Positions 1-64,000 of a stretch of DNA of 64,000 nucleotides are shown in pieces (position 1 is the first letter of the stretch; every line of letters starts with the position of its first letter). The stretch spans positions 1 through 64,000 of the forward strand of contig DASUUK010000041.1 of assembly GCA_036374135.1 (NCBI GenBank), in the 5' to 3' direction. The position numbers and the translations under genes were made by a program. This DNA comes from Euzebyales bacterium. GTDB lineage: Bacteria; Actinomycetota; Nitriliruptoria; Euzebyales; JAHELV01. Under the pieces are notes generated by a model. It worked only from the letters and a program-made list of their open reading frames with translations. It was not told where the DNA came from and ran no database searches.

Positions 1-156
1 GGACACGGGGGACACCGCGGCCGGGACGCCTTTGATCCCGGCGACGCGAATCGGACACGGGGGACACCGCGGCCGGGACGCCTTTGGTCCGGGCGACGCG
101 AATCGGACACGGGGGACACCGCGGCCGGGACGCCTTTGATCCCGGCGACGCGAATC
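1..156. repeat. 52-bp tandem repeat, three copies
   Basis: Three head-to-tail copies of a 52-base unit lie at 1-52, 53-104 and 105-156. The copies differ only by a few bases in the middle (a TTTGAT/TTTGGT change near 89). The unit begins with GGACACGGGGGACACCGCGG and ends with GCGACGCGAATC, which is half of the palindrome that follows at 145-206. A fourth, incomplete copy merges into that palindrome. The array may extend beyond the left window edge. Confidence 0.9.
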
Positions 157-206
157 GGACACGGGGAACACCGCGGCCGGTGTCCGTGATGTCCGAATCG
201 CGTCGC
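145..206 (+). repeat. dispersed palindromic element, copy 1
   Basis: A long imperfect inverted repeat: the left arm GCGACGCGAATCGGACACGG pairs with the right arm ending TGTCCGAATCGCGTCGC. It belongs to a family of about 60 bases seen again at 1212-1266, 12544-12610, 14213-14276 and 49466-49526, all in the same orientation. This copy stands 62 bases before the AbiEi/DUF559-like gene. Confidence 0.8.
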
Positions 207-267
207 TCGGGCCGGTGGCTGTGGACAGGCGCCGCCCGCCGGACGACCCCGCGGCACCCTGCATGGC

Positions 268-1275
268 ATGGACGATCGACTGGCAGCGCTGACCGCCGGA
301 CCACAGCCGTTCACCGCTGCCGAGGCCGCGACATGGAACGTCGACCAGCGCACGCTGACGCGCCTGGCTCAGGCCGGCGTGCTGCGCAGGGTCGACCGCG
401 GCGCCTACGTTCCCGCCGCGCTGTGGCGCGATGCGTCACCGGAGCACCGGCATCTGCTCCGGTGCCGCGCCGTGCTGGGTCGTTACGGCGGAGTCGTGCT
501 GAGCCACACCTCGGCGATCGTGGCGTACGGACTGCCGACCCATCGCGTCGACCTCGACGTCGTCCATCTCACCCGCACGCGTCCCGGACGCACGGGACGG
601 GTCGCGCGTCGCCAGCCCGTGCAGGTCCATCCCGAACTGCCGGCGGCCGCGAGGTGTGCGGTCGACGGCCTGCAGTCGTGTACCGCAGCGGTCGCCGTTC
701 TGCAGGTCGCCGACTGGCACGGCGTCGGCGCCGGGATGGTCGTGGCGGAGGCCGCGCTGCACCGCGGGCTCGTCGATCACGAGGATCTCCGGCAGGCGCG
801 CGCGCTCGTACGCCTCGGTCATGGGCGCGCGGCCGCCGCCCTCATCGTCGCTCTGGCCGGCGCCGACAGCGAGTCACCGGGCGAGACGCTGACGCGGCTG
901 GTGCTGCGGGCGCTGGGGCACACGGACCTGCTCCAGCAGGTACCGATCCGCCTGCCGAACGGCCGCACGGCCCGTGTTGACTTCCTGCTGCCCGCACTGG
1001 ACGTGGTCGTCGAGTTCGACGGCGCAGTCAAGTACGAGGGCGCGCAGGGGCGAGACGAACTCCTGCGCGAGAAGCGCCGCGAAGACGGCCTGCGCGCCAC
1101 CGGGCTCGAGGTGGTGCGACTGACGTGGCCCGACCTCGATCGTCCGCGACACGTCGGGGCGCTGGTGGACGCCGCCGCGAGTCGCGCGGGCCGTCGCCCC
1201 GACCGTCATGTTCCGGACATGACCGCCACTGTCGGTGGTGTTGCTGGTGTCCGGACCACGTCGCTGGAGACTTGA
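268..1275 (+). CDS. AbiEi-like N-terminal domain / DUF559 (VSR-like) nuclease-fold protein
   Basis: A 335-aa protein of a type common in actinobacteria. The first ~60 residues look like the winged-helix 'AbiEi antitoxin N-terminal' domain. Residues ~225-290 look like a DUF559/VSR PD-(D/E)XK fold: D238 and E249 sit in VDFLLPALDVVVEFDG, followed by KRREDGLRATGLEVVRLTW. Annotated relatives are often called type IV antitoxins, but no AbiEii nucleotidyltransferase toxin lies next to it, so a toxin-antitoxin role is doubtful. A nuclease-like role is inferred from the fold. The last ~25 codons run through palindrome copy 2, so the C-terminal tail is probably repeat-derived. Palindrome copies 1 and 2 flank the gene. 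Confidence 0.75.
   Translation: MDDRLAALTAGPQPFTAAEAATWNVDQRTLTRLAQAGVLRRVDRGAYVPAALWRDASPEHRHLLRCRAVLGRYGGVVLSHTSAIVAYGLPTHRVDLDVVHLTRTRPGRTGRVARRQPVQVHPELPAAARCAVDGLQSCTAAVAVLQVADWHGVGAGMVVAEAALHRGLVDHEDLRQARALVRLGHGRAAAALIVALAGADSESPGETLTRLVLRALGHTDLLQQVPIRLPNGRTARVDFLLPALDVVVEFDGAVKYEGAQGRDELLREKRREDGLRATGLEVVRLTWPDLDRPRHVGALVDAAASRAGRRPDRHVPDMTATVGGVAGVRTTSLET
1212..1266 (+). repeat. dispersed palindromic element, copy 2 (inside a coding 3' end)
   Basis: A degenerate copy: CCGGACATGACCGCCAC opposes GTGGTGTTGCTGGTGTCCGG, followed by the family right-end signature ACGTCGCTGG. It encodes the C-terminal residues of the upstream gene and lies 34 bases before dinB. Same orientation as the other four copies. 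Confidence 0.6.
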
Positions 1276-1299
1276 CACCGGCCCTCCACGGGCGAACAT

Positions 1300-2487
1300 G
1301 TGTTCGTGTCGTCGATCCTGCACGCCGATCTGGATGCGTTCTACGCATCGGTGGAGCAACGCGACGACCGGCGGCTGCGGGGGCGGCCCGTGATCGTCGG
1401 CATGGGCGTGGTGCTGGCGGCCAGCTACGAGGCCAAGGCGTTCGGCGTCCGCACGGCCATGGGTGGCGCACAGGCGCGCCGGCTGTGTCCGCAGGCGGTC
1501 GTGGTGCCGCCACGCATGCGCGCCTACACGGAGGCGAGCAGGGCAGTGTTCGAGGTCTTCGACCACACGACCCCGCTGGTCGAGGGTCTGTCGATCGACG
1601 AGGCGTTCCTCGACGTCGGGGGCCTGCTCCGGACGGCCGGGACGCCCCCGGAGATCGCGCGTCGCCTCCGACGCGACGTGCTCACCGAGGTGGGCCTGCC
1701 GATCACGGTCGGTGTCGCCCGCACGAAGTTCCTGGCCAAGGTCGCCAGCGCCGTGGCGAAGCCGGACGGGCTGCTGGTCGTCCCGCCGGAACAGGAGCTC
1801 GACTTCCTGCACGCCCTGCCGGTCGAGCGGTTGTGGGGCGTCGGACCGGTCACGTCCCGCAAGCTCCGCGATCGAGGGATCACGGCGGTCGGCGAGGTCG
1901 CGCATCTGCCCCTCGCCGCGCTCGAGTCGATGCTGGGTACCGGTGCCGGACGGCACCTGCACGCACTGGCGCACAACCGTGACCCGCGTCCCGTGCACGT
2001 CGGGCGCCGGCGCCGGTCGATGGGATCCCAGTGCGCGCTCGGCCGCGGCGCCACACCGTTCGACGAGATCGAGGTCGTCCTGATCGGTCTGGTGGACCGG
2101 GTCACGCGGCGGATGAGGACGGCCGAGCGCGTCGGCCGCACGGTCACGTTGCGGCTGCGCTTCGACGACTTCACGCGCATCACCAGATCGCACACGCTGG
2201 TGACGCCGACCGCGGCTACGCCGCCGCTGCTGGCCACGGCCACGGCGCTGCTGCGCACCGCCGGACCGCTGATCACCGCGCACGGCTGCACCCTGGTCGG
2301 GGTCTCGATCGCCAACCTGACCAACACCGGCGCGGAGCAACTGGTGCTGCCGTTCGAACGCGAGACGGCCCACGCGATCGATGCCGCCGTCGATCAGGTC
2401 CGCGATCGCTTCGGCACGAAGGCGCTGTCACGCGGGGCGCTGTTGGGCCGCGACATCGGCATGTCCGTACCACTGCTTCCCGACTGA
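1300..2487 (+). CDS. dinB: DNA polymerase IV (Y-family translesion polymerase)
   Basis: A 395-aa error-prone polymerase that copies past damaged template bases. Catalytic residues are visible: D10 in HADLDAFYASVEQ and D100-E101 in LSIDEAFLD. The fingers, thumb (HhH region around GVGPVTSRKLRDRGI) and little-finger domain follow in the normal order and at the normal family length. A beta-clamp binding motif, QLVLPF, is at ~347-352. The start is GTG 1300; a GTG two codons later is also possible. The ATG at 1298 is out of frame. No SOS box is evident in the short gap upstream, which is filled by a palindromic repeat. Confidence 0.95.
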   Translation: MFVSSILHADLDAFYASVEQRDDRRLRGRPVIVGMGVVLAASYEAKAFGVRTAMGGAQARRLCPQAVVVPPRMRAYTEASRAVFEVFDHTTPLVEGLSIDEAFLDVGGLLRTAGTPPEIARRLRRDVLTEVGLPITVGVARTKFLAKVASAVAKPDGLLVVPPEQELDFLHALPVERLWGVGPVTSRKLRDRGITAVGEVAHLPLAALESMLGTGAGRHLHALAHNRDPRPVHVGRRRRSMGSQCALGRGATPFDEIEVVLIGLVDRVTRRMRTAERVGRTVTLRLRFDDFTRITRSHTLVTPTAATPPLLATATALLRTAGPLITAHGCTLVGVSIANLTNTGAEQLVLPFERETAHAIDAAVDQVRDRFGTKALSRGALLGRDIGMSVPLLPD

Positions 2488-2540
2488 CAGTGAGAATGCC
2501 GTCGGCCCGGCACACCGGGCGCGTGGTGGCCGTGCGTTGC

Positions 2541-2546
2541 TACGGT
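2541..2546 (+). promoter_or_regulatory. -10 box of a likely leaderless promoter
   Basis: TACGGT lies six bases before the ATG of the cyclase-family gene, so transcription would begin at or very near the start codon. There is no Shine-Dalgarno sequence. Confidence 0.5.
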
Positions 2547-2552
2547 GCTCCC

Positions 2553-3233
2553 ATGACGACGCCCACGACCGCGGTGCCGGACGGCGTGCCCGCGATCCAC
2601 GACATCAGCGCCCCCCTGCGGCCGGAGCTCGTGACCTGGCCCGGCGTGGTGGAGCGGTTCGCCCGCACGGAGGTGGCGTCGTTCGCCGCCGGCGACGCGA
2701 TGCGCGTGTCGCACCTGCAGCTCGGCGCCCACGCGGGCACGCACATCGATGCGCCGTCACACTTCCTGCCGGACGGCGGTGGCATCGAGACACTGCCGTT
2801 GGACGCCCTGATCGGCCCGGCCCAGGTCATCGACGTGCCCCGTGACGTCCGGCTCATCACCGCCGACGTGCTCGCTGCGGCACGCATCCCGAGCGATGCC
2901 GCACGACTGCTCGCGCGGACCGCGAACTCGGGATGGTCCGCGCATGCGACCACGTTCGATGAGCAGTACGTGGCGCTCGACGCCGGAGCGGCACGGTGGT
3001 GCATCGACCGGGGGATCCGCCTGGTCGGCATCGACTACCTGTCGGTCGAGCCGTTCGACGCGGACACGCGTGACTACCCGGTGCACAAGGCACTGCTCGG
3101 AGCCGGCGTCGTCGTGCTCGAGAGCCTGGATCTCGCCGATGTGGTCGCGGGGCCGTACGAGTTGACGGTCCTGCCCCTGCTCATCCCGGGCTCGGACGGC
3201 TCCCCGGCGCGCGCCCTGCTGCGCGCGCCGTAG
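2553..3233 (+). CDS. cyclase-family (kynurenine-formamidase-like) metal hydrolase
   Basis: A 226-aa member of the cyclase/KynB superfamily (Mn/Zn amidohydrolases). The metal-binding signature HAGTHIDAPSHF, the family HxGTHxDxPxH motif, is at ~residues 58-69. KynB hydrolyses N-formylkynurenine, but many relatives act on other amides, lactones or isatin, and no tryptophan-catabolic genes lie nearby, so the substrate is not assigned. The frame is open far upstream, but the ATG at 2553 fits the family N terminus and the -10 box six bases before it. Confidence 0.85.
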   Translation: MTTPTTAVPDGVPAIHDISAPLRPELVTWPGVVERFARTEVASFAAGDAMRVSHLQLGAHAGTHIDAPSHFLPDGGGIETLPLDALIGPAQVIDVPRDVRLITADVLAAARIPSDAARLLARTANSGWSAHATTFDEQYVALDAGAARWCIDRGIRLVGIDYLSVEPFDADTRDYPVHKALLGAGVVVLESLDLADVVAGPYELTVLPLLIPGSDGSPARALLRAP

Positions 3234-3555
3234 CCGGCGTCGCACGGCGCACGTGACTGGTCACGCCTGCCGGTCGTGCGCTCCGGTCGAGTCCGCTGCG
3301 TGGGCAGTACCACCGACCGACGCCGTTCGGTTCGGCGCGCCGGTTAACGCCACGGCGGTAGCCGAACGCCACATCGCCCGCCCCACCGCGCCGCGTCAAC
3401 TGCCCGCCACATCGCCCGCCCCGCCGCGTCGCCCGCCCCAACGCGCCGCGTCAACCGCCGCGCCGCGTCAACCGCCCCGCCGCGCCATCGCCTGCCCCGC
3501 CGCGCCATCGCCCGGACCGCCCGTCAACCGCCCCCGCCGCGTCGACCGCCCCGCC
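3234..3555. other. intergenic low-complexity stretch (322 bases)
   Basis: This gap lies between the convergent cyclase and LysE genes and holds no gene I can support. From ~3380 to 3550 it is built from degenerate repeats of the theme CGCCCCGCCGCGTCAAC, with almost no G runs on the + strand. There is no obvious stem followed by a T tract, so a simple terminator is not visible. Confidence 0.6.
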
Positions 3556-4194
3556 TCAGTCGCCGCGTCCCGTCACCGCCAGGTGCACCCCCAGGCCGAT
3601 CATCGTCAGGCCGCCCAGACCGCCGAGCCGTGCCAGGCGCTGCGGCGAGCGGGAGAACCACCGCCGCGCGGTGCCCGCCGCCAGGCCCCACACGCTGTCC
3701 GACACGAGCGCGATGCCGACGAAGACCAGGCCGAGCATCGCCATCTGGATTCCGATCGGCGCACCGGCGGCGCTGACGTACTGCGGAAGGATGGCGGCGA
3801 AGAACACGATCGCCTTGGGGTTGGCCACACCGACGATGAACCCGTCGGCGACCACCGAGCGCACCGACCGACCACGTCCCGCCACGTCGACCACGCCCGA
3901 GAGTCCGCCCCGGTGGCGGATCGCCTGGATCCCGAGCCACACCAGATAGGCGGCGCCGAGCAATCGGACGGCACCGAGCAGCACGATCGACCGTTGCACG
4001 ATGGCGCCGAGTCCGACGGCGACCAGCAACACCTGCACGTACACGCCCGCGGCGTTGCCGGCCACCGTCAGCAGCGCGGCGCGACGGCCCAGCGCCACAC
4101 CGCGGCTGACCACGAACATCACGCTGGGACCCGGCACGACGATGAGGACGAAGGACAACGCGGCGAACGCGACGACGGAACCGACAGGAGGCAT
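3556..4194 (-). CDS. LysE/RhtB-family amino-acid exporter
   Basis: A 212-aa inner-membrane protein with six predicted hydrophobic segments. It has the family signature PGPSVMFVVSRGVALGRRAA near the N terminus and VANPKAIVFFAAILPQYV in the middle (the GxxxNPKxxLFF motif). Such proteins export amino acids such as lysine, threonine or homoserine lactones; the actual substrate cannot be read from sequence. Length is normal. It runs divergently from the methyltransferase gene, with starts separated by only 23-53 bases, so the two may share a promoter region. Confidence 0.9.
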   Translation of the reverse strand: MPPVGSVVAFAALSFVLIVVPGPSVMFVVSRGVALGRRAALLTVAGNAAGVYVQVLLVAVGLGAIVQRSIVLLGAVRLLGAAYLVWLGIQAIRHRGGLSGVVDVAGRGRSVRSVVADGFIVGVANPKAIVFFAAILPQYVSAAGAPIGIQMAMLGLVFVGIALVSDSVWGLAAGTARRWFSRSPQRLARLGGLGGLTMIGLGVHLAVTGRGD

Positions 4195-4217
4195 GGGATC
4201 ATGCTGCCACGACAGCG

Positions 4218-5090
4218 GTGGACGTGATCGGAGACGTCGTGGAGCAGATGCCCGGCTACGCCGAGGAAAACCGTCGGTACTGGGACGCGCAGGCCGACAG
4301 CTACATCGCCCGCGGCGAGCGCTCGTGGGCGACCGACATCCCCACCTGGGGGGCGTGGAGCGTCGCGGACGAGCACGCCCCGCTGCTGCCCGACGATCTG
4401 ACGGACGCCGACGTCATCGAGCTCGGATGTGGCACGGCCTACGTGTCGGCGTGGGCGCACCGCCGGGGCGCGCGCCGCGTGGTGGGGATCGACCTGTCCG
4501 CGAACCAGCTCCGCACGGCGCGGCGTCTTGCCGACGAGCACGACGTCCCCTTGATCCTGCACCACGGCCCCGCCGAGCACGTGCCCGAGTCGGATGGTGC
4601 GTTCGACCTCGCCATCAGCGAGTACGGGGCGGTGCTGTGGTGCGAGCCGACAGCCTTCCTCGCCGAGGCGGGGCGGCTCCTGCGCGACGGCGGCACGTTG
4701 TCGTTCCTGACCGCGCATCCGTTGGCCACGTCGACCGCTCCACTCGACGGCAGCGTCCCGTCCGGGACCGAACTGGTGCGCCCGTGGTTCGGCGGCCACC
4801 GCTACGACTGGCGCGACGCGGTCGACGATCCCGGGGGCATCGAGTTCGTGCCCACGGTCGGCGAGTGGTTCGCGCTCGCCAGCGACGCCGGGTTCCGGGT
4901 CGACGACTATCGCGAGATCCAGGCGCCGGACACCGCGGCGGAGGGCCTGCACGAGGCCATCACGACTGCGTGGGCCAACCGCTGGCCGGCCGAGCACGCC
5001 TTCTGGCTGACCGCGTTGCCGCTCCCGGACGACTGTCGCGACCCACACGGACGGTCCGCGACGACCGATCCCGGGATCACGCGATCGTGA
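4218..5090 (+). CDS. class I SAM-dependent methyltransferase
   Basis: A 290-aa Rossmann-fold methyltransferase. Motif I, VIELGCGTAYVSAWA, is at ~65-80 and the acidic loop VVGIDLSANQL at ~92-103. FDLAISEYGAVLWCEP and the LLRDGGTLSF strand complete the fold. Close relatives are annotated only as methyltransferase-domain proteins, so the acceptor is unknown. GTG 4218 is given as start. The ATG at 4248 (residue 11, MPGYAEENRRYWD) matches the family N terminus better and may be the true start. The last codons overlap the convergent EamA gene by 14 bases. Confidence 0.85.
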   Translation: MDVIGDVVEQMPGYAEENRRYWDAQADSYIARGERSWATDIPTWGAWSVADEHAPLLPDDLTDADVIELGCGTAYVSAWAHRRGARRVVGIDLSANQLRTARRLADEHDVPLILHHGPAEHVPESDGAFDLAISEYGAVLWCEPTAFLAEAGRLLRDGGTLSFLTAHPLATSTAPLDGSVPSGTELVRPWFGGHRYDWRDAVDDPGGIEFVPTVGEWFALASDAGFRVDDYREIQAPDTAAEGLHEAITTAWANRWPAEHAFWLTALPLPDDCRDPHGRSATTDPGITRS

Positions 5091-5907
5091 TCAGTGCCAC
5101 AGCGATCAGGGCGAACGCCACCGCGACCGTCTGCGGTCGCCCCAGACGCTCGGCCAGCAGCTGGCGCGCGAGCATCACGACGACGATCGGATAGAGCGAC
5201 GTCAGCAGGGCCGAGATCGTCAGCAGTCCCGTGCGGGTCGCGAACAGGAAGAGGATGTTCGCGAGCATGTCCAGGGCGCCGGAGACCGCGATCAGCGACA
5301 GTGCCGACCGCGACGGCAGCGCGACACGACCGACCGCCGCGATCACGGCGAGCAGCACGAGGGACGATCCGCGTGCGCCGATGAGCGGCCACAGACCGGA
5401 ACCGTCGGGCGTGCGGTCGAGCAGGACGAAGAACACGCCGAAGCCTGCACCGCCCAGCAGGGCCAGCGCGGGCCCCGCCGACAGCACCGTGTGGCGCTCG
5501 ACGCGCCGGCCGCCAGCCACGATGACGACCGCCACGACGCCGAGCACGATGCCCACGGTCGCCAGCGGCGAGGGGCGCTCGCCGAGGACCACCCCGGCGG
5601 CGACCGGCACCATGACGCCGGCCACCGACGCGAGCGGTGCCACGACACCCATCGGTCCGAGCGCGAGTGCGCGCAGATAGGCGACGAGCCCCAGGGCACC
5701 GGCGATCCCGGCCAGCGCGCCGGACGTGAACGCGGCCGGCGACGGGGTGCCGGGCAGCAGGCCCATGAGCAGCACCAGGACGACCACCCCCACCGCCTGG
5801 GACACCAGCGTCACCGACACGGCCGGCGTCCGCCGGGCGGCGAGCCCACCAGCGAAGTCAGCTGCGCCGAACGTCAACCCCGACCCCAACGCGAGCAGCA
5901 GCGACAT
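5077..5907 (-). CDS. EamA-family drug/metabolite transporter
   Basis: A 276-aa membrane protein with about ten hydrophobic helices arranged as two EamA halves (DMT superfamily). It probably exports a small metabolite or drug. The start ATG at 5907 is preceded by a good Shine-Dalgarno (GGAGG, seven bases upstream). It is divergent from the XRE-cupin regulator across a 128-base gap that carries two palindromes, so that regulator probably controls this transporter. Substrate unknown. Confidence 0.85.
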   Translation of the reverse strand: MSLLLALGSGLTFGAADFAGGLAARRTPAVSVTLVSQAVGVVVLVLLMGLLPGTPSPAAFTSGALAGIAGALGLVAYLRALALGPMGVVAPLASVAGVMVPVAAGVVLGERPSPLATVGIVLGVVAVVIVAGGRRVERHTVLSAGPALALLGGAGFGVFFVLLDRTPDGSGLWPLIGARGSSLVLLAVIAAVGRVALPSRSALSLIAVSGALDMLANILFLFATRTGLLTISALLTSLYPIVVVMLARQLLAERLGRPQTVAVAFALIAVALITIA

Positions 5908-5938
5908 GGCACACCTCCGGTCGGCGACGAACAGTTCA

Positions 5939-5954
5939 CTGCACCTTTTGGTGC
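5939..5954. promoter_or_regulatory. candidate operator, TGCACC-N4-GGTGCA
   Basis: A perfect inverted repeat, TGCACCTTTTGGTGCA, sits ~30 bases upstream of the EamA start in the shared divergent region. It is a plausible binding site for the neighbouring XRE-cupin regulator, by position only. Confidence 0.45.
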
Positions 5955-5989
5955 ACTTCGCTGACCCTAGTGGACGGCGTCCGACGGTG

Positions 5990-5999
5990 CAATGCATTG
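5990..5999. promoter_or_regulatory. candidate operator, CAATGCATTG palindrome
   Basis: A perfect 10-base palindrome ~36 bases upstream of the XRE-cupin start. It shares a TGCA core with the palindrome at 5939-5954, which suggests two sites for one regulator. Confidence 0.4.
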
Positions 6000-6035
6000 A
6001 CCGTTCGGTAGAGTTCGCAGGACCAGGGAGGTGTG

Positions 6036-6650
6036 ATGCAGGACTCGGAGGTGCTGGCGGCGGCGATCGGACGCAACGTCCGGCGGCTGCGACGTCAGCG
6101 CGACCTCACGCTGGACGGCCTCGCCGACCGCGCCGGGTTGAGCAAGGGCACCGTGATCGGCGTAGAGCAGTCGCGGGCGAACCCGAGCATCGCGACGCTG
6201 TGCAGCCTTGCCGACGCGCTCGGCGTCGGCGTGGCCACGCTGATCGATCCCGGCAAGGACCCGCGGGTGAGCATCAAGCGCAGCGTGGACACGCCGGCAC
6301 TGTGGACGAGCGTGCGGGGCAGCCGCGCGTTGTTCCTGATGGGCACCGATCCGCCCGACATCGTCGAGCTCTGGGACTGGCACCTCGCGCCGGGCGACAG
6401 CTTCGACGGCGACGCGCATCCCGAGGGGACCGTCGAGGTGCTCCACGTGCTCGACGGCGCCCTGGCCGTCACGGTCGGCCCCGAGCGGCACGAGCTCGGC
6501 ACCGGCGACACCGTGCTGTTCGACGCGGTGCTGCCACACAGCTACGTCAACCCGGGCGGCACCGCCAACCGGTTCGTCATGAGCGTGGTGCAGCCGGGCG
6601 AGGCGTACCTGGTGCCTCCCGCGCAGATCGAACCCGCCGAGCAGCACTGA
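6036..6650 (+). CDS. XRE-family regulator with C-terminal cupin domain
   Basis: A 204-aa transcription factor. Residues ~8-65 form a Cro/C1 helix-turn-helix (LADRAGLSKGTVIGVEQSRANPSIATLCSLADALGVG). Residues ~120-195 form a cupin barrel, probably ligand-binding, with GTVEVLHVLDG and GDTVLFDAVLPHSY. This architecture (like PuuR or SutR) usually represses adjacent transport or catabolic genes. The ATG at 6036 is chosen over the GTG one codon earlier because it is well placed after AGGGAGG at 6025-6031. Target genes are probably itself and the divergent EamA transporter. Confidence 0.88.
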   Translation: MQDSEVLAAAIGRNVRRLRRQRDLTLDGLADRAGLSKGTVIGVEQSRANPSIATLCSLADALGVGVATLIDPGKDPRVSIKRSVDTPALWTSVRGSRALFLMGTDPPDIVELWDWHLAPGDSFDGDAHPEGTVEVLHVLDGALAVTVGPERHELGTGDTVLFDAVLPHSYVNPGGTANRFVMSVVQPGEAYLVPPAQIEPAEQH

Positions 6651-6733
6651 CCACAACGCGTCGATCCGACGGGGCGTGAGTCCGGCTCGGCACGGATCCG
6701 TCGCAGGCCGACCGGTCCGGCGAGGGGCGTCCG

Positions 6734-7417
6734 CTACGGCGCCAACACCGGCGGATCGACCTCCAGCGCGACCAGTGCGGCGTCCGCCGCGGACCCGCGC
6801 AGGCGGCGCTTGTTGGCGGCGTACACGGCACGGGGCAGCTCCGCCAGCGCCAAGGCGCGCGCGACCGCGCGCGACCGCACCTGGTCGGCGGGCGCCAGCT
6901 CGTCGACGAATCCGACGTCGAGCGCCTCGCGCGCGTCGACCAGACGGCCCGGCAGCACCAGGCGCTCCAACCGGTCGGCGCGCACCGTGCTGCGCGCCAG
7001 GTCGACGACCCACTGCGGCAGCACCAGCCCGATCGCCGTCTCGTTGAGGCCCCAGCGGTGGTCGCCCTCGGCGGCGACCACGTGGTCGCACGCGAGCGCC
7101 AGGATCGTGCCCGCCGCGATCGCGTGTCCGGTGGCGGCCATCACGACCGGGCGGGGCTCGGTCCACAACCGCATCGTCGTGCTGGTCAGCGCGATGGCCA
7201 GCTGTTGCAGTTCGGCGGGCGGCGCGGACAGCTGTGCGCGATCGAGCCCGGCCGACAGCACGCCCTCCCGTCCGCAGAGCACGATGGCGGCGTCGTCGGC
7301 ACACGCGTCCAGCGCCTCGTCGAGCGCGGCGAAGGCGTCCACGTCGAGCGCGTTGACCTTGCCGTCGTCCAGCGTCACGACGGCGACACCGTCCTCGACG
7401 ACCCTGGTGATGCTCAC
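6734..7417 (-). CDS. enoyl-CoA hydratase/isomerase (crotonase) family protein
   Basis: A 227-aa crotonase-fold protein, at the short end for the family. The oxyanion-hole region reads GHAIAAGTILALACDHVVAA, and the later segment LNETAIGLVLPQWVVDLARS matches the family. The usual first hydratase glutamate position is not clear, so isomerase, hydrolase or a non-hydratase activity are all possible. The start is GTG 7417, whose codon overlaps the rpiA stop (GTGA) and has GGAG upstream. The two genes are therefore co-translated, although no shared pathway is obvious. Confidence 0.8.
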   Translation of the reverse strand: MSITRVVEDGVAVVTLDDGKVNALDVDAFAALDEALDACADDAAIVLCGREGVLSAGLDRAQLSAPPAELQQLAIALTSTTMRLWTEPRPVVMAATGHAIAAGTILALACDHVVAAEGDHRWGLNETAIGLVLPQWVVDLARSTVRADRLERLVLPGRLVDAREALDVGFVDELAPADQVRSRAVARALALAELPRAVYAANKRRLRGSAADAALVALEVDPPVLAP

Positions 7418-8184
7418 TGGGCGCTCCTGTCCCACACGGCCGTCGCGTCCGCGCGTGTCAACACCTCGACGGTACCGTCCGGCCCTCCCAGCAGGATCTC
7501 GTCGGCGAGACCGAGGAACAGACCGTGGTCGACCACACCGACGGTCGCTTCCAGCTCGCGTGCGACGGTCACCGCGCTGATGTCACCGGGCAGCACGAAC
7601 TCCAGCACCAGGTTGCCCTCGTCGGTCACGAGCGGCTGACCCTGGTCGGTGCGCACCGTGACCTCGCCGAAGCGCTGCCGGAGCCGACGGCGTGTGTCGG
7701 CCCAGCCGAACCGCACGACCTCGACGGGCAGGGTGCACTGCTCTCCGAGGCGCCCGACGCGCTTGCTGGCTTCGGCGACCACGACGAACCACCTGGCGGC
7801 GACCGCGATCAGCTTCTCGCGCAGCAACGCGTTGCCGTGCCCCTTGATCAGTCCGAGATCGCCGGCGACCTCGTCGGCGCCGTCGATGTAGCGGTCGGGT
7901 CGCACGTCACCGTCGAGCTCGACGACCACGAAGCCGTACCATCCGGCGATCCACTGGGTCGTCGACGAGGCGGTCACGACGCGCAGGCCGCGGAGGTCGT
8001 CGCCCCGCCCGAGCAGCTCCATCGTCGCCCAGAGGGCCCGCCCCGACCCGAGGCCGAGCACCGTGTCGCTCCCCGCGGCGTCACGGACCGCCTCGGCCGC
8101 CGACGCGGCGACCGCGGCCCGGGCGGGATCGTCGAGCAGGGCGGCGACGTCGTCGCGGTCCTGCGGTTGCCACGACCGTTCCAT
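7414..8184 (-). CDS. rpiA: ribose-5-phosphate isomerase A
   Basis: A 256-aa enzyme interconverting ribose-5-phosphate and ribulose-5-phosphate in the pentose phosphate pathway. RpiA hallmarks are visible: LGLGSGRALWATMELL (phosphate loop), DGADEVAGDLGLIKGHGNALLREK (the catalytic DGADE-KGxGG/REK region, broken here at 20 residues: DGADEVAGDLGLIKGHGNAL), and VVVAEASKRVGRLG. The glycine of the usual KGGGGA is replaced by H (KGHGNA), a modest deviation. ATG 8184 has AAAGGCAG upstream. The stop overlaps the start of the crotonase gene. It is divergent from the hydroxyproline dehydratase gene, 51 bases away. Confidence 0.88.
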   Translation of the reverse strand: MERSWQPQDRDDVAALLDDPARAAVAASAAEAVRDAAGSDTVLGLGSGRALWATMELLGRGDDLRGLRVVTASSTTQWIAGWYGFVVVELDGDVRPDRYIDGADEVAGDLGLIKGHGNALLREKLIAVAARWFVVVAEASKRVGRLGEQCTLPVEVVRFGWADTRRRLRQRFGEVTVRTDQGQPLVTDEGNLVLEFVLPGDISAVTVARELEATVGVVDHGLFLGLADEILLGGPDGTVEVLTRADATAVWDRSAQ

Positions 8185-8220
8185 CGCTGCCTTTCGTGCC
8201 ACCGGATCCGTCGCCGTGGG

Positions 8221-8226
8221 TACGGT
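8221..8226 (+). promoter_or_regulatory. -10 box of a likely leaderless promoter
   Basis: TACGGT lies nine bases before the ATG of the hydroxyproline dehydratase gene, with no Shine-Dalgarno sequence between them. Confidence 0.45.
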
Positions 8227-8235
8227 ACTCGTCCG

Positions 8236-9258
8236 ATGGCAACCACGACCACGCCGGCCCTCACCGTCACGACCGTGGACTACCACACCGCGGGTGAGCC
8301 GTTCAGGATCGTCACGGGCGGTGTTCCGCCGCTGGAGGGCGCGGACGTGCCCGCACGCCGCCGGTTCGCCGCCGACCGGCTCGACGACGTGCGCCAACTG
8401 CTGGTCAACGAGCCGCGGGGCCACGCCGACATGTACGGCTGCTTCGTCACCGAGCCGGACGACGGCGACGGCGATCTGGGCGTGGTGTTCTTCCACAACG
8501 CCGGCTACTCGACGGCCTGCGGGCACGGGACCATCGCGCTGGTCACCTGGGCGCTGGAGAACGGCGTCGTGCCGGTCACCGGTGCGCGGACCACCGTGAC
8601 CGTCGACGCCCCGTCGGGCCGCCTCGTGGCGACGGCGACGGTCGACGGCGACAGGGTCCGCGCCGTCAGGTTCACCAACGTCGCGTCCTACCTGGAGGCG
8701 ACCGAGGTCCGCGTCACCGTGGACGGCAGGCGGCTGGGACCGGCGATCGCGTTCGGCGGTGCGTTCTACGCCGTGCTTCCCGCTGCCGACGTGGACGCGA
8801 CCGTGCGCGCGGAGGACCTTCCGGCGCTGATCAGGCAGGGACGGTCGATCAAGGCCGCGATCGAGGCGCAGCGCACGACCGTCCATCCGGAGCGGCGGGA
8901 GGTCCGCGACATCTACGGCGTCATCTTCACCGACCGGACCAGGTGGGAGCGCGGCGCGCTGCACCAGCGCAACGTCGCGATCTTCGCTGACGGCGAGGTC
9001 GACCGCTCCCCCACCGGCAGCGGCGTGTCAGCGCGCCTCGCCCTGCTGGACGCGACCGGCGCACTGCCCCGTGGGACCGAACTGGTCACCACGGGCATCG
9101 CCGGCCAGGCGTTCACCGGCAGGGTGACCGGCGACGCGCGCGTCGGTGACCATCGTGCGGTGGTCACCGAGGTCAGCGGTGCCGCCTACCGGACGGGTGC
9201 GCACGAGTTCACGCTCGACCCCGACGATCCGTTGGGCACCGGGTTCCTGCTGCGATGA
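8236..9258 (+). CDS. trans-3-hydroxy-L-proline dehydratase (proline racemase family)
   Basis: A 340-aa proline-racemase-fold enzyme. Proline racemase and 4-hydroxyproline epimerase use two cysteines. Here the first is kept (C95 in YSTACGHGT), but the second is a threonine (T260 in DRSPTGSGVSA). That Cys/Thr pair is the known mark of trans-L-3-hydroxyproline dehydratase (EC 4.2.1.77), which forms pyrroline-2-carboxylate. The assignment is strengthened by the next gene, a putative Pyr2C reductase starting inside the stop codon. The pair would convert dietary or collagen-type 3-hydroxyproline to L-proline in the cytoplasm. Confidence 0.88.
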   Translation: MATTTTPALTVTTVDYHTAGEPFRIVTGGVPPLEGADVPARRRFAADRLDDVRQLLVNEPRGHADMYGCFVTEPDDGDGDLGVVFFHNAGYSTACGHGTIALVTWALENGVVPVTGARTTVTVDAPSGRLVATATVDGDRVRAVRFTNVASYLEATEVRVTVDGRRLGPAIAFGGAFYAVLPAADVDATVRAEDLPALIRQGRSIKAAIEAQRTTVHPERREVRDIYGVIFTDRTRWERGALHQRNVAIFADGEVDRSPTGSGVSARLALLDATGALPRGTELVTTGIAGQAFTGRVTGDARVGDHRAVVTEVSGAAYRTGAHEFTLDPDDPLGTGFLLR

Positions 9259-10190
9259 GGAACCCGCCGCCCTTCATCGACCGCGAGGCGCTGCTCCGAG
9301 CGCTGCCGATGCGCGCCGCCGTCGACACCCTGGAGCAGGCGTTCGCCGCCGACGACGCGATGGCACCGCCACGCACCCACCTGGACGTCGGCCGCGGTGA
9401 TCTGCTGCTGATGCCCGCCGCGTCACCTGCCGGAGTGGGCGTCAAGCTGGTGACCGTCACCCCAGGCAACCCCGCCCGCGGGGTGGATCTGATCCACGGC
9501 GTGTACGTCCTGTTCGACCCCGACATACGCGCGCCGCTCGCCCTGATCGACGGCGCGGCCATGACCGGGCTGCGCACGGCGGCGGTGTCGGGCCTGGCCA
9601 CCCGACACCTGGCACGCGCCGACGCGACGCGGCTTGCCGTGTTCGGCGCCGGCATGCAGGGCCGGGCGCACGTGACGGCGATGCGAGCAGTGCGGGAGAT
9701 CACGCACGTGACGGTCGTGTCGCGCACGCCCGCCGGGGCGCACGCACTGGTCGACGAACTGTCGGCCGAGGGCATCGCGGCGAGCGTCGGCGGACCCGCC
9801 TCGGTTGCCTTGGCCGATATCGTGTGCACCTGCACGACCAGTCGGTCGCCCGTCTTCGACGGCGCGCTGCTCCCCGACGGCGTCCACGTCAACGCCGTTG
9901 GTGCCTATCAGCCGACGGCCCGGGAGCTCGACACGACCACGGTCCGTCGCGGGCGGCTGCTCGTCGAGGACCGCGCGGCCGCGCTGGCTGAGGCCGGGGA
10001 CCTCGCGATCCCGATCGCCGCGGGCGACCTGGCACCCGACGACATCGTCGCCGACCTGCGACAGGTCGTGCGGGGCGCGGCGGTGCGACGGTCGGACGAC
10101 GACGTGACGGTGTTCAAGTCGGTGGGGCTCGCGATGGAGGACCTCGCGATCGCCGCTGCGGCGGTCGCCCGCCACCACGGGGACGAGTGA
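9255..10190 (+). CDS. ornithine cyclodeaminase/mu-crystallin family, probable pyrroline-2-carboxylate reductase
   Basis: A 311-aa Rossmann-fold protein with the NAD(P) motif LAVFGAGMQGRAHVTAM at ~124-140 and the family segments GVKLVTVTPGN and IDGAAMTGLRTAAVSGLA. The OCD/mu-crystallin family includes ornithine cyclodeaminase, alanine dehydrogenase and Pyr2C/imine reductases. The ATGA overlap with the 3-hydroxyproline dehydratase gene makes Pyr2C reductase (product L-proline) by far the likeliest role. The last codons precede a GC-rich direct repeat. Confidence 0.85.
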   Translation: MRNPPPFIDREALLRALPMRAAVDTLEQAFAADDAMAPPRTHLDVGRGDLLLMPAASPAGVGVKLVTVTPGNPARGVDLIHGVYVLFDPDIRAPLALIDGAAMTGLRTAAVSGLATRHLARADATRLAVFGAGMQGRAHVTAMRAVREITHVTVVSRTPAGAHALVDELSAEGIAASVGGPASVALADIVCTCTTSRSPVFDGALLPDGVHVNAVGAYQPTARELDTTTVRRGRLLVEDRAAALAEAGDLAIPIAAGDLAPDDIVADLRQVVRGAAVRRSDDDVTVFKSVGLAMEDLAIAAAAVARHHGDE

Positions 10191-10266
10191 CCGCGCCCGC
10201 GTCGCCGCGCGCGGACGTCGCCGCAACCGCGTCACCGCGCCCGCGTCGCGGCGCGCAGACGTCGCC
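10190..10266. repeat. 33-bp direct repeat, two copies
   Basis: Two copies of a 33-base sequence beginning ACCGCGCCCGCGTCGC, at 10190-10222 and 10234-10266, differ at two positions. They fill the first half of the gap between the OCD-family gene and the MetE-like gene. No function is evident. Confidence 0.75.
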
Positions 10267-10359
10267 AGGGTGGGGCGTGCCCGGGCCGCGGCACGGCGTT
10301 TGCGGCGCGTGGTCGACTGGAACGAACCCGGACACACTCCCTCCAGCGAGGAGGCCGTC

Positions 10360-11478
10360 ATGGCCAGGCGTTCGTCCCCACCATTCCGAGCCGATCACGT
10401 CGGGTCCCTGCTGCGACCCGCAGCGCTGCTACAGGCGCGCGAGGACCACCGTGCGGGCAAGATCAACGACGAGGAGCTGCGTAGCGTCGAGGACGCCGCG
10501 ATCTCCGAGGTCGTGCGGATGCAGGAGGAGGTCGGCCTGCAGTCGGCCACCGACGGTGAGTTCCGGCGCGCGTCCTGGCACATGGACTTCATCTACGCAC
10601 TGGGCGGCACCCGGCGCACCGACGATCGCATCACCGTGTCGTTCCGCAACCGCGAAGGTGGGATGGAGTTCGACACCGCCGCGCTCCGCGTCGACGAGCG
10701 GATCACGCTGGAGCGCCCGATCTTCGCCGAGGCGTTCACCTACCTCCGCGACCAGGTGACCTCGACAACGCCCAAGCTGACGATCCCGTCGCCGAGCATG
10801 ATCCACTACCGCGGCGGGCGCGCCTCGATCGACGAGACGGTCTATCCCGACATGGAGCAGTTCTGGAGCGACCTCACGTCGGCGTACGCCGAACAGGTGC
10901 AGGCCATGTACGACCTGGGGTGCCGCTACCTGCAGTTCGACGACGTCAGCCTCGCGTACCTCAACGACCCCGAACAGCGGGAGCACGTGCGCCGGATGGG
11001 CGGCGACCCCGATCACCAGCACGTGGAGTACATCAGGCACATCAACGAGGCGATCGCGGGGCGCCCCGACGACATGGCGATCACGACGCACATGTGTCGC
11101 GGCAACTTCCAGTCGTCGTGGGTCGCCGAGGGCGGGTACGACCACGTCGCGGAAGCGCTGTTCACCGAGCTCGACGTCGACGGGTTCTTCATGGAGTGGG
11201 ACGACGAGCGCTCCGGCGGGTTCGAGCCGCTGCGGTTCGTGCCGCCGGGCAAGCACGTCGTCCTGGGACTGGTGACGACGAAGTCCGGCGAGCTCGAACG
11301 TCCCGACGACCTCAAACGGCGGCTCGACGAGGCGTCGCGGTACGTCGACCTCGATCAACTGTGCCTGTCGCCGCAGTGCGGGTTCGCCTCGACCTCCGAG
11401 GGCAACCGCCTGAGCTACGACGACGAGGTCGCCAAGCTGCGCCTGGTCGTCGACACCGCGGCGGACGTGTGGGGTTGA
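10360..11478 (+). CDS. MetE C-terminal-domain-like (cobalamin-independent methionine synthase family) protein
   Basis: A 372-aa single-barrel protein of the YxjG/YxjH type, half the length of true MetE (~750 aa), lacking the N-terminal domain. Putative zinc ligands are present: HMC in ITTHMCRGNFQSSW and the distal cysteine in LSPQCGFAST. The N-terminal FRADHVGSLLRP is a family hallmark. Such stand-alone barrels take methyl or related thio-ether substrates; some act in S-methyl salvage or vinyl/ether cleavage. A strong ribosome site (GCGAGGAGG) precedes ATG 10360. The MBL-fold gene overlaps its 3' end, so the two are probably co-expressed. Confidence 0.82.
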   Translation: MARRSSPPFRADHVGSLLRPAALLQAREDHRAGKINDEELRSVEDAAISEVVRMQEEVGLQSATDGEFRRASWHMDFIYALGGTRRTDDRITVSFRNREGGMEFDTAALRVDERITLERPIFAEAFTYLRDQVTSTTPKLTIPSPSMIHYRGGRASIDETVYPDMEQFWSDLTSAYAEQVQAMYDLGCRYLQFDDVSLAYLNDPEQREHVRRMGGDPDHQHVEYIRHINEAIAGRPDDMAITTHMCRGNFQSSWVAEGGYDHVAEALFTELDVDGFFMEWDDERSGGFEPLRFVPPGKHVVLGLVTTKSGELERPDDLKRRLDEASRYVDLDQLCLSPQCGFASTSEGNRLSYDDEVAKLRLVVDTAADVWG

Positions 11479-12527
11479 CGCCCGCTGCCGAGCTCGACCA
11501 GCCCGACGACTGGACCGAGCCCGGCGCGTACCCGGTCGCGCCCGGCATCGTCCGGATCCCGCTGCCCCTGCCGTCCGACGGATTGCGCGCGGTCAACGTC
11601 TACGCGCTCGTGGCCGATGACGGACTGGTGCTGATCGACGGCGGCTGGGCGCTCGAGGCGTCCCGCCGCCAGCTGACGCGGGCGCTGGCGGAGCTCGACC
11701 GTGAGCTGGGCGACATCACGCGCTTCCTGGTCACCCATGTGCACCGCGACCACTACACGCAGGCGGTCGCCGTCCGCCGTGAGCTGGGCACGCGCGTCAG
11801 CATGGGTGTCGGCGAACGCCCGTCGCTCGAGCTGATCCACGCCCCCGACCGTCGCGCGCTGGATACCCAGGCGCGGCGGATGCGCGCCGCCGGTGCGGAC
11901 CCGCTCGCCGAGGCGCTGCTTCGACGTCGGGCGTCGCGCCCGCTCGACCTCGCCGACTGGGCGCCGCCGGACGACTGGATCGACGACGATGCCGCCCTCG
12001 TCGTGGGTGACCGCCGGCTCCGGGCCATGCGGACGCCAGGGCACACGCAGGGACACCTCGTGTTCGCGGACACGGTCGGCGGAGTGCTGTTCGCGGGTGA
12101 TCACGTCCTGCCCCACATCACGCCGTCGATCGGCTTCGAGCCCGTCGACGCGCAGCTTCCGCTCGGGGACTACCTGCGGTCGCTGGCCGCGGTGCGCGAG
12201 CTGCCCGACCTGTGGCTGCTGCCGGCGCACGGGCCGGTGACCGACAGCGTCCACGCCCGCATCGAAGCCCTGGTGAAGCATCACGACGAACGACTCGATG
12301 CGACGGTGGACGCGGTCGAAGCGGGCGCGGTGACCGCGTACGACGCGGCCTGGCGGCTGCGGTGGACCCGTCGGGGACGGGCATTCGACGATCTCGACGT
12401 CTTCAACCAGATGCTGGCGGTCAGCGAGACGCTGGCGCACCTGGAGCTGCTGGCGGTGCGAGGGCGCCTGCACCGGGTGATCCAGGACGGCGTCACCCGG
12501 TACGCCCCGCCGCGCGCCGACGGCTGA
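11469..12527 (+). CDS. MBL-fold metallohydrolase with C-terminal winged helix (LACTB2-like)
   Basis: A 352-aa metallo-beta-lactamase-fold hydrolase. The zinc motif THVHRDHYTQAV (HxHxDH) lies at ~75-86, and further metal ligands are in TPGHTQGHL, AGDHVLP and LLPAHGPV. The last ~100 residues (from about ALVKHHDERLDATVDAV) resemble the winged-helix tail of LACTB2-type proteins. Substrate unknown; glyoxalase-II, thioester or nuclease activity are all possible. GTG 11469 and TTG 11475 are both feasible starts and both overlap the MetE-like gene. Palindrome copy 3 lies 17 bases past the stop. Confidence 0.82.
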   Translation: MGLTPAAELDQPDDWTEPGAYPVAPGIVRIPLPLPSDGLRAVNVYALVADDGLVLIDGGWALEASRRQLTRALAELDRELGDITRFLVTHVHRDHYTQAVAVRRELGTRVSMGVGERPSLELIHAPDRRALDTQARRMRAAGADPLAEALLRRRASRPLDLADWAPPDDWIDDDAALVVGDRRLRAMRTPGHTQGHLVFADTVGGVLFAGDHVLPHITPSIGFEPVDAQLPLGDYLRSLAAVRELPDLWLLPAHGPVTDSVHARIEALVKHHDERLDATVDAVEAGAVTAYDAAWRLRWTRRGRAFDDLDVFNQMLAVSETLAHLELLAVRGRLHRVIQDGVTRYAPPRADG

Positions 12528-12870
12528 GCGCTTGACACCGCTCCAGCGACGCGAAACGGACACGACGGACACCACCGACGGTGTCCGTCGTGTCCGATAC
12601 GTGTCGCTCGACGCCCTGGGGCGGCTCGCTCGACGCCCTGGGGCGGCGGGCGCGCCGCACCATGGACCTCGACCGGGCGGGCGGCGTGCGGTACGGTCAC
12701 CCTCGGCGTGTCCCACGCCGGACCTCCTGACCGGGCGCCCGCGCCGCCCGGCGGACGCGGAGGCGAAGGGGATCGATGTCCTCGGGTCCGATGTCCGGTC
12801 GTGCCCTGTCGACCGGTGGCTGGTGAACGGCGCGCGGGGCCCGCGCCGAGCCACCGGAGGGATTCTCGAC
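12528..12870. other. intergenic region with palindrome, short direct repeat and possible promoter
   Basis: 343 bases without a gene. It contains palindromic element copy 3 (12544-12610), two copies of the 20-mer GCTCGACGCCCTGGGGCGGC at 12606-12625 and 12628-12647, and a possible -10 box, TACGGT, at 12692-12697. If that promoter is used, the BtrH-like gene would have a leader of ~170 bases. Confidence 0.6.
12544..12610 (+). repeat. dispersed palindromic element, copy 3 (best conserved)
   Basis: A nearly perfect palindrome: AGCGACGCGAAACGGACACG to ACACC on the left pairs with GGTGT to CGATACGTGTCGCT on the right, around the spacer ACCGAC. The arms are ~29 bases. It lies just after the MBL gene stop and before the BtrH-like gene. 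Confidence 0.88.
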
Positions 12871-14193
12871 ATGACCGCACACAAGCACCTCAAGGCACGG
12901 ATCCGTGCACGCATGCACCGGACCGGCGAGTCCTACATGACCGCACGTCACATCGTGCTGTCGGCACGCCCCGGCAACACGTCCGACGGCACCGCCGACG
13001 CGGCCCTCGATCTGGGCGGCGTCACACCGGAAGCCGCGACGCTGCGCGTGCTCCTCACGGCCGTCGGGGCGACGGCACCCCACACCGGCCAGCCGTGGTC
13101 GGAGGCGATGCTGTTCGGCCTGACCGGCGGCGTCGGCGTGGCCGTGCACACGTTCCGGTACGAACGCGACGACGTGTCGACCCTGTTCGTCGGGGCGCGT
13201 CGGCCCGACATCGCGGACGGCATGGTCGCCGGCCTCGATCGCCTGGGCATCGCCCACACCGTGCATGAGACAGCGGGCGCCCGTACCGCGGCCACGCAGT
13301 TGCGGGGCGCACTGACCGCGTACGGTCCCGTCGCGGCATGGGTGGACGCCGCGACGTTGGGCACCCGCGGGATGCCCGCCTCGTGGGAGGGTGGCGCGTA
13401 CCACGTGCTCGCCGTCCTGGGCGTCGACGACGACGCGGGCACGGCGACGCTCGCCGACCTGACCGCCGCACCCGTCGTCGTGGCATCCGAGCAACTGGAC
13501 GCCGCCCGCGCACGCATCCGCAAGCAACGGCACCGGGTCCTCGCCGTCACCGCCGTGCCGGACGAGGACGTCGGGCTCGACGCAGCCGTACGCGACGCGA
13601 TCGAGGCGTGCCACGCCACGCTCACCGGAGGCCGCGCACGGGCCATGAGGATCGATGCCCTCGACGACCTCGCCGCCCGAATGGTCGGCGACGGCCGTGA
13701 CGGCTGGGCGCAGATGTTCCCGCCCGGACGCCACCTTTGGACGGCCCTGACGTCGCTGCACCTGTTCGTGGAGCACTACGGCACCGGGAGAGGGTTGTCC
13801 CGGCCCCTGTATGCGGCGTTCCTTCGTGAGGTTGCCTCGGCGACAGGTGTGCGCGGAGCCGACGAGGCGGCGGAGCACTACGACGACCTGGGTCGGCAGT
13901 GGCGCGCGCTCGCCGTGGCCGCACTGCCGGATGGGATCGACCTGCTGGCGCAGGCCCGACGCCTGCAGGACGAACGCGCCGCGCTGTATGCGGCGTCAGG
14001 TGCCGGTGCGGTGCAGCGGCTCTCGGCCATCTGGCAGCGGCTCGACGCCCTCGGCGCCCATGCCGCCGACGCGTTCCCACTGGATGCCGACGGCGCCGCC
14101 GGGCTGCGCGCGGAGCTCGCGCGCCGGATGCGGCTGATCGCCGCGGCCGAACGCGATGCGGCCACGCTGCTGGAGCGGGTCGCCGACGGCTGA
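12871..14193 (+). CDS. BtrH N-terminal domain / DUF4872-like protein
   Basis: A 440-aa protein resembling butirosin-biosynthesis protein BtrH (acyltransferase-like, cysteine-protease-fold N-terminal half) followed by a DUF4872-like helical half. Visible segments are LLTAVGATAPHTGQPWSEAM, FGLTGGVGVAVHTFRY, and GPVAAWVDAATLG with YHVLAVLGVDDDAGTATLAD. A basic leader of ~30 residues (KHLKARIRARMHRTGESYMT) precedes it. In BtrH the enzyme moves a gamma-glutamyl-aminobutyryl side chain; no aminoglycoside genes lie here, so the function is open. The ribosome site CCGGAGGG precedes ATG 12871. Palindrome copies 3 and 4 flank this single gene. Confidence 0.75.
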   Translation: MTAHKHLKARIRARMHRTGESYMTARHIVLSARPGNTSDGTADAALDLGGVTPEAATLRVLLTAVGATAPHTGQPWSEAMLFGLTGGVGVAVHTFRYERDDVSTLFVGARRPDIADGMVAGLDRLGIAHTVHETAGARTAATQLRGALTAYGPVAAWVDAATLGTRGMPASWEGGAYHVLAVLGVDDDAGTATLADLTAAPVVVASEQLDAARARIRKQRHRVLAVTAVPDEDVGLDAAVRDAIEACHATLTGGRARAMRIDALDDLAARMVGDGRDGWAQMFPPGRHLWTALTSLHLFVEHYGTGRGLSRPLYAAFLREVASATGVRGADEAAEHYDDLGRQWRALAVAALPDGIDLLAQARRLQDERAALYAASGAGAVQRLSAIWQRLDALGAHAADAFPLDADGAAGLRAELARRMRLIAAAERDAATLLERVADG

Positions 14194-14212
14194 GCCGTCG
14201 AGCTCGGGCCCC

Positions 14213-14276
14213 AGCGATGCGAAACGGACACGAGGAACACCGCCGGCGGTGTCACCGCTGTCCGATACACGTCGCT
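14213..14276 (+). repeat. dispersed palindromic element, copy 4
   Basis: AGCGATGCGAAACGGACACG to ACACCG on the left opposes CGGTGT to CGATACACGTCGCT on the right. It sits 19 bases past the BtrH-like stop and 28 bases before the stop of the convergent esterase gene. A bidirectional terminator role is therefore possible. Confidence 0.85.
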
Positions 14277-14304
14277 GAGCCCGCGGGCGAGGAGCCCGCG
14301 CCCG

Positions 14305-15453
14305 TCAGTTGCGTCCCGGTTGATCGGCGAAGAAGCGCAGCATCTCGGCCGACGCGTGCGGTCCCTTCGGGTCCGTGTGCGAGCCGCCCGGGTCACCCCC
14401 GGACCAGGCGTGGCCGAGGCCGTGCACGGTCCACGCCTCGGCGAGCACCCGCCCGTCGGGCGCGTGGTGGACGCGGCGCGTGGACACGCGTCCACCGTCG
14501 GTTCGTTCGTGCACGCTCACCAACGGCCGGGAGGTGTGTGCCGTGGCGTGCGCCACCGCGTGCTCGGCGTTGCGGGGGTGCACCGTGCGGTCCGCGTCGC
14601 CGTGGAAGACGATCGTCGGGACCGGCCTCGCGGCCCGCGACGGGGTGCCGCCACCCTTCATCGCCTGCAGCGCGGACGACAGGTCGTGCGCGCTGCGGTA
14701 CGGCAGCCCGGAGTGCGCGCCCACCGCGGCGAACAGGTCGGGGTAGACCGCCGCCAGCACCAACGCCATCGCGCCGCCCGCCGACATCCCGGCAACGAAG
14801 ATGCGGTCGGGATCGATCGCGTGATCGGCGACCACGGTGCGGACGAGCTCGGCGATGATCGAGGGCTCGCCCCGACCGCGCAGCTGGTCCTGCGCCCGGA
14901 ACCAGTTCCAGCAGCGCGAGGGGTTGGCGTCGTTCGTCTGCTCCGGGTACGCGACGAGCATGCCGTGGCCCGCGGCGAGCGTGTGCATCCGGGTGCCGGT
15001 CGAGAAGTCGTCAGCATCCTGCGTGCAGCCGTGGAGCATGACGATCAGGCCGGTGGCGGTGGCCGACGGGACCTCCAACCGGTAGCGCCTGCTGCCTGCC
15101 GGGGTCGTTACCGTGTCCTCGATGGTCGACGTGGACCTGTCGGACGCGGGGGACCGCGTCTCGACGCGTGTCGGGCCGGGGTCCGATGTGCGCTCGGTGT
15201 GGATCACGGTGGCCTGCACCCGACGCGGCGTGTCAGCGGACGGCTGTCGCACGTTGGATCCGGAGCGGGGACGGCCGCTGGCCGACCGTGGAGAGCCGGT
15301 GGGTGGTGCAGTGGCCTGCGCGGACGATCTGCCGAGAGACCGCTGGATCAACGCCGTCGCCTCACGGATCCGACCGGAGCGGGTGAGCTGTGTCGCGCGA
15401 TGCATCCACAGCGGGGTGCGGTTGCCGGTCGGCGGGTCGTGCGGTCGCGGCAT
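14305..15453 (-). CDS. PHB depolymerase-family esterase (extracellular catalytic domain type 1-like)
   Basis: A 382-aa alpha/beta hydrolase of the short-chain PHA depolymerase/LpqC family. The oxyanion segment VMLHGCTQDADDF is at ~138-150, the nucleophile serine is in FVAGMSAGGAMAL, and the histidine is in VHGLGHAWSGGDP. The N-terminal ~110 residues are basic and low-complexity, with WMHRATQLTRSGRIREATAL, a segment typical of these proteins; no clear signal peptide is visible. Substrates may be polyhydroxybutyrate or feruloyl/acetyl esters. The gene follows the RHH regulator by 23 bases on the same strand, forming an operon. Confidence 0.85.
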   Translation of the reverse strand: MPRPHDPPTGNRTPLWMHRATQLTRSGRIREATALIQRSLGRSSAQATAPPTGSPRSASGRPRSGSNVRQPSADTPRRVQATVIHTERTSDPGPTRVETRSPASDRSTSTIEDTVTTPAGSRRYRLEVPSATATGLIVMLHGCTQDADDFSTGTRMHTLAAGHGMLVAYPEQTNDANPSRCWNWFRAQDQLRGRGEPSIIAELVRTVVADHAIDPDRIFVAGMSAGGAMALVLAAVYPDLFAAVGAHSGLPYRSAHDLSSALQAMKGGGTPSRAARPVPTIVFHGDADRTVHPRNAEHAVAHATAHTSRPLVSVHERTDGGRVSTRRVHHAPDGRVLAEAWTVHGLGHAWSGGDPGGSHTDPKGPHASAEMLRFFADQPGRN

Positions 15454-15476
15454 AGATGTCCTCCTCGGGGCGTCGG

Positions 15477-15863
15477 TCAGCTGATGCGGTCGGCCAGGGC
15501 GCGGCGCACGTGCGGTGGCGCTCGGAACGCACCGAGCACCTCGACCGCCTCGATCGTGTCGGCGGCGAGGTCGGCGGTGACGTCGTCGGCGATGGTCGCC
15601 AGCCCCAGCACCCGGATCTGCAGTCGCGTGCCCGCGGCGCGTGCCTGTTCGAGCTCGGCGCGGGTGATGTGGCGCAGCCCCAGGGTCATCGTCCGACGAT
15701 CGACGGTGCGGCGGACCGCCTCGTCATGGCGCAGCAACTGGTTGCGGATGGCCGTCCTGATGAAGTCGGTGCGGTTGGCGTAGAAGCTCTCGGCAACGAG
15801 CAGGTCGATCTGTCCGAGATCAACCAGCCCGAGATTGACCGTGATCTTCTCCGTTTCGCTCAT
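15477..15863 (-). CDS. ribbon-helix-helix (CopG-like) regulator
   Basis: A 128-aa protein whose first ~50 residues form a ribbon-helix-helix DNA-binding domain: KITVNLGLVDLGQIDLLVAE followed by SFYANRTDFIRTAIRNQLLR. The remaining ~75 residues are a conserved tail seen in regulators paired with PHB-depolymerase-type esterases. It is probably an autoregulated repressor of this two-gene operon. ATG 15863 is chosen; the frame is open for 114 bases upstream, but that part crosses the promoter palindromes and has no family similarity. Confidence 0.8.
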   Translation of the reverse strand: MSETEKITVNLGLVDLGQIDLLVAESFYANRTDFIRTAIRNQLLRHDEAVRRTVDRRTMTLGLRHITRAELEQARAAGTRLQIRVLGLATIADDVTADLAADTIEAVEVLGAFRAPPHVRRALADRIS

Positions 15864-15889
15864 CGGCCGCCGTCCGATACTCCGTTCGC

Positions 15890-15914
15890 CATCCGAGTGG
15901 ATGGTATACGGATG
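15890..15914 (-). promoter_or_regulatory. candidate promoter/operator of the RHH-esterase operon
   Basis: CATCC-GAGT-GGATG forms an inverted repeat, followed by the self-complementary GTATAC and a third GGATG. On the minus strand TATACC (15908-15903) could serve as the -10 box. The overlap of repeat and -10 box is what an autorepressor site would look like. Confidence 0.4.
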
Positions 15915-15982
15915 TTCGGCTGTGCGCCAGCCCTGGACGTGATCAGTGGAATGTCGACCCCAGGTTGTGTGTTGCACCGCGC

Positions 15983-16582
15983 ATGCGCACCTTCGCGATC
16001 ACCTGGGACTACCGCTGCCCGTTCGCCCGCAACGCCAACGAGTTCGTCGTCGACGCCCTGCTCGGCGGCGCCGACTGGGACGTCACCTTCGTGCCGTTCT
16101 CACTCGGCCAGGTCCACGTGGCCGACGGCGAGACGCCCGTGTGGGACCGGCCGGCCGACGATTCGGGCCTGCTCGCACTGCAGGTCGGCACCGCGGTGCG
16201 CGACATCGACCCGCAGCGGTTCCCGGACGTGCACCGCGACCTGTTCGCGCTGCGCCACGACCTGGGCGGCAACCTGCGCGACGCCGACCGGCTGCGTGAG
16301 ATCGTGACGCGCCATGAGGTCGACGCCGGCGCGGTCTTCACCCACGTCGCCGACGGCCGGGCGCTCAAAGCGGTCAGCGAGGCGCACGAGGCCGCGGCCG
16401 CCGAGCACGACGTGTGGGGCGTGCCGACGCTGATCTGCGGAGACCGCGCAGTCTTCGTCCGCCTGATGCACCGCTCCGACGGTGACGCGGGGACGGCGGC
16501 GGCGACGGTCGAGCGCCTGCTCGACCTGATGGACGGCTTCGTCGACCTCAACGAGTTCAAGCACACCCGCATCCCGCGCTGA
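15983..16582 (+). CDS. DsbA-family thioredoxin-fold protein
   Basis: A 199-aa thioredoxin-like protein of the DsbA/2-hydroxychromene-2-carboxylate isomerase group. The active-site-like motif WDYRCPFARNANE near residues 8-20 keeps only the first cysteine (CPFA rather than CxxC), and the cis-proline loop is VWGVPTLICG. It may act as a thiol transferase or isomerase working with mycothiol or glutathione-like thiols, not as a disulfide oxidase. No signal peptide is seen, so it is probably cytoplasmic. ATG 15983 matches the family N terminus. There is no operon partner. Confidence 0.82.
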   Translation: MRTFAITWDYRCPFARNANEFVVDALLGGADWDVTFVPFSLGQVHVADGETPVWDRPADDSGLLALQVGTAVRDIDPQRFPDVHRDLFALRHDLGGNLRDADRLREIVTRHEVDAGAVFTHVADGRALKAVSEAHEAAAAEHDVWGVPTLICGDRAVFVRLMHRSDGDAGTAAATVERLLDLMDGFVDLNEFKHTRIPR

Positions 16583-16672
16583 GCGCAGCGCCGGGTGAGG
16601 GCGAGCGCCAGCGAGCCGGCGGGCGGGGATCGATTAGGCTCGGCGCGCACGAGCGACAGGAGTGCGTGGCTG

Positions 16673-17575
16673 ATGGTGTCGGAGCTGTTCGATCCCGATC
16701 ACTGGCGACCCGTTGACGGGTTCGCCGACCTCGATGACGTGACCTACCACCGCGCGGTCGATCAGGGCACCGTGCGAGTCGCGATCGACCGGCCCGAGGT
16801 GCGCAACGCGTTCCGGCCGCGCACGGTCGATCAGTTGCACCGCGTGCTCGACCACGCCCGCCAGACGCCTGACGTCGGCTGCGTCCTGTTGACCGGCAAC
16901 GGCCCTTCACCGAAGGACGGCGGCTGGGCGTTCTGCTCCGGCGGTGACCAACGCATCCGCGGGCACGACGGGTACCGCTACGCGGAGGGGGACACCGCCG
17001 CCTCGATCGATCCGGCCCGGAGGGGGCGCCTGCACATCCTCGAGGTGCAACGTCTGATCCGCTTCATGCCGAAGGTCGTCATCTGCGTCGTGCCCGGATG
17101 GGCGGCCGGTGGCGGACACTCGCTGCACGTCGTGGCCGACCTGACGATCGCCAGCCGCGAACACGCTCGCTTCAAGCAGACCGACCTCGACGTCGCGTCG
17201 TTCGACGGCGGGTTCGGGTCGGCGTACCTGGCCAAGCAGGTGGGCCAGAAGTTCGCCCGTGAGATCTTCTTCCTCGGCAACGAGTACTCCGCCGAGGATG
17301 CCCACCGCATGGGCATGGTCAACGCGGTCGTCGACCACGCCCGGCTCGAGGCCACCGCCCTGGCATGGGCGGCCAAGGTCAACGGCAAGAGCCCGACGGC
17401 GACCAGGATGCTCAAGCTCGCGATGAACCTGACCGACGACGGGTTGGTCGGCCAGCAGCTGTTCGCCGGCGAGGCGACACGCCTGGCCTACATGACCGAT
17501 GAGGCGCAGGAGGGTCGCGACGCCTTCCTCGAGAAGCGCGACCCGGACTGGTCGAGCTTCCCGTACCACTACTGA
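16673..17575 (+). CDS. menB: 1,4-dihydroxy-2-naphthoyl-CoA synthase
   Basis: A 300-aa crotonase-family enzyme that closes the naphthoate ring of menaquinone (O-succinylbenzoyl-CoA to DHNA-CoA). MenB marks are strong: DRPEVRNAFRPRTVDQL, LLTGNGPSPKDGGWAFCSGG, DQRIRG, VVPGWAAGGGHSLHVVADLT, and the C-terminal GRDAFLEKRDPDWSSFPYHY. A -10-like TAGGCT at 16635-16640 and an ACAGGAG ribosome site precede ATG 16673. The usual men neighbours (menD, menE, menA, menC) are absent here, so the pathway is split across the genome. Confidence 0.95.
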   Translation: MVSELFDPDHWRPVDGFADLDDVTYHRAVDQGTVRVAIDRPEVRNAFRPRTVDQLHRVLDHARQTPDVGCVLLTGNGPSPKDGGWAFCSGGDQRIRGHDGYRYAEGDTAASIDPARRGRLHILEVQRLIRFMPKVVICVVPGWAAGGGHSLHVVADLTIASREHARFKQTDLDVASFDGGFGSAYLAKQVGQKFAREIFFLGNEYSAEDAHRMGMVNAVVDHARLEATALAWAAKVNGKSPTATRMLKLAMNLTDDGLVGQQLFAGEATRLAYMTDEAQEGRDAFLEKRDPDWSSFPYHY

Positions 17576-17808
17576 CACGACGCGTGCAGGTCCGCGACGC
17601 TGTCGCCGACCACACTCCGGCCGGTTCCCGGTGGGCCGGGGCCATCGCGGCCGGGAATGCGGCCGCTTCCTGGTCCAGCCGGCCACCAACCGACGGCGCG
17701 CACGTGCCCGGACCGACGACGAGTCGCTCGGCTCCGCAAGGACGCACGCTCTCGGTCCGGCCACTCGTCGCGTCCCACGACGGCATGAAGCCGTGCCTGC
17801 ACGACCGA

Positions 17809-18632
17809 TCATGACGTCATGACCGGTACGCGCCCGTCATGCGCGTTGGAACTCGGGGGTGCCGGGCGCGCGGTGGCCACCCACAGCAGCGGCGGGATGA
17901 CCAGCAGCGTGGCGACCAGCGCGAGCGCGATCATCACGGCCGTCAGCAGGCCGTAGCTGGCGAACAGCGGCATCGGCGCGAACGCCAGGATCGCGAAGCC
18001 GGCGATGCTCGAGACCGCCGACGCCACCAACGCCGTGCCCGTGCCCTCGCCCGCGGCGCGCAGGGCCGACTCGCGTTCGCCTCGGTACGCGAGCTCCTCG
18101 CGGTAGCGCATGACGAGATGGATCGCGAAGTCGATGCCGACGCCGATCGAGATCGCGCCGATCGTGGCGGTGACCAGGTTGAGGCTGTAGCCCCAGGCGT
18201 ACATCAGCGCGTACAGCCGGGTCACGACCAGCAGGATCGGCACGACGCTGATCAGCGCCGAGCGCAGCGAGCGCATGACGATCCCCGCGACCAGCAGGCC
18301 CGTGTCGAGGTCGACCACCCCGTCGTCGTCCCTGGCGAACCGCTCCGAGTCGAGCTGTCGCACGTCCTCGGCGAACCGGTCGAGCGCCGCCACCGCGGCG
18401 GGGTCGCGCAGGTCCGCCTCGATCGACACGACCGCCGGTTCGCCGCCCTGCTCGCCCACGTGCCCGCGAGCTTGTCGAGGCCGACGACGAAGTCGGTGTC
18501 GGCCGCGAAGAAGTCACGCACGTCGAACTCGGTCGGCACGCGCAGCGCGGCGCCCGCCGCCACCGCAGTCACCGCCGCCGCCAGCGACAGCACGATCACC
18601 GATCGGCGCGCGACCACCATGTTCCCGAGCAC
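17809..18632 (-). pseudogene. decayed MMPL/RND-family exporter
   Basis: Two reading frames together spell a broken MMPL protein. The 5' frame (start ~18632) gives an N-terminal helix and RVPTEFDVRDFFAADTDFVV, then loses sense after GLDKLAGTWAS. A second frame from ~18459 resumes with GGEPAVVSIEADL and runs to the stop at 17809 with about five membrane segments, including IGVGIDFAIHLVMRYREEL (SSD-like). The join at ~18460 is a frameshift. The central helices and second periplasmic loop of a normal ~750-aa protein are missing, so this is a remnant. It is divergent from the TetR gene that probably once controlled it. Confidence 0.8.
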
Positions 18633-18678
18633 GGCTCGCGAGCGGGACAGCGGGGCGCGATGCCGGCCAGCGGGTCCG

Positions 18679-18707
18679 TTGTAAACTTTACGGTGACAAG
18701 TTATGGC
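18679..18707 (+). promoter_or_regulatory. TetR gene promoter with candidate operator
   Basis: TTGTAA (18679-18684) and TATGGC (18702-18707) are spaced by 17 bases. Within them GTAAACTTTAC (18681-18691) is palindromic, and AACTT-N9-AAGTT (18684-18702) is an inverted repeat. This is an AT-rich island in GC-rich surroundings and fits an autorepressed TetR promoter. Confidence 0.5.
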
Positions 18708-18761
18708 GTGGAATGCCCTCCGTCACCACCCCTGTCACCGACCGACGTCGGGAGCCCCGCT

Positions 18762-19403
18762 GTGACCACCTCTCGGGCGGACCACGCCTACCACCACGGC
18801 AACCTGCCCGAGGCCCTGCTGGACGCGGTTGCCGACATCGTGGATCAGCGAGGCGTCGACGCCGTCAGCGTCCGGGCGGCGGCGCGGCACGTGGGCGTGT
18901 CGCACACGGCCCCGATGCACCACTTCGGCGACAAGCGCGGTCTGCTCACCGCGTTCGCCGTCCGTGGGTTCCGGCGCTTCACCCGCGCGTTGCAGGCGTC
19001 CGGCCGGGACGACGATCCCGAGCAGGCACTGCGCGAGTGCGGCGCGGCGTATGTGAGGTTCGCGAGCACGGACACCGCGTACTTCAACGTCATGTTCCGT
19101 CCGGAACTGCTCGACCACGACGACCCCGAGCTGAGCGCGGCGGGTGACAATGCGTTCGGCGTGCTGCTCGACCGGGTCGCGAGATGCCTCGAGGCGGGTG
19201 ACGCGGACGATCCCGAGACCTACCGACTGGCGCTCTACGCCTGGGCGATGGTCCACGGCATCGCCGAACTGTTCGTCGATGGTCCGATGTCGAAGGAGTC
19301 CGAGCTGACGATCAACGCGGCCTACGACCTGGTCGCGTCGGTCATGATCGCCGGGATGCGCGCGCAGCCGGGGTGGCGGTCGACGGCGTCCGGCACCGGC
19401 TGA
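18762..19403 (+). CDS. TetR/AcrR-family transcriptional regulator
   Basis: A 213-aa repressor-type protein. Residues ~8-58 form the TetR helix-turn-helix (YHHGNLPEALLDAVADIV, then VSVRAAARHVGVSHTAPMHH and FGDKRGLLTAFA). The rest is the ligand-binding helical domain of the WHG/TetR_C type (YAWAMVHGIAELFVDGP). GTG 18762 is chosen because GGGAG lies 7 bases upstream and the family starts a few residues before YHHG. It is divergent from the decayed MMPL exporter, its likely former target. Confidence 0.88.
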   Translation: MTTSRADHAYHHGNLPEALLDAVADIVDQRGVDAVSVRAAARHVGVSHTAPMHHFGDKRGLLTAFAVRGFRRFTRALQASGRDDDPEQALRECGAAYVRFASTDTAYFNVMFRPELLDHDDPELSAAGDNAFGVLLDRVARCLEAGDADDPETYRLALYAWAMVHGIAELFVDGPMSKESELTINAAYDLVASVMIAGMRAQPGWRSTASGTG

Positions 19404-19529
19404 CGCAGCGGAGCGCCATCCATCCGGATGGTGACCGCGGCGCCGGCGCGATCGAGGACGGCGAGCTCGGCGGCCGAGCGGGCCCGCCGCGAGCGCGAAC
19501 CACAGGGTGACACGTCGCGCCAGGACGGC

Positions 19530-20084
19530 TCAGACGGGGATGTCGGCCACGACCGGTGCGCCGCCACCGTCCGTGACATCGAGCACCTGCGCCAGCCACG
19601 GGGTGAACTGCTGCGGTCGTTGCTCGAGCGCGGCCCGCACCACGGTGGGCTGCACGAACCGCAGGTCGTCGACCTCGGCCGGATCGGGGGCGTAGCTGGT
19701 CAGCGCAGCGGCAGCGCCGACGAGCACGACGTCGTACTCGTGCTCGACCAGGCCGGAGGCGGGATCGTCGGCGCGGTACCAGAAGGCACCCGACACTGCG
19801 AGCGGGCCGCAGGCGGCACCGAGCTCTTCGCGGACCCGACGTCGGGCCGCCGCCGTCACGGATTCGTCCGGCCGCGGGTGGCTGCAACAGGCGTTGGACC
19901 AGCGTCCGGCGAAGTGGTACTTGGCCTCGGCGCGCCGTTGCAGCAGGATCGCGCCATCGTCGTCGCGCAACATGACCGAGAACGCCAGATGGCGCACGGC
20001 ACGCTGATGTGCCGCGAGCTTGTCCATCGCGCCGACGACGCCGGCCTCGGCATCGAGCAGCACGACCTGACCGGGACCGCTCAT
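19530..20084 (-). CDS. idi: isopentenyl-diphosphate delta-isomerase, type I
   Basis: A 184-aa Nudix-fold enzyme that interconverts IPP and DMAPP for isoprenoids (menaquinone tail, carotenoids). The catalytic cysteine region is FAGRWSNACCSHPRPDE, the Nudix-like helix is AAARRRVREELGA, and the acidic residue is in LVEHEYDVVLVG. The length is normal. Its ATG at 20084 overlaps the stop codon of prfC (ATGA), so translation is coupled to a release-factor gene with no metabolic link. Confidence 0.93.
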   Translation of the reverse strand: MSGPGQVVLLDAEAGVVGAMDKLAAHQRAVRHLAFSVMLRDDDGAILLQRRAEAKYHFAGRWSNACCSHPRPDESVTAAARRRVREELGAACGPLAVSGAFWYRADDPASGLVEHEYDVVLVGAAAALTSYAPDPAEVDDLRFVQPTVVRAALEQRPQQFTPWLAQVLDVTDGGGAPVVADIPV

Positions 20085-21721
20085 CCGACCGTCGCGACGG
20101 CGCGGTCGTGGCCGAGCTGGGACAGCTCGACGTCGGGATGGTCCTCCCGGATCCAGCGCAGCACGTGTTCCGACTCGAACAGCGCCAGCACCTCGTCGTG
20201 GCGGTTGGTCACGAGCTGCACCCGGCGGGCGCCCCGCAGACGGTCGGCGTCGGCCGGATCCACCCGGCGGGCCAGCGACCACGGCGCCGGCGCGAGGCTG
20301 ACCGCGCAGCCGAACTCGTTCGCCATGCGGTGTTCGGCCACCTCGAACTGCAGTTGGCCGACACCGGCGAGCACCGGCTCCTGGTGTCCGAACTCGGGAC
20401 GGTGCAGCACCTGGACGACGCCCTCCTCGTCGAGCTGCTGGAGGCCGGCGCGGAACTGCTTGTACCGGCCCGTGTCGCGGTTGCGCACCAGCGCGAAGCG
20501 CTCGGGTGCGAACGTGGGGATCCGTGGGAACCGCACAGCAGGACCGTCGTAGAGCGTGTCACCGACCTGAAGACCGGCGGCGTTGACGACGCCGACGATG
20601 TCACCGGGCATCGCCGAGTCGACTGTGTTGCGGTCCTGGGCGAAGAGCTGATGCGCGTATTTGAGCTGGAACGGTCGGCCGGTCCGCGCCAGCGTCGCCG
20701 TCATGCCCCGGTCGAAGCGGCCCGAGTTCACACGGATGAAGGCGACCCGGTCGCGATGGCGCGGGTCCATGTTGGCCTGCACCTTGAACACGAGCCCCGA
20801 GAACGGCGCCTCGACCGGTCGGTCGTCACCGCCGGCGACCGGCTGCGGCGCCGGCGCGGGCGCCAGGTCGGCGAAGCGCTCGAGCAGCATCCGCACGCCG
20901 AAGTTGGCCAGCGCGCTGCCGAAGAACACCGGTGTCTCGGTGCCGGCGAGGAACGCATCGCGGTCCAGTGTCAGCCCCTCGAGGTCGAGCAGTGCGAACT
21001 CCTCGGCCGCCGCCTGCCAGCGATCGGGCGGGCACGCCCCGGGGTCGGCGTCGGCGAACGGCTCGCGGCGCTCGCCGCCGACGGTCGCGCCGTGGTCGGT
21101 ACGTTCGAAGCGGACGAGGTCGCCGGTGGCGCGGTCGACGATGCCCGCGAAGTCCCCGCCGTCAGCGACCGGCCAGGACAGCGGCACCGGGCGCAGTCCG
21201 ATCTTGGCGGTGATCTGGTCCAGCAGCTCGAGCGGCGGCAGTCCCGGGCGGTCGCACTTGTTGACGAACGTCACGATCGGCAGCCCGCGGTCGCGACACA
21301 CCTTGAACAGCTTGAGCGTCTGCGGCTCCAACCCGCGCGCGCTGTCGAGCACCATCACCGCGGCATCGGCGGCGCACAGGGTGCGGTAGGTGTCCTCGCT
21401 GAAGTCGGCGTGTCCCGGCGTGTCGAGCAGGTTGAAGCACCACCCGCCATAGGTGAAGTGCAACGCGGTCGACGAGATCGAGATGCCGCGCTGCTGCTCG
21501 AGCTCCATCCAGTCGCTGGTCGTGGTGCGCGCCTGCTTGCGCGACTTGACCGCACCCGCCTCCTGCACAGCGCCGGCGAACAGCAGGAACTTCTCCGTGA
21601 GCGTCGTCTTGCCGGCATCGGGGTGGCTGATGATCGCGAACGTGCGTCGGCGGGACGCGGCGGCGCGCACATCATCGGTGTTCGCGGACGACGGTGGGCT
21701 GGATGCCACGGTTGGGCTCAC
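20081..21721 (-). CDS. prfC: peptide chain release factor 3
   Basis: A 546-aa translational GTPase that recycles RF1/RF2 after termination. G motifs are clear: SHPDAGKTTLTEKFLL (G1), GISISSTALHF (switch I), LLDTPGHADFSEDTYRTL (G3), VTFVNKCDRPG (G4) and FFGSALANFGV (G5). The domain II and III segments QANMDPRHRDRVAFIRVNSG and VGQLQFEVAEHRM are typical of RF3. GTG 21721 is the likely start; the frame stays open upstream through a strong hairpin, which argues against an earlier start. RF3 is patchy in actinobacteria, so its presence is mildly notable. Confidence 0.93.
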   Translation of the reverse strand: MSPTVASSPPSSANTDDVRAAASRRRTFAIISHPDAGKTTLTEKFLLFAGAVQEAGAVKSRKQARTTTSDWMELEQQRGISISSTALHFTYGGWCFNLLDTPGHADFSEDTYRTLCAADAAVMVLDSARGLEPQTLKLFKVCRDRGLPIVTFVNKCDRPGLPPLELLDQITAKIGLRPVPLSWPVADGGDFAGIVDRATGDLVRFERTDHGATVGGERREPFADADPGACPPDRWQAAAEEFALLDLEGLTLDRDAFLAGTETPVFFGSALANFGVRMLLERFADLAPAPAPQPVAGGDDRPVEAPFSGLVFKVQANMDPRHRDRVAFIRVNSGRFDRGMTATLARTGRPFQLKYAHQLFAQDRNTVDSAMPGDIVGVVNAAGLQVGDTLYDGPAVRFPRIPTFAPERFALVRNRDTGRYKQFRAGLQQLDEEGVVQVLHRPEFGHQEPVLAGVGQLQFEVAEHRMANEFGCAVSLAPAPWSLARRVDPADADRLRGARRVQLVTNRHDEVLALFESEHVLRWIREDHPDVELSQLGHDRAVATVG

Positions 21722-21744
21722 CTCGACAGGCTCGAAGGACGCGT

Positions 21745-21775
21745 GATGCGGCCGGGTCAGCGACCCGGCCGCATC
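21745..21775 (-). terminator. strong hairpin between the sigma-factor gene and prfC
   Basis: GATGCGGCCGGGTC-AGC-GACCCGGCCGCATC is a perfect 14-bp stem with a 3-base loop. It lies 54 bases past the sigma-factor stop and 23 bases before the prfC start on the minus strand. No T tract follows. It probably terminates or attenuates transcription into prfC, or acts in the prfC leader. Confidence 0.65.
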
Positions 21776-21829
21776 CTCATGGTAGCCACACGGCGTGGCG
21801 CGGCATCGCATCGTCACGCCCCGCGTGCT

Positions 21830-22399
21830 TCACCGGGAGGCGGCGATCCCCTGGATGGCGATCACGTGCGGATCGTTGCGCAGCCGGTCGATGGCCCGCA
21901 TGCGCGTCGGGCCGATGCTGCCGACCGGCATGTCCAGAGTTCTCGCCACCCTGGCGTACGACGGCCGGGTGTGCGCCATCAGCAGGCCCATCAGCCGCTG
22001 GTGCCGGTCGGACAACCCGGCCACGGCGGCCCGGACCGCAGCGTGCTCCTCGGCATCGACCAGCTCCTCCCCCGGTGCAGCGAACGCCGGCGTGCCCTCG
22101 TCGATGTCCACATCGTCGGTCGGGCGCTCCCGACCGGCCATCCGCAGCAACCGCAGGCACTCGCGGCGCGCGGTCGTCGCGATCCACGCACCGATCCGCT
22201 CGGGCTGACGGATGCCGTCGATCGACTCGAACACGCGCAGCCATGTCGTCTGCACGACGTCGGACACGTCGTCGCAGCCCAGGCGGAACGACCGTGCGAT
22301 CCCCACGATCAGTCCGTCGAAGCGCGCGATCAGCTCCTCCCAGGCGTCGCGCTCGCCGGCGCGCGCCTGCATCACCAGGTTGGCGACCTGTGCGTCCAT
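21830..22399 (-). CDS. ECF-type RNA polymerase sigma factor
   Basis: A 189-aa sigma-70 family protein with only regions 2 and 4. Region 2: ARAGERDAWEELIARFDGLI and DDVSDVVQTTWLRVFESID, with IGAWIATTARRECLRLLR. Region 4: AVAGLSDRHQRLMGLLMAHT and YARVARTLDMPVGSIGPTRM. A good ribosome site (GAGGGAGAG) precedes ATG 22399. No anti-sigma gene is adjacent; instead a LAL regulator starts divergently 297 bases away. Trigger and regulon unknown. Confidence 0.9.
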   Translation of the reverse strand: MDAQVANLVMQARAGERDAWEELIARFDGLIVGIARSFRLGCDDVSDVVQTTWLRVFESIDGIRQPERIGAWIATTARRECLRLLRMAGRERPTDDVDIDEGTPAFAAPGEELVDAEEHAAVRAAVAGLSDRHQRLMGLLMAHTRPSYARVARTLDMPVGSIGPTRMRAIDRLRNDPHVIAIQGIAASR

Positions 22400-22470
22400 G
22401 TGCGCTCTCCCTCCCGCACCGGTCCCCCCATCCGAGGTTCACGATCGCCGACCGGCGGGCGCGGCGCGTC

Positions 22471-22483
22471 AGGGACGGTCCCT
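22471..22483. promoter_or_regulatory. palindrome AGGGAC-G-GTCCCT in a divergent promoter region
   Basis: A perfect 13-base inverted repeat in the gap between the sigma-factor and LAL-regulator genes, followed by TAGTCCC. It is placed to influence either gene. A DosR box would need GGGAC-N4-GTCCC, which this is not. Confidence 0.35.
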
Positions 22484-22696
22484 AGTCCCCAGGGCCGTGT
22501 GACGCGTCGGCCCGGGGTCGGATCAGGGAGTGCGCAGCGCCGCGGGCATGACCTGGCAGATGTCAGCCACTCGTTGGGATCAGACGGAACAGATGCTGAG
22601 AAGCCCATGGCCTGCCGACGCCGTCATCCATTACCATCCGTGAAGATGTCGCCATCGTCCGCAGTCATGGGCTGACGGGGCTCCGGGGGCGTGAGC

Positions 22697-25444
22697 ATGA
22701 CGGAGCTCCTGGGGCGCGCACCCGAACGTGCGCGCCTGCGCAGCATGCTCGACGACGTCCGCGGCGGCGACAGCAGGGCCGTCGTCATCCGGGGCGAGGC
22801 CGGCATCGGCAAGAGCGCGCTGCTGTTGCACGCCGTGGAACTGGCCGAAGAGTTCGTCGTGCTGCGTACGACGGGGTACGAGTCGGAGTCCGAGATCCCG
22901 TTCGCCGGGCTGTCAGACATCCTGCGACCGATCACCGGGCACATGGCGTCGCTGCCGCCGCCGCAGCGTGCTGCGCTCGAGAGCACGCTGGCGCTCGCGC
23001 CGACCGAGCGCACCAGCCACTTCGCAGTGTGCGCGGCCACGTTGGGGATCCTTGCAGCGGTGGCCGAGGACGGCCCGGTCCTGGTCGCGGTCGACGACGC
23101 GCACTGGATCGACCCGTCGTCAGCGGAGGCCCTGCGGTTCACCGCACGGCGTCTCCACGGCGAGGGCATCGCCATGCTGCTCGCGGCGCGACCCACACCA
23201 CGTGATCACGTCGTCGACGCGGGGATCCCGACATTGGAGCTGGACGGGCTGGACGACGACGCGGCCGGTCGACTGGTCGACCGCCACGCCCCGCACGGCG
23301 TCAGCGACGCGGTGCGTCGCCGCCTTGTCGAGACGTCGCGCGGCAACCCGCTGGCGCTGACCGAGATCCCGACGCTGATCCGCGACGACGGTCCGCCCGG
23401 TCGCATGCCGCTGCCCGCCGGCGCGTCCCTCGAGCGCGTGTTCGACGCGCGCCTGGGGGACGTGCCCGTGGCGACCCGTCGTGCGCTGACCATCGCCGCG
23501 GCCGACCAGTCCGGCGAGCTGACGCCCATCACGTCGGCCCTCGACCAGGCCGGCCTGGGCATCGTCGCCCTCGAGCCAGCGGAGCGTGGACGGATCGTGG
23601 CAGTCGGCGACGGCAAGGTCAGCTTCCAGCACCCGCTGCTGCGATCGACCGCCTACCACGGCGCATCGCTGGCCAGCCGGTGCGCCGCCCATCGTGCACT
23701 CGCGGACGCGTACGAGCTCGTCCCCGGTGACCGGGCTGCGGACGCGCGCGCGTGGCACCTCGCCGCGGCGGCGTTGGCTCCCGACGACGAGGTGGCGTAC
23801 GCGCTGCACGACATGGGGGCCCGCGCGCGCGTACGCGGCGCCTACGTCGAGGCGGCCAGAGCGTTCGAGCGCGCCGCTGAGTTGACACGGGCGTCCGAAC
23901 CGCGGATCCGGCGCCTGACCCAGGCCGCCAAGTGCTGGCAGCTGGCGGGCCGGGTCGGCCGTGCCGGCCGATTGCTCGCCGACGCGCCCGACGCCGTCAC
24001 CGACCCCGTCGCGCGCGCCGAGGTCCAGCACCTCCGCGGCTACGTCCGCATGTGGCAGGAGGCGCCGGTGGGCGTGACGCCGCTGCTCGAGCGCGAGGCC
24101 GAGGCCGTGGTCGACCTGGATCCCGATCGCGCGGCACGGATGCTGGCCGACGCCGCCGTGCCCGCCTTCATGCTCGGGGAGGTCGGGACCGCGTTGGCCC
24201 TGGCCGAGCGGGCGCGACGCGTCAGCCGCCGGGGCGGTACGACGACCCGTCGCGTGGCCGACGTGATGCTGGCCGTCTGTCGCGCCACCCACGGGGACCG
24301 GCACGGCGCGCGCGAACTGCTCGAGCCCGTCCACAGCTGGCTCGAGGGGCAGTCGACGCTACGGCGCGCGCAGGAGACCATCTTCACGGCGATGATCGCG
24401 ATGTGGCTGGAGGACCTGGAACGCGCGGACGCGCTGCTTGAGCGCCTGACGTCGGAGTGCCGACAGCACAGCGCGCTGGGAGTGCTGCCGTATCCGCTGG
24501 CACTGCGCTCGGGGGTCGACCTGCGCCTCGGCCGCTGGCAGCAGGGGGTGGCGCGCGCCGCAGAATCGGTGCAGCTGGCACAGGAGACCCACCAGGCCAA
24601 CGCCTACGGCGTGTTCTTCCTCGGTCACCTGTACGCCGCGCGTGGGGACCACGCCGAGGCGGAGGAGCACCTGTCACGGGCAGAGCACCTCGCGGACAGG
24701 TACCGCATCGGCTGCATGCCGCTGTACACGGCTGCCGCGCGCGGGTTGCTGGAGCTCGGTGACGGCGACATCGACGGCGCCGCCGCCCGCCTCACCCGGC
24801 TGCGCGACGACATGCACGGGATGGGCGTCGCCGACGTCATGCTGGTCCAACCAGCCGGCGATCTGGCCGAGGCGCTCGTGCGTTCCGGACGGACCGACGA
24901 GGCGGCGCGCCTGATCGACGACGAGGTACAGCCGGCGGCACGTGACGGGTCCGTGCGGGCGGCCTGGACGCGGGAGCGCATCCGCGGGCTGTCCGACGGC
25001 ACCCTCGCCGGCGTGGCGCACTTCGACGCAGCCCTCGAGCTGCACCGGATGCTGCGCTGGCCCTTCGAACGCGCACGCACGCTGCTGTGCTACGGCGAGG
25101 TGCTGCGCCGCAACCGTCGGCGCACCGATGCACGGACGCACCTGCGCACCGCGCTCGACCTGTTCGCGCAGCTCGGTGCCGCGACGTGGGCCGAGCGCGC
25201 CCGCGTCGAGCTCGCGGCGACCGGTGAGCACATGACCTCTCACGTGGTCGGCGGCGACGTGAAGCTCACACCGCAGGAGCTGCAGGTGGCCCTGGCCGTG
25301 GCGGAGGGCGCGACCAACGCCGAAGCCGCCGCGTCACTGTTCCTCAGCGCAAAGACGGTCGAGTACCACCTGAGCAAGATCTACCGCAAGGCCGGCCTGT
25401 CGTCGCGCGACGAGCTCGCGGTGCTGATGTCGGCCGCGGCCTGA
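22697..25444 (+). CDS. LAL-type (MalT-like) LuxR-family regulator with AAA ATPase domain
   Basis: A 915-aa regulator. The P-loop GEAGIGKSALLLHAVELAEE is at ~33-52 and Walker B LVAVDDAHWIDPSS at ~130-143. A long TPR-like helical region (YEL..RAADARAWHLAAAAL onwards) fills ~320-840. The C-terminal LuxR helix-turn-helix is at ~852-910 (LTPQELQVALAVAEGATNAE, then LFLSAKTVEYHLSKIYRKAG). Such proteins sense sugars, nucleotides or other inducers and activate distant genes. ATG 22697 is preferred over GTG 22691 because CGGGGG lies seven bases upstream. Effector and targets unknown. Confidence 0.9.
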   Translation: MTELLGRAPERARLRSMLDDVRGGDSRAVVIRGEAGIGKSALLLHAVELAEEFVVLRTTGYESESEIPFAGLSDILRPITGHMASLPPPQRAALESTLALAPTERTSHFAVCAATLGILAAVAEDGPVLVAVDDAHWIDPSSAEALRFTARRLHGEGIAMLLAARPTPRDHVVDAGIPTLELDGLDDDAAGRLVDRHAPHGVSDAVRRRLVETSRGNPLALTEIPTLIRDDGPPGRMPLPAGASLERVFDARLGDVPVATRRALTIAAADQSGELTPITSALDQAGLGIVALEPAERGRIVAVGDGKVSFQHPLLRSTAYHGASLASRCAAHRALADAYELVPGDRAADARAWHLAAAALAPDDEVAYALHDMGARARVRGAYVEAARAFERAAELTRASEPRIRRLTQAAKCWQLAGRVGRAGRLLADAPDAVTDPVARAEVQHLRGYVRMWQEAPVGVTPLLEREAEAVVDLDPDRAARMLADAAVPAFMLGEVGTALALAERARRVSRRGGTTTRRVADVMLAVCRATHGDRHGARELLEPVHSWLEGQSTLRRAQETIFTAMIAMWLEDLERADALLERLTSECRQHSALGVLPYPLALRSGVDLRLGRWQQGVARAAESVQLAQETHQANAYGVFFLGHLYAARGDHAEAEEHLSRAEHLADRYRIGCMPLYTAAARGLLELGDGDIDGAAARLTRLRDDMHGMGVADVMLVQPAGDLAEALVRSGRTDEAARLIDDEVQPAARDGSVRAAWTRERIRGLSDGTLAGVAHFDAALELHRMLRWPFERARTLLCYGEVLRRNRRRTDARTHLRTALDLFAQLGAATWAERARVELAATGEHMTSHVVGGDVKLTPQELQVALAVAEGATNAEAAASLFLSAKTVEYHLSKIYRKAGLSSRDELAVLMSAAA

Positions 25445-25466
25445 GGCGGTCCGGGCCGGCGGCCGG

Positions 25467-27065
25467 TCACTCGCCGACGTACGGATGGATGGGCTGGCGA
25501 CCCGCCGACGTCACCGCACGCACGGCATCGATGACGACAGGGTGGAACACGTACTCCTCCACATCGTCGGGGACGTCGAACTCGTCGATGTCGGCGAGCG
25601 AGTAGAAGCGGTGGGTGCCCGGTCGCTCGGCGTAGCCGAGCAGGCCGTTCTGCCAGAGGACGGCCGGCACGTCGGTGTGGCCGTCGAACGTCTCGTTGCC
25701 GGCGTCGCGCAGCGTCATGAGGTCCTTGAAGCTGAACCGGTCGGTGCCCACCAGCCCGAGGATGTCGCGCAGTTCGCGCTGTACGGACTGGGCATACTCA
25801 TTGCTGCTGACATACGCCTCCGAGTAGCCGTGCAGCGCCGCGTTGCCCGGCATCATGTCGGCGGCGATCTGGTTGGCGCACTGGGCGAGCTGCGAGTTGC
25901 CGAACCGCTTGGCCGACTGCGACACGATCCGCCGCAGCACCTCGTCGGGCATCCGGTCGCGCCCGGCGGCCCGCTGCCGCAGGACCTCCTGGCTCAGCGC
26001 GTTGCCCAGCGACACGACGTCGCGCGGGATCAGCCGGGTGTGGCGCAGGAGGTAGTCGATGGCCTGCTCGTCGATGTCGCGGCGCTCGTTGTGGACCACG
26101 GTCGTGCCGAGCCAGCTCGCCGTCGCGTCCTCCGACGAGCCCGGTGCCATCTGGAACTGCGGGGCGAGCCACTGCAGCTTGTGGCGGAGCAGGATCTCGA
26201 TCGACCCACGGCCCCAGCTGAGCACCCGGATGTGGGGCTCACCGTGGTATCGGGGAGCGTGCTCGTCTCGGTACACCGACGACAGCACGATGTCGCGGAT
26301 GCACGCCACGATGTGCAGACGCCCGCCCAGCCGTGGATCGCGCAGCATCCGCATGGTCTCGAAGAACAGCCCCTTCTGGCAGCGCAACCAGTACATCGGC
26401 GCGCTGGAGAACTCCTCGTCGACGGCGTCGATGTAGAAGAAGATCGGTGGCGTCTCGGCCAGCAGCTCGGCCAGCAGGTCCTCGAGGTCGTCCCACCGCT
26501 GGTCGTCCATCAGCCGGGTCAGTTCGTAGGCCGACTTGCAGCGGCTCACCAGCGCCCGAAGCTCACTGTAGACGGTGCGGGGCCGCCGCACGTCGTCGAT
26601 CATCTCGAGGTAGCGGCGACGCAGCAGCCGTTCGTCCTCCTCGGACAGGTACGGCAGCAGTGCGGGGTCGGCCAGCAGGTACGTGGCCAGCGACCGGAGG
26701 ATCGCGCAGCGCCACAGCTGCATCCACTTCTCGGTCAGGTAGGCGTCGGGGAACCACTGGCACGCCTTGACGATGACCTCGGTCGACGGGACGCTCTGCT
26801 GGATGTGGCAGGCGTAGACCGACTCCTGCCTGTTCTGGTGGTTGTGCAGCCGGCGCAGGTACACGGTCTTGCCCGCGCCCATGCGCCCGACGATGATGCG
26901 TGCCGTCGCATCGCTCGCGCGCGTCGCCAGCGCCCCGTACGCCGGGTTGCCGCGGAAGTCGACGAAGCCCTCGAGCAACGTGTCGAGGTCGGCGCGCGAC
27001 CCGTCCGGGTTGCCGAACGGTCCGACGGGGTCGATCGAGGAACCGGTCCCTACCGTCTGCGCCAT
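25467..27065 (-). CDS. P-loop ATPase, Sll1717-like (STAND/KAP-related)
   Basis: A 532-aa cytoplasmic ATPase. Walker A GRMGAGKTVYLRRLHNHQ is at ~60-77 and Walker B IFFYIDAVDEEFSS at ~225-238. A conserved sensor-like segment, FFETMRMLRDPRLGGRLHIV, and a block beginning RDIVLSSVYRDEHAPRYHG follow. The last ~120 residues look like winged-helix/reader domains ending in YVFHPVVIDAVRAV. I recognise the general Sll1717-type family but know no firm function; relatives are sometimes found near defence or stress genes. ATG 27065 has GAGGG upstream. It stands alone, convergent with the LAL gene. Confidence 0.7.
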   Translation of the reverse strand: MAQTVGTGSSIDPVGPFGNPDGSRADLDTLLEGFVDFRGNPAYGALATRASDATARIIVGRMGAGKTVYLRRLHNHQNRQESVYACHIQQSVPSTEVIVKACQWFPDAYLTEKWMQLWRCAILRSLATYLLADPALLPYLSEEDERLLRRRYLEMIDDVRRPRTVYSELRALVSRCKSAYELTRLMDDQRWDDLEDLLAELLAETPPIFFYIDAVDEEFSSAPMYWLRCQKGLFFETMRMLRDPRLGGRLHIVACIRDIVLSSVYRDEHAPRYHGEPHIRVLSWGRGSIEILLRHKLQWLAPQFQMAPGSSEDATASWLGTTVVHNERRDIDEQAIDYLLRHTRLIPRDVVSLGNALSQEVLRQRAAGRDRMPDEVLRRIVSQSAKRFGNSQLAQCANQIAADMMPGNAALHGYSEAYVSSNEYAQSVQRELRDILGLVGTDRFSFKDLMTLRDAGNETFDGHTDVPAVLWQNGLLGYAERPGTHRFYSLADIDEFDVPDDVEEYVFHPVVIDAVRAVTSAGRQPIHPYVGE

Positions 27066-27643
27066 GCCGAGCCCTCTGCTGTGGCACCGCGTGTCCTGCC
27101 ATCGCGCCGTCCGCCACGCCGCGCCGACTCCAACGATAGGCCACGGCACCGCGCATGACGAGGGCCGAATCCCCCTCCGAGCCACGCCGCCGTATCGCGA
27201 CCGGCCGTCGCACCGTCAGAGCAGTAGCGCGTCCGGAGCCACGGGTTGCCATGCACATGCAGCCGCGCCGCCGAGGCATGTTGGGGGTTGACCGGCTCCG
27301 CTCGGCGCTCCTAGCATCGCCGACAGCGGATTCAGCAGCCCGATCCCGTCGGCGAGGCGGGGTTCGGCAACCGAAGCGCACGCGCCGGGCACCGCCGATG
27401 CGGGCAGCGGGGGCACTGTGCTGAGCCGGAACGTAGGTGGATGCCGATGGTCCACATCATGGCGCTGCGCGCGGTGACGACGCCACCCGTCGCCGGACCT
27501 GTGCGCGGCCCCACGCCGTACTCCGGTCACCCACCCGGCGCGCGGCGGCGGCAATCGCCGGCCCTGTGCCACCCGGACCGCGACCAGGATCCACGGGCCC
27601 GCGCTGCGCGGGCCCGTTCTGCTGTGCGCCAAAGGAGGCGACC
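27066..27643. other. 578-base divergent gap with long leader of the LLM operon
   Basis: No gene is supported here. The left part carries a minus-strand TATCGT (~27134-27139) that may be the ATPase promoter. The right part holds GC-rich stems, including CGGCG-GCAAT-CGCCG near 27545-27560, and ends with a strong hairpin at 27594-27616, just before the ribosome site of the LLM gene. I could not match it to a known riboswitch class. Confidence 0.5.
27594..27616 (+). terminator. hairpin plus TTCT in the leader of the LLM operon
   Basis: CGGGCCCGCG-CTG-CGCGGGCCCG, followed by TTCTGCT, forms a perfect 10-bp stem ending ~14 bases before AAAGGAGG of the next gene. There is no + strand gene within 2 kb upstream to terminate, so attenuation of the downstream operon is more likely than plain termination. 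Confidence 0.6.
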
Positions 27644-28696
27644 ATGGTGAGGTTCAGCTACGTGCAGCTGCCCGACTATCCGTTGGACGACTGCATCGCG
27701 AACATCCGGGCAGCCGACGAGCTGGGCTTCTACGCCTGCTACAGCGTCGATGAGACGTGGCACAAGGACATGTGGCTGCTGTTCGCGGCGGCCGCCGACA
27801 AGACCAGCACGATCCGCATGGGCCCCAACGTCACGCACGTCATCCTGCGCGAGCCCACCCTCATCGCCCAGCAGCTCGCGACGCTCGACGAGCTGACGAA
27901 CGGCCGCGCCGAGGCCGTGGTCAGCTTCGGCAACCTCGGGCTGCTCCGCCAGTACGGCATCGACTGGAGCGAAATGAAGCCCCTGTCGCGTCTGCGCGAG
28001 GGGATGCACGTGCTGCGGACCTTCCTCGACGACGGCGCGATCACCTTCGACGGCGACTTCTTCACCTACTCGGGGCTCTACACGTTCGCGCGTCCGGTGC
28101 AGGAGCGCGTGCCACTGAAGCTGGGGGGGATGGGTGGACCGAAGTCGTTCGAGCTGGCCGGCGAGATCGCCGACGGGCTGCACCACGCGCTGGGCTACTC
28201 CCGCGAGAACTACGACTACGTCGCCGAGCACTTCCGTGCAGGCGCGCAGAGGGCGGGACGCGATCCCGCCGAACTCGACCTCGGCGCGTGGCTGGTCATG
28301 GCGGTCGGCGAGGACTCCCACGCCGCCAAGGACGCCGCCCGCATCATGGTCGCCTTCTACATCTCGTCGATGCCTGAGAGCCAGCTGCAGCGCCATGGCC
28401 TGGAGGCCGCGGAGCTGCAGCCGATCGTGGACGCGCTCGGGGAGGGCAAGGTCGACAAGGCGATCGAGATGACGAGCCCCGAGCTCGCCGCGAAGCTGTC
28501 AGTCGCCGGCACGCCTGAGGAGTGCGTCGAGCAGCTGCAGGCGGACATCCTGCCGACCGGCGTCAACCACGTGATCGCGGCGCTCACGGACCCGGCCCTC
28601 GTCCGGTTGTTCACCGGCCGTGACATCACCGGCGTGCCCGACGTCAAGGGGCAGCTGCGACTGGTCGCCGAGCGGATGATGCCGGCCGTGAACTGA
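27644..28696 (+). CDS. LLM-class (luciferase-like, probably F420-dependent) oxidoreductase
   Basis: A 350-aa TIM-barrel flavin or F420 enzyme resembling methylenetetrahydromethanopterin reductase (Mer)-like proteins. Visible segments are ELGFYACYSVDETWHKDMW, MGPNVTHVILREPTLIAQQL, and ATLDELTNGRAEAVVSFGN. The cofactor-phosphate region includes VPLKLGGMGGPKSFELAGEI and ADGLHHALGYS. A perfect AAAGGAGG ribosome site precedes ATG 27644. It heads an operon with a CCG-type Fe-S protein, a GlcD-like flavoprotein and an aldehyde dehydrogenase, so it probably performs one step in a shared oxidation route; the substrate is unknown. Confidence 0.85.
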   Translation: MVRFSYVQLPDYPLDDCIANIRAADELGFYACYSVDETWHKDMWLLFAAAADKTSTIRMGPNVTHVILREPTLIAQQLATLDELTNGRAEAVVSFGNLGLLRQYGIDWSEMKPLSRLREGMHVLRTFLDDGAITFDGDFFTYSGLYTFARPVQERVPLKLGGMGGPKSFELAGEIADGLHHALGYSRENYDYVAEHFRAGAQRAGRDPAELDLGAWLVMAVGEDSHAAKDAARIMVAFYISSMPESQLQRHGLEAAELQPIVDALGEGKVDKAIEMTSPELAAKLSVAGTPEECVEQLQADILPTGVNHVIAALTDPALVRLFTGRDITGVPDVKGQLRLVAERMMPAVN

Positions 28697-28809
28697 GCCG
28701 GCGGCTGGCAAGGTCCTCGGTCCGTCCGCCCGTTCCGCCGTCGGCCGCGCCGCGTCGTCCGCCCGTCCCGCCAGCCAGCCCGCCTGAGACTGCTAGAGAG
28801 GAGCCGCAC

Positions 28810-30081
28810 GTGACCGATGTCGATCCCGCCACCGAGACCTTCGTCGAGCAGTGGCGCGACCACGCCTACAGCTGCTTCAGCTCCGGCCACAAGTTCTGCC
28901 GCAACGTGTGCCCGGTCATGGGCGTGACCCAGGATGAGAACCACTCCCCGACCGCGTTCCACGCGAACGTCGTTGCGATGGAGCAGGGCCTGGTGTCACT
29001 GGAGGACGTCGCGCGCGACTACGTCCACTGCACACAGTGCGGGGCGTGCGAGACGCGGTGCCCGAACACCCTGATGGCGGGCGACTTCTACCGCCACCGC
29101 ACCCGCACCGTGGACCTGGTGAAGGCGGTCCGCGCGCTGGCGGTCGAGCACGGCATCGAGCAGCCGGGCTGGAAGGCGTGGGTCGACGCGACCGTCGCTG
29201 TGCGCAGCGAGCCGGTGCTGGACGTACCCGTCGAGCAGGAGCGCGTCGCGGACTGGGCCGACGGACTTGACCTGCCGATCGGCGGTGACACCATCCTGTT
29301 CGTCGACTGCGAGGCGGCCTTCTACCGGACGTCGTTGCCACGCGCGGTGGCCGGGGTCCTGCGTGCGGGCAGCGTCGAGTTCGGGCTGATGCGCGAACAG
29401 TGGTGCTGCGGGGGACCCGCCCGGGAGATGGGGTACGCGGATCGGGCGCGCGAGTTCGCCGAGCACAACCTGGCCGACTGGCGCGACACCGGGGTACGGC
29501 GCGTGATCACGCTGGACCCGCACGACTACATCAGCTTCACCGAGGACTACGTCGAGTACTTCGGCGACGACTACGACATCGAGATCGCCCACGTCACCGA
29601 ACTGGTCGCCGAGCTGATCCGCGACGGCGACCTCGAGCTGACCGTCCCGATCGACGCGGTCGCCACATACCACGATCCGTGTCGGCTGAACAAGCGCAAG
29701 GGCATCTACGAGTCGCCGCGCGAGATCCTGCGCGCGATCCCGGGGTTGACCTTCCGCGACGTCGACCACGTCACGCAGTGGGCGTACTGCTCGGGTGCCG
29801 GCGGCGGCCTGGCGGTCGAGCGACCAGATCTGACCGCTGCGATCAGCGCCCAGCGGCTGGACCGCGCGGCCGAGCTGGACGTCGACACGCTGGTGTCGGC
29901 GTGTGTGTGGTCGGAGCGGCCACTGAGCAAAGCAGGCACCGACCGCGGCATCGAGGTCCGCGACCTGATGGAGCTGGTCGCGACGTCCGCCGGCATCGAC
30001 ATCGGCGCGACAGGCCCACCTTCTGGGGAACGCCCCCAACACGGAGTCGCCGAATCGTCCCCAGAAGGGGGCCGGGCATGA
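28810..30081 (+). CDS. (Fe-S)-binding CCG-domain protein (GlcF/HdrD-like)
   Basis: A 423-aa electron-transfer subunit. Four-cysteine clusters are visible: C22, C30 and C34 near the N terminus, and the ferredoxin-type set C74, C77, C80, C84 in YVHCTQCGACETRCPNTLM. Two CCG-type segments follow: REQWCCGGPAREMGY and YHDPCRLNKRKGIYE with AYCSGAGGG. This is the GlcF/HdrD/LldE pattern, which takes electrons from a partner flavoprotein to the quinone pool. The next gene is exactly such a flavoprotein and overlaps by ATGA. GTG 28810 has AGAGGAG upstream. Confidence 0.88.
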   Translation: MTDVDPATETFVEQWRDHAYSCFSSGHKFCRNVCPVMGVTQDENHSPTAFHANVVAMEQGLVSLEDVARDYVHCTQCGACETRCPNTLMAGDFYRHRTRTVDLVKAVRALAVEHGIEQPGWKAWVDATVAVRSEPVLDVPVEQERVADWADGLDLPIGGDTILFVDCEAAFYRTSLPRAVAGVLRAGSVEFGLMREQWCCGGPAREMGYADRAREFAEHNLADWRDTGVRRVITLDPHDYISFTEDYVEYFGDDYDIEIAHVTELVAELIRDGDLELTVPIDAVATYHDPCRLNKRKGIYESPREILRAIPGLTFRDVDHVTQWAYCSGAGGGLAVERPDLTAAISAQRLDRAAELDVDTLVSACVWSERPLSKAGTDRGIEVRDLMELVATSAGIDIGATGPPSGERPQHGVAESSPEGGRA

Positions 30082-31595
30082 CCGAGGTGCTGCCGGTCGG
30101 CATCACCGACCACGTGATCGACGAGCTGCGCGGCATCTGCGGCGAGGACGGGGTACGCATCGACCGTCCCGCGCGGGTGAACCGGACCCGGGTGCCCGCG
30201 CCGTTCCGCGTGCACCGCTGGGCCGAGCACGTGCCCGATGTCGTGGTGCTGCCACGCTCGACGGAGCAGACCGCCGAGGTCGTGCGCCTGGCCAACCGCG
30301 AGCGCGTCCCGGTGGTCCCGAGGGCGGCCGGTACGGGCCTCACCGACGGCGCGACGCCACTGCGCCACGGCATCCTGCTCGACGTCAAGCGCATGAACCA
30401 GATCCGCGACATCGACCTGGTCGACCGCACCGTGACGGTCGGACCTGGCATCAGCATGCTCAAGCTGAACGAGGTGCTGCGCCCCCACGGCGTCATCTAT
30501 CCCGACGATCCGGCCAGCTACCCCTGCTCGATGGTGGGCGGGCGCATCGGCACCGGCGGCTGGTCGCTGATCGGTGCCCGCTACGGCCACACCCGCGACC
30601 TGGTCATCTCGATGACCGTGGTGCTGCCGACCGGCGACGTCGTGCAGATCGGCGACGGCGGCGGCCGCAAGCTGCGCAAGGCGTCGACAGGGTTCAGCCT
30701 GAAGCAGCTGTTCATGGGCCACGAGGGCACGCTCGGGGTGGTCACCGAGGCGACGTTGGAGCTGGTGCCCCGGCCCGAGGTCGAGTTCGCCGCGTTCTTC
30801 GGCTACCCCGACTACCAGACGGCCTACGCGTCGACCGGCGCGCTCGCGAAGTCGGGCTTCGCCACGCTGGCCGGCGTGGTGCTGTTCGACGAGTGGAAGC
30901 TGGCGTACCTGCGCAGGGACGACGAGGCGTACATCGAGCAGCCCGAATCGCTGAAGGCGGTCGTGGCGTTGGCGGCCTACGGCAACCGGGACGAGGTGAC
31001 CCCGGCCGCCAGGGCGCTGATGCGCATCGGCCGCGAGTCCGGCGGCGACTACCTCGGCGACGAGGTGTCGCAGGGCGACTGGGCCGCGCGTCACGACCGC
31101 TACGCCATCCCGTTGCACGGCCGCGCGCCGGACGGGCAGGTGGTGCCCATGTCGTGGCACTGCGAGGACGCCGCACTCAACTACAGCGTGCTGCCACAGG
31201 TGCGTGAGGAGTGGCACGCGATCGTCGCGCGGTACCGCGAGCGGTACGGCATCTTCGACGACTGGGGCATGTTCGCCTACACCAACGGCGCGTACAAACC
31301 CTGGGGCGACTACCTGGTCGAGATCGACGTCGGCATCTGGGAGCAGCAGCTCGACGACGAGACCTGGGAGGGCTGGGTCAACTGCAAGCGCGAGATCACC
31401 GAGGTCACGTTGCAGTACGGCGGATCGATCAGCGCCTGTCACGGCGCCAGCCGCGAGGGCGACGTCGAGTACGTGCCGGCCGAGCTGGGTGGCGCCTTCG
31501 ACGTCATGAAGCAGATCAAGCGGACGCTGGACCCCAACAACGTGATGAACCCCGGCAAGTACCTGCTGGACCAGGCCTATGAGGAGACGCCATGA
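30078..31595 (+). CDS. FAD-binding oxidoreductase (GlcD/D-lactate dehydrogenase-like)
   Basis: A 505-aa VAO/PCMH-type flavoprotein. The FAD-binding half has VVLPRSTEQTAEVVRLANRE, VPVVPRAAGTGLTDGATPLR and YPCSMVGGRIGTGGWSLIGA, with YGHTRDLVISMTVVLPTGDV. The C-terminal cap ends PNNVMNPGKYLLDQ, the family signature. GlcD relatives oxidise 2-hydroxyacids; the true substrate here is not assigned. It should pass electrons to the Fe-S protein encoded immediately upstream (ATGA overlap) and on to menaquinone. An 80-aa protein follows, again with an ATGA overlap. Confidence 0.88.
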   Translation: MTEVLPVGITDHVIDELRGICGEDGVRIDRPARVNRTRVPAPFRVHRWAEHVPDVVVLPRSTEQTAEVVRLANRERVPVVPRAAGTGLTDGATPLRHGILLDVKRMNQIRDIDLVDRTVTVGPGISMLKLNEVLRPHGVIYPDDPASYPCSMVGGRIGTGGWSLIGARYGHTRDLVISMTVVLPTGDVVQIGDGGGRKLRKASTGFSLKQLFMGHEGTLGVVTEATLELVPRPEVEFAAFFGYPDYQTAYASTGALAKSGFATLAGVVLFDEWKLAYLRRDDEAYIEQPESLKAVVALAAYGNRDEVTPAARALMRIGRESGGDYLGDEVSQGDWAARHDRYAIPLHGRAPDGQVVPMSWHCEDAALNYSVLPQVREEWHAIVARYRERYGIFDDWGMFAYTNGAYKPWGDYLVEIDVGIWEQQLDDETWEGWVNCKREITEVTLQYGGSISACHGASREGDVEYVPAELGGAFDVMKQIKRTLDPNNVMNPGKYLLDQAYEETP

Positions 31596-31834
31596 TCGGC
31601 TTCCTGCTGTCGCGTCAGCAGCCGCCCGCACCACGGCGGATCAAGCAGGACGTCGTCATGCGGTTCGATGACGTCTACGAGATCGACCCAGGGCTGATGC
31701 ACACGATCGAGCAGGACGAGATGCCGGCGTGGGACACGCACCGCATCGTCGCACATCGCTGGGACCACCTCGACTGGATGCATGACCACTGGGCCGATGC
31801 GGTGCTGTCGGCCGAGGATCTGGAGGAGCAATGA
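31592..31834 (+). CDS. small acidic, Trp/His-rich protein of unknown function
   Basis: An 80-aa protein I do not recognise. It is acidic and rich in Asp, Glu, His and Trp ([20 protein letters not shown]), with two MH/HW clusters that could bind a metal. There is no signal peptide or membrane segment. Its start overlaps the stop of the FAD oxidase gene, and its stop overlaps the aldehyde dehydrogenase start (both ATGA), so it is surely translated with them. A role as an assembly factor or small subunit of the oxidase complex is an inference from position only. Confidence 0.75.
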
Positions 31835-33270
31835 CCGTGACCGACGTCGAGGTGGCGAACTTCATCGCCGGCGAGCGGCGCGACGCCGTGGACGGGCGCA
31901 CCAGCGAGCTGACCGACCCCACGACCGGTGAGGTGTTCGCAGAGGCGCCCCTGTCGGGAGAAGGCGACGTCCACGCCGCATGCCAGGGTGCGGCGCGCGC
32001 GTTCGAGCGCTGGCGCACGACCACGCCGTCGGAGCGCAGCCTCGCGCTGCTGCGGATCGCCGACGCGATCGAGGACCGGGCCGAGGAACTGGTCGAACTC
32101 GAGTCGCGCAACACCGGCAAGCCGATCGGGCTGACCATGGAGGAGGAGATCCCCATGATGGTCGACCAGATCCGCTTCTTCGCGGGTGCCGCGCGCGTGC
32201 TCGAAGGGCGCGCCGCCGGCGAGTACATGGCCGGGCACACGTCGTTCATCCGGCGTGAGCCGGTCGGCGTGTGCGCGCAGGTCACGCCGTGGAACTACCC
32301 GATGATGATGGCGGTCTGGAAGTTCGCGCCCGCCATCGCCGCGGGCAACGCCGTGGTGCTCAAGCCGTCCGACACCACCCCGGTGACGACGGCGTGGCTG
32401 GCCGAGCTGATGGCCGAGCACCTGCCGGCCGGCGTGTTCAACGTGATCTGTGGCGACCGTGGGACGGGCGCCGCGCTGGTGTCCCACCCGATCCCGGCGA
32501 TGGCCAGCATCACCGGCAGCGTCCGGGCCGGCATGGAAGTCATGCGGGCCGCCGCCGACGACCTCAAACGGGTCCACCTCGAGCTGGGCGGCAAGGCGCC
32601 GGTGGTGGTCTTCGACGACGCGGACGTCGAAGCGGCGGCAGCCGACATCGCGGTCGCCGGCTACTTCAACGCGGGCCAGGACTGCACGGCGGCCACACGG
32701 GTGCTCGCCGGGTCGGGCATCCACGACGACTTCCTGTCCGCGCTGGTCAGCGAGGCCGAGGGCGCCCGGACCGGACCGCCCGACCACGATGATGTGCTGT
32801 ACGGCCCGTTGAACAACGCCGACCAGTTCGCGAAGGTCAGCGGCTTCCTCGAGCGTCGACCCGATCACGCGACGGTGGCGACGGGCGGGACGCAGGTCGG
32901 CGATGCCGGCTACTTCTACGCGCCGACCGTCGTCGCGGACCTGCGCCAGGACGACGAGATGATCCAGGACGAGATCTTCGGACCGGTCATCACCGTCCAG
33001 CGGTTCGACGACGAGGAGAAGGCGCTGGCATGGGCCAACGACGTCAGCTACGGCCTGGCGTCCAGCGTCTGGACGCGCGACCATGGCCGCGCGATGCGCA
33101 TGGCGGCGGGCCTGGACTTCGGCTGCGTATGGATCAACTGCCACATCCCGCTCGTGGCCGAGATGCCCCATGGCGGGTTCAAGCACTCGGGCCACGGCAA
33201 GGACCTGTCGATGTACGGCTTCGAGGACTACACCCGCATCAAGCACGTCATGAGCAACATCGGGGTCTGA
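31831..33270 (+). CDS. aldehyde dehydrogenase (betaine/aminobutyraldehyde type)
   Basis: A 479-aa NAD(P)-dependent aldehyde dehydrogenase. The sequence shows [20 protein letters not shown] (family PWN), [13 protein letters not shown], the glutamate in [11 protein letters not shown], and the nucleophile cysteine in [29 protein letters not shown] and the C-terminal [20 protein letters not shown] match gamma-aminobutyraldehyde/betaine-aldehyde dehydrogenases (PatD/BetB-like). It closes the five-gene operon. With the neighbouring TmpA/TmpB-like genes, a quaternary-amine aldehyde is a plausible substrate, but this is inference. Confidence 0.9.
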
Positions 33271-33343
33271 CCCGCCGGTGTGGCGGCCAGCAGCGGTCCA
33301 CCCGCGCCGGCTGCCACCCCCGGAGCGTGACGCCCGCACAGGC

Positions 33344-33901
33344 TCAGGTCGTGGCGCGGGGTTGTCGAGCGAACAACTCGCGGACCATTGGCTCGAAGAA
33401 CGCCAGTGGCAGGGTGTCGTAGTCGGGATCGAACGAGTTCTGGTCGTACGCGGCGCAGAAGTCGACCGTCGCCTGGTAGTGGGGGTGGTCGCGGTAGCGG
33501 TCGCGCGCGTGCGGGTCCGCGCCGACGTGATGGAACCAGTAGACGCCCTGGAACAGGCCGTGGTGGCGCACGATCCACCAGCTGCGCTGAGACACGTACG
33601 GCCGCAGCACAGCGGCCGCCACCTCCGCGTGGTTGGCGGGGCCGAGCACGTCGCCGATGTCGTGCAACAGCGCGCACACGACCATCTCGTCATCCTCGCC
33701 CGCCCGGTGGGCACGGGTCGCAGCCTGCAGGCTGTGCTCCAGCCGCGTGACCTGGTAGCCGGACGGTGTGTCCATGTCCCGTAGCCACCCGAGAACCCGG
33801 TCCGCGTACCGCTCGAGCTCGTCGCGCTCGTACGTCGCGAGCAGCGCGTAGTCCTCGGCCGTGCCGTCCTGCATGCACGTGAAGCCCACCACCCCGGTCA
33901 C
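33344..33901 (-). CDS. HD-domain mixed-valent diiron oxygenase, TmpB-like
   Basis: A 185-aa HD-fold protein of the PhnZ/TmpB oxygenase type rather than a phosphohydrolase. Expected diiron ligands are visible: Y18 in QDGTAEDYALL, H56 in RLEHSLQ, H80-D81 in ALLHDIGD, H91 in GPANHAEV, a histidine in VRHHGLFQG, and D153 in AYDQNSFDPDYD. TmpB oxidatively cleaves the hydroxylated product of TmpA to give glycine betaine and phosphate. Its start codon overlaps the stop of the TauD/GBBH-like gene (ATGA), which matches the known tmpAB pairing. Other phosphonates remain possible substrates. Confidence 0.78.
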   Translation of the reverse strand: MTGVVGFTCMQDGTAEDYALLATYERDELERYADRVLGWLRDMDTPSGYQVTRLEHSLQAATRAHRAGEDDEMVVCALLHDIGDVLGPANHAEVAAAVLRPYVSQRSWWIVRHHGLFQGVYWFHHVGADPHARDRYRDHPHYQATVDFCAAYDQNSFDPDYDTLPLAFFEPMVRELFARQPRATT

Positions 33902-35130
33902 GACGCGCCCGCCGTGGTCGTCGGCCGCGGTTCGTCCGCGTCGGCGAGCGCCCGCTCGTACCCGCCACGCGACCGCGCGTCCATGGCCGGCAGTGGCAGG
34001 TGCTCACCGCGCAGCACGCGTCGGCGCGCCATCAGATCATCGAACTCCATGTACACGTCCTGCAGGTGGCGCGCACCGCGCTCCAGATCGAAGGGCAGGC
34101 GCCCGTGCAGCACGCGGTGACCGTGCACCGCGAGCAGATCCCCGGCCGCGCACTTGAACTCGACCCGGTACCGCGGATCGTCGATCATCCGACCCAGCCT
34201 GCGGTACGCAGCGTAGAACGGCTCGACCTGGTCGAACGCAGCGTCCAGCGGCGACGCGAGCTGGTTCGAGAACCGCACCGTCCGGACACGTCCGGTCGCG
34301 TCGAGCTCGATCAGTGGCGCCACCGCTGCGCTGTCGGTGTCATCGCTCCACTGCTGGAACATCACCGGAACCCGCGACAGGGTCGCGAATGCCTCCGGGG
34401 CGGTCGCCCGCAGATCCTCGACGACCTTCCACCCGTCGACCACGACGCTCTCGCCACCCGTCGCATCGTTGGCGAGGAAGTGGAGCAACTGCAGACTGGG
34501 CGGCCAGGAGTAGCTGGGGAAATCGGTGTGTGGCTTCAGCTCCAGCGTCGTGTGCGCCACGCTGTAGCCGGTCGGGTCCTGGCGGACCTCGTGGAGCCGC
34601 CCGAACGCGACCTCCCGCACGGGCGCGATCGCCTCGGCGAAACGCACGACCTCGCCATCGACCGCCGGCACGTGACGAACGAGCGCGACGCCGCGGTCAC
34701 GCAGCGCATCGAGCCAGCCCAGCAGGCCGTCGGTCGTACCGACGACGTCGGCATGATCGAAGGTGGGCATGCGCGAACTGACCGCATCCCACAGGACCGG
34801 TCGGTGCTGCCGACCGGCACGCGCGTCAGCGCCATAGTCATGGCGCGCGAGCCACGCCCGCGAGAACGTCGACTGGTGCCCGTCGCTCCACACGATGTGC
34901 AGCGCGTCGTCGGCATCGACCCACGCCCGCGCCGGCGCGATGTCGTCGGCGATGTCGGCCGTGAACAACCGCCGTTCGCAGGTCTGGCCCACCCGACAGC
35001 GGTCACACCAGCAGTTGTCGCGCAGCCAGACGTGGTGGAACGTCCGGCTGGCATCGGACAGGTCGACCGTCAGCGTACGCGCGTCGACCTGTACCCGGGA
35101 TGAGCCCTCCTGCGGGTCCGCATCGGTCAT
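33898..35130 (-). CDS. TauD/GBBH-like Fe(II)/2-oxoglutarate dioxygenase, TmpA-like
   Basis: A 410-aa non-haem iron enzyme. The N-terminal zinc domain (~35-55) has C40, C42, C45 and C51 in LRDNCWCDRCRVGQTCERRL, as in gamma-butyrobetaine hydroxylase. Iron ligands are H201 and D203 in LKPHTDFPSYS and H342 in HGHRVLHGR, whose arginine binds 2-oxoglutarate. By sequence alone it could be a GBBH (carnitine synthesis), but pairing with an HD oxygenase points to TmpA, which hydroxylates 2-trimethylaminoethylphosphonate. The start ATG 35130 follows AAGGGG. It is divergent from a LysR gene. Confidence 0.78.
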   Translation of the reverse strand: MTDADPQEGSSRVQVDARTLTVDLSDASRTFHHVWLRDNCWCDRCRVGQTCERRLFTADIADDIAPARAWVDADDALHIVWSDGHQSTFSRAWLARHDYGADARAGRQHRPVLWDAVSSRMPTFDHADVVGTTDGLLGWLDALRDRGVALVRHVPAVDGEVVRFAEAIAPVREVAFGRLHEVRQDPTGYSVAHTTLELKPHTDFPSYSWPPSLQLLHFLANDATGGESVVVDGWKVVEDLRATAPEAFATLSRVPVMFQQWSDDTDSAAVAPLIELDATGRVRTVRFSNQLASPLDAAFDQVEPFYAAYRRLGRMIDDPRYRVEFKCAAGDLLAVHGHRVLHGRLPFDLERGARHLQDVYMEFDDLMARRRVLRGEHLPLPAMDARSRGGYERALADADEPRPTTTAGAS

Positions 35131-35289
35131 CGCACACCCCTTGCCCCTGCGTGACCGTCCGGCGGGCGACGATGCCGTGGTCACGTCGTACCGTCACCGC
35201 AGTCTGGTCCCACGGCCGTGCACCGATCAAGCGACGAGTTGTAGGCCTGAGACCACCGAAAACTGTTGCTCGGCGCCGATCGGCGACCG

Positions 35290-35295
35290 TAGGGT
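35290..35295 (+). promoter_or_regulatory. -10 box of a likely leaderless promoter (LysR gene)
   Basis: TAGGGT lies seven bases before the ATG of the LysR-type gene, with no Shine-Dalgarno sequence. Confidence 0.5.
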
Positions 35296-35302
35296 GCATC
35301 CG

Positions 35303-36205
35303 ATGCGGTATCGGATGCCGCCGTTGCCGGCACTGCACGCGTTCGAGGCCGCGGCGCGGCTCGGAAGCTTCGCGGCGGCTGCTGCTGAGCTGCACCTGTC
35401 ACAGTCGGCTGTCAGCCAGCGGGTGCGGGCGCTCGAGGCGCACCTCGGCGTCGCACTGTTCGACCGCATGCCGCGCAGCGTGCGCCTGACGGAGCTCGGC
35501 CGCGCCTACGCCCCAGCGGTCCAGTCCGCGCTCAACGACCTCACGGTCGCGACGCTGGGACTGTTCGGCTCGACGACGCGGCGGCAGCTCACGGTCCGCG
35601 TGCAGATCTCGTACGCCGCGACCTGGCTGGCGCCTCGCCTGCAGTCCTTCAGCGACGCCTACCAGCACATCGACCTGCGTCTGGTGACGGCGATCTGGGC
35701 CGACGCGCTCCCGGCCGGCGAGGTCGACCTGGAGATCCGACAGGGCACCGGCCGGTGGCCCGGCTACCACGCGAGCCTGCTGCACGACGACATGGCGGTG
35801 GCGGTCTGTGGCCCGCGCCACAGCGAACGGTACGGACCCATCGAGGGCGTGGCAGACCTCGCACGGCGCCCGCGTGTCCACGTGCTGGGTTTCGACGACC
35901 TGTGGGCACGCCTGTTCTCGGAGGCCGGCGTCATCGCAACCGGCGAGCGCATGACGCTCGACACCTCGGTCGCCGCGATCGAACTGGCCGCGGCGACCGC
36001 GATGGTGGCCATCGTGCCGGAGCGGTTCGCCCGCCGCGCGCTGGCTGACGGCCGGATCGTCCGCGTCAGCGACACGCTCGTGCCCATGCGTCAGTCCCAC
36101 TACGTGTTGTGGCCCGAGCGTTGCCCGCCATCGTCCGAGGCGCTGTCGTTCGTCAGCTGGGTGCGCGACCTCGATGACGCGCACGCGACGCCGACCGCAA
36201 CGTGA
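35303..36205 (+). CDS. LysR-type transcriptional regulator (GcvA-like)
   Basis: A 300-aa regulator. The first ~60 residues form the LysR winged HTH (LPALHAFEAAARLGSFAAAA, then AELHLSQSAVSQRVRALEAH). The C-terminal co-inducer domain resembles GcvA-type proteins (VRVQISYAATWLAPRLQSFS). It is divergent from the TmpA-like gene across 172 bases, the classic layout for LysR control of the tmpAB-like unit. A phosphonate or quaternary amine is a plausible co-inducer. ATG 35303 is chosen; the frame is open upstream but overlaps the dioxygenase promoter. Confidence 0.9.
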   Translation: MRYRMPPLPALHAFEAAARLGSFAAAAAELHLSQSAVSQRVRALEAHLGVALFDRMPRSVRLTELGRAYAPAVQSALNDLTVATLGLFGSTTRRQLTVRVQISYAATWLAPRLQSFSDAYQHIDLRLVTAIWADALPAGEVDLEIRQGTGRWPGYHASLLHDDMAVAVCGPRHSERYGPIEGVADLARRPRVHVLGFDDLWARLFSEAGVIATGERMTLDTSVAAIELAAATAMVAIVPERFARRALADGRIVRVSDTLVPMRQSHYVLWPERCPPSSEALSFVSWVRDLDDAHATPTAT

Positions 36206-36306
36206 CGGGCCGGTCGTCAGGTCGGCCACCGGTCACCGTCGCGTGCGCTGTAGCCTGCGGGTCACGCGGTGCGTCACCCAACCGCGAACCCCGGACGAGC
36301 GAGGCC

Positions 36307-37224
36307 ATGCAGACCACCGACGACCAGGCCGGCGCGACGCCCCAGGCTGCCGCGCCGACGGAGCCCGCGCTCTCGGTCGGGTGCGTGATCCTCACGATGG
36401 GCGACCGCTCGGAGGACCTGCAGCGCGCCGTCGCGTCCGTCGCCTCCCAGCGCGACGTCCAGGTCGACTGCCTGATCGTCGTGAACGACGCTGCGCCCAT
36501 CGAGTCGCCACCTGACGCCCGGGTGCTGGCCGCCGGCCGCAACCTCGGCATCCCCGAGGGCCGCAACGTCGGCGCGCGTCAGGTCGCCGGGGACCTCGTC
36601 GCATTCCTCGACGACGACGCGTGGATCGTCGGTGACGACATGTTCGCCCGCGCCGCCGCGAGGTTCGCCGCCGAGCCCGACCTGGGCATCGTGTCGCTGC
36701 GGATCATCGATCCCGGCGGACGCCCGACCGCTCGGCGTCACGTCCCGCGCCTGCGGGTCGGCGACCCGGCCGTCGGTTCGGAGGTGACCACGTTCCTCGG
36801 CGGCGCCTGCATCGTCCGCCGTGCGGTCTTCGACCAGGTCGGATGGCTGCCAGGGGACTTCGTGTACGCCCACGAGGAGACGAGCCTGGCCTGGCGTGCG
36901 CTCGATGCCGGCTGGCGCATCAGGTACGCGGGCGACCTCGCGATCCACCACCCGGCGACGCCGCCCGGTCGCCACGCGCGGTACCACCACCTGACCGCCC
37001 GCAACCGTGTGCTGCTGGCCCGACGGCACCTGCCGTGGGCCGTGGCCACGGCGTACCTGTCGCTGTGGACCGCGGTGACGCTGCTGCGCGCCGGGCGCGA
37101 CGGCGTCGGCCCGTCGCTGCGTGGGTTCGTCGACGGGTTCCGTCACCCGCGCGGCGAGCGCAGGCCGATCTCCTGGCGTACCGTCGCACGCATGACCCGG
37201 CTGGGTCGCCCACCGATCCTGTGA
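36307..37224 (+). CDS. family 2 glycosyltransferase
   Basis: A 305-aa GT-A fold enzyme. The nucleotide-sugar region begins VGCVILTMGDRSEDLQRAVA, the DXD-type motif is AFLDDDAWIVGDDMF, and TTFLGGACIVRRAVFDQVGW with YAHEETSLAWRALDAGWRIR is typical of GT2. The C-terminal ~40 residues are basic with one hydrophobic segment (WAVATAYLSLWTAVTLLRAG), suggesting membrane contact. It resembles rhamnosyl/galactofuranosyl-type transferases; the sugar is unknown. Ribosome site GAGCGAGG precedes ATG 36307. The next gene follows with a tiny gap or a GTGA overlap. Confidence 0.88.
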   Translation: MQTTDDQAGATPQAAAPTEPALSVGCVILTMGDRSEDLQRAVASVASQRDVQVDCLIVVNDAAPIESPPDARVLAAGRNLGIPEGRNVGARQVAGDLVAFLDDDAWIVGDDMFARAAARFAAEPDLGIVSLRIIDPGGRPTARRHVPRLRVGDPAVGSEVTTFLGGACIVRRAVFDQVGWLPGDFVYAHEETSLAWRALDAGWRIRYAGDLAIHHPATPPGRHARYHHLTARNRVLLARRHLPWAVATAYLSLWTAVTLLRAGRDGVGPSLRGFVDGFRHPRGERRPISWRTVARMTRLGRPPIL

Positions 37225-37232
37225 CGCCCTCC

Positions 37233-38114
37233 ATGCCTTCCACGCCCGACCTGTCGACCGTCACCGCGATCGACATGCACGTGCACTGCGAGGTCTCCCA
37301 GGCCGGTGAGCCCGCGCTCCCACCGCGCCTGCAGGACGCCGCACGGCAGTTCTTCGGCGGCGACGACGGGCCGCTGCCGACGCTCGACGAGACCGCGGCC
37401 TACTACCGTGCGCGCGACCTGGTCGCCGTGATCTTCACGATCGACCTGGACATCGCGTACGGACATGCAGGCGTGTCCAACGAGGAGATCGCGGAGGGCG
37501 CCGCGCGCCACCCGGACGTGCTGCTTCCGTTCGCAAGCATCGATCCCGCCCGCGGCGCCGCCGGCATCGCCGCGGCCCGGCGCCTGGTCGCCGACCATGG
37601 CGTCCGGGGGTTCAAGTTCCATCCCAACCTGCAGGGGTTCGCCCCGAACGACCGGGCGGCGTACCCGTTGTACGAGGCGATCACCGAGCTCGGCGCGCCC
37701 GCGCTGTTCCACAGCGGGCAGAGCGGCATCGGGGCGGGTCTGCCGGGCGGTGGTGGCATCAGGCTGCGCTACTCGAACCCCATGCTGCTCGACGACGTCG
37801 CGGCGGACTTCCCCGGCCTGCAGATCATCATCGCCCACCCATCGTTCCCCTGGCAGGACGAGGCGCTCGCGGTGGCGGTCCACAAGCCGAACGTCTGGCT
37901 CGACCTGTCGGGCTGGTCACCGAAGTACTTCCCCCCGCAGCTCGTGCGGTTCGCCGACACCATGCTGCGCGACCGTGTGCTGTTCGGGTCGGACCACCCG
38001 TTCATCACACCCGACCGCTGGCTCCGGGACTTCGATCAGATCGACGTCCGCGAGGAGGTGCGGCCACGCATCCTGAAGCACAACGCCGCCCGGCTGTTGG
38101 GGCTGACGTCCTGA
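37233..38114 (+). CDS. amidohydrolase 2 (ACMSD-like) family protein
   Basis: A 293-aa TIM-barrel hydrolase/decarboxylase. Metal motifs appear in order: IDMHVHCEV near the N terminus, VRGFKFHPNLQGF, FHSGQSGIG, IIAHPSFPWQDEALAV and VLFGSDHPFITPDRW (the catalytic aspartate). The family includes aminocarboxymuconate semialdehyde decarboxylase and 2,3-dihydroxybenzoate-type decarboxylases. ATG 37233 is given. GTG 37221, which overlaps the glycosyltransferase stop, is an equally possible start; neither has a clear ribosome site. Confidence 0.85.
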   Translation: MPSTPDLSTVTAIDMHVHCEVSQAGEPALPPRLQDAARQFFGGDDGPLPTLDETAAYYRARDLVAVIFTIDLDIAYGHAGVSNEEIAEGAARHPDVLLPFASIDPARGAAGIAAARRLVADHGVRGFKFHPNLQGFAPNDRAAYPLYEAITELGAPALFHSGQSGIGAGLPGGGGIRLRYSNPMLLDDVAADFPGLQIIIAHPSFPWQDEALAVAVHKPNVWLDLSGWSPKYFPPQLVRFADTMLRDRVLFGSDHPFITPDRWLRDFDQIDVREEVRPRILKHNAARLLGLTS

Positions 38115-38126
38115 CGCCCCGGCCGG

Positions 38127-38411
38127 CTAGCGGTCGGTGAGCAACCGCCAGAGCCTGCCGAGGTTGACCGTCCAGCCGATCCCGACGGGCTGCGGCACCA
38201 CGATGCGCGGGTCGTCGGGGTTCCACAGTGCGGCCCGTACCCTGCCCACCGTCGGTGGGCGAAGATCGTAGGGCACCACGCCCACGCGACCGTGCCAGGT
38301 CCGCTCGGAAGCCGGCGTGCGCAGCTCGCGGACCACGGCCATCACGAGCAGCGCGGTGGTCGCCAGGCGCAGCAGGTTCTGCATGGTCGATGGCGCCTGC
38401 CGTTGCGTCAT
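38127..38411 (-). CDS. DUF5808-domain small protein
   Basis: A 94-aa protein. An N-terminal hydrophobic helix (LLRLATTALLVMAVVRE) is followed by a short charged linker and the DUF5808 core, with DDPRIVVPQPVGIGWTVNLG at the C terminus. DUF5808 proteins are small, membrane-associated and of unknown function. ATG 38411 is preceded by GGAGGAGAGG, an excellent ribosome site. It is convergent with the amidohydrolase gene and divergent from the MalY-like gene. Confidence 0.8.
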   Translation of the reverse strand: MTQRQAPSTMQNLLRLATTALLVMAVVRELRTPASERTWHGRVGVVPYDLRPPTVGRVRAALWNPDDPRIVVPQPVGIGWTVNLGRLWRLLTDR

Positions 38412-38510
38412 GACCTCTCCTCCGTATCGATCCGCCGATCTTCGCATGCGCGCATGCGGCCGTCGAGCACCCGCGGCCCCCGCGCGTACGGCCGACCGTC
38501 CCGGGCCGGG

Positions 38511-38516
38511 TAGCGT
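38511..38516 (+). promoter_or_regulatory. -10 box of a likely leaderless promoter (MalY-like gene)
   Basis: TAGCGT lies seven bases before the ATG at 38524, with no Shine-Dalgarno sequence. Confidence 0.45.
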
Positions 38517-38523
38517 CGGATGC

Positions 38524-39675
38524 ATGGACGACATGTCGGCGACGTTCCTGCCACTGGACGAGCTGCGACGACGCCGCAGCGTGAAGTGGCGCACCTACGA
38601 CCCCGACGTGCTGCCCCTGTGGGTGGCCGAGATGGACGTCGCGCTGGCGCCGCCGATCGCCGCTGCGCTCCGGGCCGCAGTGGCACGCGGCGACACCGGC
38701 TACGTCCACGCCGGCGATCTGGCCGAGACGTACGCCGCCTTCTCGGCGCGTCGCTACGGCTGGGCGCCCGCGCCCGCGCGCACCTCGCTGGTGCCCGATG
38801 TGATGCACGGCATCGCCGCCGTGCTCCGGCTGGCCACCGAACCCGGAGACCACGTCGTCATCAACCCGCCCGTGTACCCGCCGTTCTGGCACTTCGTGCA
38901 CCTTGCCGACCGGGACGTACGCGAGGTCGGCCTGCACGCTGGCGCCGACGGCTACACGCTCGACCTCGCGGGCCTGGAGCGGGCGTTCGCCGAGGGTGCC
39001 GCGGCCTACCTGCTCTGCAACCCGCACAACCCGACCGGCAGCGTGTGGGACCGCGACGCGCTGCTGGCGGTGGCCGACCTCGCCGAGCGTCATGACGTAC
39101 TGGTGCTGGCTGACGAGGTGCACGCGCCCCTGACCCACGACGGGATCGTCCACGTCCCGTTCGGTGCCCTCGACCACCCGGCCGCCCAGCGGGCCGTGAC
39201 GTTCGTCGCCGCCTCGAAGGCCTGGAACCTGCCCGGGTTGAAGGCGGCGTTGACGCTGGCGGGACCGGACGCGCCGCCAGCGCTGACGACGCTCCCCCAC
39301 GAGGTGCAGGTGGGAACCGGGCTGTTCGGCGTCCTCGCCGCGCGTGCCGCGTTCGCCCACGGCGAGCAGTGGCTGTCGTCGCTGCGCACCCGACTCGACG
39401 ACAACCGTCGTCTGCTCGCGGACCTCCTCGCCCGCCACCTTCCCGCCATCGACCACCGTCCGCCCGATGCGACGTACCTCGCCTGGCTGGACTGCCGGGC
39501 CCTCGGCCTGGGCGACGACCCCGCCGCGGTGTTCCTGGAACGTGGCCGCGTCGCGCTCAACAGCGGGCACACCTTCGGTGCGCAGGGACGCGGCTTCGTC
39601 CGGCTCAACCTGGCCACGTCGCCCGAGTTGCTCGACGACGCCGTCCGTCGCATGGTGATCGCCCTTGACAACTGA
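38524..39675 (+). CDS. PLP-dependent MalY/PatB-type aminotransferase-fold lyase
   Basis: A 383-aa fold-type I PLP enzyme. Segments include KWRTYDPDVLPLWVAEMDV (the MalY/PatB N-terminal mark), YLLCNPHNPTGSVWDRDAL, VLADEVHAPLTHDG, and the Schiff-base lysine in AASKAWNLPGLKAALT. The MalY/PatB subgroup mainly cleaves cystathionine or cysteine (C-S beta-lyase), and some members act as aminotransferases. There is no operon partner. ATG 38524 matches the family N terminus and the leaderless -10 box. Confidence 0.88.
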   Translation: MDDMSATFLPLDELRRRRSVKWRTYDPDVLPLWVAEMDVALAPPIAAALRAAVARGDTGYVHAGDLAETYAAFSARRYGWAPAPARTSLVPDVMHGIAAVLRLATEPGDHVVINPPVYPPFWHFVHLADRDVREVGLHAGADGYTLDLAGLERAFAEGAAAYLLCNPHNPTGSVWDRDALLAVADLAERHDVLVLADEVHAPLTHDGIVHVPFGALDHPAAQRAVTFVAASKAWNLPGLKAALTLAGPDAPPALTTLPHEVQVGTGLFGVLAARAAFAHGEQWLSSLRTRLDDNRRLLADLLARHLPAIDHRPPDATYLAWLDCRALGLGDDPAAVFLERGRVALNSGHTFGAQGRGFVRLNLATSPELLDDAVRRMVIALDN

Positions 39676-39695
39676 CATGAATTTGTATGGTGTTG

Positions 39696-39736
39696 CTATA
39701 GGAAAAGTTGACAGCTTAGCTATCAGATCCTATAGT
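39696..39736 (+). promoter_or_regulatory. hsp20 promoter with overlapping inverted repeat
   Basis: TTGACA (39708-39713) and TATAGT (39731-39736) are separated by exactly 17 bases, a near-consensus housekeeping promoter and the strongest in the window. An 8-base inverted repeat, CTATAGGA (39696-39703) and TCCTATAG (39728-39735), brackets it and covers the -10 box. This whole stretch (39673-39740) is strikingly AT-rich. No HspR HAIR box (CTTGAGT-N7-ACTCAAG) is present, so another repressor is likely. Confidence 0.75.
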
Positions 39737-39805
39737 GGCATCGCAGCGCCGGATCAGAGCGGTGCGGAGAACTCACAGAGCAGCGACCGACAGGAGGGAT
39801 TCGTT

Positions 39806-40243
39806 GTGGCGAGGTTCGTGGATCCGTTCGAGGAGATGGACCGCATGTTCGGACAGTACGGTGGCCGCTGGCGCAACGGCGGCATGATGCCGATGGACGC
39901 CTTCGAGAAGGACGGCGTCTACACCCTGCGCTTCGACCTGGCCGGCGCCGACCCGGACGCGGTCGATGTGACGGTCGAGCACGGGGTGCTCACGATCACG
40001 GCGGAAGGGCCGGTCGAAGAGACCGAAGGCGTCAACTGGCTCGTGCGTGAGCGTCCAACAGGGACGCACAGCCGCCAGGTGCGTCTGGGCGACCGTCTCG
40101 ACGCGAGCAACATCGACGCCCAGTACGACCACGGTGTGCTGACGGTGACCATCCCGATCCGCCCCGAGGCCAAGCCGCACAAGGTGTCGATCCGCAGCGG
40201 CAACGAGAGCCAGACGATCGAGGCGGAGAGCGCCAGCTCCTGA
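39806..40243 (+). CDS. Hsp20/alpha-crystallin small heat-shock protein
   Basis: A 145-aa ATP-independent holdase. The alpha-crystallin domain spans ~35-130: FEKDGVYTLRFDLAGADPDA, then VTVEHGVLTITAEGPVEETE and AQYDHGVLTVTIPIRPEAKP, whose VLTVTIPI strand precedes the C-terminal tail. The tail KPHKVSIRSG has VSI as a likely IXI-type dimer-contact motif. GTG 39806 is chosen because AGGAGGG sits seven bases upstream; reading from an earlier start would cross the promoter. Confidence 0.9.
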   Translation: MARFVDPFEEMDRMFGQYGGRWRNGGMMPMDAFEKDGVYTLRFDLAGADPDAVDVTVEHGVLTITAEGPVEETEGVNWLVRERPTGTHSRQVRLGDRLDASNIDAQYDHGVLTVTIPIRPEAKPHKVSIRSGNESQTIEAESASS

Positions 40244-40311
40244 CTCTGAGCAGATCCCCGGCAGACACCGCATCGACGCGGTCCGCCCGGCGCAGACCCC
40301 GATCAACTGCA

Positions 40312-40361
40312 CGCTCTGAGCGTGCCGGCCGGCAGCACCGTCGGCCGGCACGCTCAGAGCG
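40312..40361. terminator. perfect bidirectional terminator between hsp20 and the ATP-grasp gene
   Basis: Two 20-base arms, CGCTCTGAGCGTGCCGGCCG (40312-40331) and its exact complement (40342-40361), enclose a 10-base loop. It serves both convergent genes. The ATP-grasp stop codon (40354-40356) lies inside the right arm, so the last residues of that protein are encoded by the stem. Confidence 0.85.
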
Positions 40362-41730
40362 CAAGTATCGCGCGCACATCGGTGGCGGGCTCGGTCGGGC
40401 CGAGCCCCAGGCCGAGGCGGGTGTCGGCCCACGTGAGCACGCTCGCCGTCAACGCCGCGACCGATTGGCCGGGGACCAACGTCGGCATCTCCGGGACGAT
40501 CCGCACGAACGTGCCGACCGGCGACGGTCCGCACTGCACCGTGACGTCCGCGGCGGCGACCTCCGTCTCGTGCCAGCCGCCGTCCGCACGGCGCAGCGCG
40601 ATCGTCCGCTCCCCGACGGCCACGGCGGCCACGATGTGACACCGCGCCTGCCGCGCATCGTCTGCGCGATCCACGACGTGGCGCTCGAGCCACGTGGGAT
40701 CCCAGCTGATGTTCACGCCTTCGACGACCGCGTAGTGGATGAGGCCGGCCGGTACCTCCGCCGCAGCACCCTGCATGTCCAGCGCCGCGCTGAAGCGTGG
40801 GTTGAGCTCGGTCGGGCGGAACCCATCCGCGGTGAGCACGCCGTCGATGCTGAAGGCGCCCCGGTACCCGACCGACGAGCGCAGGTGCGCACCGACCCGG
40901 CGCGCGTGGTCGCGCATCTCGTCACGGTCGGCAGCCGGCGGATCCCAGACCGTGGCCATGCCCGCGTACAGCAGATCTGACCTCCCGGGCCGCCGCAGCA
41001 CGACCATCTCGGAGGGTCGGAAGGCCAGCGTGACGTCCGGCAGCACGAAGCCGTTGATCGAGCACGGGATGCCCTCGAGGAATGGCATGACACGGACCTG
41101 GTCGGCGCGCTCCGCCATGAACGTCGCGGCGGCCGACGCCTGCTCCTCACTGCGCACCCACCGCAGGCCTGTGGCACCGCCGTGCCAGCCGCGGCGGTTG
41201 TCGGCGACCCACACGGTCCCGGCACCCGCGTCGAGAGCCGACGCGGCGGCGCGTAGGGCCGTTGCGTCGGACGGGACGACCGCCGACGGCGCGACGGGGA
41301 CGCCGGACGAGCGCCACACCTCGTCGATCACGGTCTTGTCCTCCAGCGCGCGCCAGGCGGCGGGGCGCGCACCCCACACACGTCGGCCGAACGCACGGGT
41401 CAACTGCGTGAACAGCGGGGCGAGCACCCGCGCGCCACGCTGCGGGTCGAACCGGTTGAGCACGGCATGGACGTCGCCGCCGGCGTTCGCCATGGCGTCG
41501 TCGAATGCATGGATCGACTCCATGAGACCGTCCGCCTCGAGGCCGAGCACCACCGTGTCGACGTCGGGTACGGGTCCCGTCCCCCGACTGCCGGCAACGA
41601 CCAGCACGTCGGTCGCGCCGAACGACTGGAGCATGTCGACCTGCGACGTCGCGCCGGCCAGCACGTCGCTCGCGACGATCCACCGACGGTCGCCATACAC
41701 CTGTGCAAGCCATCGCATATGCTCGTCCAT
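40354..41730 (-). CDS. ATP-grasp domain protein
   Basis: A 458-aa ATP-grasp ligase. The N-terminal ~130 residues form a Rossmann-like pre-ATP-grasp domain (VASDVLAGATSQVDML; VLVVAGSRGTGPVPDVDT). The ATP-binding core includes WRALEDKTVIDEVWRSSGVP and VRVMPFLEGIPCSINGFVLP. The magnesium-binding motif is FRPTELNPRFSAALDM (ExNxR). Such stand-alone enzymes join a carboxylate to an amine or thiol; the substrate is unknown. GGAGG immediately precedes ATG 41730. It is divergent from the PNPOx-like gene. Confidence 0.82.
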   Translation of the reverse strand: MDEHMRWLAQVYGDRRWIVASDVLAGATSQVDMLQSFGATDVLVVAGSRGTGPVPDVDTVVLGLEADGLMESIHAFDDAMANAGGDVHAVLNRFDPQRGARVLAPLFTQLTRAFGRRVWGARPAAWRALEDKTVIDEVWRSSGVPVAPSAVVPSDATALRAAASALDAGAGTVWVADNRRGWHGGATGLRWVRSEEQASAAATFMAERADQVRVMPFLEGIPCSINGFVLPDVTLAFRPSEMVVLRRPGRSDLLYAGMATVWDPPAADRDEMRDHARRVGAHLRSSVGYRGAFSIDGVLTADGFRPTELNPRFSAALDMQGAAAEVPAGLIHYAVVEGVNISWDPTWLERHVVDRADDARQARCHIVAAVAVGERTIALRRADGGWHETEVAAADVTVQCGPSPVGTFVRIVPEMPTLVPGQSVAALTASVLTWADTRLGLGLGPTEPATDVRAILAL

Positions 41731-41875
41731 GGTCCCTCCAGGCGCGGCCGTGCACAGGCTAGACCAGCGACACGAACGTCCCTGACCGGCGGGTCCAACG
41801 GCCTGGGGGAGCCGCCGCCGAGGGAGCAAGCTGACAAGCACCGCCGGACGGGGCGGACGTCCACAAGGAGCGGAG

Positions 41876-42286
41876 ATGGCGGCCGAGGCCCAGCCGAGGA
41901 TCAGGACCCTGAGCACGGAGGAGTGCTGGGCCCGCCTGGCGGACCATCCCGCCCGGGTCGGCAGGGTCGGCATCGGTGGCCCCAGCCCGGACATCCTGCC
42001 GGTCAACTACGCCGTCGACGGACACAGCGTCGTCTTCCGCACCGCTGAGGGCAAGAAGTTGGCCGCGGTCGGACGCGGCGAGCGGGTCGCGTTCGAGGTC
42101 GACGACGTCGACCCCAAGTGGCGACGCGGATGGAGCGTGGTGCTGCGCGGCTTCGCGGAGCACGTGAGCGACATGCGCCAGAAGGCGCTGCTCGAGGAAC
42201 TGCCCCTCCAGCCGTGGGATCCGTCACCCAAGACCGAGCTCGTCCGGATCACGAGCCACATGATCTCAGGACGCGAGATCGTCTGA
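41876..42286 (+). CDS. pyridoxamine 5'-phosphate oxidase-like flavoprotein
   Basis: A 136-aa split-barrel protein. LSTEECWARLADHPARVGRV and DILPVNYAVDGHSVVFRTAE, with GERVAFEVDDVDPKWRRGWS, are typical of PNPOx-like FMN or F420 proteins in actinobacterial dormancy (DosR-type) regulons. The substrate is unknown. A strong AAGGAGCGGAG ribosome site precedes ATG 41876. The CBS gene follows 19 bases downstream, and a DosRS-like pair is next, so a stress role is likely. Confidence 0.82.
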   Translation: MAAEAQPRIRTLSTEECWARLADHPARVGRVGIGGPSPDILPVNYAVDGHSVVFRTAEGKKLAAVGRGERVAFEVDDVDPKWRRGWSVVLRGFAEHVSDMRQKALLEELPLQPWDPSPKTELVRITSHMISGREIV

Positions 42287-42305
42287 CGATCGGAAAGGAC
42301 CCGCC

Positions 42306-42710
42306 ATGCAGGTCCGCGACGCCATGACCCGGCAGGTCGCGACCGTCGCCCCGACCACCTCGGCGCTGGCGGCCTTGCGGATGATGTCCGGGCGCCGCAT
42401 CCGGCACCTGCCGGTGGTCGACAGTGACGAACTGGTGGGGATCGTCAGCGACCGTGACCTGACCCCGGCGATCCGCACCCCGCCCTCCGCCGACCTGCGG
42501 GCGCGGACGGTTGGCCGCCTGATGTCGTCGCCAGTCCAGTCCGTGCGCCCCGACGACGACCTGCTCGCGGCAACACGTCAGCTGCTGGCGTGGCGGATCA
42601 GCGCGCTGCCGGTGGTGGACCATGGACGGGTCGTGGGCATCCTCACGACCACCGACTGCCTCGAGGCCATGGTCTCGGCGATCGGGGACGCGACGTCGTC
42701 AACGGGTTGA
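42306..42710 (+). CDS. CBS-domain pair protein (Hrp1-like)
   Basis: A 134-aa protein made of two CBS motifs only: ~residues 1-60 (VRDAMTRQVATVAPTTSALA; RHLPVVDSDELVGIVSDRDL) and ~65-125 (VGRLMSSPVQSVRPDDDLLA; SALPVVDHGRVVGILTTTDC). CBS pairs bind adenosyl ligands and regulate partners. M. tuberculosis Hrp1 is a DosR-controlled example. It follows the PNPOx-like gene by 19 bases. The 3' end overlaps the convergent response-regulator gene by 12 bases. Confidence 0.9.
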   Translation: MQVRDAMTRQVATVAPTTSALAALRMMSGRRIRHLPVVDSDELVGIVSDRDLTPAIRTPPSADLRARTVGRLMSSPVQSVRPDDDLLAATRQLLAWRISALPVVDHGRVVGILTTTDCLEAMVSAIGDATSSTG

Positions 42711-43382
42711 CGTGCCGTGCCGACCGCGGTGCTCGGCCAGATACGCGGCGGCCTCGGCGCGGCGTGACATGTGCATCTTCGCCAGGATCGACGACACGTA
42801 GTTCTTGATCGTCTTCTCGGCCAGGCCGATCCGCTCCCCGATCGCGCGGTTGGTCATGCCGTCGGCGATCATCTCGACGATCCGCAGTTCGGTCGGTGTC
42901 AGACGTGCCAGCCGGGCGTCACCCGCAGTCTCGGGGTGCCGGAGGCGGTCGAGCACCTTCGCGGTCACCGCGGGATCCAGCAGCGACTCGCCGTCCCCGA
43001 CCCGCCGGATGCCGTCGATGAGGTCGTGGCCACGGATCTGCTTGAGGACGTAGCCGGCGGCGCCGGCCATGATCGAGTCGAACAACGCGCGGTCGTCCGC
43101 GAACGATGTCAGCATCAGGACCGCCATGTCCGGGTGCTCCTCGCGGATCGCACGGCAGACCTCGACACCTGACCGGTCGGGCAGGCGCACATCCAGCACG
43201 ACGATGTCAGGTCTGTACGACCGTGCACGGATGAGGGCGTCGGACGCCGTGTCGGCCTCGGCGACGACCACGATGTCGTCTTCGGCCTCGAGCATGCTTC
43301 GCAGCCCCGCCCGCACCACCTCGTGATCGTCCACCAGCATGACGCGCAGCGTGCGGTCGGCGGTCGATTCGTTCTCCGTCAT
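42699..43382 (-). CDS. NarL/DosR-like response regulator
   Basis: A 227-aa two-component regulator. The receiver domain (~12-130) has the acidic pair in VMLVDDHEVVRAGLRSMLEA, the phosphoacceptor D64 in DIVVLDVRLPDR, and the conserved lysine in GYVLKQIRG. The LuxR/NarL HTH (~155-215) reads LTPTELRIVEMIADGMTNRA and IGLAEKTIKNYVSSILAKMH, very like DevR/DosR. It is divergent from the GAF-GAF kinase (59-base gap), its probable partner. ATG 43382 has GAGG upstream; GTG 43397 is an alternative. Confidence 0.9.
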   Translation of the reverse strand: MTENESTADRTLRVMLVDDHEVVRAGLRSMLEAEDDIVVVAEADTASDALIRARSYRPDIVVLDVRLPDRSGVEVCRAIREEHPDMAVLMLTSFADDRALFDSIMAGAAGYVLKQIRGHDLIDGIRRVGDGESLLDPAVTAKVLDRLRHPETAGDARLARLTPTELRIVEMIADGMTNRAIGERIGLAEKTIKNYVSSILAKMHMSRRAEAAAYLAEHRGRHGTSTR

Positions 43383-43441
43383 CTGTGGCCTCACCACCTG
43401 CGTCGGCAGCTAGGCTACCGCTCAGGCGACCATGGGAGCAC

Positions 43442-45067
43442 ATGGGCGGCATGGAAGACAGTGTGATCTCGCGCATCAGCGAGGCGGCCGTCACGGTCGC
43501 CAGCGGCTTGGAGCTGGCCGACGTGCTCCAGCACGTGGTCGAGGCGGCGGCGATGCTCCTCGACGCGCGCTACGCGGCGCTCGGCGTGATCGGCGACGAC
43601 ACCGAACTCGAGACCTTCGTGCACACCGGCTTCGACGGCGACATCGACGCGATCGGCCATCCTCCGGAGGGCCGCGGCATCCTCGGCCTGCTGATCCGCG
43701 ACGCCCAGCCCCTGCGGTTGGACGACCTCAGCAGCCACCCCGCGTCCGTCGGCTTTCCGGAGGGGCATCCGCCCATGCGGACCTTCCTCGGTGCACCGAT
43801 CCGCGTGCGCGAACGCGTGTACGGCAACCTGTACGTGACCGACAAGCGCGGCGGAGGACCGTTCACCGAGGCCGACGAACAACTCGCGCTCCTGGTCGCC
43901 GCCGCCGCAGGAGCCGCGATCGACAACGCGATCATGTACGGGGCGACCCGCCAGCGCGAACGCTCGCTGGACGCGCTGCGCGAGATCTCGGGCGAGATCC
44001 TCGGCGGATCCGAAGGTCCGCGCGTGCTCAACCTCATCGCCGAACGCGCCCTCGAGTTGACCGGCGCCGACCAGGCCGTGATCTGCATGCCGCGGCCGTC
44101 GACGGCCGGCGCGGTGCTGGAGGTCCGCGCGGCGGCCGGCAGGTCGGCGTCGACGTTGCGTGGCGAGCTGGTCACCGCCGACACCTCGCTGTCAGGGACG
44201 GTGATGCGCAGCGGCGTGGCCGTCGATGCCGACTCCGTCCCGCCGGAGCTCGGGCCGACCGACGACGACGAGGATCTCGTCACCGTCGGCGTCCCTCTGC
44301 TGATCCGCGGCGACACCCACGGGGCCCTGGTCGTGGCCGCCCGCAGGCTGACGTACGACGACCGACGGCTGCTGCAGACGTTCGCCAACCATGCGGGTGT
44401 GATCGTCGAGTACATGCGCGCGCGGGCCGAGCTGGAACGGCTGCTGCTGATCGAGGAGCGCGAGCGCATCGGGCGTGATCTGCACGACACCGTCATCCAG
44501 CGGCTGTTCGCGACGGGGTTGGAGCTGCAGGCGCTCGTCGTCCGCCACGCCGACGACGACAACCTGGTGCGCACGCTCGGGGGGACCGTCGAGAACCTCG
44601 ACGACATCATCACCCAGATCCGGGCGACCGTCTTCGCCCTGCATCCGCCGGCGCTGGTCGACGACGGAGGTACGGCGACCGCGAGTGGCGTCCACGACCT
44701 CGTGGCGGGGATCGTGGCCGAATCCAGCCGCGCTCTCGGCTTCACGCCGGAGCTGATGCTGCCCAACGACCCGGACACGCTCGTGCGCAGCGACATCGCG
44801 GCCCACCTGCTGGTCGTCCTGCGCGAGGCGCTCTCGAACGTCGCCCGACACGCGGCGGCGACCGCGGCCGCCGTCGAGGTCCACCTCGGCGACGAGGTCG
44901 TCGTGCGCGTGACCGACAATGGCCTCGGTCTGCCCCCCGAGGCGTCCGGGACCGGCGACGGACTGGCCAACATGCGCCACCGCGCGGAGACGATCGGCGG
45001 TCGGTTCGTCATCGACCGGGCGCTGGAGGGCGGCACCAGACTCGAGTGGCGGGTCCGCGACGGGTAG
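43442..45067 (+). CDS. GAF-GAF sensor histidine kinase, DosS/DevS-like
   Basis: A 541-aa histidine kinase. Two GAF domains (~20-160 and ~195-325) precede a HisKA_3 dimerisation domain with the phospho-histidine H348 in ERIGRDLHDTVIQRLF, and a HATPase domain with TDNGLGLPPEASGTGDGLAN near the end. In DosS the first GAF binds haem through H149. A histidine at the equivalent place (H109 in PEGHPPMRTFLGAPIRVRE) is visible, so redox, O2 or NO sensing is plausible but unproven. There is no membrane segment. It probably phosphorylates the divergent DosR-like regulator. Confidence 0.9.
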   Translation: MGGMEDSVISRISEAAVTVASGLELADVLQHVVEAAAMLLDARYAALGVIGDDTELETFVHTGFDGDIDAIGHPPEGRGILGLLIRDAQPLRLDDLSSHPASVGFPEGHPPMRTFLGAPIRVRERVYGNLYVTDKRGGGPFTEADEQLALLVAAAAGAAIDNAIMYGATRQRERSLDALREISGEILGGSEGPRVLNLIAERALELTGADQAVICMPRPSTAGAVLEVRAAAGRSASTLRGELVTADTSLSGTVMRSGVAVDADSVPPELGPTDDDEDLVTVGVPLLIRGDTHGALVVAARRLTYDDRRLLQTFANHAGVIVEYMRARAELERLLLIEERERIGRDLHDTVIQRLFATGLELQALVVRHADDDNLVRTLGGTVENLDDIITQIRATVFALHPPALVDDGGTATASGVHDLVAGIVAESSRALGFTPELMLPNDPDTLVRSDIAAHLLVVLREALSNVARHAAATAAAVEVHLGDEVVVRVTDNGLGLPPEASGTGDGLANMRHRAETIGGRFVIDRALEGGTRLEWRVRDG

Positions 45068-45288
45068 TCCTCCCGCCGTCGTCCGGGTCGACGGGAACCC
45101 CTGCGGACGCCGGGCCGCACCGGTGAACCGAAGGTTACGGAGCATCCGATCCGATGTACGCGCTGTGCGCGCTGTCGGCGGACCTGACCGGCGTGAGCAG
45201 ATCGACCCTTGCGCGATGGCGGATTGGGAGTACACCGTCGGTGGTGACTGTTGTGCCGGACAGATGGGACATCGAGCAGGAGGGGTCA

Positions 45289-46614
45289 ATGTCGACCGAC
45301 ACGCGCCGAGGCCACCCTGACACCTCACGCACGCCTCCGCGCACGGACGATGGATCAGCCGTTGCGCGCACCATCAGGCCGCTGCTCGCGGCGACGGTCG
45401 GCGCACCACCCCCTGTGCGCTTCGCCTTCTGGGACGGCAGCGCCACCGGCCCCGACGACGTAGGCACGGTGCACGTCGACTCGCCGCTGGCGATCCGGCG
45501 GATTGTGTGGGCGCCAGGCCACCTGGGCGTCGCCCGCGCGTACGTCGCCGGGGATCTCCACGTCAGCGGCGACCTGTTCGGCGTGCTCACCGCGTTGCGC
45601 GACGCGACGCCGGCCGGTGTGCGCTTCGGCTGGCGGGCGATCGTGAGCGCGCTGCGTGTTGCGCACCGGCTCGGAGCGCTCGGCCGTCCGCCACAGGCAC
45701 CCCGCGAAGAGGCCCGGCCGGTCGGTTGGCAGCACTCCATCAGACGGGATGCGAGCGTGATCGGGCACCACTACGACGTGGGCAACGACTTCTACCGCCT
45801 CGTGCTCGGGCCCGCCATGACCTACTCGTGTGCGCGCTTCACCGGTCCCGACGTCGATCTGCGACAGGCGCAGGACGCCAAGCACGAGCTGGTGTGCCGC
45901 AAGCTCGGGCTGCACGAACGTGGTGGCATGCGGCTGCTCGACGTCGGTTGCGGGTGGGGATCGCTGGCGATCCACGCGGCGCGCCACCACGGCGCGCAGG
46001 TCGTGGGCATCACGATCAGCCGCGCCCAGGCCGAGCTCGCGCGCCGACGTGCCGCGGACGCCGGCGTCGCCGACCGTGTCGAGATCCGGTTGCAGGATTA
46101 CCGCGAGGTGTGCGGTGAGCGCTTCGACGCGATCTCCTCCATCGGCATGTCCGAGCACGTGGGATCCCGGCGCATCGACCAGTACTTCGCGATCCTGTAC
46201 GCACTGCTCGAACCCCGCGGAAGACTGCTGAACCACGCGATCACGTCAACCGACGGCTCGCGCCTGTCGCGACGCTCGTTCGCGGGTCGCTACGTGTTCC
46301 CGGACGGCGAGCTGCTGGACGTGGGCGACCTGCAGCTCGCGATGGAGCGCGCCGGGCTCGAGATCCGCGATGTGGAGTCGCTGCGCGAGCACTACGCGAC
46401 GACGCTGCGGCACTGGGTCGCGAACCTGGACGCCAACTGGGATGAGGCGGTGGCACTGGTCGGCCGCGGACGCGCGCGGGTGTGGCGCCTGTACATGGCG
46501 GGGTCGGCGATCGGCTTCGCCGACAACGGGTTGTCGGTCCACCAGGTGCTGGCCGTCCGACCGGACGACGGCGGCGCCAGCGGCATGCCGACGACCCGCC
46601 GCGGGTGGGAATGA
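45289..46614 (+). CDS. cyclopropane-fatty-acyl-phospholipid synthase family methyltransferase
   Basis: A 441-aa SAM enzyme of the CFA/mycolic-acid cyclopropane synthase family. The N-terminal domain (~40-150) has [20 protein letters not shown] and [20 protein letters not shown]. The catalytic half has [23 protein letters not shown] motif [16 protein letters not shown], and [19 protein letters not shown] (the E-H pair that binds bicarbonate). It methylates or cyclopropanates unsaturated acyl chains in the membrane. GCAGGAGGGG precedes ATG 45289. There is no operon partner. Confidence 0.9.
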
Positions 46615-46720
46615 GACCCACGCGGGATCCCACGTGGGCGCCGGTCAGCGCGACGCCCGCAGCTATCATCGGCCGCCGTCACGTGTGCGTTCAGACCACC
46701 GGCAGCATCGAGCGGAGCGC

Positions 46721-47761
46721 ATGGAACTCGGCATCTACACGTTCGCCGAAGTCACGCCCGACCCACGGACCGGCACGACGGTCACCCCGCGGCAGCGGCT
46801 GGTGGACCTGCTCGAGGAGATCGAGCTGGCCGATCAGCTCGGCCTCGACGTGTTCGGGGTGGGCGAGCACCACCGCCCCGACTTCGCCGTGTCGGCGCCC
46901 GGCGTCGTCCTCGGCGCGGCAGCGGCCCGCACGTCCCGCATCCGTCTGACCAGCGCCGTGTCGGTGCTGAGCTCAGACGATCCGGTGCGGGTCTTCCAGC
47001 AGTTCGCGACCGTCGACCTGCTGTCCGGTGGCCGGGCGGAGATCATGGCGGGGCGCGGATCGTTCATCGAGTCGTTTCCCCTGTTCGGCTACGACCTCGA
47101 CGACTACGACGCGCTGTTCGCCGAGAAGCTCGAGCTGCTGCTCGCGTTGCGGCGCAGCGAGCGGATCACGTGGCGCGGGCGGCTGCGTCCGGCGATCGAC
47201 GGCCGCGGCGTCTATCCACGACCGGAGCAGGAGCAGCTCCCCGTCTGGGTGGCCGTCGGTGGGACGCCCCGCTCCGCGGTACGGGCCGGTGCATTGGGGT
47301 TGCCGATGGCGCTCGCGATCATCGGCGGCGTACCGCAGCGGTTCACGCCCTTCGCAGAGCTGCACCGCCAGGCGGCCGAGCAGGCGGACCGGCCGCGACC
47401 GGCCCTGTCGATCAACTCGCACGGCTACCTTGCGGACACGTCGCAACAGGCGGCAGACGAGGCGTTCGGCCCGTTCAAGGCGACCATGGACCGCATCGGC
47501 CGCGAACGGGGCTGGCCACCGATGAGCCGCGAGCAGTTCGAGGCGTCCCGCACCCTGCACGGGGCGAACTTCGTCGGCAGCCCGGATCAGGTGATCGAGA
47601 AGATCCTGCATCAGCACCAGTTGTTCGATCACGACCGGTTCCTGCTGCAGTTCAGCGTGGGGACGATGCCCCATAGCCAGATCATGCGATCGATCGAGCT
47701 CTACGGCACCAAGGTCGCTCCGGCGGTACGCGCCGAGCTCGAGGCCGGGCGGACCGGCTGA
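46721..47761 (+). CDS. LLM-class flavin-dependent oxidoreductase
   Basis: A 346-aa TIM-barrel, luciferase-like flavoprotein. Characteristic segments are [60 protein letters not shown] and [20 protein letters not shown]. It is closer to FMN-dependent, YhbW-like members than to F420 enzymes (GEHH motif). The substrate is unknown. Upstream is the CFA-synthase gene (106-base gap), downstream the convergent GH1 gene, so it is probably a single-gene unit. Confidence 0.88.
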
Positions 47762-47914
47762 CGCGTCCACGGCGACCATCGGCGTGCCCCGGCGATCGGC
47801 CGGGCACGTCCCGCGCCCCCGCCCGACCCCGGTGACCACCGTGATCTCGGTACGCGGCTCAGCCGAGCATCCCGTCCGCTACGACAGCGTCGGAGTCGCG
47901 GGCGACGGGACCGA

Positions 47915-49267
47915 CTAGGCGCCGCGCGCGGCGAGCAGATCACGCAGCCAGTGGGCGCTCGTCTTGGGCGTGCGCCGTTGCGTGTCGTAGTCGACGTGGA
48001 CGATGCCGAACCGGGGGACGTAGCCCTCGGCCCACTCGAAGTTGTCCAGCAGCGACCACACCAGGTAGCCGCGCAGGTCGACGCCCGCGTCACGCGCGTC
48101 CAACGCCGCCGACAGGTGCGCGTCGAGGTAGTCCACCCGGCGGTCGTCGCGCACGGCGCCGTCGGTGTCGGGCGCGTCGTCGAAGGCCGCACCGTTCTCG
48201 GTGATCCACAGGGGCAGCGGACCGTAGTCGTCGGCGATCCGTCGCAGCACGTCGGTCATCGACGGCGGATGGATCGGCCAGTCGAGTTGCGTCCGCTCCG
48301 CGTCGATCGGCGGGTGGACGATGCCCGCCAGCGCGGGACCGATCGCAGGCGTGCCCTCACCACCCGCGGCGACCCGCTCGGGCCGGTAGAAGTTCACCCC
48401 CAGCCAGTCGAGCGGCGCGCCGATGATCGTCGGGTCCCCCTCCCGGATCACCGACAGGTCCGCGACCGCGGCGAACGCCTCGAGCACGTCCGACGGGTAC
48501 CGACCCTGGACCACCGCGTCCAGCCACCAGCGGTTCAGCACGCCGTCGAACAGGCGCGCCGCGTCCTGGTCATCCGCCTCGTCGCTCGCCGGCCACACCG
48601 GGGCGGGGTTGATGACGATGCCGACCTCACGCGCCTGGGCACCGCGCAACGCCTCGACGCCGAGCCCGTGGGCGAGCAGCAGGTGGTGGGCGGCCGCGAC
48701 CGCGATCGCGTCGTCGCGCACACCCGGCGCGTGGACACCGGCCTGGTGACCGAGGTGTGCCGCGCACCACGGTTCGTTGAGCGTGGCCCACGAAGCCACC
48801 CGGTCGCCGAGCACGCGCGCGGTCGCCTCGGCGTAGTCCGCGAACCGTCCGGCCGTGTCACGCACCGCCCAGCCACCGGCATCCTGGAGCGCGGCCGGCA
48901 GGTCCCAGTGGTACAGGGTGGCCATCGGCGCGATGCCCCGCTCGAGCAACCCGTCGACGAGCCGGTCGTAGAAGCCGAGCCCCGCGGCGTTGGTGCGGCC
49001 CCGGCCGTCAGGGTGGACGCGCGGCCAGGCGATCGAGAACCGGTAGGCATCGACGTCGAGCCACGCCAGCAGGTCGAGGTCGTCCTCGAGCCGGTCGTAG
49101 TGCTCGCACGCGTCATCGCCGGTCGAGCCGTCCGCGATCGCCCCGGGCTGACGGCAGAAGACGTCCCAGATCGAGGGTCCGCGGCCGTCTGCCGCAACCG
49201 CCCCCTCGATCTGGTACGCCGACGTCGCAACCCCCACCTGCAGGTCCTGCAGCCGCGTGGCGTCCAT
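47915..49267 (-). CDS. GH1 beta-glucosidase
   Basis: A 450-aa glycoside hydrolase family 1 enzyme of standard length. The N-terminal signature is GVATSAYQIEGAVAADGRGP, the acid/base glutamate is in WATLNEPWCAAHLGH, and the nucleophile glutamate in LPLWITENGAAFDD. The C-terminal YLVWSLLDNFEWAEGYVPRF is also typical. It hydrolyses terminal beta-D-glucosides such as cellobiose. There is no signal peptide, so it is cytoplasmic and would need a sugar importer, which is not nearby. The 279-base upstream gap holds an inverted repeat that may be its operator. Confidence 0.93.
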   Translation of the reverse strand: MDATRLQDLQVGVATSAYQIEGAVAADGRGPSIWDVFCRQPGAIADGSTGDDACEHYDRLEDDLDLLAWLDVDAYRFSIAWPRVHPDGRGRTNAAGLGFYDRLVDGLLERGIAPMATLYHWDLPAALQDAGGWAVRDTAGRFADYAEATARVLGDRVASWATLNEPWCAAHLGHQAGVHAPGVRDDAIAVAAAHHLLLAHGLGVEALRGAQAREVGIVINPAPVWPASDEADDQDAARLFDGVLNRWWLDAVVQGRYPSDVLEAFAAVADLSVIREGDPTIIGAPLDWLGVNFYRPERVAAGGEGTPAIGPALAGIVHPPIDAERTQLDWPIHPPSMTDVLRRIADDYGPLPLWITENGAAFDDAPDTDGAVRDDRRVDYLDAHLSAALDARDAGVDLRGYLVWSLLDNFEWAEGYVPRFGIVHVDYDTQRRTPKTSAHWLRDLLAARGA

Positions 49268-49349
49268 GGCTTCTCCACGATCTCGACGTGTCGCAGCGGT
49301 ACGACGGGCGTGCCACCGACGGCGGGGCGACCGTTGCCGTCAGGGCGCA

Positions 49350-49391
49350 GGTTCCCCTCCCGAGCAGGCGGGAGAGAGCCCGGGAGGGGAA
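49350..49391. promoter_or_regulatory. inverted repeat upstream of the GH1 gene
   Basis: GTTCCCCTCCC (49350-49360) is exactly complementary to GGGAGGGGAAC (49381-49391), with a 20-base spacer. It lies ~85-125 bases upstream of the beta-glucosidase start, where a sugar-responsive repressor might bind. A structural RNA role is also possible. Confidence 0.35.
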
Positions 49392-49465
49392 CGACCGCCG
49401 GCACACCCTGGCGCGCCCGTTCCCCGTTGTCAACCGGTCGGACGCGCGGGGACCGACACCTGATC

Positions 49466-49526
49466 ACACCATCCGGACACGGGTGACATCGTCGGCGGTG
49501 TCCCCCGTGTCCGATACGTGTCGTCG
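49466..49526 (+). repeat. dispersed palindromic element, copy 5
   Basis: ATCCGGACACGGGTGACATCG opposes CGGTGTCCCCCGTGTCCGATAC followed by GTGTCG; only cores are quoted. The element lies between the divergent GH1 and nur genes and ends just before the nur -10 box. It is more diverged on its left arm than copies 3 and 4 but has the same orientation. Confidence 0.75.
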
Positions 49527-49533
49527 TCGCCTC

Positions 49534-49539
49534 TAGGCT
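49534..49539 (+). promoter_or_regulatory. -10 box of a likely leaderless promoter (nur)
   Basis: TAGGCT lies seven bases before GTG 49547, with no Shine-Dalgarno sequence. The same hexamer precedes menB and the GAF kinase with longer leaders. Confidence 0.5.
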
Positions 49540-49546
49540 GGCCACC

Positions 49547-49990
49547 GTGTCCGAGACGAATGACATCGACGGCCGGCTGCGCGGCCACGGTCTGCGCGTG
49601 ACGCGTCCGCGCCGGGCCGTCTGGCACGCGCTGATGGCCGCGGACGGCCACCTGACCGTGGAGGAGGTCGCGGAGCGCGTCGCGCGGGAGCACCCGGGCG
49701 TCAACCTGGCATCGGTCTACCGCTCGCTCGCGCTCTTCTCGCAGCTCGACCTGGTCCGCGAGTCGCGGCTGGGCGACGAGGACGTCACCCGGTGGGAGCT
49801 GGCGCACCCCGACGAGCACTTCCACCTGATCTGCGACGTGTGCGGCCAGGTCGACCACCACGCGGGTGACCTGGTCGCACGCATCGTGGAGCACCTGCGC
49901 GCCGGCCACGGGTTCGAGCCGCGGTCGGTCGACCTGTCGGTGGTCGGGCGGTGCGCGTCGTGCGCAGCCGCCGCTGCCGACGACACGTGA
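49547..49990 (+). CDS. nur: Fur-family metalloregulator, probable nickel regulator Nur
   Basis: A 147-aa Fur-family repressor. The N-terminal winged helix has GLRVTRPRRAVWHALMAADG and HLTVEEVAERVAREHPGVNL, with ASVYRSLALFSQLDLVRE. The metal-binding half has HPDEHFHLICDVCGQVDHHA and a C-terminal cysteine pair in VVGRCASCAAA, giving a CxxC...CxxC zinc site. The assignment to Nur rests on the downstream NikMQO-type transporter and a matching TTGCNA-N5-TTGCNA operator before it. Zur or Fur would be the alternatives. Confidence 0.8.
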   Translation: MSETNDIDGRLRGHGLRVTRPRRAVWHALMAADGHLTVEEVAERVAREHPGVNLASVYRSLALFSQLDLVRESRLGDEDVTRWELAHPDEHFHLICDVCGQVDHHAGDLVARIVEHLRAGHGFEPRSVDLSVVGRCASCAAAAADDT

Positions 49991-50006
49991 CCCCTCCACC
50001 TTTTTA

Positions 50007-50036
50007 TTGCGAACAACTTGCGATAGTCGCTACTGT
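50007..50036 (+). promoter_or_regulatory. Nur box overlapping the nikMN promoter
   Basis: TTGCGA-ACAAC-TTGCGA (50007-50023) matches the streptomycete Nur-box form tTGCaA-N5-ttGCAA, with two CG changes. The first TTGCGA also serves as a -35 box, 18 bases from a -10-like TACTGT (50031-50036). Bound Nur would block transcription when nickel is plentiful. Confidence 0.65.
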
Positions 50037-50092
50037 GGTCACGCCGACCGGTCGTCACGATCGTCGGCGCTCGGCCGAGGCGGAGGTTGTCC

Positions 50093-51097
50093 GTGCACGC
50101 TCCCGACGGGTTCCTCAACGCCGGCACGGCCGTCACCACCGGACTGCTCAGCACCGGGGCGGTGGGTGCGGCGCTGCGTCAGATGCGCTCATCGATGGCC
50201 GACCGCCAGGTCCCACTCGCCGGGCTGACGGCCGCGTTCGTGTTCGCCGCGCAGATGTTCAACTTCCCGGTCGCGGCGGGCACGACCGGACACCTGCTGG
50301 GCGGCGCGCTCGCGGCGGTGCTGCTGGGCCCCGCAGCCGGTGCCGTCGTGGTGACGGTCGTCGTGGTCGTGCAGGCGCTCGCGTTCGCCGACGGTGGCCT
50401 GACCGCGCTCGGCTACAACGTGCTGAACATGGCTGTCGTGACGGCCTTCGGCGGGTACGGCGTCTTCGTCCTGATGCGGCGACTGCTGCCGGCCAATGCC
50501 GCGGGCGTCGTGGCGGCGACCGGTCTCGCCGCGGGTGTGTCCGTGGCGTTGTCGGCCATGGCGTTCGCGGTGGAGTGGCTGTTCGGCGCCACCGCGCCGG
50601 TGCCGTTCGACACCGTGTTCGGCGCGATGGTCGGCGTGCACCTGCTGATCGGGGTCGGCGAGGGGCTCATCAGCGCGATGGCGGTCGGCGCCGTCCTGGC
50701 CGCGCGTCCCGATCTGGTGCACGGCGCGCGTGACCTCACGCGCGCGCAGACGGCCGACCGCCCACGGATCGGCATGCGCACCTTCGCGCTCGCCGCGGTG
50801 ATCGTCGCACTGCTGTTCGCCGCGGTCGTCAGCCAGTTCGCCGCGCCCGATCCCGACGGCCTCGAGCGTGTCGCACGCGACACCGGCATCGCCGAGAGTG
50901 GGACCGACCACGTGCTGGCCGACAACATGTTCGCCGACTACGCCACCGACGGACTCGACGACGAGACCACCAGCCTCGCGCTCGCCGGCGTCGCCGGTGT
51001 GGCGGTCACCTTGCTGGTCGGCCTCGGGATCGCGGCCGCCGTGCGCGACCGCCGCCCACGCGCGTCCACATCCACCGCCGTCGACTCCGGCCGCTGA
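50093..51097 (+). CDS. nikMN: ECF nickel/cobalt transporter S-component, NikM-NikN fusion
   Basis: A 334-aa membrane protein. The NikM/CbiM part (~1-210) begins MHAPDGFLNAG. GTG 50093 is chosen because it gives Met1-His2, needed for metal binding in this family, and because GGAGG lies six bases upstream; the earlier TTG 50087 would bury that histidine. The C-terminal part (~225-320) has two helices around PDPDGLERVARDTGIAE, a PDGLE/NikN-like segment. It binds Ni(II) or Co(II) outside and delivers it through the NikQ/NikO energising module encoded next. Confidence 0.9.
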   Translation: MHAPDGFLNAGTAVTTGLLSTGAVGAALRQMRSSMADRQVPLAGLTAAFVFAAQMFNFPVAAGTTGHLLGGALAAVLLGPAAGAVVVTVVVVVQALAFADGGLTALGYNVLNMAVVTAFGGYGVFVLMRRLLPANAAGVVAATGLAAGVSVALSAMAFAVEWLFGATAPVPFDTVFGAMVGVHLLIGVGEGLISAMAVGAVLAARPDLVHGARDLTRAQTADRPRIGMRTFALAAVIVALLFAAVVSQFAAPDPDGLERVARDTGIAESGTDHVLADNMFADYATDGLDDETTSLALAGVAGVAVTLLVGLGIAAAVRDRRPRASTSTAVDSGR

Positions 51098-51098
51098 C

Positions 51099-51869
51099 GT
51101 GGGCGCCGGCCACAGCCATCCGCTGTACGTCCACGGGCACTCGCGGGTCCACCGCCTGCAGCCCGAGGTGAAGGTCGCGGCGACGGTGGCGTTCGTGTTC
51201 GCCGGCGCATTGACTCCGCGGGAGGCGGTCTGGGCCTTCGCGGTGGACGCGGTGTGCCTGGCGACCGTGATCGCCGCGGCGCGACTGCGACCCGCCTTCG
51301 TGGCACGCCGACTGCTGGTGATCGCACCGTTCGTGGCGTTCGCGTTGGCGATCCCCTTCGTCGCCTCCGGCGAGCAGGTCGAGGTGCTCGGACTGTCGCT
51401 GTCGCGCGACGGGCTGTGGGGAACCTGGAACGTCCTGGCGAAGGCCTCGCTCGGTGCGACGGCCAGCATCACCCTCGCCGCCACGACGGAGGTGCCGCGG
51501 ATGCTGACCGGCATGACGCGGCTGCGCGTGCCGCCCACGCTGACGGCCATCGCCAGCTTCATGGTGCGGTACCTCGAGGTCATCGCGGGCGAGCTCGGCC
51601 GCATGCGCACCGCCATGGCCGCGCGCGGCTACGCGCCGCGCTGGTTGTGGCAGGCACGGCCGGTCGCCGCCTCGGCGGGTGCGCTGTTCATCCGGTCCTA
51701 CGAGCGCGGCGAACGCGTCCACGCCGCCATGCTCGCCCGGGGCTACGCGGGCTCGATGCCCGAGCTCGACGAGCGTCGCGCGACGGGTGGGCAGTGGGCG
51801 CTGGCGGGGGCGCCCGTGGCGGTGGCGTGGGTGGCCGCGGTACTCGCACTGACAGGGGTGTCACCATGA
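51099..51869 (+). CDS. nikQ: ECF transporter T-component, NikQ/CbiQ
   Basis: A 256-aa integral membrane subunit with about five hydrophobic helices. The N-terminal VHGHSRVHRLQPEVKVAATV is a CbiQ mark. Two coupling segments near RMRTAMAARGYAPRW and RVHAAMLARGYAGSM contain the Ala-Arg-Gly motifs that contact the ATPase. GTG 51099 starts one base after the nikMN stop. It couples NikO ATP hydrolysis to metal uptake. Confidence 0.9.
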   Translation: MGAGHSHPLYVHGHSRVHRLQPEVKVAATVAFVFAGALTPREAVWAFAVDAVCLATVIAAARLRPAFVARRLLVIAPFVAFALAIPFVASGEQVEVLGLSLSRDGLWGTWNVLAKASLGATASITLAATTEVPRMLTGMTRLRVPPTLTAIASFMVRYLEVIAGELGRMRTAMAARGYAPRWLWQARPVAASAGALFIRSYERGERVHAAMLARGYAGSMPELDERRATGGQWALAGAPVAVAWVAAVLALTGVSP

Positions 51870-52672
51870 CGGGAGTGCTCGGCGACGGACGTGCCCGGCG
51901 CGACGTGACAGCGGCCACGCCTGCCGTCCAGGTCGACGGGCTGCACTTCGCCTACCCGGACGGTCACGAGGCGTTGTCGGGGCTCGACCTGCGGGTCGAG
52001 CGGGGGCAGCGCGTCGCGTTGCTGGGGCCCAACGGCGCAGGCAAGACGACCCTCGCGCTGCACCTGAACGGCGTCCACCAGCCGACGGCCGGCTCCGTGC
52101 GGATCGGCGACCTGGTGGTCGCCGAGCCGGCGCTGCCGGAGATCCGCCGCCGCGTCGGACTGGTGTTCCAGGACGCCGACGACCAGCTGTTCATGCCGTC
52201 GGTCGGCGAGGACGTGGCGTTCGGGCCCGCGAACCTCGGGCTGCGAGGTGCCGAGCTGAACGCCCGGGTGACCGAGGCGCTCGGCGCCGTCGGAGCGTCC
52301 GAGCTGCGTGCGCGCGCACCGCACCATCTGAGCGGCGGCGAGCGGCGGCGCGTCGCGCTGGCGACCGTCCTCGCCATGCGACCCGACGTGCTGGTGCTCG
52401 ACGAACCGACGTCGGGCCTGGACCCTGCCGGGCGTCGCGAGCTGGTCGAGGTGCTGCGTGATCTGGCCATCACGCAGCTGGTGATCACCCACGACCTGCC
52501 GTTCGCGCTCGAGTTGTGCGGGCGCTCGGTGATCATCGACGGCGGGCGTGTGGTCGCCGACGGGGCCACCCCGGAGCTGCTGGCCGACGTCGAACTGCTG
52601 GGCCGCCACCGCCTCGAGCTGCCCTACGGTGTCGACCCCCGCGCCATCCGCGCGCGGTCCGGCGTCGCGTGA
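51866..52672 (+). CDS. nikO: ECF transporter ATPase, NikO/CbiO
   Basis: A 268-aa ABC ATPase. Walker A is LLGPNGAGKTTLALHLNGV, the Q-loop is VGLVFQDADDQLFMPSVGED, the signature is HHLSGGERRRVALATVLAM, and Walker B is VLVLDEPTSGLDP with H-loop VITHDLPF. QDADDQLF is the CbiO-type Q-loop. It overlaps nikQ by ATGA, completing a three-gene nickel (or cobalt) importer under the Nur-box promoter. No urease, hydrogenase or cobalamin genes are within the window. Confidence 0.93.
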   Translation: MTGVLGDGRARRDVTAATPAVQVDGLHFAYPDGHEALSGLDLRVERGQRVALLGPNGAGKTTLALHLNGVHQPTAGSVRIGDLVVAEPALPEIRRRVGLVFQDADDQLFMPSVGEDVAFGPANLGLRGAELNARVTEALGAVGASELRARAPHHLSGGERRRVALATVLAMRPDVLVLDEPTSGLDPAGRRELVEVLRDLAITQLVITHDLPFALELCGRSVIIDGGRVVADGATPELLADVELLGRHRLELPYGVDPRAIRARSGVA

Positions 52673-52699
52673 CGCCCGGCCGGCTCGCGGCCGGTGGCG

Positions 52700-53684
52700 T
52701 CACGCGGACTGGTCGGCCCTTTCCGTGACGGTGATCACGACGTTGCCGACCTTCTGGCCGGTCTCGACGTACCCGTAGGCGGCGACGATCTCGTCCAACG
52801 GATAGCGCCGGTCGATCACGGGCGTGAACCCCCCGGACGCGATGAGGTCACCCAGCCCACGGACCATCGCCTGGTCGCCCATGGGCAGCGGGAACTGGAC
52901 CCGCCGACGGCCGAACGCCGGCGTCAGCAGGGCCAGCAACGGATTCATGCTCAGCGGCCCCAGCTCCGACGACACGTAGATCCCGTCGGGCTTGAGCATC
53001 CGGCGGCAGCGGCCGAACGACGTCTTGCCCACCGCGTCGATGACCACGTCGTAGGCCTGCACGTCCGCCGTGAAGTCCTCGGACGTGTAGTCGATGACCA
53101 GGTCGGCGCCGAGGCGTTCGACCAGATCCACGTGGGCGGTGGCGCACACGGCGGTCACGACGGCGCCGCGGGCCTTGAGCAGCTGCACGGCGGCTGACCC
53201 GATGGCGCCGGTCGCGCCGTAGACGCAGACGTCGTCACCCGCCGCGACCTTCGCCCGCCGGATCATCGACAGCGCATAGTGCGCACCCTCGGTCGCGGGC
53301 GTCATCTGCGCGAACGTCGTCCCCGGGCGGCATCGCGGCGACCATCCCGTCCGCCGACACGGTCAGGAGCTCCGCGTGCCCGCCAAAGGTCGGCTCGACG
53401 TACCCGAACACGGCATCTCCGACGACGAATGTCGTCACGTCGCGGCCGACCGCGACCACCTCACCGGCGAACTCACTGCCGAGTGTCGTGGCCCGCGGGC
53501 GCGTGAGCCCGAAGAACAGCCGCGCGAACCAGGGGGTGGGCGTGCGGTAGCCGCAGTCGGTGCGGTTCACCGTGGTCGCGTGCACCCGCACCAGGAGCTC
53601 GCCGTCGGCGGGCTCTGGAACATCGACGTCGGTGACCCGCACCACCTCGGGCGGACCGTACCTGGTGTGGACCGCCGCCCGCAT
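52700..53684 (-). pseudogene. zinc-type quinone oxidoreductase/alcohol dehydrogenase with frameshift
   Basis: Two frames together encode a ~325-aa MDR-family NAD(P)H oxidoreductase. The 5' frame (start ATG 53684, MRAAVHTRYGPPEVVRVTDV) carries the GroES-like half through GGHAELLTVSADGMVAAMPP. It then reads out of frame. The downstream frame has TPATEGAHYALSMIRRAKVA and the NADPH motif VYGATGAIGSAAVQLLKARG, to the stop at 52700. The break is at a CCCCGGG run (~53321-53327): removing one base restores GTTFAQMTPATEG. It may be a true recent mutation or a homopolymer sequencing error. Confidence 0.8.
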
Positions 53685-53797
53685 CGTCGCTGCTCGTGTT
53701 GCCGACCGATAAGTCACGGCTATGCCTGACATTGTAAGGCTACGCCGCACACTGTAGCCATACGCCGTAAGGTAATCAAGGAGCAGCGCGACGACGG

Positions 53798-54340
53798 TCA
53801 GGCGCCCGCCACGCGTGCGCCCAACCGCTGGATCGTCCGGTGCGTACGGACGGTGATCCCGCCGAGATCGTCACCGATGGCCGTGAGGTCGAGGTCCGAG
53901 GTGGAGATCCCCGCACGCGGCAGCCAGTACAGATCGCGGCCGTCGATCGTCAGACGGTCGTCGGCTGTCGCGTGGGCGAGCACCGCTGCACGCGCAGCAG
54001 CGGATGGCGCAGCATGCAGCAACCCGACCTGTACGCGTCCCTGCGTCGCGCCAAGCTCCCGCCCGGTGAACGGCGCATGGTCGGCGATGCGTTCGATCTC
54101 GTCGACGGCTCGCAGGAAGCTCGGCACCTCGTAGTCGAGTTCGGTGCGCAGCCCACGCTCGATCGTCTCGCGAAGGGCTGACTCGTCAGCGGTGTCAGCT
54201 GAGAAGATGACGTTGCCGCTCGCCATGAACGCGGTAGCGCCGGCGAACCCCATCCGCTCGAAGCACGCACACAGCTCGTCGTTCGTGATCCGCCGTTGGC
54301 CGAGGTTCATGCCCCGCAGGAATGCCACGAAGGTTGCCAT
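53798..54340 (-). CDS. DUF1697-domain protein
   Basis: A 180-aa protein with the full DUF1697 pattern: N-terminal FVAFLRGMNLGQRRITNDEL, then FAGATAFMASGNVIFSADTA and VPSFLRAVDEIERIADHAPF, and a C-terminal GGITVRTHRTIQRLGARV. The function of the family is unknown. A -10 box TATCCT lies on the minus strand six bases before the ATG (54352-54347), a leaderless arrangement. It lies between the broken oxidoreductase and the ArsR-AHSA1 gene, all on the minus strand, without overlaps. Confidence 0.88.
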   Translation of the reverse strand: MATFVAFLRGMNLGQRRITNDELCACFERMGFAGATAFMASGNVIFSADTADESALRETIERGLRTELDYEVPSFLRAVDEIERIADHAPFTGRELGATQGRVQVGLLHAAPSAAARAAVLAHATADDRLTIDGRDLYWLPRAGISTSDLDLTAIGDDLGGITVRTHRTIQRLGARVAGA

Positions 54341-54346
54341 CGGCGC

Positions 54347-54352
54347 AGGATA
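54347..54352 (-). promoter_or_regulatory. -10 box of a likely leaderless promoter (DUF1697 gene)
   Basis: TATCCT on the minus strand ends six bases before ATG 54340. It lies in the short gap after the ArsR-AHSA1 stop. Confidence 0.45.
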
Positions 54353-54364
54353 CCGACTGTCGCG

Positions 54365-55156
54365 TCACTGGTTCGCGGGCTGGGCGGCACTGTCGACGAA
54401 GCGGTCGAGCACCGGCTCCCACCCGGTGTCGTACCCGGCACGGCGGTCCGCCGCCACGTCACCGAGCTCCTCCCAGCCGTCGTGTCGCAGATCGACGCGG
54501 GTGCCACCGTCGACAGCCGAGAAGCGGACCTCCAGGCGCGACGCGGCGACTGGCGACGGGTTGGGATGCCACGAGAGCACGACGCGGTTGGGTGGATCCC
54601 ACGCGAGGACGTCGGCCCAGCTGTGCTCGGTGCCGTCGGCGAGCACCTCGGTCACCCGGCCGCCCACACGACCGTCGAAGCGGATGTCAACGATGCGTCC
54701 CGCGTCACCGTCTCCGGTGTCGGCACTGATCGAATGCGTGCCGGTCGGCCACCATGCCGCGATCCGATGTGTGAAGAGATCGAACGCACGGGTGATGTCG
54801 AGCGGGACGGTGCGTGTCTTGGTGACCGGCGCGATGCCGGAGGTGGTCGTCATGGCAGCCTCCATTCGGGCGGCGCGCCCGAAGTGGTCGAGCACGCCGT
54901 CCCAGTGCTGATCGATCCAGGAGCGCAGCGCGGCCAGCCCTGCTGGATCTGTCCGGTAGATGCGTCGCGTGCCGTCCGCGGCCACACCGACCATCCCGGT
55001 CCTGACCAGGACCTTCAGGTGCTGTGACACGGCCGGGCGACTGACCGGTAGGTCGTTCGCGAGCTCGCCGACGGACCGGGGGCCGCCGACTGCGAGCATC
55101 TCGAAGATCGCCCGACGGGTCGGATCGGCGAGGGCCGCGAAGTGATCTCCGGTCAT
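54365..55156 (-). CDS. ArsR-type HTH fused to AHSA1/SRPBCC domain
   Basis: A 263-aa two-domain protein. Residues ~5-90 are an ArsR winged helix ([20 protein letters not shown], then [20 protein letters not shown]). Residues ~110-255 are an AHSA1/START-like lipid-binding fold ([40 protein letters not shown]). More often these two domains are encoded by separate neighbouring genes. The fusion suggests that ligand binding in the SRPBCC pocket directly controls DNA binding. The start ATG 55156 lies 10 bases from a double palindromic operator. Confidence 0.88.
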
Positions 55157-55165
55157 GCATGGAAC

Positions 55166-55198
55166 GTAAGTCACAACTTACCGTAAGTCAATACTTAC
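55166..55198 (-). promoter_or_regulatory. double operator of the ArsR-AHSA1 gene
   Basis: Two perfect palindromes of the same kind stand side by side: GTAAGT-CACA-ACTTAC (55166-55181) and GTAAGT-CAAT-ACTTAC (55183-55198), one base apart. They lie immediately upstream of the ArsR-AHSA1 start codon, an ideal autorepressor site for two dimers. Confidence 0.75.
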
Positions 55199-55452
55199 GA
55201 TGTTCCCATGGCATGAGGCCGGGGACACGGTCGCCCGTGTTGCCGCCATCGCGATCCGGGTGTTCGGATCGATGCCGGACCGATGATCGAGCCGCCGCCG
55301 ATCCGCTGGTCTGGACGAGCGTCGCACGATGCGACCTCGACGGATGCGCCGGCCGCCGAGCGCACGAGGTGCCGGCTGATGCGGTTCGCTCGGCGCGATC
55401 CGGGCATGGTTGCCCACCGAGCCCTACCAGAGATCTCCACGTGGGAGCCACC

Positions 55453-57675
55453 ATGTCCACCGAGATGATCGAGGTCGCCGGCCTGCAGGTCGGCCGGCCG
55501 TTGTACGACTTCCTGAGCACCGAGGCGATCCCCGCCGCGGGCGTCGACGCTGATGCCTTCTGGTCCGGCCTCGCGTCGCTGATCGCGGACCTGACACCCA
55601 GGAACCGTGAGCTGCTCCAGGTTCGCGAGGACCTCCAGGACCGCCTCGACACCTGGCACCGGGAGCACCGGGACGGTTCCTTCGACCAGCAGGAGTACCT
55701 GGCGCTGCTGCGCGACCTCGGGTACCTCGTCGAGGGCGGCGACGACTTCGCGGTGGACACGTCCGGTGTCGACCCGGAGATCGCCAGCATCGCCGGTCCG
55801 CAGCTGGTCGTGCCGGTCACCAACCCGCGATACGCACTCAACGCCGTCAACGCGCGGTGGGGATCGTTGTACGACGCGTTGTACGGCACCGACGCGATGG
55901 GCGACGAACCGCCCCCGGGAGCGTTCGACACCGATCGCGGCGAGCGTGTGATCGCGTGGGTGCGCGAGTTCCTCGATGGCGCCGCGCCGCTGGACGGCGC
56001 GTCGCACGCCGATGTGACCCGCTACCGCGTGTCCGACGGCGCATTGGTCGCCCAGGTCGACGGCGACACGACGACCGAGGTGGATCTCGCCGATCCCGGG
56101 CAGTTCTCCGCGTACGGCGGCGCCGCGGACACGCCGTCGTCGGTGCTGCTGCGCAACCACGGGCTCGGCATCGAGCTGCGCATCGATCCCGAAGACCGGA
56201 TCGGCCGCATGGACCGGGCGGGCGTGGCCGACGTCGTCATCGAGGCCGCGGTCACCACGATCGTCGACTGCGAAGACTCGATCGCCGCGGTCGACGCCAT
56301 CGACAAGGCGATGGCCTACCGCCACTGGCTGGGGCTGATCACGGGCCAACTCAAGGCGCGCGTGACCAAGGGCGACGAGTCGTTCATCCGCACGCTCAAC
56401 GACAACCGGACGCTGACCGGGCCCGACGGGTCGGACGTGGTGGTCCGCGCACGCTCGTTGATGCTGATCCGCAACGTCGGCCACCTCATGACGACCCCCG
56501 CCGTGCTCGACGCGGAGGGCGAGCCCGTGTTCGAAGGCCTGCTGGACGCGATGGTGACCGTGCTGTGCGCGATGGCCGACCGCGACCGGCCCGTGGCCGA
56601 CCGCAACTCCCCCGCCGGCTCGGTCTACGTCGTGAAGCCCAAGATGCACGGACCCGCGGAGGTCACGTTCACCGACGAGATCTCAACCCGCGTCGAGCAG
56701 GTGCTCGGCCTCGATCCGAACACCGTCAAGATCGGGGTGATGGACGAGGAGCGCCGCACCAGCGCCAACCTCATGGAGTGCATCCGCGCCGCCAGGCACC
56801 GCGTCGCCTTCATCAACACGGGGTTCCTGGACCGCACCGGTGACGAGCTGCATACCTCCATGGAGGCGGGCCCGATGGTGCGCAAGGCCGAGATGAAGTC
56901 GCAGCCGTGGATGCTGGCGTACGAGGACCGCAACGTCGACATCGGTCTGGCGTGCGGGTTGCAGGGCCGGGCGCAGATCGGCAAGGGCATGTGGGCGGAG
57001 CCGAACAGGATGGCCGCCATGCTCGAGCAGAAGATCGGCCATCCGCAGGCCGGCGCCAACACCGCGTGGGTACCGTCGCCCACCGCAGCCACCCTGCACG
57101 CGACGCACTACCACCGGGTCGATGTGTTCGCGAGGCAGGGCGAATTGGCCGACCGCGAGCTCGCTCCGCTGGACGACCTGCTGACCATCCCGCTGGCGGA
57201 GCCGGACTGGAGCGACGGCGAGATCCGCGACGAGCTCGACAACAACTGCCAGGGCATCCTCGGCTACGTCGTGCGGTGGGTCCAGCAGGGTGTCGGCTGC
57301 TCGACGGTCCCCGACATCAACGACGTCGGCAAGATGGAGGACCGCGCGACGTGCCGCATCTCGTCGCAGCACGTCGCCAACTGGTTGCACCACGGCGTCG
57401 TGACAACCGAGCAGGTCGACGCCGCGTTGCGCCGCATGGCCGAGAAGGTCGACGAGCAGAACGCGGGCGATCCGTTGTACACGCCGATGGCGCCGGACTT
57501 CGACGGGCCGGCGTTCACCGCGGCGCGTGAGCTGATCCTCAAGGGCATCGAGCAGCCGTCCGGCTACACCGAGCCGATCCTGCACCGGCGCCGGGAGGAG
57601 GCCAAGCTGCACGGCTTCCCCGTCCTTCCGGACGCCCCCGCCCCCGCCCCCGAGGCCGAGGATGATGTCATGTAG
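55453..57675 (+). CDS. glcB: malate synthase G
   Basis: A 740-aa enzyme condensing glyoxylate and acetyl-CoA to malate. Length and sequence match isoform G (about 720-740 aa): [77 protein letters not shown], and the C-terminal catalytic [23 protein letters not shown] 55453 matches the family start ([17 protein letters not shown]). It probably forms an operon with the GlcG-like gene 57 bases downstream, as in glycolate-use loci. No isocitrate lyase is seen. Confidence 0.95.
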
Positions 57676-57729
57676 CGACAGCGGTAGGCACACATCCCGT
57701 GCCTCAAGTAGCGACAGTGATAGGCACAC
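57672..57729 (+). repeat. 22-bp direct repeat between glcB and the GlcG-like gene
   Basis: GTAGCGACAGCGGTAGGCAC (start of copy 1, 57672-57693) is repeated as GTAGCGACAGTGATAGGCAC (57708-57729), two mismatches in 22 bases and 36 bases apart. Copy 1 includes the glcB stop codon, and copy 2 ends three bases before the next ATG. GGCAC-acatccc-GTGCC between the two adds a small hairpin. Confidence 0.8.
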
Positions 57730-57732
57730 GTC

Positions 57733-58161
57733 ATGACCCTGACCCTGGACACCGCCCGCGCCATCATCGCGGCGACCCGTGCCGCCGGCCGCGCCCGGGG
57801 GCTGAAGCCGCTGTCGGTCGCGGTGCTCGACGCGGGCGGGCACCTGGTGGCGTTCGAGCGGGAGGACGGGTCGTCGACCCACCGCTTCCAGATCGCCCAC
57901 GGCAAGGCGCACGGCGCGATCGCGATGGGCGTCAACTCCCGGCAGCTCAACGACATGGCCGTCGACCGGCCGTACTTCATCGCCGCGGCCAACGCCGCGG
58001 TGGGCGGGGCGATGGTGCCCGTGCCGGGTGGCGTGCTCGTCGTCGATGACGACGGCGCCGTCGTGGGCGCCGTCGGCGCCAGCGGCGACACCTCCGACAA
58101 CGACGAGGCCGCCATCCTCGCCGGTCTCGAGGAGGTCGGCCTCACGCCGTTGGGCGGGTGA
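57733..58161 (+). CDS. GlcG/HbpS-family heme-binding-like protein
   Basis: A 142-aa GlcG-type protein: LDTARAIIAATRAAGRARGL, VLDAGGHLVAFEREDGSSTH, RPYFIAAANAAVGGAMVPVP and the glycine-rich GAVGASGDTSDNDEAAIL are all typical. The family has the HbpS/DhaG fold; some members bind haem, others accompany glycolate or propanediol genes without a known activity. The tight link to malate synthase G supports a glyoxylate/glycolate context. The ribosome site is poor; the start is ATG 57733. Confidence 0.88.
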   Translation: MTLTLDTARAIIAATRAAGRARGLKPLSVAVLDAGGHLVAFEREDGSSTHRFQIAHGKAHGAIAMGVNSRQLNDMAVDRPYFIAAANAAVGGAMVPVPGGVLVVDDDGAVVGAVGASGDTSDNDEAAILAGLEEVGLTPLGG

Positions 58162-58252
58162 GCCGGACGCAGGACCGCGTCTCGCGTCAACGGCGCGACG
58201 CTCGGCCGCCGTGCGCTAGCCTTGCCGCCCCGACGTAGGCCACGGGAGGCAT

Positions 58253-58576
58253 GTGTTGTCGCCACGACGCCACCGCGTCCCCCGCCACCGCCGCCCGGAC
58301 GGGCGCGCCGTCGGGGGGCCCACGACGGTCTTCAAGGTCATTAGTGATCCGACCCGCCGTCGGATCATGGAGCTCGTGAGCGACCGCGAACGATCGGTCG
58401 GGGAACTGGTCTTCGAGTTGCAGATGGATCAGCCGACCGTGTCCGAGCACCTGCGCGTCCTGCGCGAGACGGCCGTCGTGTCCGTCCGCCAGGAGGGTCG
58501 CCGGCGCTGGTATGCGCTGTGTGCCGCACCGCTCACCGAGCTCGACGACTGGATTACCGGCCTCCGAAAGGACTGA
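58253..58576 (+). CDS. ArsR-family transcriptional regulator
   Basis: A 107-aa winged-helix protein. The core TVFKVISDPTRRRIMELVSD, RSVGELVFELQMDQPTVSEH and LRETAVVSVRQEGRRRWYAL are typical of the ArsR group that includes SdpR. No CxC metal-binding motif is seen, so it probably senses something other than arsenic or zinc. GTG 58253 follows GGGAGG; the first ~24 residues are basic and not conserved in type. No partner gene is obvious: the next gene downstream is convergent. Confidence 0.85.
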   Translation: MLSPRRHRVPRHRRPDGRAVGGPTTVFKVISDPTRRRIMELVSDRERSVGELVFELQMDQPTVSEHLRVLRETAVVSVRQEGRRRWYALCAAPLTELDDWITGLRKD

Positions 58577-58608
58577 GGGGGCGCGGTGCGATCCCGTCGA
58601 TCGGCAGG

Positions 58609-59478
58609 TCAGCGGTGCAGCCAGGTGAGCAGGTCGGGTGGGGCCAGCCTCGCGGCACGCGCGTGATAGGCGTCGAGCTCGTCCGGCGTCAACAGCGCGG
58701 CTCCCTCGCCGGTCCCGCCGACGCGGAAGAAGGCGGCGGGATCGCGGAGGATGCCGGCCGGCCCCGGTGCCAGCTGGGTGGCCCGCGCACGCATCGCGGG
58801 TAGCGTGGCCGCGCCGATCAGATTTTCCCGACGGCGCTGCGGCACGTCGACGCCGATCGCGCCGGCGAGCCGGCGCATCCCCTGGTCGAGGTCGGCCAGC
58901 AGGTCCGCGTAGTGGACCAGCACCACGTTGTCGTCGTGGCGGCGGCGCCACGCGTCCGACAGGTGGTGCAGCACGCCCGGCAGCGAGTCCAGCGCGTCCG
59001 CTGCGTCGCCGTCCCAGGCGATCCACGCCCGCAACCAGTCGGCCAGCGGCCGCTCTCGGCGTGCCGGACGTCGAGGAGCGCCGGTCAGCTCGCCCACGCG
59101 GTCGCGGTCGAGGTTCCGCCGGTGGTGGTACAGCGACACGGCCGCGTCGAGCGGATGGCGGGCCACGACGACGTACGTGGCGCGCGGGTCGAGCGGTACG
59201 CCGTCCAGCGGCGTGTGCGTCTTGATCACTCTCCGGTGATCCTGCGCGTCCAGGCGCGCGACGACCGCCGAACGTGGCTCCACGAGATGGTCGAGCCACG
59301 GCGACAGCTCCACCAGCGGCAGCGTTCGCCGGGGGTCGCCGTGGATGAACAGCAGCAGGATGTGCTGCACCCATGTGGTGCCGTGCTTGGATCGCGTGCT
59401 GACCACGACGTCGCCGTCGCGGAACGCGAACCCGTCCCACCGCGCGCTGTCCTCGTCGGACGACCGGTACCGCCTCAT
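58609..59478 (-). CDS. sulfotransferase-domain protein
   Basis: A 289-aa PAPS-dependent sulfotransferase fold. The 5'-phosphosulfate loop is VVSTRSKHGTTWVQHILLLF (PKSGTTW variant at ~27-36), and the 3'-phosphate region VVVARHPLDAAVSLYHHRR (RxxxDxxxSxxxH) is at ~115-133. A dimer-like KTVE motif is not seen. It should add sulfate to a small molecule or glycan; the acceptor is unknown. ATG 59478 or GTG 59481 is the start. It is convergent with the ArsR gene. Confidence 0.88.
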   Translation of the reverse strand: MRRYRSSDEDSARWDGFAFRDGDVVVSTRSKHGTTWVQHILLLFIHGDPRRTLPLVELSPWLDHLVEPRSAVVARLDAQDHRRVIKTHTPLDGVPLDPRATYVVVARHPLDAAVSLYHHRRNLDRDRVGELTGAPRRPARRERPLADWLRAWIAWDGDAADALDSLPGVLHHLSDAWRRRHDDNVVLVHYADLLADLDQGMRRLAGAIGVDVPQRRRENLIGAATLPAMRARATQLAPGPAGILRDPAAFFRVGGTGEGAALLTPDELDAYHARAARLAPPDLLTWLHR

Positions 59479-59568
59479 CACGGCCGGCCGGGCTCTCGAT
59501 GTGCCATGGAACCCCGATGATGCCGTGACCGAACGGGGCCGGAGACGAGGCCGCCTGCGGTCAGCGGC

Positions 59569-60198
59569 TCACGGCCGCGCGACAGCCGCCGTGAAGATCC
59601 CGAGGGTGCGTGTGCGGGTGGCGTCCACGACCAGGCCGGCCTCGTCGAACAACGCGGCCACGTCGGTGTTCCAGCGGCAGCCCGCAGGCCGGTAGTGGGC
59701 CTCGGCCCGCCGGTCCTGAGCGCGGGCGACAGCACCGATGCGGCTGCGTCCGTGCTCGACGAGAAGGATGCGCCCCGTCGGCCGCACGACCCGGGCCATC
59801 TCGCACAGCGCCGCGACCGGGTCGGGGAACGTGCATGTCGACATCGCGGTCGTCACCGTGTCGAACGCGCCGTCCGGGAACGTCAGGTGCTGTGCCGACA
59901 TCTGCCGCAGGTCCACGTCGAGGCCTAGGCGGTCCGCGCGCCGGCGCGCCTGGTCGAGCATGCGCGGGCTGAGGTCGACCGCGGTGACCCGATCGACCCC
60001 GCGCAGGTGGGGGAAGTTCTCGCCGGTGCCACACGCGACGTCGAGCACGTCGCCGACAGCGTGCCGCATCACCCAGCGACGCAGCCCGGCGACGCCGAAC
60101 AGTGTGTCGTTGACCAGGGACGACCAGCGGTAGGACGACGCGAACCCGTCGTACAGGTCTCGCAGGTCGTCGTCGCGGTAGGGACGCTGGGTGGTCAT
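59569..60198 (-). CDS. class I SAM-dependent methyltransferase (UbiE/PmtA-like)
   Basis: A 209-aa methyltransferase. VLDVACGTGENFPHLRGVDR (motif I), TAVDLSPRMLDQARRRADRL and HLTFPDGAFDTVTTAMSTCT (motif II) are clear. DPVAALCEMARVVRPTGRIL and EHGRS give the post-motif region. It resembles phosphatidylethanolamine N-methyltransferase and UbiE relatives, and the substrate is not certain. Its ATG overlaps the stop of the preceding 88-codon frame (TGATG), so translation is coupled. Confidence 0.87.
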   Translation of the reverse strand: MTTQRPYRDDDLRDLYDGFASSYRWSSLVNDTLFGVAGLRRWVMRHAVGDVLDVACGTGENFPHLRGVDRVTAVDLSPRMLDQARRRADRLGLDVDLRQMSAQHLTFPDGAFDTVTTAMSTCTFPDPVAALCEMARVVRPTGRILLVEHGRSRIGAVARAQDRRAEAHYRPAGCRWNTDVAALFDEAGLVVDATRTRTLGIFTAAVARP

Positions 60199-60464
60199 CA
60201 GTCCATCGTCGCTCCTCTCACGTCGCGATACACCGTGGCCCCGGAGACGTACGAGTCAAAGCGCTCCGAACGCTGCAGTTCCATCGCGATGACCGGGCCG
60301 GCGAAGGGGAACGTCAGCAGTGCGCGGAACACGCCTGAGATGCCGGCGAACGACAGGTCGGCCACGGTGTCGTCGTCGGCGGACCGGTCACACTCGGCGA
60401 TCGCCGTCCCGAAGCCGGCGCCCAGCGTCGCCGTCGGCACCCCCCGGCCCGATGCTGGCGCCAC
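60198..60464 (-). CDS. unrecognised 88-aa open frame, probably a fragment
   Basis: I do not recognise this 88-aa frame. Residues ~30-88 look protein-like (ADLSFAGISGVFRALLTFPF, then AGPVIAMELQRSERFDSYVS) with one hydrophobic segment. The first 30 are low-complexity and may not be translated. Its stop overlaps the methyltransferase start. It could be the 3' remnant of a larger gene whose earlier parts are in other frames around 60470-60600 (NFLDEMVHGRTPLRHALG). Treat it as possible only. Confidence 0.35.
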   Translation of the reverse strand: MAPASGRGVPTATLGAGFGTAIAECDRSADDDTVADLSFAGISGVFRALLTFPFAGPVIAMELQRSERFDSYVSGATVYRDVRGATMD

Positions 60465-60467
60465 CGA

Positions 60468-60930
60468 TCAGGCGGACCAGCCCGATGCCGGTCGGCCGAG
60501 TGCGTGGCGCAGCGGCGTCCGACCGTGGACCATCTCGTCGAGGAAGTTGGGGTCGGGTGGGCGCAGACCGGTGACCCGCCGCAGCACACCGATGACCACT
60601 GCCCGTGCGGCCGCCGTCTCCTGCTCCGCGGCGACCGTCTGGTCGTACACCGACCACGCGCCGCCGAACACCCGCGTTGCACCGTCACGCAGCTCGACGA
60701 TGGCATCGACGCGTTCGAGCAGCGTGCGATCGTGGCTGACGACCAGCAGGACGCCGGGGAAGTCGACCAGCGCTGCGTACAGATCCGCGCGGCCTCCGGC
60801 ATCGAGGTTGTTGGTCGGCTCGTCGAGCAGCAGGACGCCGGGCGGGTCCAGCAACAGCGCGCGAGACCGAGCAGTGTCGACGTGCCGGCGTCAGGGTAGT
60901 CCGGCCAGCGCGGTGCGTCGAGGCGATCTG
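60468..60930 (-). pseudogene. remnant of an ABC-F-type ATPase
   Basis: One frame (to 60468) begins LLLDPPGVLLLDEPTNNLDA, with VVSHDRTLLERVDAIVELRD and FGGAWSVYDQTVAAEQETAA, the second ATPase half of an ABC-F protein from Walker B onward. Upstream, the frame breaks with a stop near 60891. A frame one base off gives DAGTSTLLGLAR, lacking a real LSGGE signature. The Walker A and linker regions are missing. After QETAA the sequence no longer resembles ABC-F, suggesting a chimeric join. Confidence 0.7.
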
Positions 60931-60947
60931 GGGAACAATTGAGCGCA

Positions 60948-62801
60948 ATGCGTGGAGAAGTGACCCCGCACGCGGCGCTGGGGATGCCCGCGCCGCGCGT
61001 CGAGCGGCGGATCACCTCCGAGGGCGACATCGTGCTGCGGTCCGAGCTCGAGCTGGGGCGGTACGCGACCAATGTCGGCGAGTGGCTGACCGCCCGCGCA
61101 ACGAACGACCCTGACCGCGTGTTCCTCGCGCAGCGGGACCTGTCCGGCGACGGATGGGCGCAGCTGTCGTTCCGCGTGGCGCACACGCGGGCGTGCGCCG
61201 TCTCGCAGGCGCTGCTCGACCGGGGTCTCGGCCCCGAACGGCCGGTGATGATCCTGTCGGGGGCGAGTCTGGACCACGGCGTGCTGTCGCTGGCGTGCCA
61301 GCTCGTCGGTGTCCCCGTGGTGCCCGTCTCCGTCGCCTACAGCCTGCTGTCGGACGACCACGTCAAGGTCCGGGCCATACACGACGAGGTGACCCCCGGT
61401 CTGGTGTTCGCCGAGGACGGCGCCGCCTTCGCCGACGCGCTGAGCGCGGTGTCCGACGGCGGCGCCGAGCTGGTGGTGGGCGCCGGGGAACCCGAGGGAC
61501 TGACGACCACGGCGTTCCGCACGCTTGCGGCGACCACCGTGACCGACGACGTGGGCCGGGCGGCCGCGTCCGTCGGACCTGACACCGTCGCCAAGATCCT
61601 GTACACGTCCGGGTCGACCGGGCGGCCCAAGGGCGTGGTCAACACCCACCGCATGCTGTGCGCCAACATGCAGCAGCTGCGCCAGGTGTGGCCGTTCCTG
61701 GAGGACACGCCGCCGGTGCTGCTCGACTGGATGCCGTGGAACCACACGTTCGGCGGCAACCACGACACCAACATGGTGCTGCGCTTCGGCGGGTCGCTGT
61801 ACATCGACGACGGTCGCCCCACACCGGATCGGATCGGCCGCACGGTGCGCAACCTGCGGAGCGTCCACCCTACGATCGCGCTCAACGTGCCGGCCGGCTA
61901 CGGCGCCCTGCTGCCGTTCCTCGAGTCCGACGACGGGCTCGCGGCCGGCTTCTTCGAGCGGCTGCAGGTCATCTTCTACGCGGCCGCTGCGCTCCCCCAG
62001 GACCTGTGGGACCGCCTGCAGCGCCTGATCGACCGGTTCGCCGACCATCCGGTCGTGATGACCTCCGCGTGGGGCGCCACGGAGACCGCGCCGATGGCCA
62101 CGTCGGCGCACTTCCCGCTCGAGCGGGCCGGCAACCTCGGTGTGCCGGTGCCGGGGGTCGAGCTCAAGCTCGTCGACGCCGGCGACACCCTCGAGGTACG
62201 CGTGCGGGGCCCGAACGTGACCCCCGGCTACCACCGTCGACCGGAGCTCACCGCGGAGGCGTTCGATCACGACGGGTTCTACCGGATCGGTGACGCAGTG
62301 CGGTTGGCCGACCCTGACGATCCGTCCGCAGGACTGCTGTTCGACGGCAGGGTCGCCGAGGACTTCAAGCTGTCGACGGGCACGAAGGTTCCCGTCGGAA
62401 AGCTACGGGTCGACCTGATCGCCGCGCTGTCACCGCTGGTGACCGACGCCGTCATCACGGGCCACGACCGCGACCACGTCGGCGCGCTCGTGTGGCTCCA
62501 CGACGCCGAACTCGCGCGCACGGTCGGCGCGGGCCACGACGATTCCCGCCCGTTGGCGGACGACCCCGCGGTCCGTGATGCGCTGCGGGAACGGTTGGCC
62601 GCCTACAACGCGCGGCAACGCGGCTCATCGACGATCGTCCACGGACTGGTCGTGCTGACGGACCCGCCCTCGTTCGACGCCGGCGAGATCACCGACAAGG
62701 GCTACATCAACCAGCGCGCGACGCTTCGACGCCGCGCGGGGGACGTCGCGAAGCTGGACGCCGATCCGCCCGACGACAGCGTCATCGGCGCCGAGCGGTG
62801 A
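60948..62801 (+). CDS. feruloyl-CoA synthase-like acyl-CoA ligase
   Basis: A 617-aa AMP-forming ligase of the ANL superfamily. The AMP motif is ILYTSGSTGRPKGVVNTHRM, and the adenylate region MTSAWGATETAPMATSAHFP with GVPVPGVELKLVDAGDTLEV follows. The hinge/core 10 region has GLLFDGRVAEDFKLSTGTKV. TSAWGATETAP and DWMPWNHTFGGNHDTNMVLR are typical of feruloyl-CoA synthases, but other aryl or long-chain acids are possible. ATG 60948 is given; TTG 60939 is an alternative. No vanillin or hydratase gene lies nearby. Confidence 0.87.
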   Translation: MRGEVTPHAALGMPAPRVERRITSEGDIVLRSELELGRYATNVGEWLTARATNDPDRVFLAQRDLSGDGWAQLSFRVAHTRACAVSQALLDRGLGPERPVMILSGASLDHGVLSLACQLVGVPVVPVSVAYSLLSDDHVKVRAIHDEVTPGLVFAEDGAAFADALSAVSDGGAELVVGAGEPEGLTTTAFRTLAATTVTDDVGRAAASVGPDTVAKILYTSGSTGRPKGVVNTHRMLCANMQQLRQVWPFLEDTPPVLLDWMPWNHTFGGNHDTNMVLRFGGSLYIDDGRPTPDRIGRTVRNLRSVHPTIALNVPAGYGALLPFLESDDGLAAGFFERLQVIFYAAAALPQDLWDRLQRLIDRFADHPVVMTSAWGATETAPMATSAHFPLERAGNLGVPVPGVELKLVDAGDTLEVRVRGPNVTPGYHRRPELTAEAFDHDGFYRIGDAVRLADPDDPSAGLLFDGRVAEDFKLSTGTKVPVGKLRVDLIAALSPLVTDAVITGHDRDHVGALVWLHDAELARTVGAGHDDSRPLADDPAVRDALRERLAAYNARQRGSSTIVHGLVVLTDPPSFDAGEITDKGYINQRATLRRRAGDVAKLDADPPDDSVIGAER

Positions 62802-62817
62802 ACCCCCCGAACCGTGG

Positions 62818-63747
62818 TCAGTGACGCACGTGGAGACGGACCACGCTGCCGGCCGTCGACGACCGCACCTGCGCGAGATCGCACACCTCGTTGACGATCC
62901 ACAGCCCGCGCGCGTCGTGCTCGTCGGCACCCGGTGCCATCCTTCCCATCAGCGGATCGGTGATCGACCCACCGTCGCGGATGTCGCACACGACCCCTTC
63001 GGCGGTCACCCACATGCGCACGTCGGCGCCACCACCGGCGTACATGAGGCTGTTGCTGGCGACCTCGTTGGCGGCCAGCACGAGGTCGTCAACCCGTTCC
63101 GGCGCCAGACCCGCCGACCTGGCCTCTGCGCGCACGAACGCGCGCAGTTGCGCGAGCCGGCCGGGTCGCAGGACGTGTCCGACCGCCGTCCGCGGTGGCT
63201 CGGGCAGCGGCTCGTCGAGCACCGGGCGGATCGCGTCCACGCCCGGGTACGTCTGGCTCGCGCGCTCGTGCCGCCCATCGACGACGATGGGATGGCTGCG
63301 CTCCGCCTCGTCGATGATCGCCGTCGACAGGTCGCTCACGTCGTACGGGCAGCGCAGCCAGAAGCCGTCGGCCTCGGCGAACGCGACGTTCAGCAGCGCC
63401 TCCGCGTGCTGATGCTCGACGAGATCGGCGCCGTCCGCGCGCACCGCCGAGATCGGCTCGCCGACCCCGCGGACCGCGCGCCCGGGGTGGGCGTCGACCA
63501 GCGCGTGCCAGGCCGGAATGATCCGGGACGGGTTGCGCCCGACCTGCGCCCTGTCGGCAAGCGTGACCAGGTCGTGGTCCGCCCAGGACCGCAGACGCTC
63601 GATCCTGTCCGCTGCCGCGACGACGAGCACCGGCTCGCCGAGCGCGACGGCATCGGTCAGGAACGGCGACACCGCGTCGTCGAACGCCACCGCGCCGTCG
63701 TAGAGCAGTGCGTCGTGTCGGAATGGTCGCTGCGTGGTCCTGCCCAC
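62818..63747 (-). CDS. MEDS-domain sensor with anti-sigma-type HATPase
   Basis: A 309-aa cytoplasmic protein. The N-terminal half (~1-170) matches the MEDS/DcmR sensory domain (FRHDALLYDGAVAFDDAVSP; VLVVAAADRIERLRSWADHD; LRCPYDVSDLSTAIIDEAER). The C-terminal ~120 residues are an RsbW-type HATPase (DDLVLAANEVASNSLMYAGG, N box; CDIRDGGSITDPLMGRMAPG, G box; GLWIVNEVCDLAQV). It lacks a HisKA domain, so it is probably an anti-sigma/partner-switch regulator rather than a true histidine kinase. GTG 63747 is the likely start. A possible -10 box TAGGGT lies ~70 bases upstream. Confidence 0.85.
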   Translation of the reverse strand: MGRTTQRPFRHDALLYDGAVAFDDAVSPFLTDAVALGEPVLVVAAADRIERLRSWADHDLVTLADRAQVGRNPSRIIPAWHALVDAHPGRAVRGVGEPISAVRADGADLVEHQHAEALLNVAFAEADGFWLRCPYDVSDLSTAIIDEAERSHPIVVDGRHERASQTYPGVDAIRPVLDEPLPEPPRTAVGHVLRPGRLAQLRAFVRAEARSAGLAPERVDDLVLAANEVASNSLMYAGGGADVRMWVTAEGVVCDIRDGGSITDPLMGRMAPGADEHDARGLWIVNEVCDLAQVRSSTAGSVVRLHVRH

Positions 63748-64000
63748 GGCTGTCTCAGACCCCTCTCCGCCGATTGTGCAGGTGCGCGGACGCTGTCCCC
63801 CTCCTTGCACCCTACCGGTTCGGCCAGCGCGTCTCCGGAGCGGGCGACCCGCTACCAGGGTGCAGGCGCCCAGGCGCGTCGCAGTGACCGCGCGGAGGCG
63901 CGCACGGTCGGTCGCTACCATTGATGCGCGTCTGACGATGGGCGCGCGGGTACGGATCAGGCGATCGGGTTCTTCCAACGCCTGCGGGCGACGACGTCAA
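63748..64000. other. right-edge region without a supported gene
   Basis: About 250 bases with no coding frame of convincing composition. It contains the likely promoter of the MEDS gene (TAGGGT on the minus strand, ~63812-63817). The next gene presumably lies beyond the window. Confidence 0.5.

Follow-up and report, generated by a model that had tools for sequence, protein, structure and literature searches.

An ArsR-AHSA1 fusion gene with twin palindromes at its start

The window analysed here, a stretch of 64,000 nucleotides from a Euzebyales bacterium, contains on its minus strand a single open frame (54365–55156/55174) that encodes both an ArsR winged helix and an AHSA1/SRPBCC domain, with two palindromes at its beginning and a DUF1697 gene behind it. 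The features of the locus are the following:

53798–54340, minus strand: DUF1697 gene, 24 nt downstream of the fusion stop
54365–55174, minus strand: ArsR-AHSA1 fusion ORF, 269 aa from GTG 55174 or 263 aa (P0001) from ATG 55156
54383–54835, minus strand: AHSA1/SRPBCC helix-grip domain, about aa 108–258
54854–54866, minus strand: junction GGAGG-N5-ATG, in frame (Met101), apparently the kept ribosome-binding site (RBS) and start codon of the AHSA1 part
54926–55132, minus strand: ArsR winged-helix domain, aa 9–77 of P0001, with the recognition helix at aa 40–52 carrying R40 and Q45
55166–55181: operator site 2, GTAAGTCACAACTTAC, overlapping the GTG start codon
55183–55198: operator site 1, GTAAGT-N4-ACTTAC, GTAAGTCAATACTTAC, farther from the gene and matching, in relatives, the site that spans the -10

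Profile matches to HTH_20 (1.1e-14) and HTH_5 (7.3e-12) at aa 9–56 and to AHSA1 (PF08327, 2.5e-10) at aa 132–254 of P0001 bear out the first-pass annotation, which had read an ArsR helix-turn-helix and an SRPBCC pocket protein in one chain. The DUF1697 gene probably shares a transcript with the fusion. The malate synthase G gene (start 55453) is divergent from it, and its control from the same region is possible. Farther downstream, at 52700–53750 of the minus strand, two overlapping ORFs, each in its own frame, divide a PIG3-like zinc/quinone oxidoreductase gene between them; a frameshift, a pseudogene or an assembly error could account for this. A stand-alone ArsR-family gene lies a few kb from the fusion (58253–58576, plus strand), behind an HbpS-like gene.

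The two palindromes are both exact, as had been noted, with one base between them and 17 bp from start to start. Allowing up to 2 mismatches, the window contains 2 such sites against 0.05 expected, and none of 100 shuffles reached 2. They had been placed directly upstream of the gene; they do flank its start, but they lie over it rather than wholly upstream because the protein starts at GTG 55174, inside site 2, or at ATG 55156. A sigma-70 promoter scan gave no match and the best -35 of the window agrees in 4/6 positions, weaker than that of many relatives; the promoter layout that we suggest for the window is drawn from the relatives alone.

A genome-wide search for other GTAAGT-N4-ACTTAC sites, proposed together with the first reading, returned the window pair and no further exact copy in 3.98 Mb (115 contigs). 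Sites with 2 mismatches occur at 4 places elsewhere in the genome and those of the reversed control pattern at 11. A regulon was rejected, since the genome has no other exact site and the weak ones do not exceed the reversed control; the same lack of other exact sites suggests that the fusion works locally. Local-only action need not hold everywhere, because phoP and dosR have been reported as targets of the Mycobacterium tuberculosis homologue Rv2034 (PMC3338718) and overexpression of M. smegmatis MSMEG_6762 has been reported to kill cells via another target gene (PMC9416677).

Conservation of the operator among ArsR–AHSA1 loci

To the window locus we compared its relatives in a set of 69 non-redundant ArsR–AHSA1 loci, from which 12 loci duplicating longer ones and loci without an ArsR match at 1e-5 had been left out and 22 more dropped (15 because no AHSA1 follows, 6 as duplicates and 1 for its short upstream region). 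Sites were counted when they matched at least 10 of the 12 defined bases between -100 and +20 of the ArsR domain start, with expectations taken from mononucleotide shuffles. GTAAGT-N4-ACTTAC sites were present at 51 of the 69 loci (0.14 expected) and twin sites 16–17 bp apart at 40 (0.00 expected), counts to be read in the light of a phylogenetically non-independent set in which a single branch (support 93/89) holds 26/69 ArsR rows and plasmid sequences may recur among the genome loci. The spacing was 17 bp at 37 of the twin loci and 16 bp at the other 3. Of these 40 loci, 24 have a -35 that matches TTGACA in at least 5/6 positions and always precedes site 1 by 14–18 nt, and in 39 of them site 2 contains an in-frame start (27 ATG/GTG/TTG and 12 GTA). 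From this spacing and these in-frame starts we infer that, in the relatives, site 1 would lie across the -10, and the start codon, probably that of a leaderless message, would be covered by site 2. The overlap of the second operator site with the start codon is new here.

That the palindromes are the operator of the repressor, as first proposed, is upheld by their conservation in relatives, by their co-variation with the recognition helix (see below) and by the DNase I footprint of Rv2034, which lies on CCGTAAGT-N4-ACTTACGG and is accompanied by autorepression (PMC3338718). This footprint makes the window operator one of a known type, and both the class of the fusion and its operator are strongly supported.

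The GTA codons at this place belong to one Rhodococcus clade, in which all 14 loci (L050–L056, L090–L094, L096 and L097; 12 in the non-redundant set) have GTA exactly where relatives have GTG. None of the 14 has an ATG, GTG or TTG start at the expected place of ArsR, and dN/dS values of 0.04–0.27 in 9 pairs show purifying selection on their ArsR part. GTA might be used there as the start codon of a leaderless message. At these loci, the PLSDB gene table annotates the SRPBCC part alone.

Two residues of the recognition helix predict the half-site

The residues at positions 40 and 45 sort the 69 loci into helix classes with their own half-sites: R and Q with GTAAG, R and R/K with GTAAC, Q and Q with ATAAG, and the helix classes did not cross the operator classes. 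The helix SRPAVSQHL (R..Q type) is shared by 48 loci, the window included; 47 of them have GTAAG on a 5-bp half-site measure, against none in the other classes. Misses in this first set amounted to 4/54 for the R/Q type (among them one SRPAVSQHL locus, and also L046), 2/8 for the R/RK type (L016 and L070) and 1/4 for the Q/Q type (L057), with 3/69 loci left without a prediction. The rule was fixed in writing ahead of the scoring of any new locus. When applied to 33 new places, phylogenetically non-independent of the old ones, it made 18 predictions for AHSA1-linked genes, 15 of them right against 0.03 expected, and was right in 3/5 unlinked cases; 10 of the 33 were too short or yielded no prediction. 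It failed for L189, L190 and L199 (8/10 sites) and for both SQ-type ArsR genes that lack an AHSA1 partner (L143 and L144).

The prediction of the operator half-site from R40 and Q45, as derived from these sequence comparisons, is new here. Literature searches for such a helix code and for an operator of ArsR + SRPBCC proteins found nothing, which leaves room for an earlier publication of the code. Together with the twin-site layout, this two-residue code should allow operators to be predicted for many repressors of this kind.

Fused and two-gene relatives

The near relatives mostly consist of two genes, ArsR followed by AHSA1, mostly with an ATGA stop/start overlap and a one-frame shift, in agreement with the earlier statement that these domains are usually encoded by adjacent genes. 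The fused forms are:

the window
L066, in genome G130
L050–L056, seven plasmid loci of the Rhodococcus clade
L090–L094, five further genome loci of the Rhodococcus clade
L031 and L046, two distant rows

By a count made by eye between the shared GTC GAA CAA and the AHSA1 ATG, the linker of the Rhodococcus fusions is 1 base longer than that of the two-gene locus L096 (91% ArsR identity), so a net one-base difference divides fused from unfused. On the tree, the fused label changes 5 times, at least 3 of them forced by well-supported branches, although the tree is built on few columns and the window fusion cannot be placed on it.

The junction of the window resembles that of other fusions, with AGGAG-N5-ATG in L066 and in the four Rhodococcus-clade loci inspected and AGGAG-N6-ATG in L031; as a baseline, 37 of 1091 internal in-frame ATG codons (3.4%) in long ORFs from the fetched DNA have AGGAG or GGAGG at a spacing within the same span. 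The retention of this internal RBS and ATG in fused lineages, also new here, would be either a passive legacy of the two-gene arrangement or a retained second start. A free AHSA1 product made from it is plausible on these sequence grounds, and because the signals are kept the fusion may be something other than a simple sensor in one chain.

Structural model

Modelled with 56 rows, the fusion reached a pLDDT of 92.6 and a pTM of 0.67, which makes the relative placing of the two domains uncertain; a single-sequence prediction was poor (pLDDT 42.7) and was set aside. In the model, R40 and Q45 sit on a helix spanning aa 40–52, and a long helix (aa 71–104) runs into the AHSA1 domain, where aa 111–117 form the first strand. 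The modelled AHSA1 part has the helix-grip fold of SRPBCC/AHSA1 proteins. Its best Foldseek matches include TxnO9 (5z36), M. smegmatis Ms6760 (3uid), termed a structural homologue of Rv2035 in a paper title, CalU16 and CalC. VIA-align gave a Z of 15.7 to 3q63 (133 aligned, 2.9 Å), among many further SRPBCC rows, and for the ArsR part 14.3 to the Rhodococcus ArsR 2oqg. A sequence search at E 0.01 found no PDB chain spanning both domains.

A probable autorepressor and its alternatives

Domains, operator, conservation and helix–operator co-variation could all be established at the level of the sequences, and DNA binding and autorepression by the fusion are predicted by homology with Rv2034. We consider it probable that the fusion is an Rv2034-type autorepressor joined in frame to its usual operon partner, an AHSA1 protein of the Rv2035 (COG3832) type. 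A dimer of ArsR domains would bind each palindrome, and two bound dimers would cover promoter and start codon and turn the gene off, probably together with the DUF1697 gene behind it. The input would most likely arise when the AHSA1 domain, coupled to the ArsR dimerisation helix (aa 71–104), is occupied or chemically modified, and the retained internal RBS may yield some free AHSA1 protein as well. Release of the operator by a ligand in the AHSA1 pocket, as suggested at first, is plausible; that ligand had been pictured as lipid- or steroid-like, and nothing that we found favours a steroid. More tentatively, the locus might show a one-component sensor caught in the course of its formation, with linker indels fusing an ATGA-coupled pair in several lineages and the RBS being kept, such that a sensor fusion and free AHSA1 would share a ligand while start-codon twin operators and the two-residue code would prevent cross-talk among paralogues.

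The alternative that survives best, which we think possible but clearly less probable than the preferred reading, is that the ArsR part is a mere regulatory wrapper, holding down the level of a CalC- or TxnO9-like AHSA1 resistance or detoxification protein that binds or degrades a harmful compound, and that no signal passes between the domains. By sequence and by structure, TxnO9 and CalC are indeed among the nearest relatives of the AHSA1 part, the retained internal RBS also favours this reading, and the neighbours in relatives include genes for MFS transporters, a second SRPBCC protein, MDMPI_N and O6-methylguanine methyltransferase. In one actinobacterial MAG, an O6-methylguanine-DNA methyltransferase gene (L027:2373–2933) immediately precedes the ArsR-AHSA1 pair. 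However, with no signal between the domains the operon would stay uninduced, and every full-length AHSA1 copy would be tied to a repressor.

An assembly indel or fresh frameshift, the true state being two genes with an ATGA overlap, appears unlikely. The near two-gene relatives are one frame off, the ATGA and RBS are intact in the window, and the neighbouring oxidoreductase gene on the same contig is frameshift-split. Nevertheless, by eye the frame remains ArsR-like to about aa 97, which would confine an indel error to about 12 nt, and the fused state recurs in the finished Rhodococcus plasmids, in the 5 further genome loci and in G130.

We give even less credence to a fused toxin-antitoxin, with the AHSA1 part as toxin and the ArsR part as antitoxin and repressor. 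The ArsR-COG3832 (Aha1) pair was predicted as a toxin-antitoxin-like module by comparative genomics in 2009 (Makarova et al., PMC2701414), Rv2035-Rv2034 has been catalogued as a toxin-antitoxin pair (PMC3968373) and, by its title in reference lists, the Msmeg_6760 structure paper speaks of a toxin. Yet, in the parts of the reports cited here, the 2009 authors themselves preferred antibiotic resistance (PMC2701414), the COG3832 protein of Stenotrophomonas maltophilia had no toxicity in Escherichia coli or S. maltophilia (PMC7650669), and growth of M. smegmatis was stopped by overexpressed ArsR but not by MSMEG_6760 (PMC9416677). A toxin fused to its antitoxin would, besides, not be released by antitoxin decay. 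Type II modules consist of two separate proteins; here there is one fused frame, in which an internal RBS and ATG are kept.

Finally, a classical ArsR/SmtB sensor for metals or metalloids, to which a match of the fusion protein to HTH_metalloreg (NCBIfam, 74.5 bits, cut-off 55) might point, was rejected as highly improbable because the whole protein (263 aa, ArsR part included) contains no cysteine and thus lacks the cysteine-based metal site (α3/α3N) of such sensors. The 2009 survey, in the part cited, also describes metal motifs as missing from the AHSA1-linked ArsR subfamily (PMC2701414).

Comparison with known systems

The ArsR–AHSA1 pair is widespread, and in drug-tolerant M. tuberculosis it reportedly ranks with the most strongly induced modules (PMC7650669). 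Its two-gene version is already known and characterised in Rv2034-Rv2035, although the pair is poorly understood. Compared by its published description rather than by sequence, Rv2034-Rv2035(-Rv2036) is alike in its AHSA1-linked ArsR, its GTAAGT-N4-ACTTAC operator and the SRPBCC gene Rv2035 that follows in the same operon (PMC3338718); the window has the corresponding R..Q helix (SRPAVSQHL), an operator over its own promoter and an AHSA1/SRPBCC partner directly downstream, fused in frame instead of encoded separately. The published description of Rv2034, as far as cited here, contains one palindrome, whereas the window and most relatives have two, 17 bp apart, and the third gene is of MDMPI_N type in the Mycobacteriaceae-side relative L103 but DUF1697 in the window. 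The ArsR-COG3832 module has the same two domains and likewise lacks metal motifs, but it is fused in the window, and toxicity of the partner was not seen in the cited parts of PMC9416677 and PMC7650669. Single chains of this architecture have precedents in Pfam, where a 2008 review of the Bet v 1 fold noted ArsR-family members among the AHA1-domain proteins (PMC2577659).

The same genome contains a second, distinct ArsR-AHSA1 fusion (G000 contig C65, ~102350–103132; L163:1351–2133, minus strand), whose start is preceded by a palindrome of its own, ATGTGACC-N4-GGTCACAT; its family differs from that of the window in the recognition helix and in the palindrome, GTGACC-N4-GGTCAC. Four more ArsR genes with AHSA1 neighbours (contigs C35, C43, with two, and C102) differ in their recognition helices and lack an exact GTAAGT-N4-ACTTAC site. 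CalC, a self-sacrifice resistance protein, and TxnO9, a polyketide enzyme, rank with the nearest SRPBCC proteins of solved structure in the sequence or Foldseek comparison; both are stand-alone SRPBCC proteins (chains of 154–158) without a DNA-binding domain. Natural fusions indicate that the two proteins serve one function, and they would allow ligand binding and DNA release to be read out directly on a single purified chain; the window fusion is a useful variant of the Rv2034–Rv2035-type pair, not new in kind.
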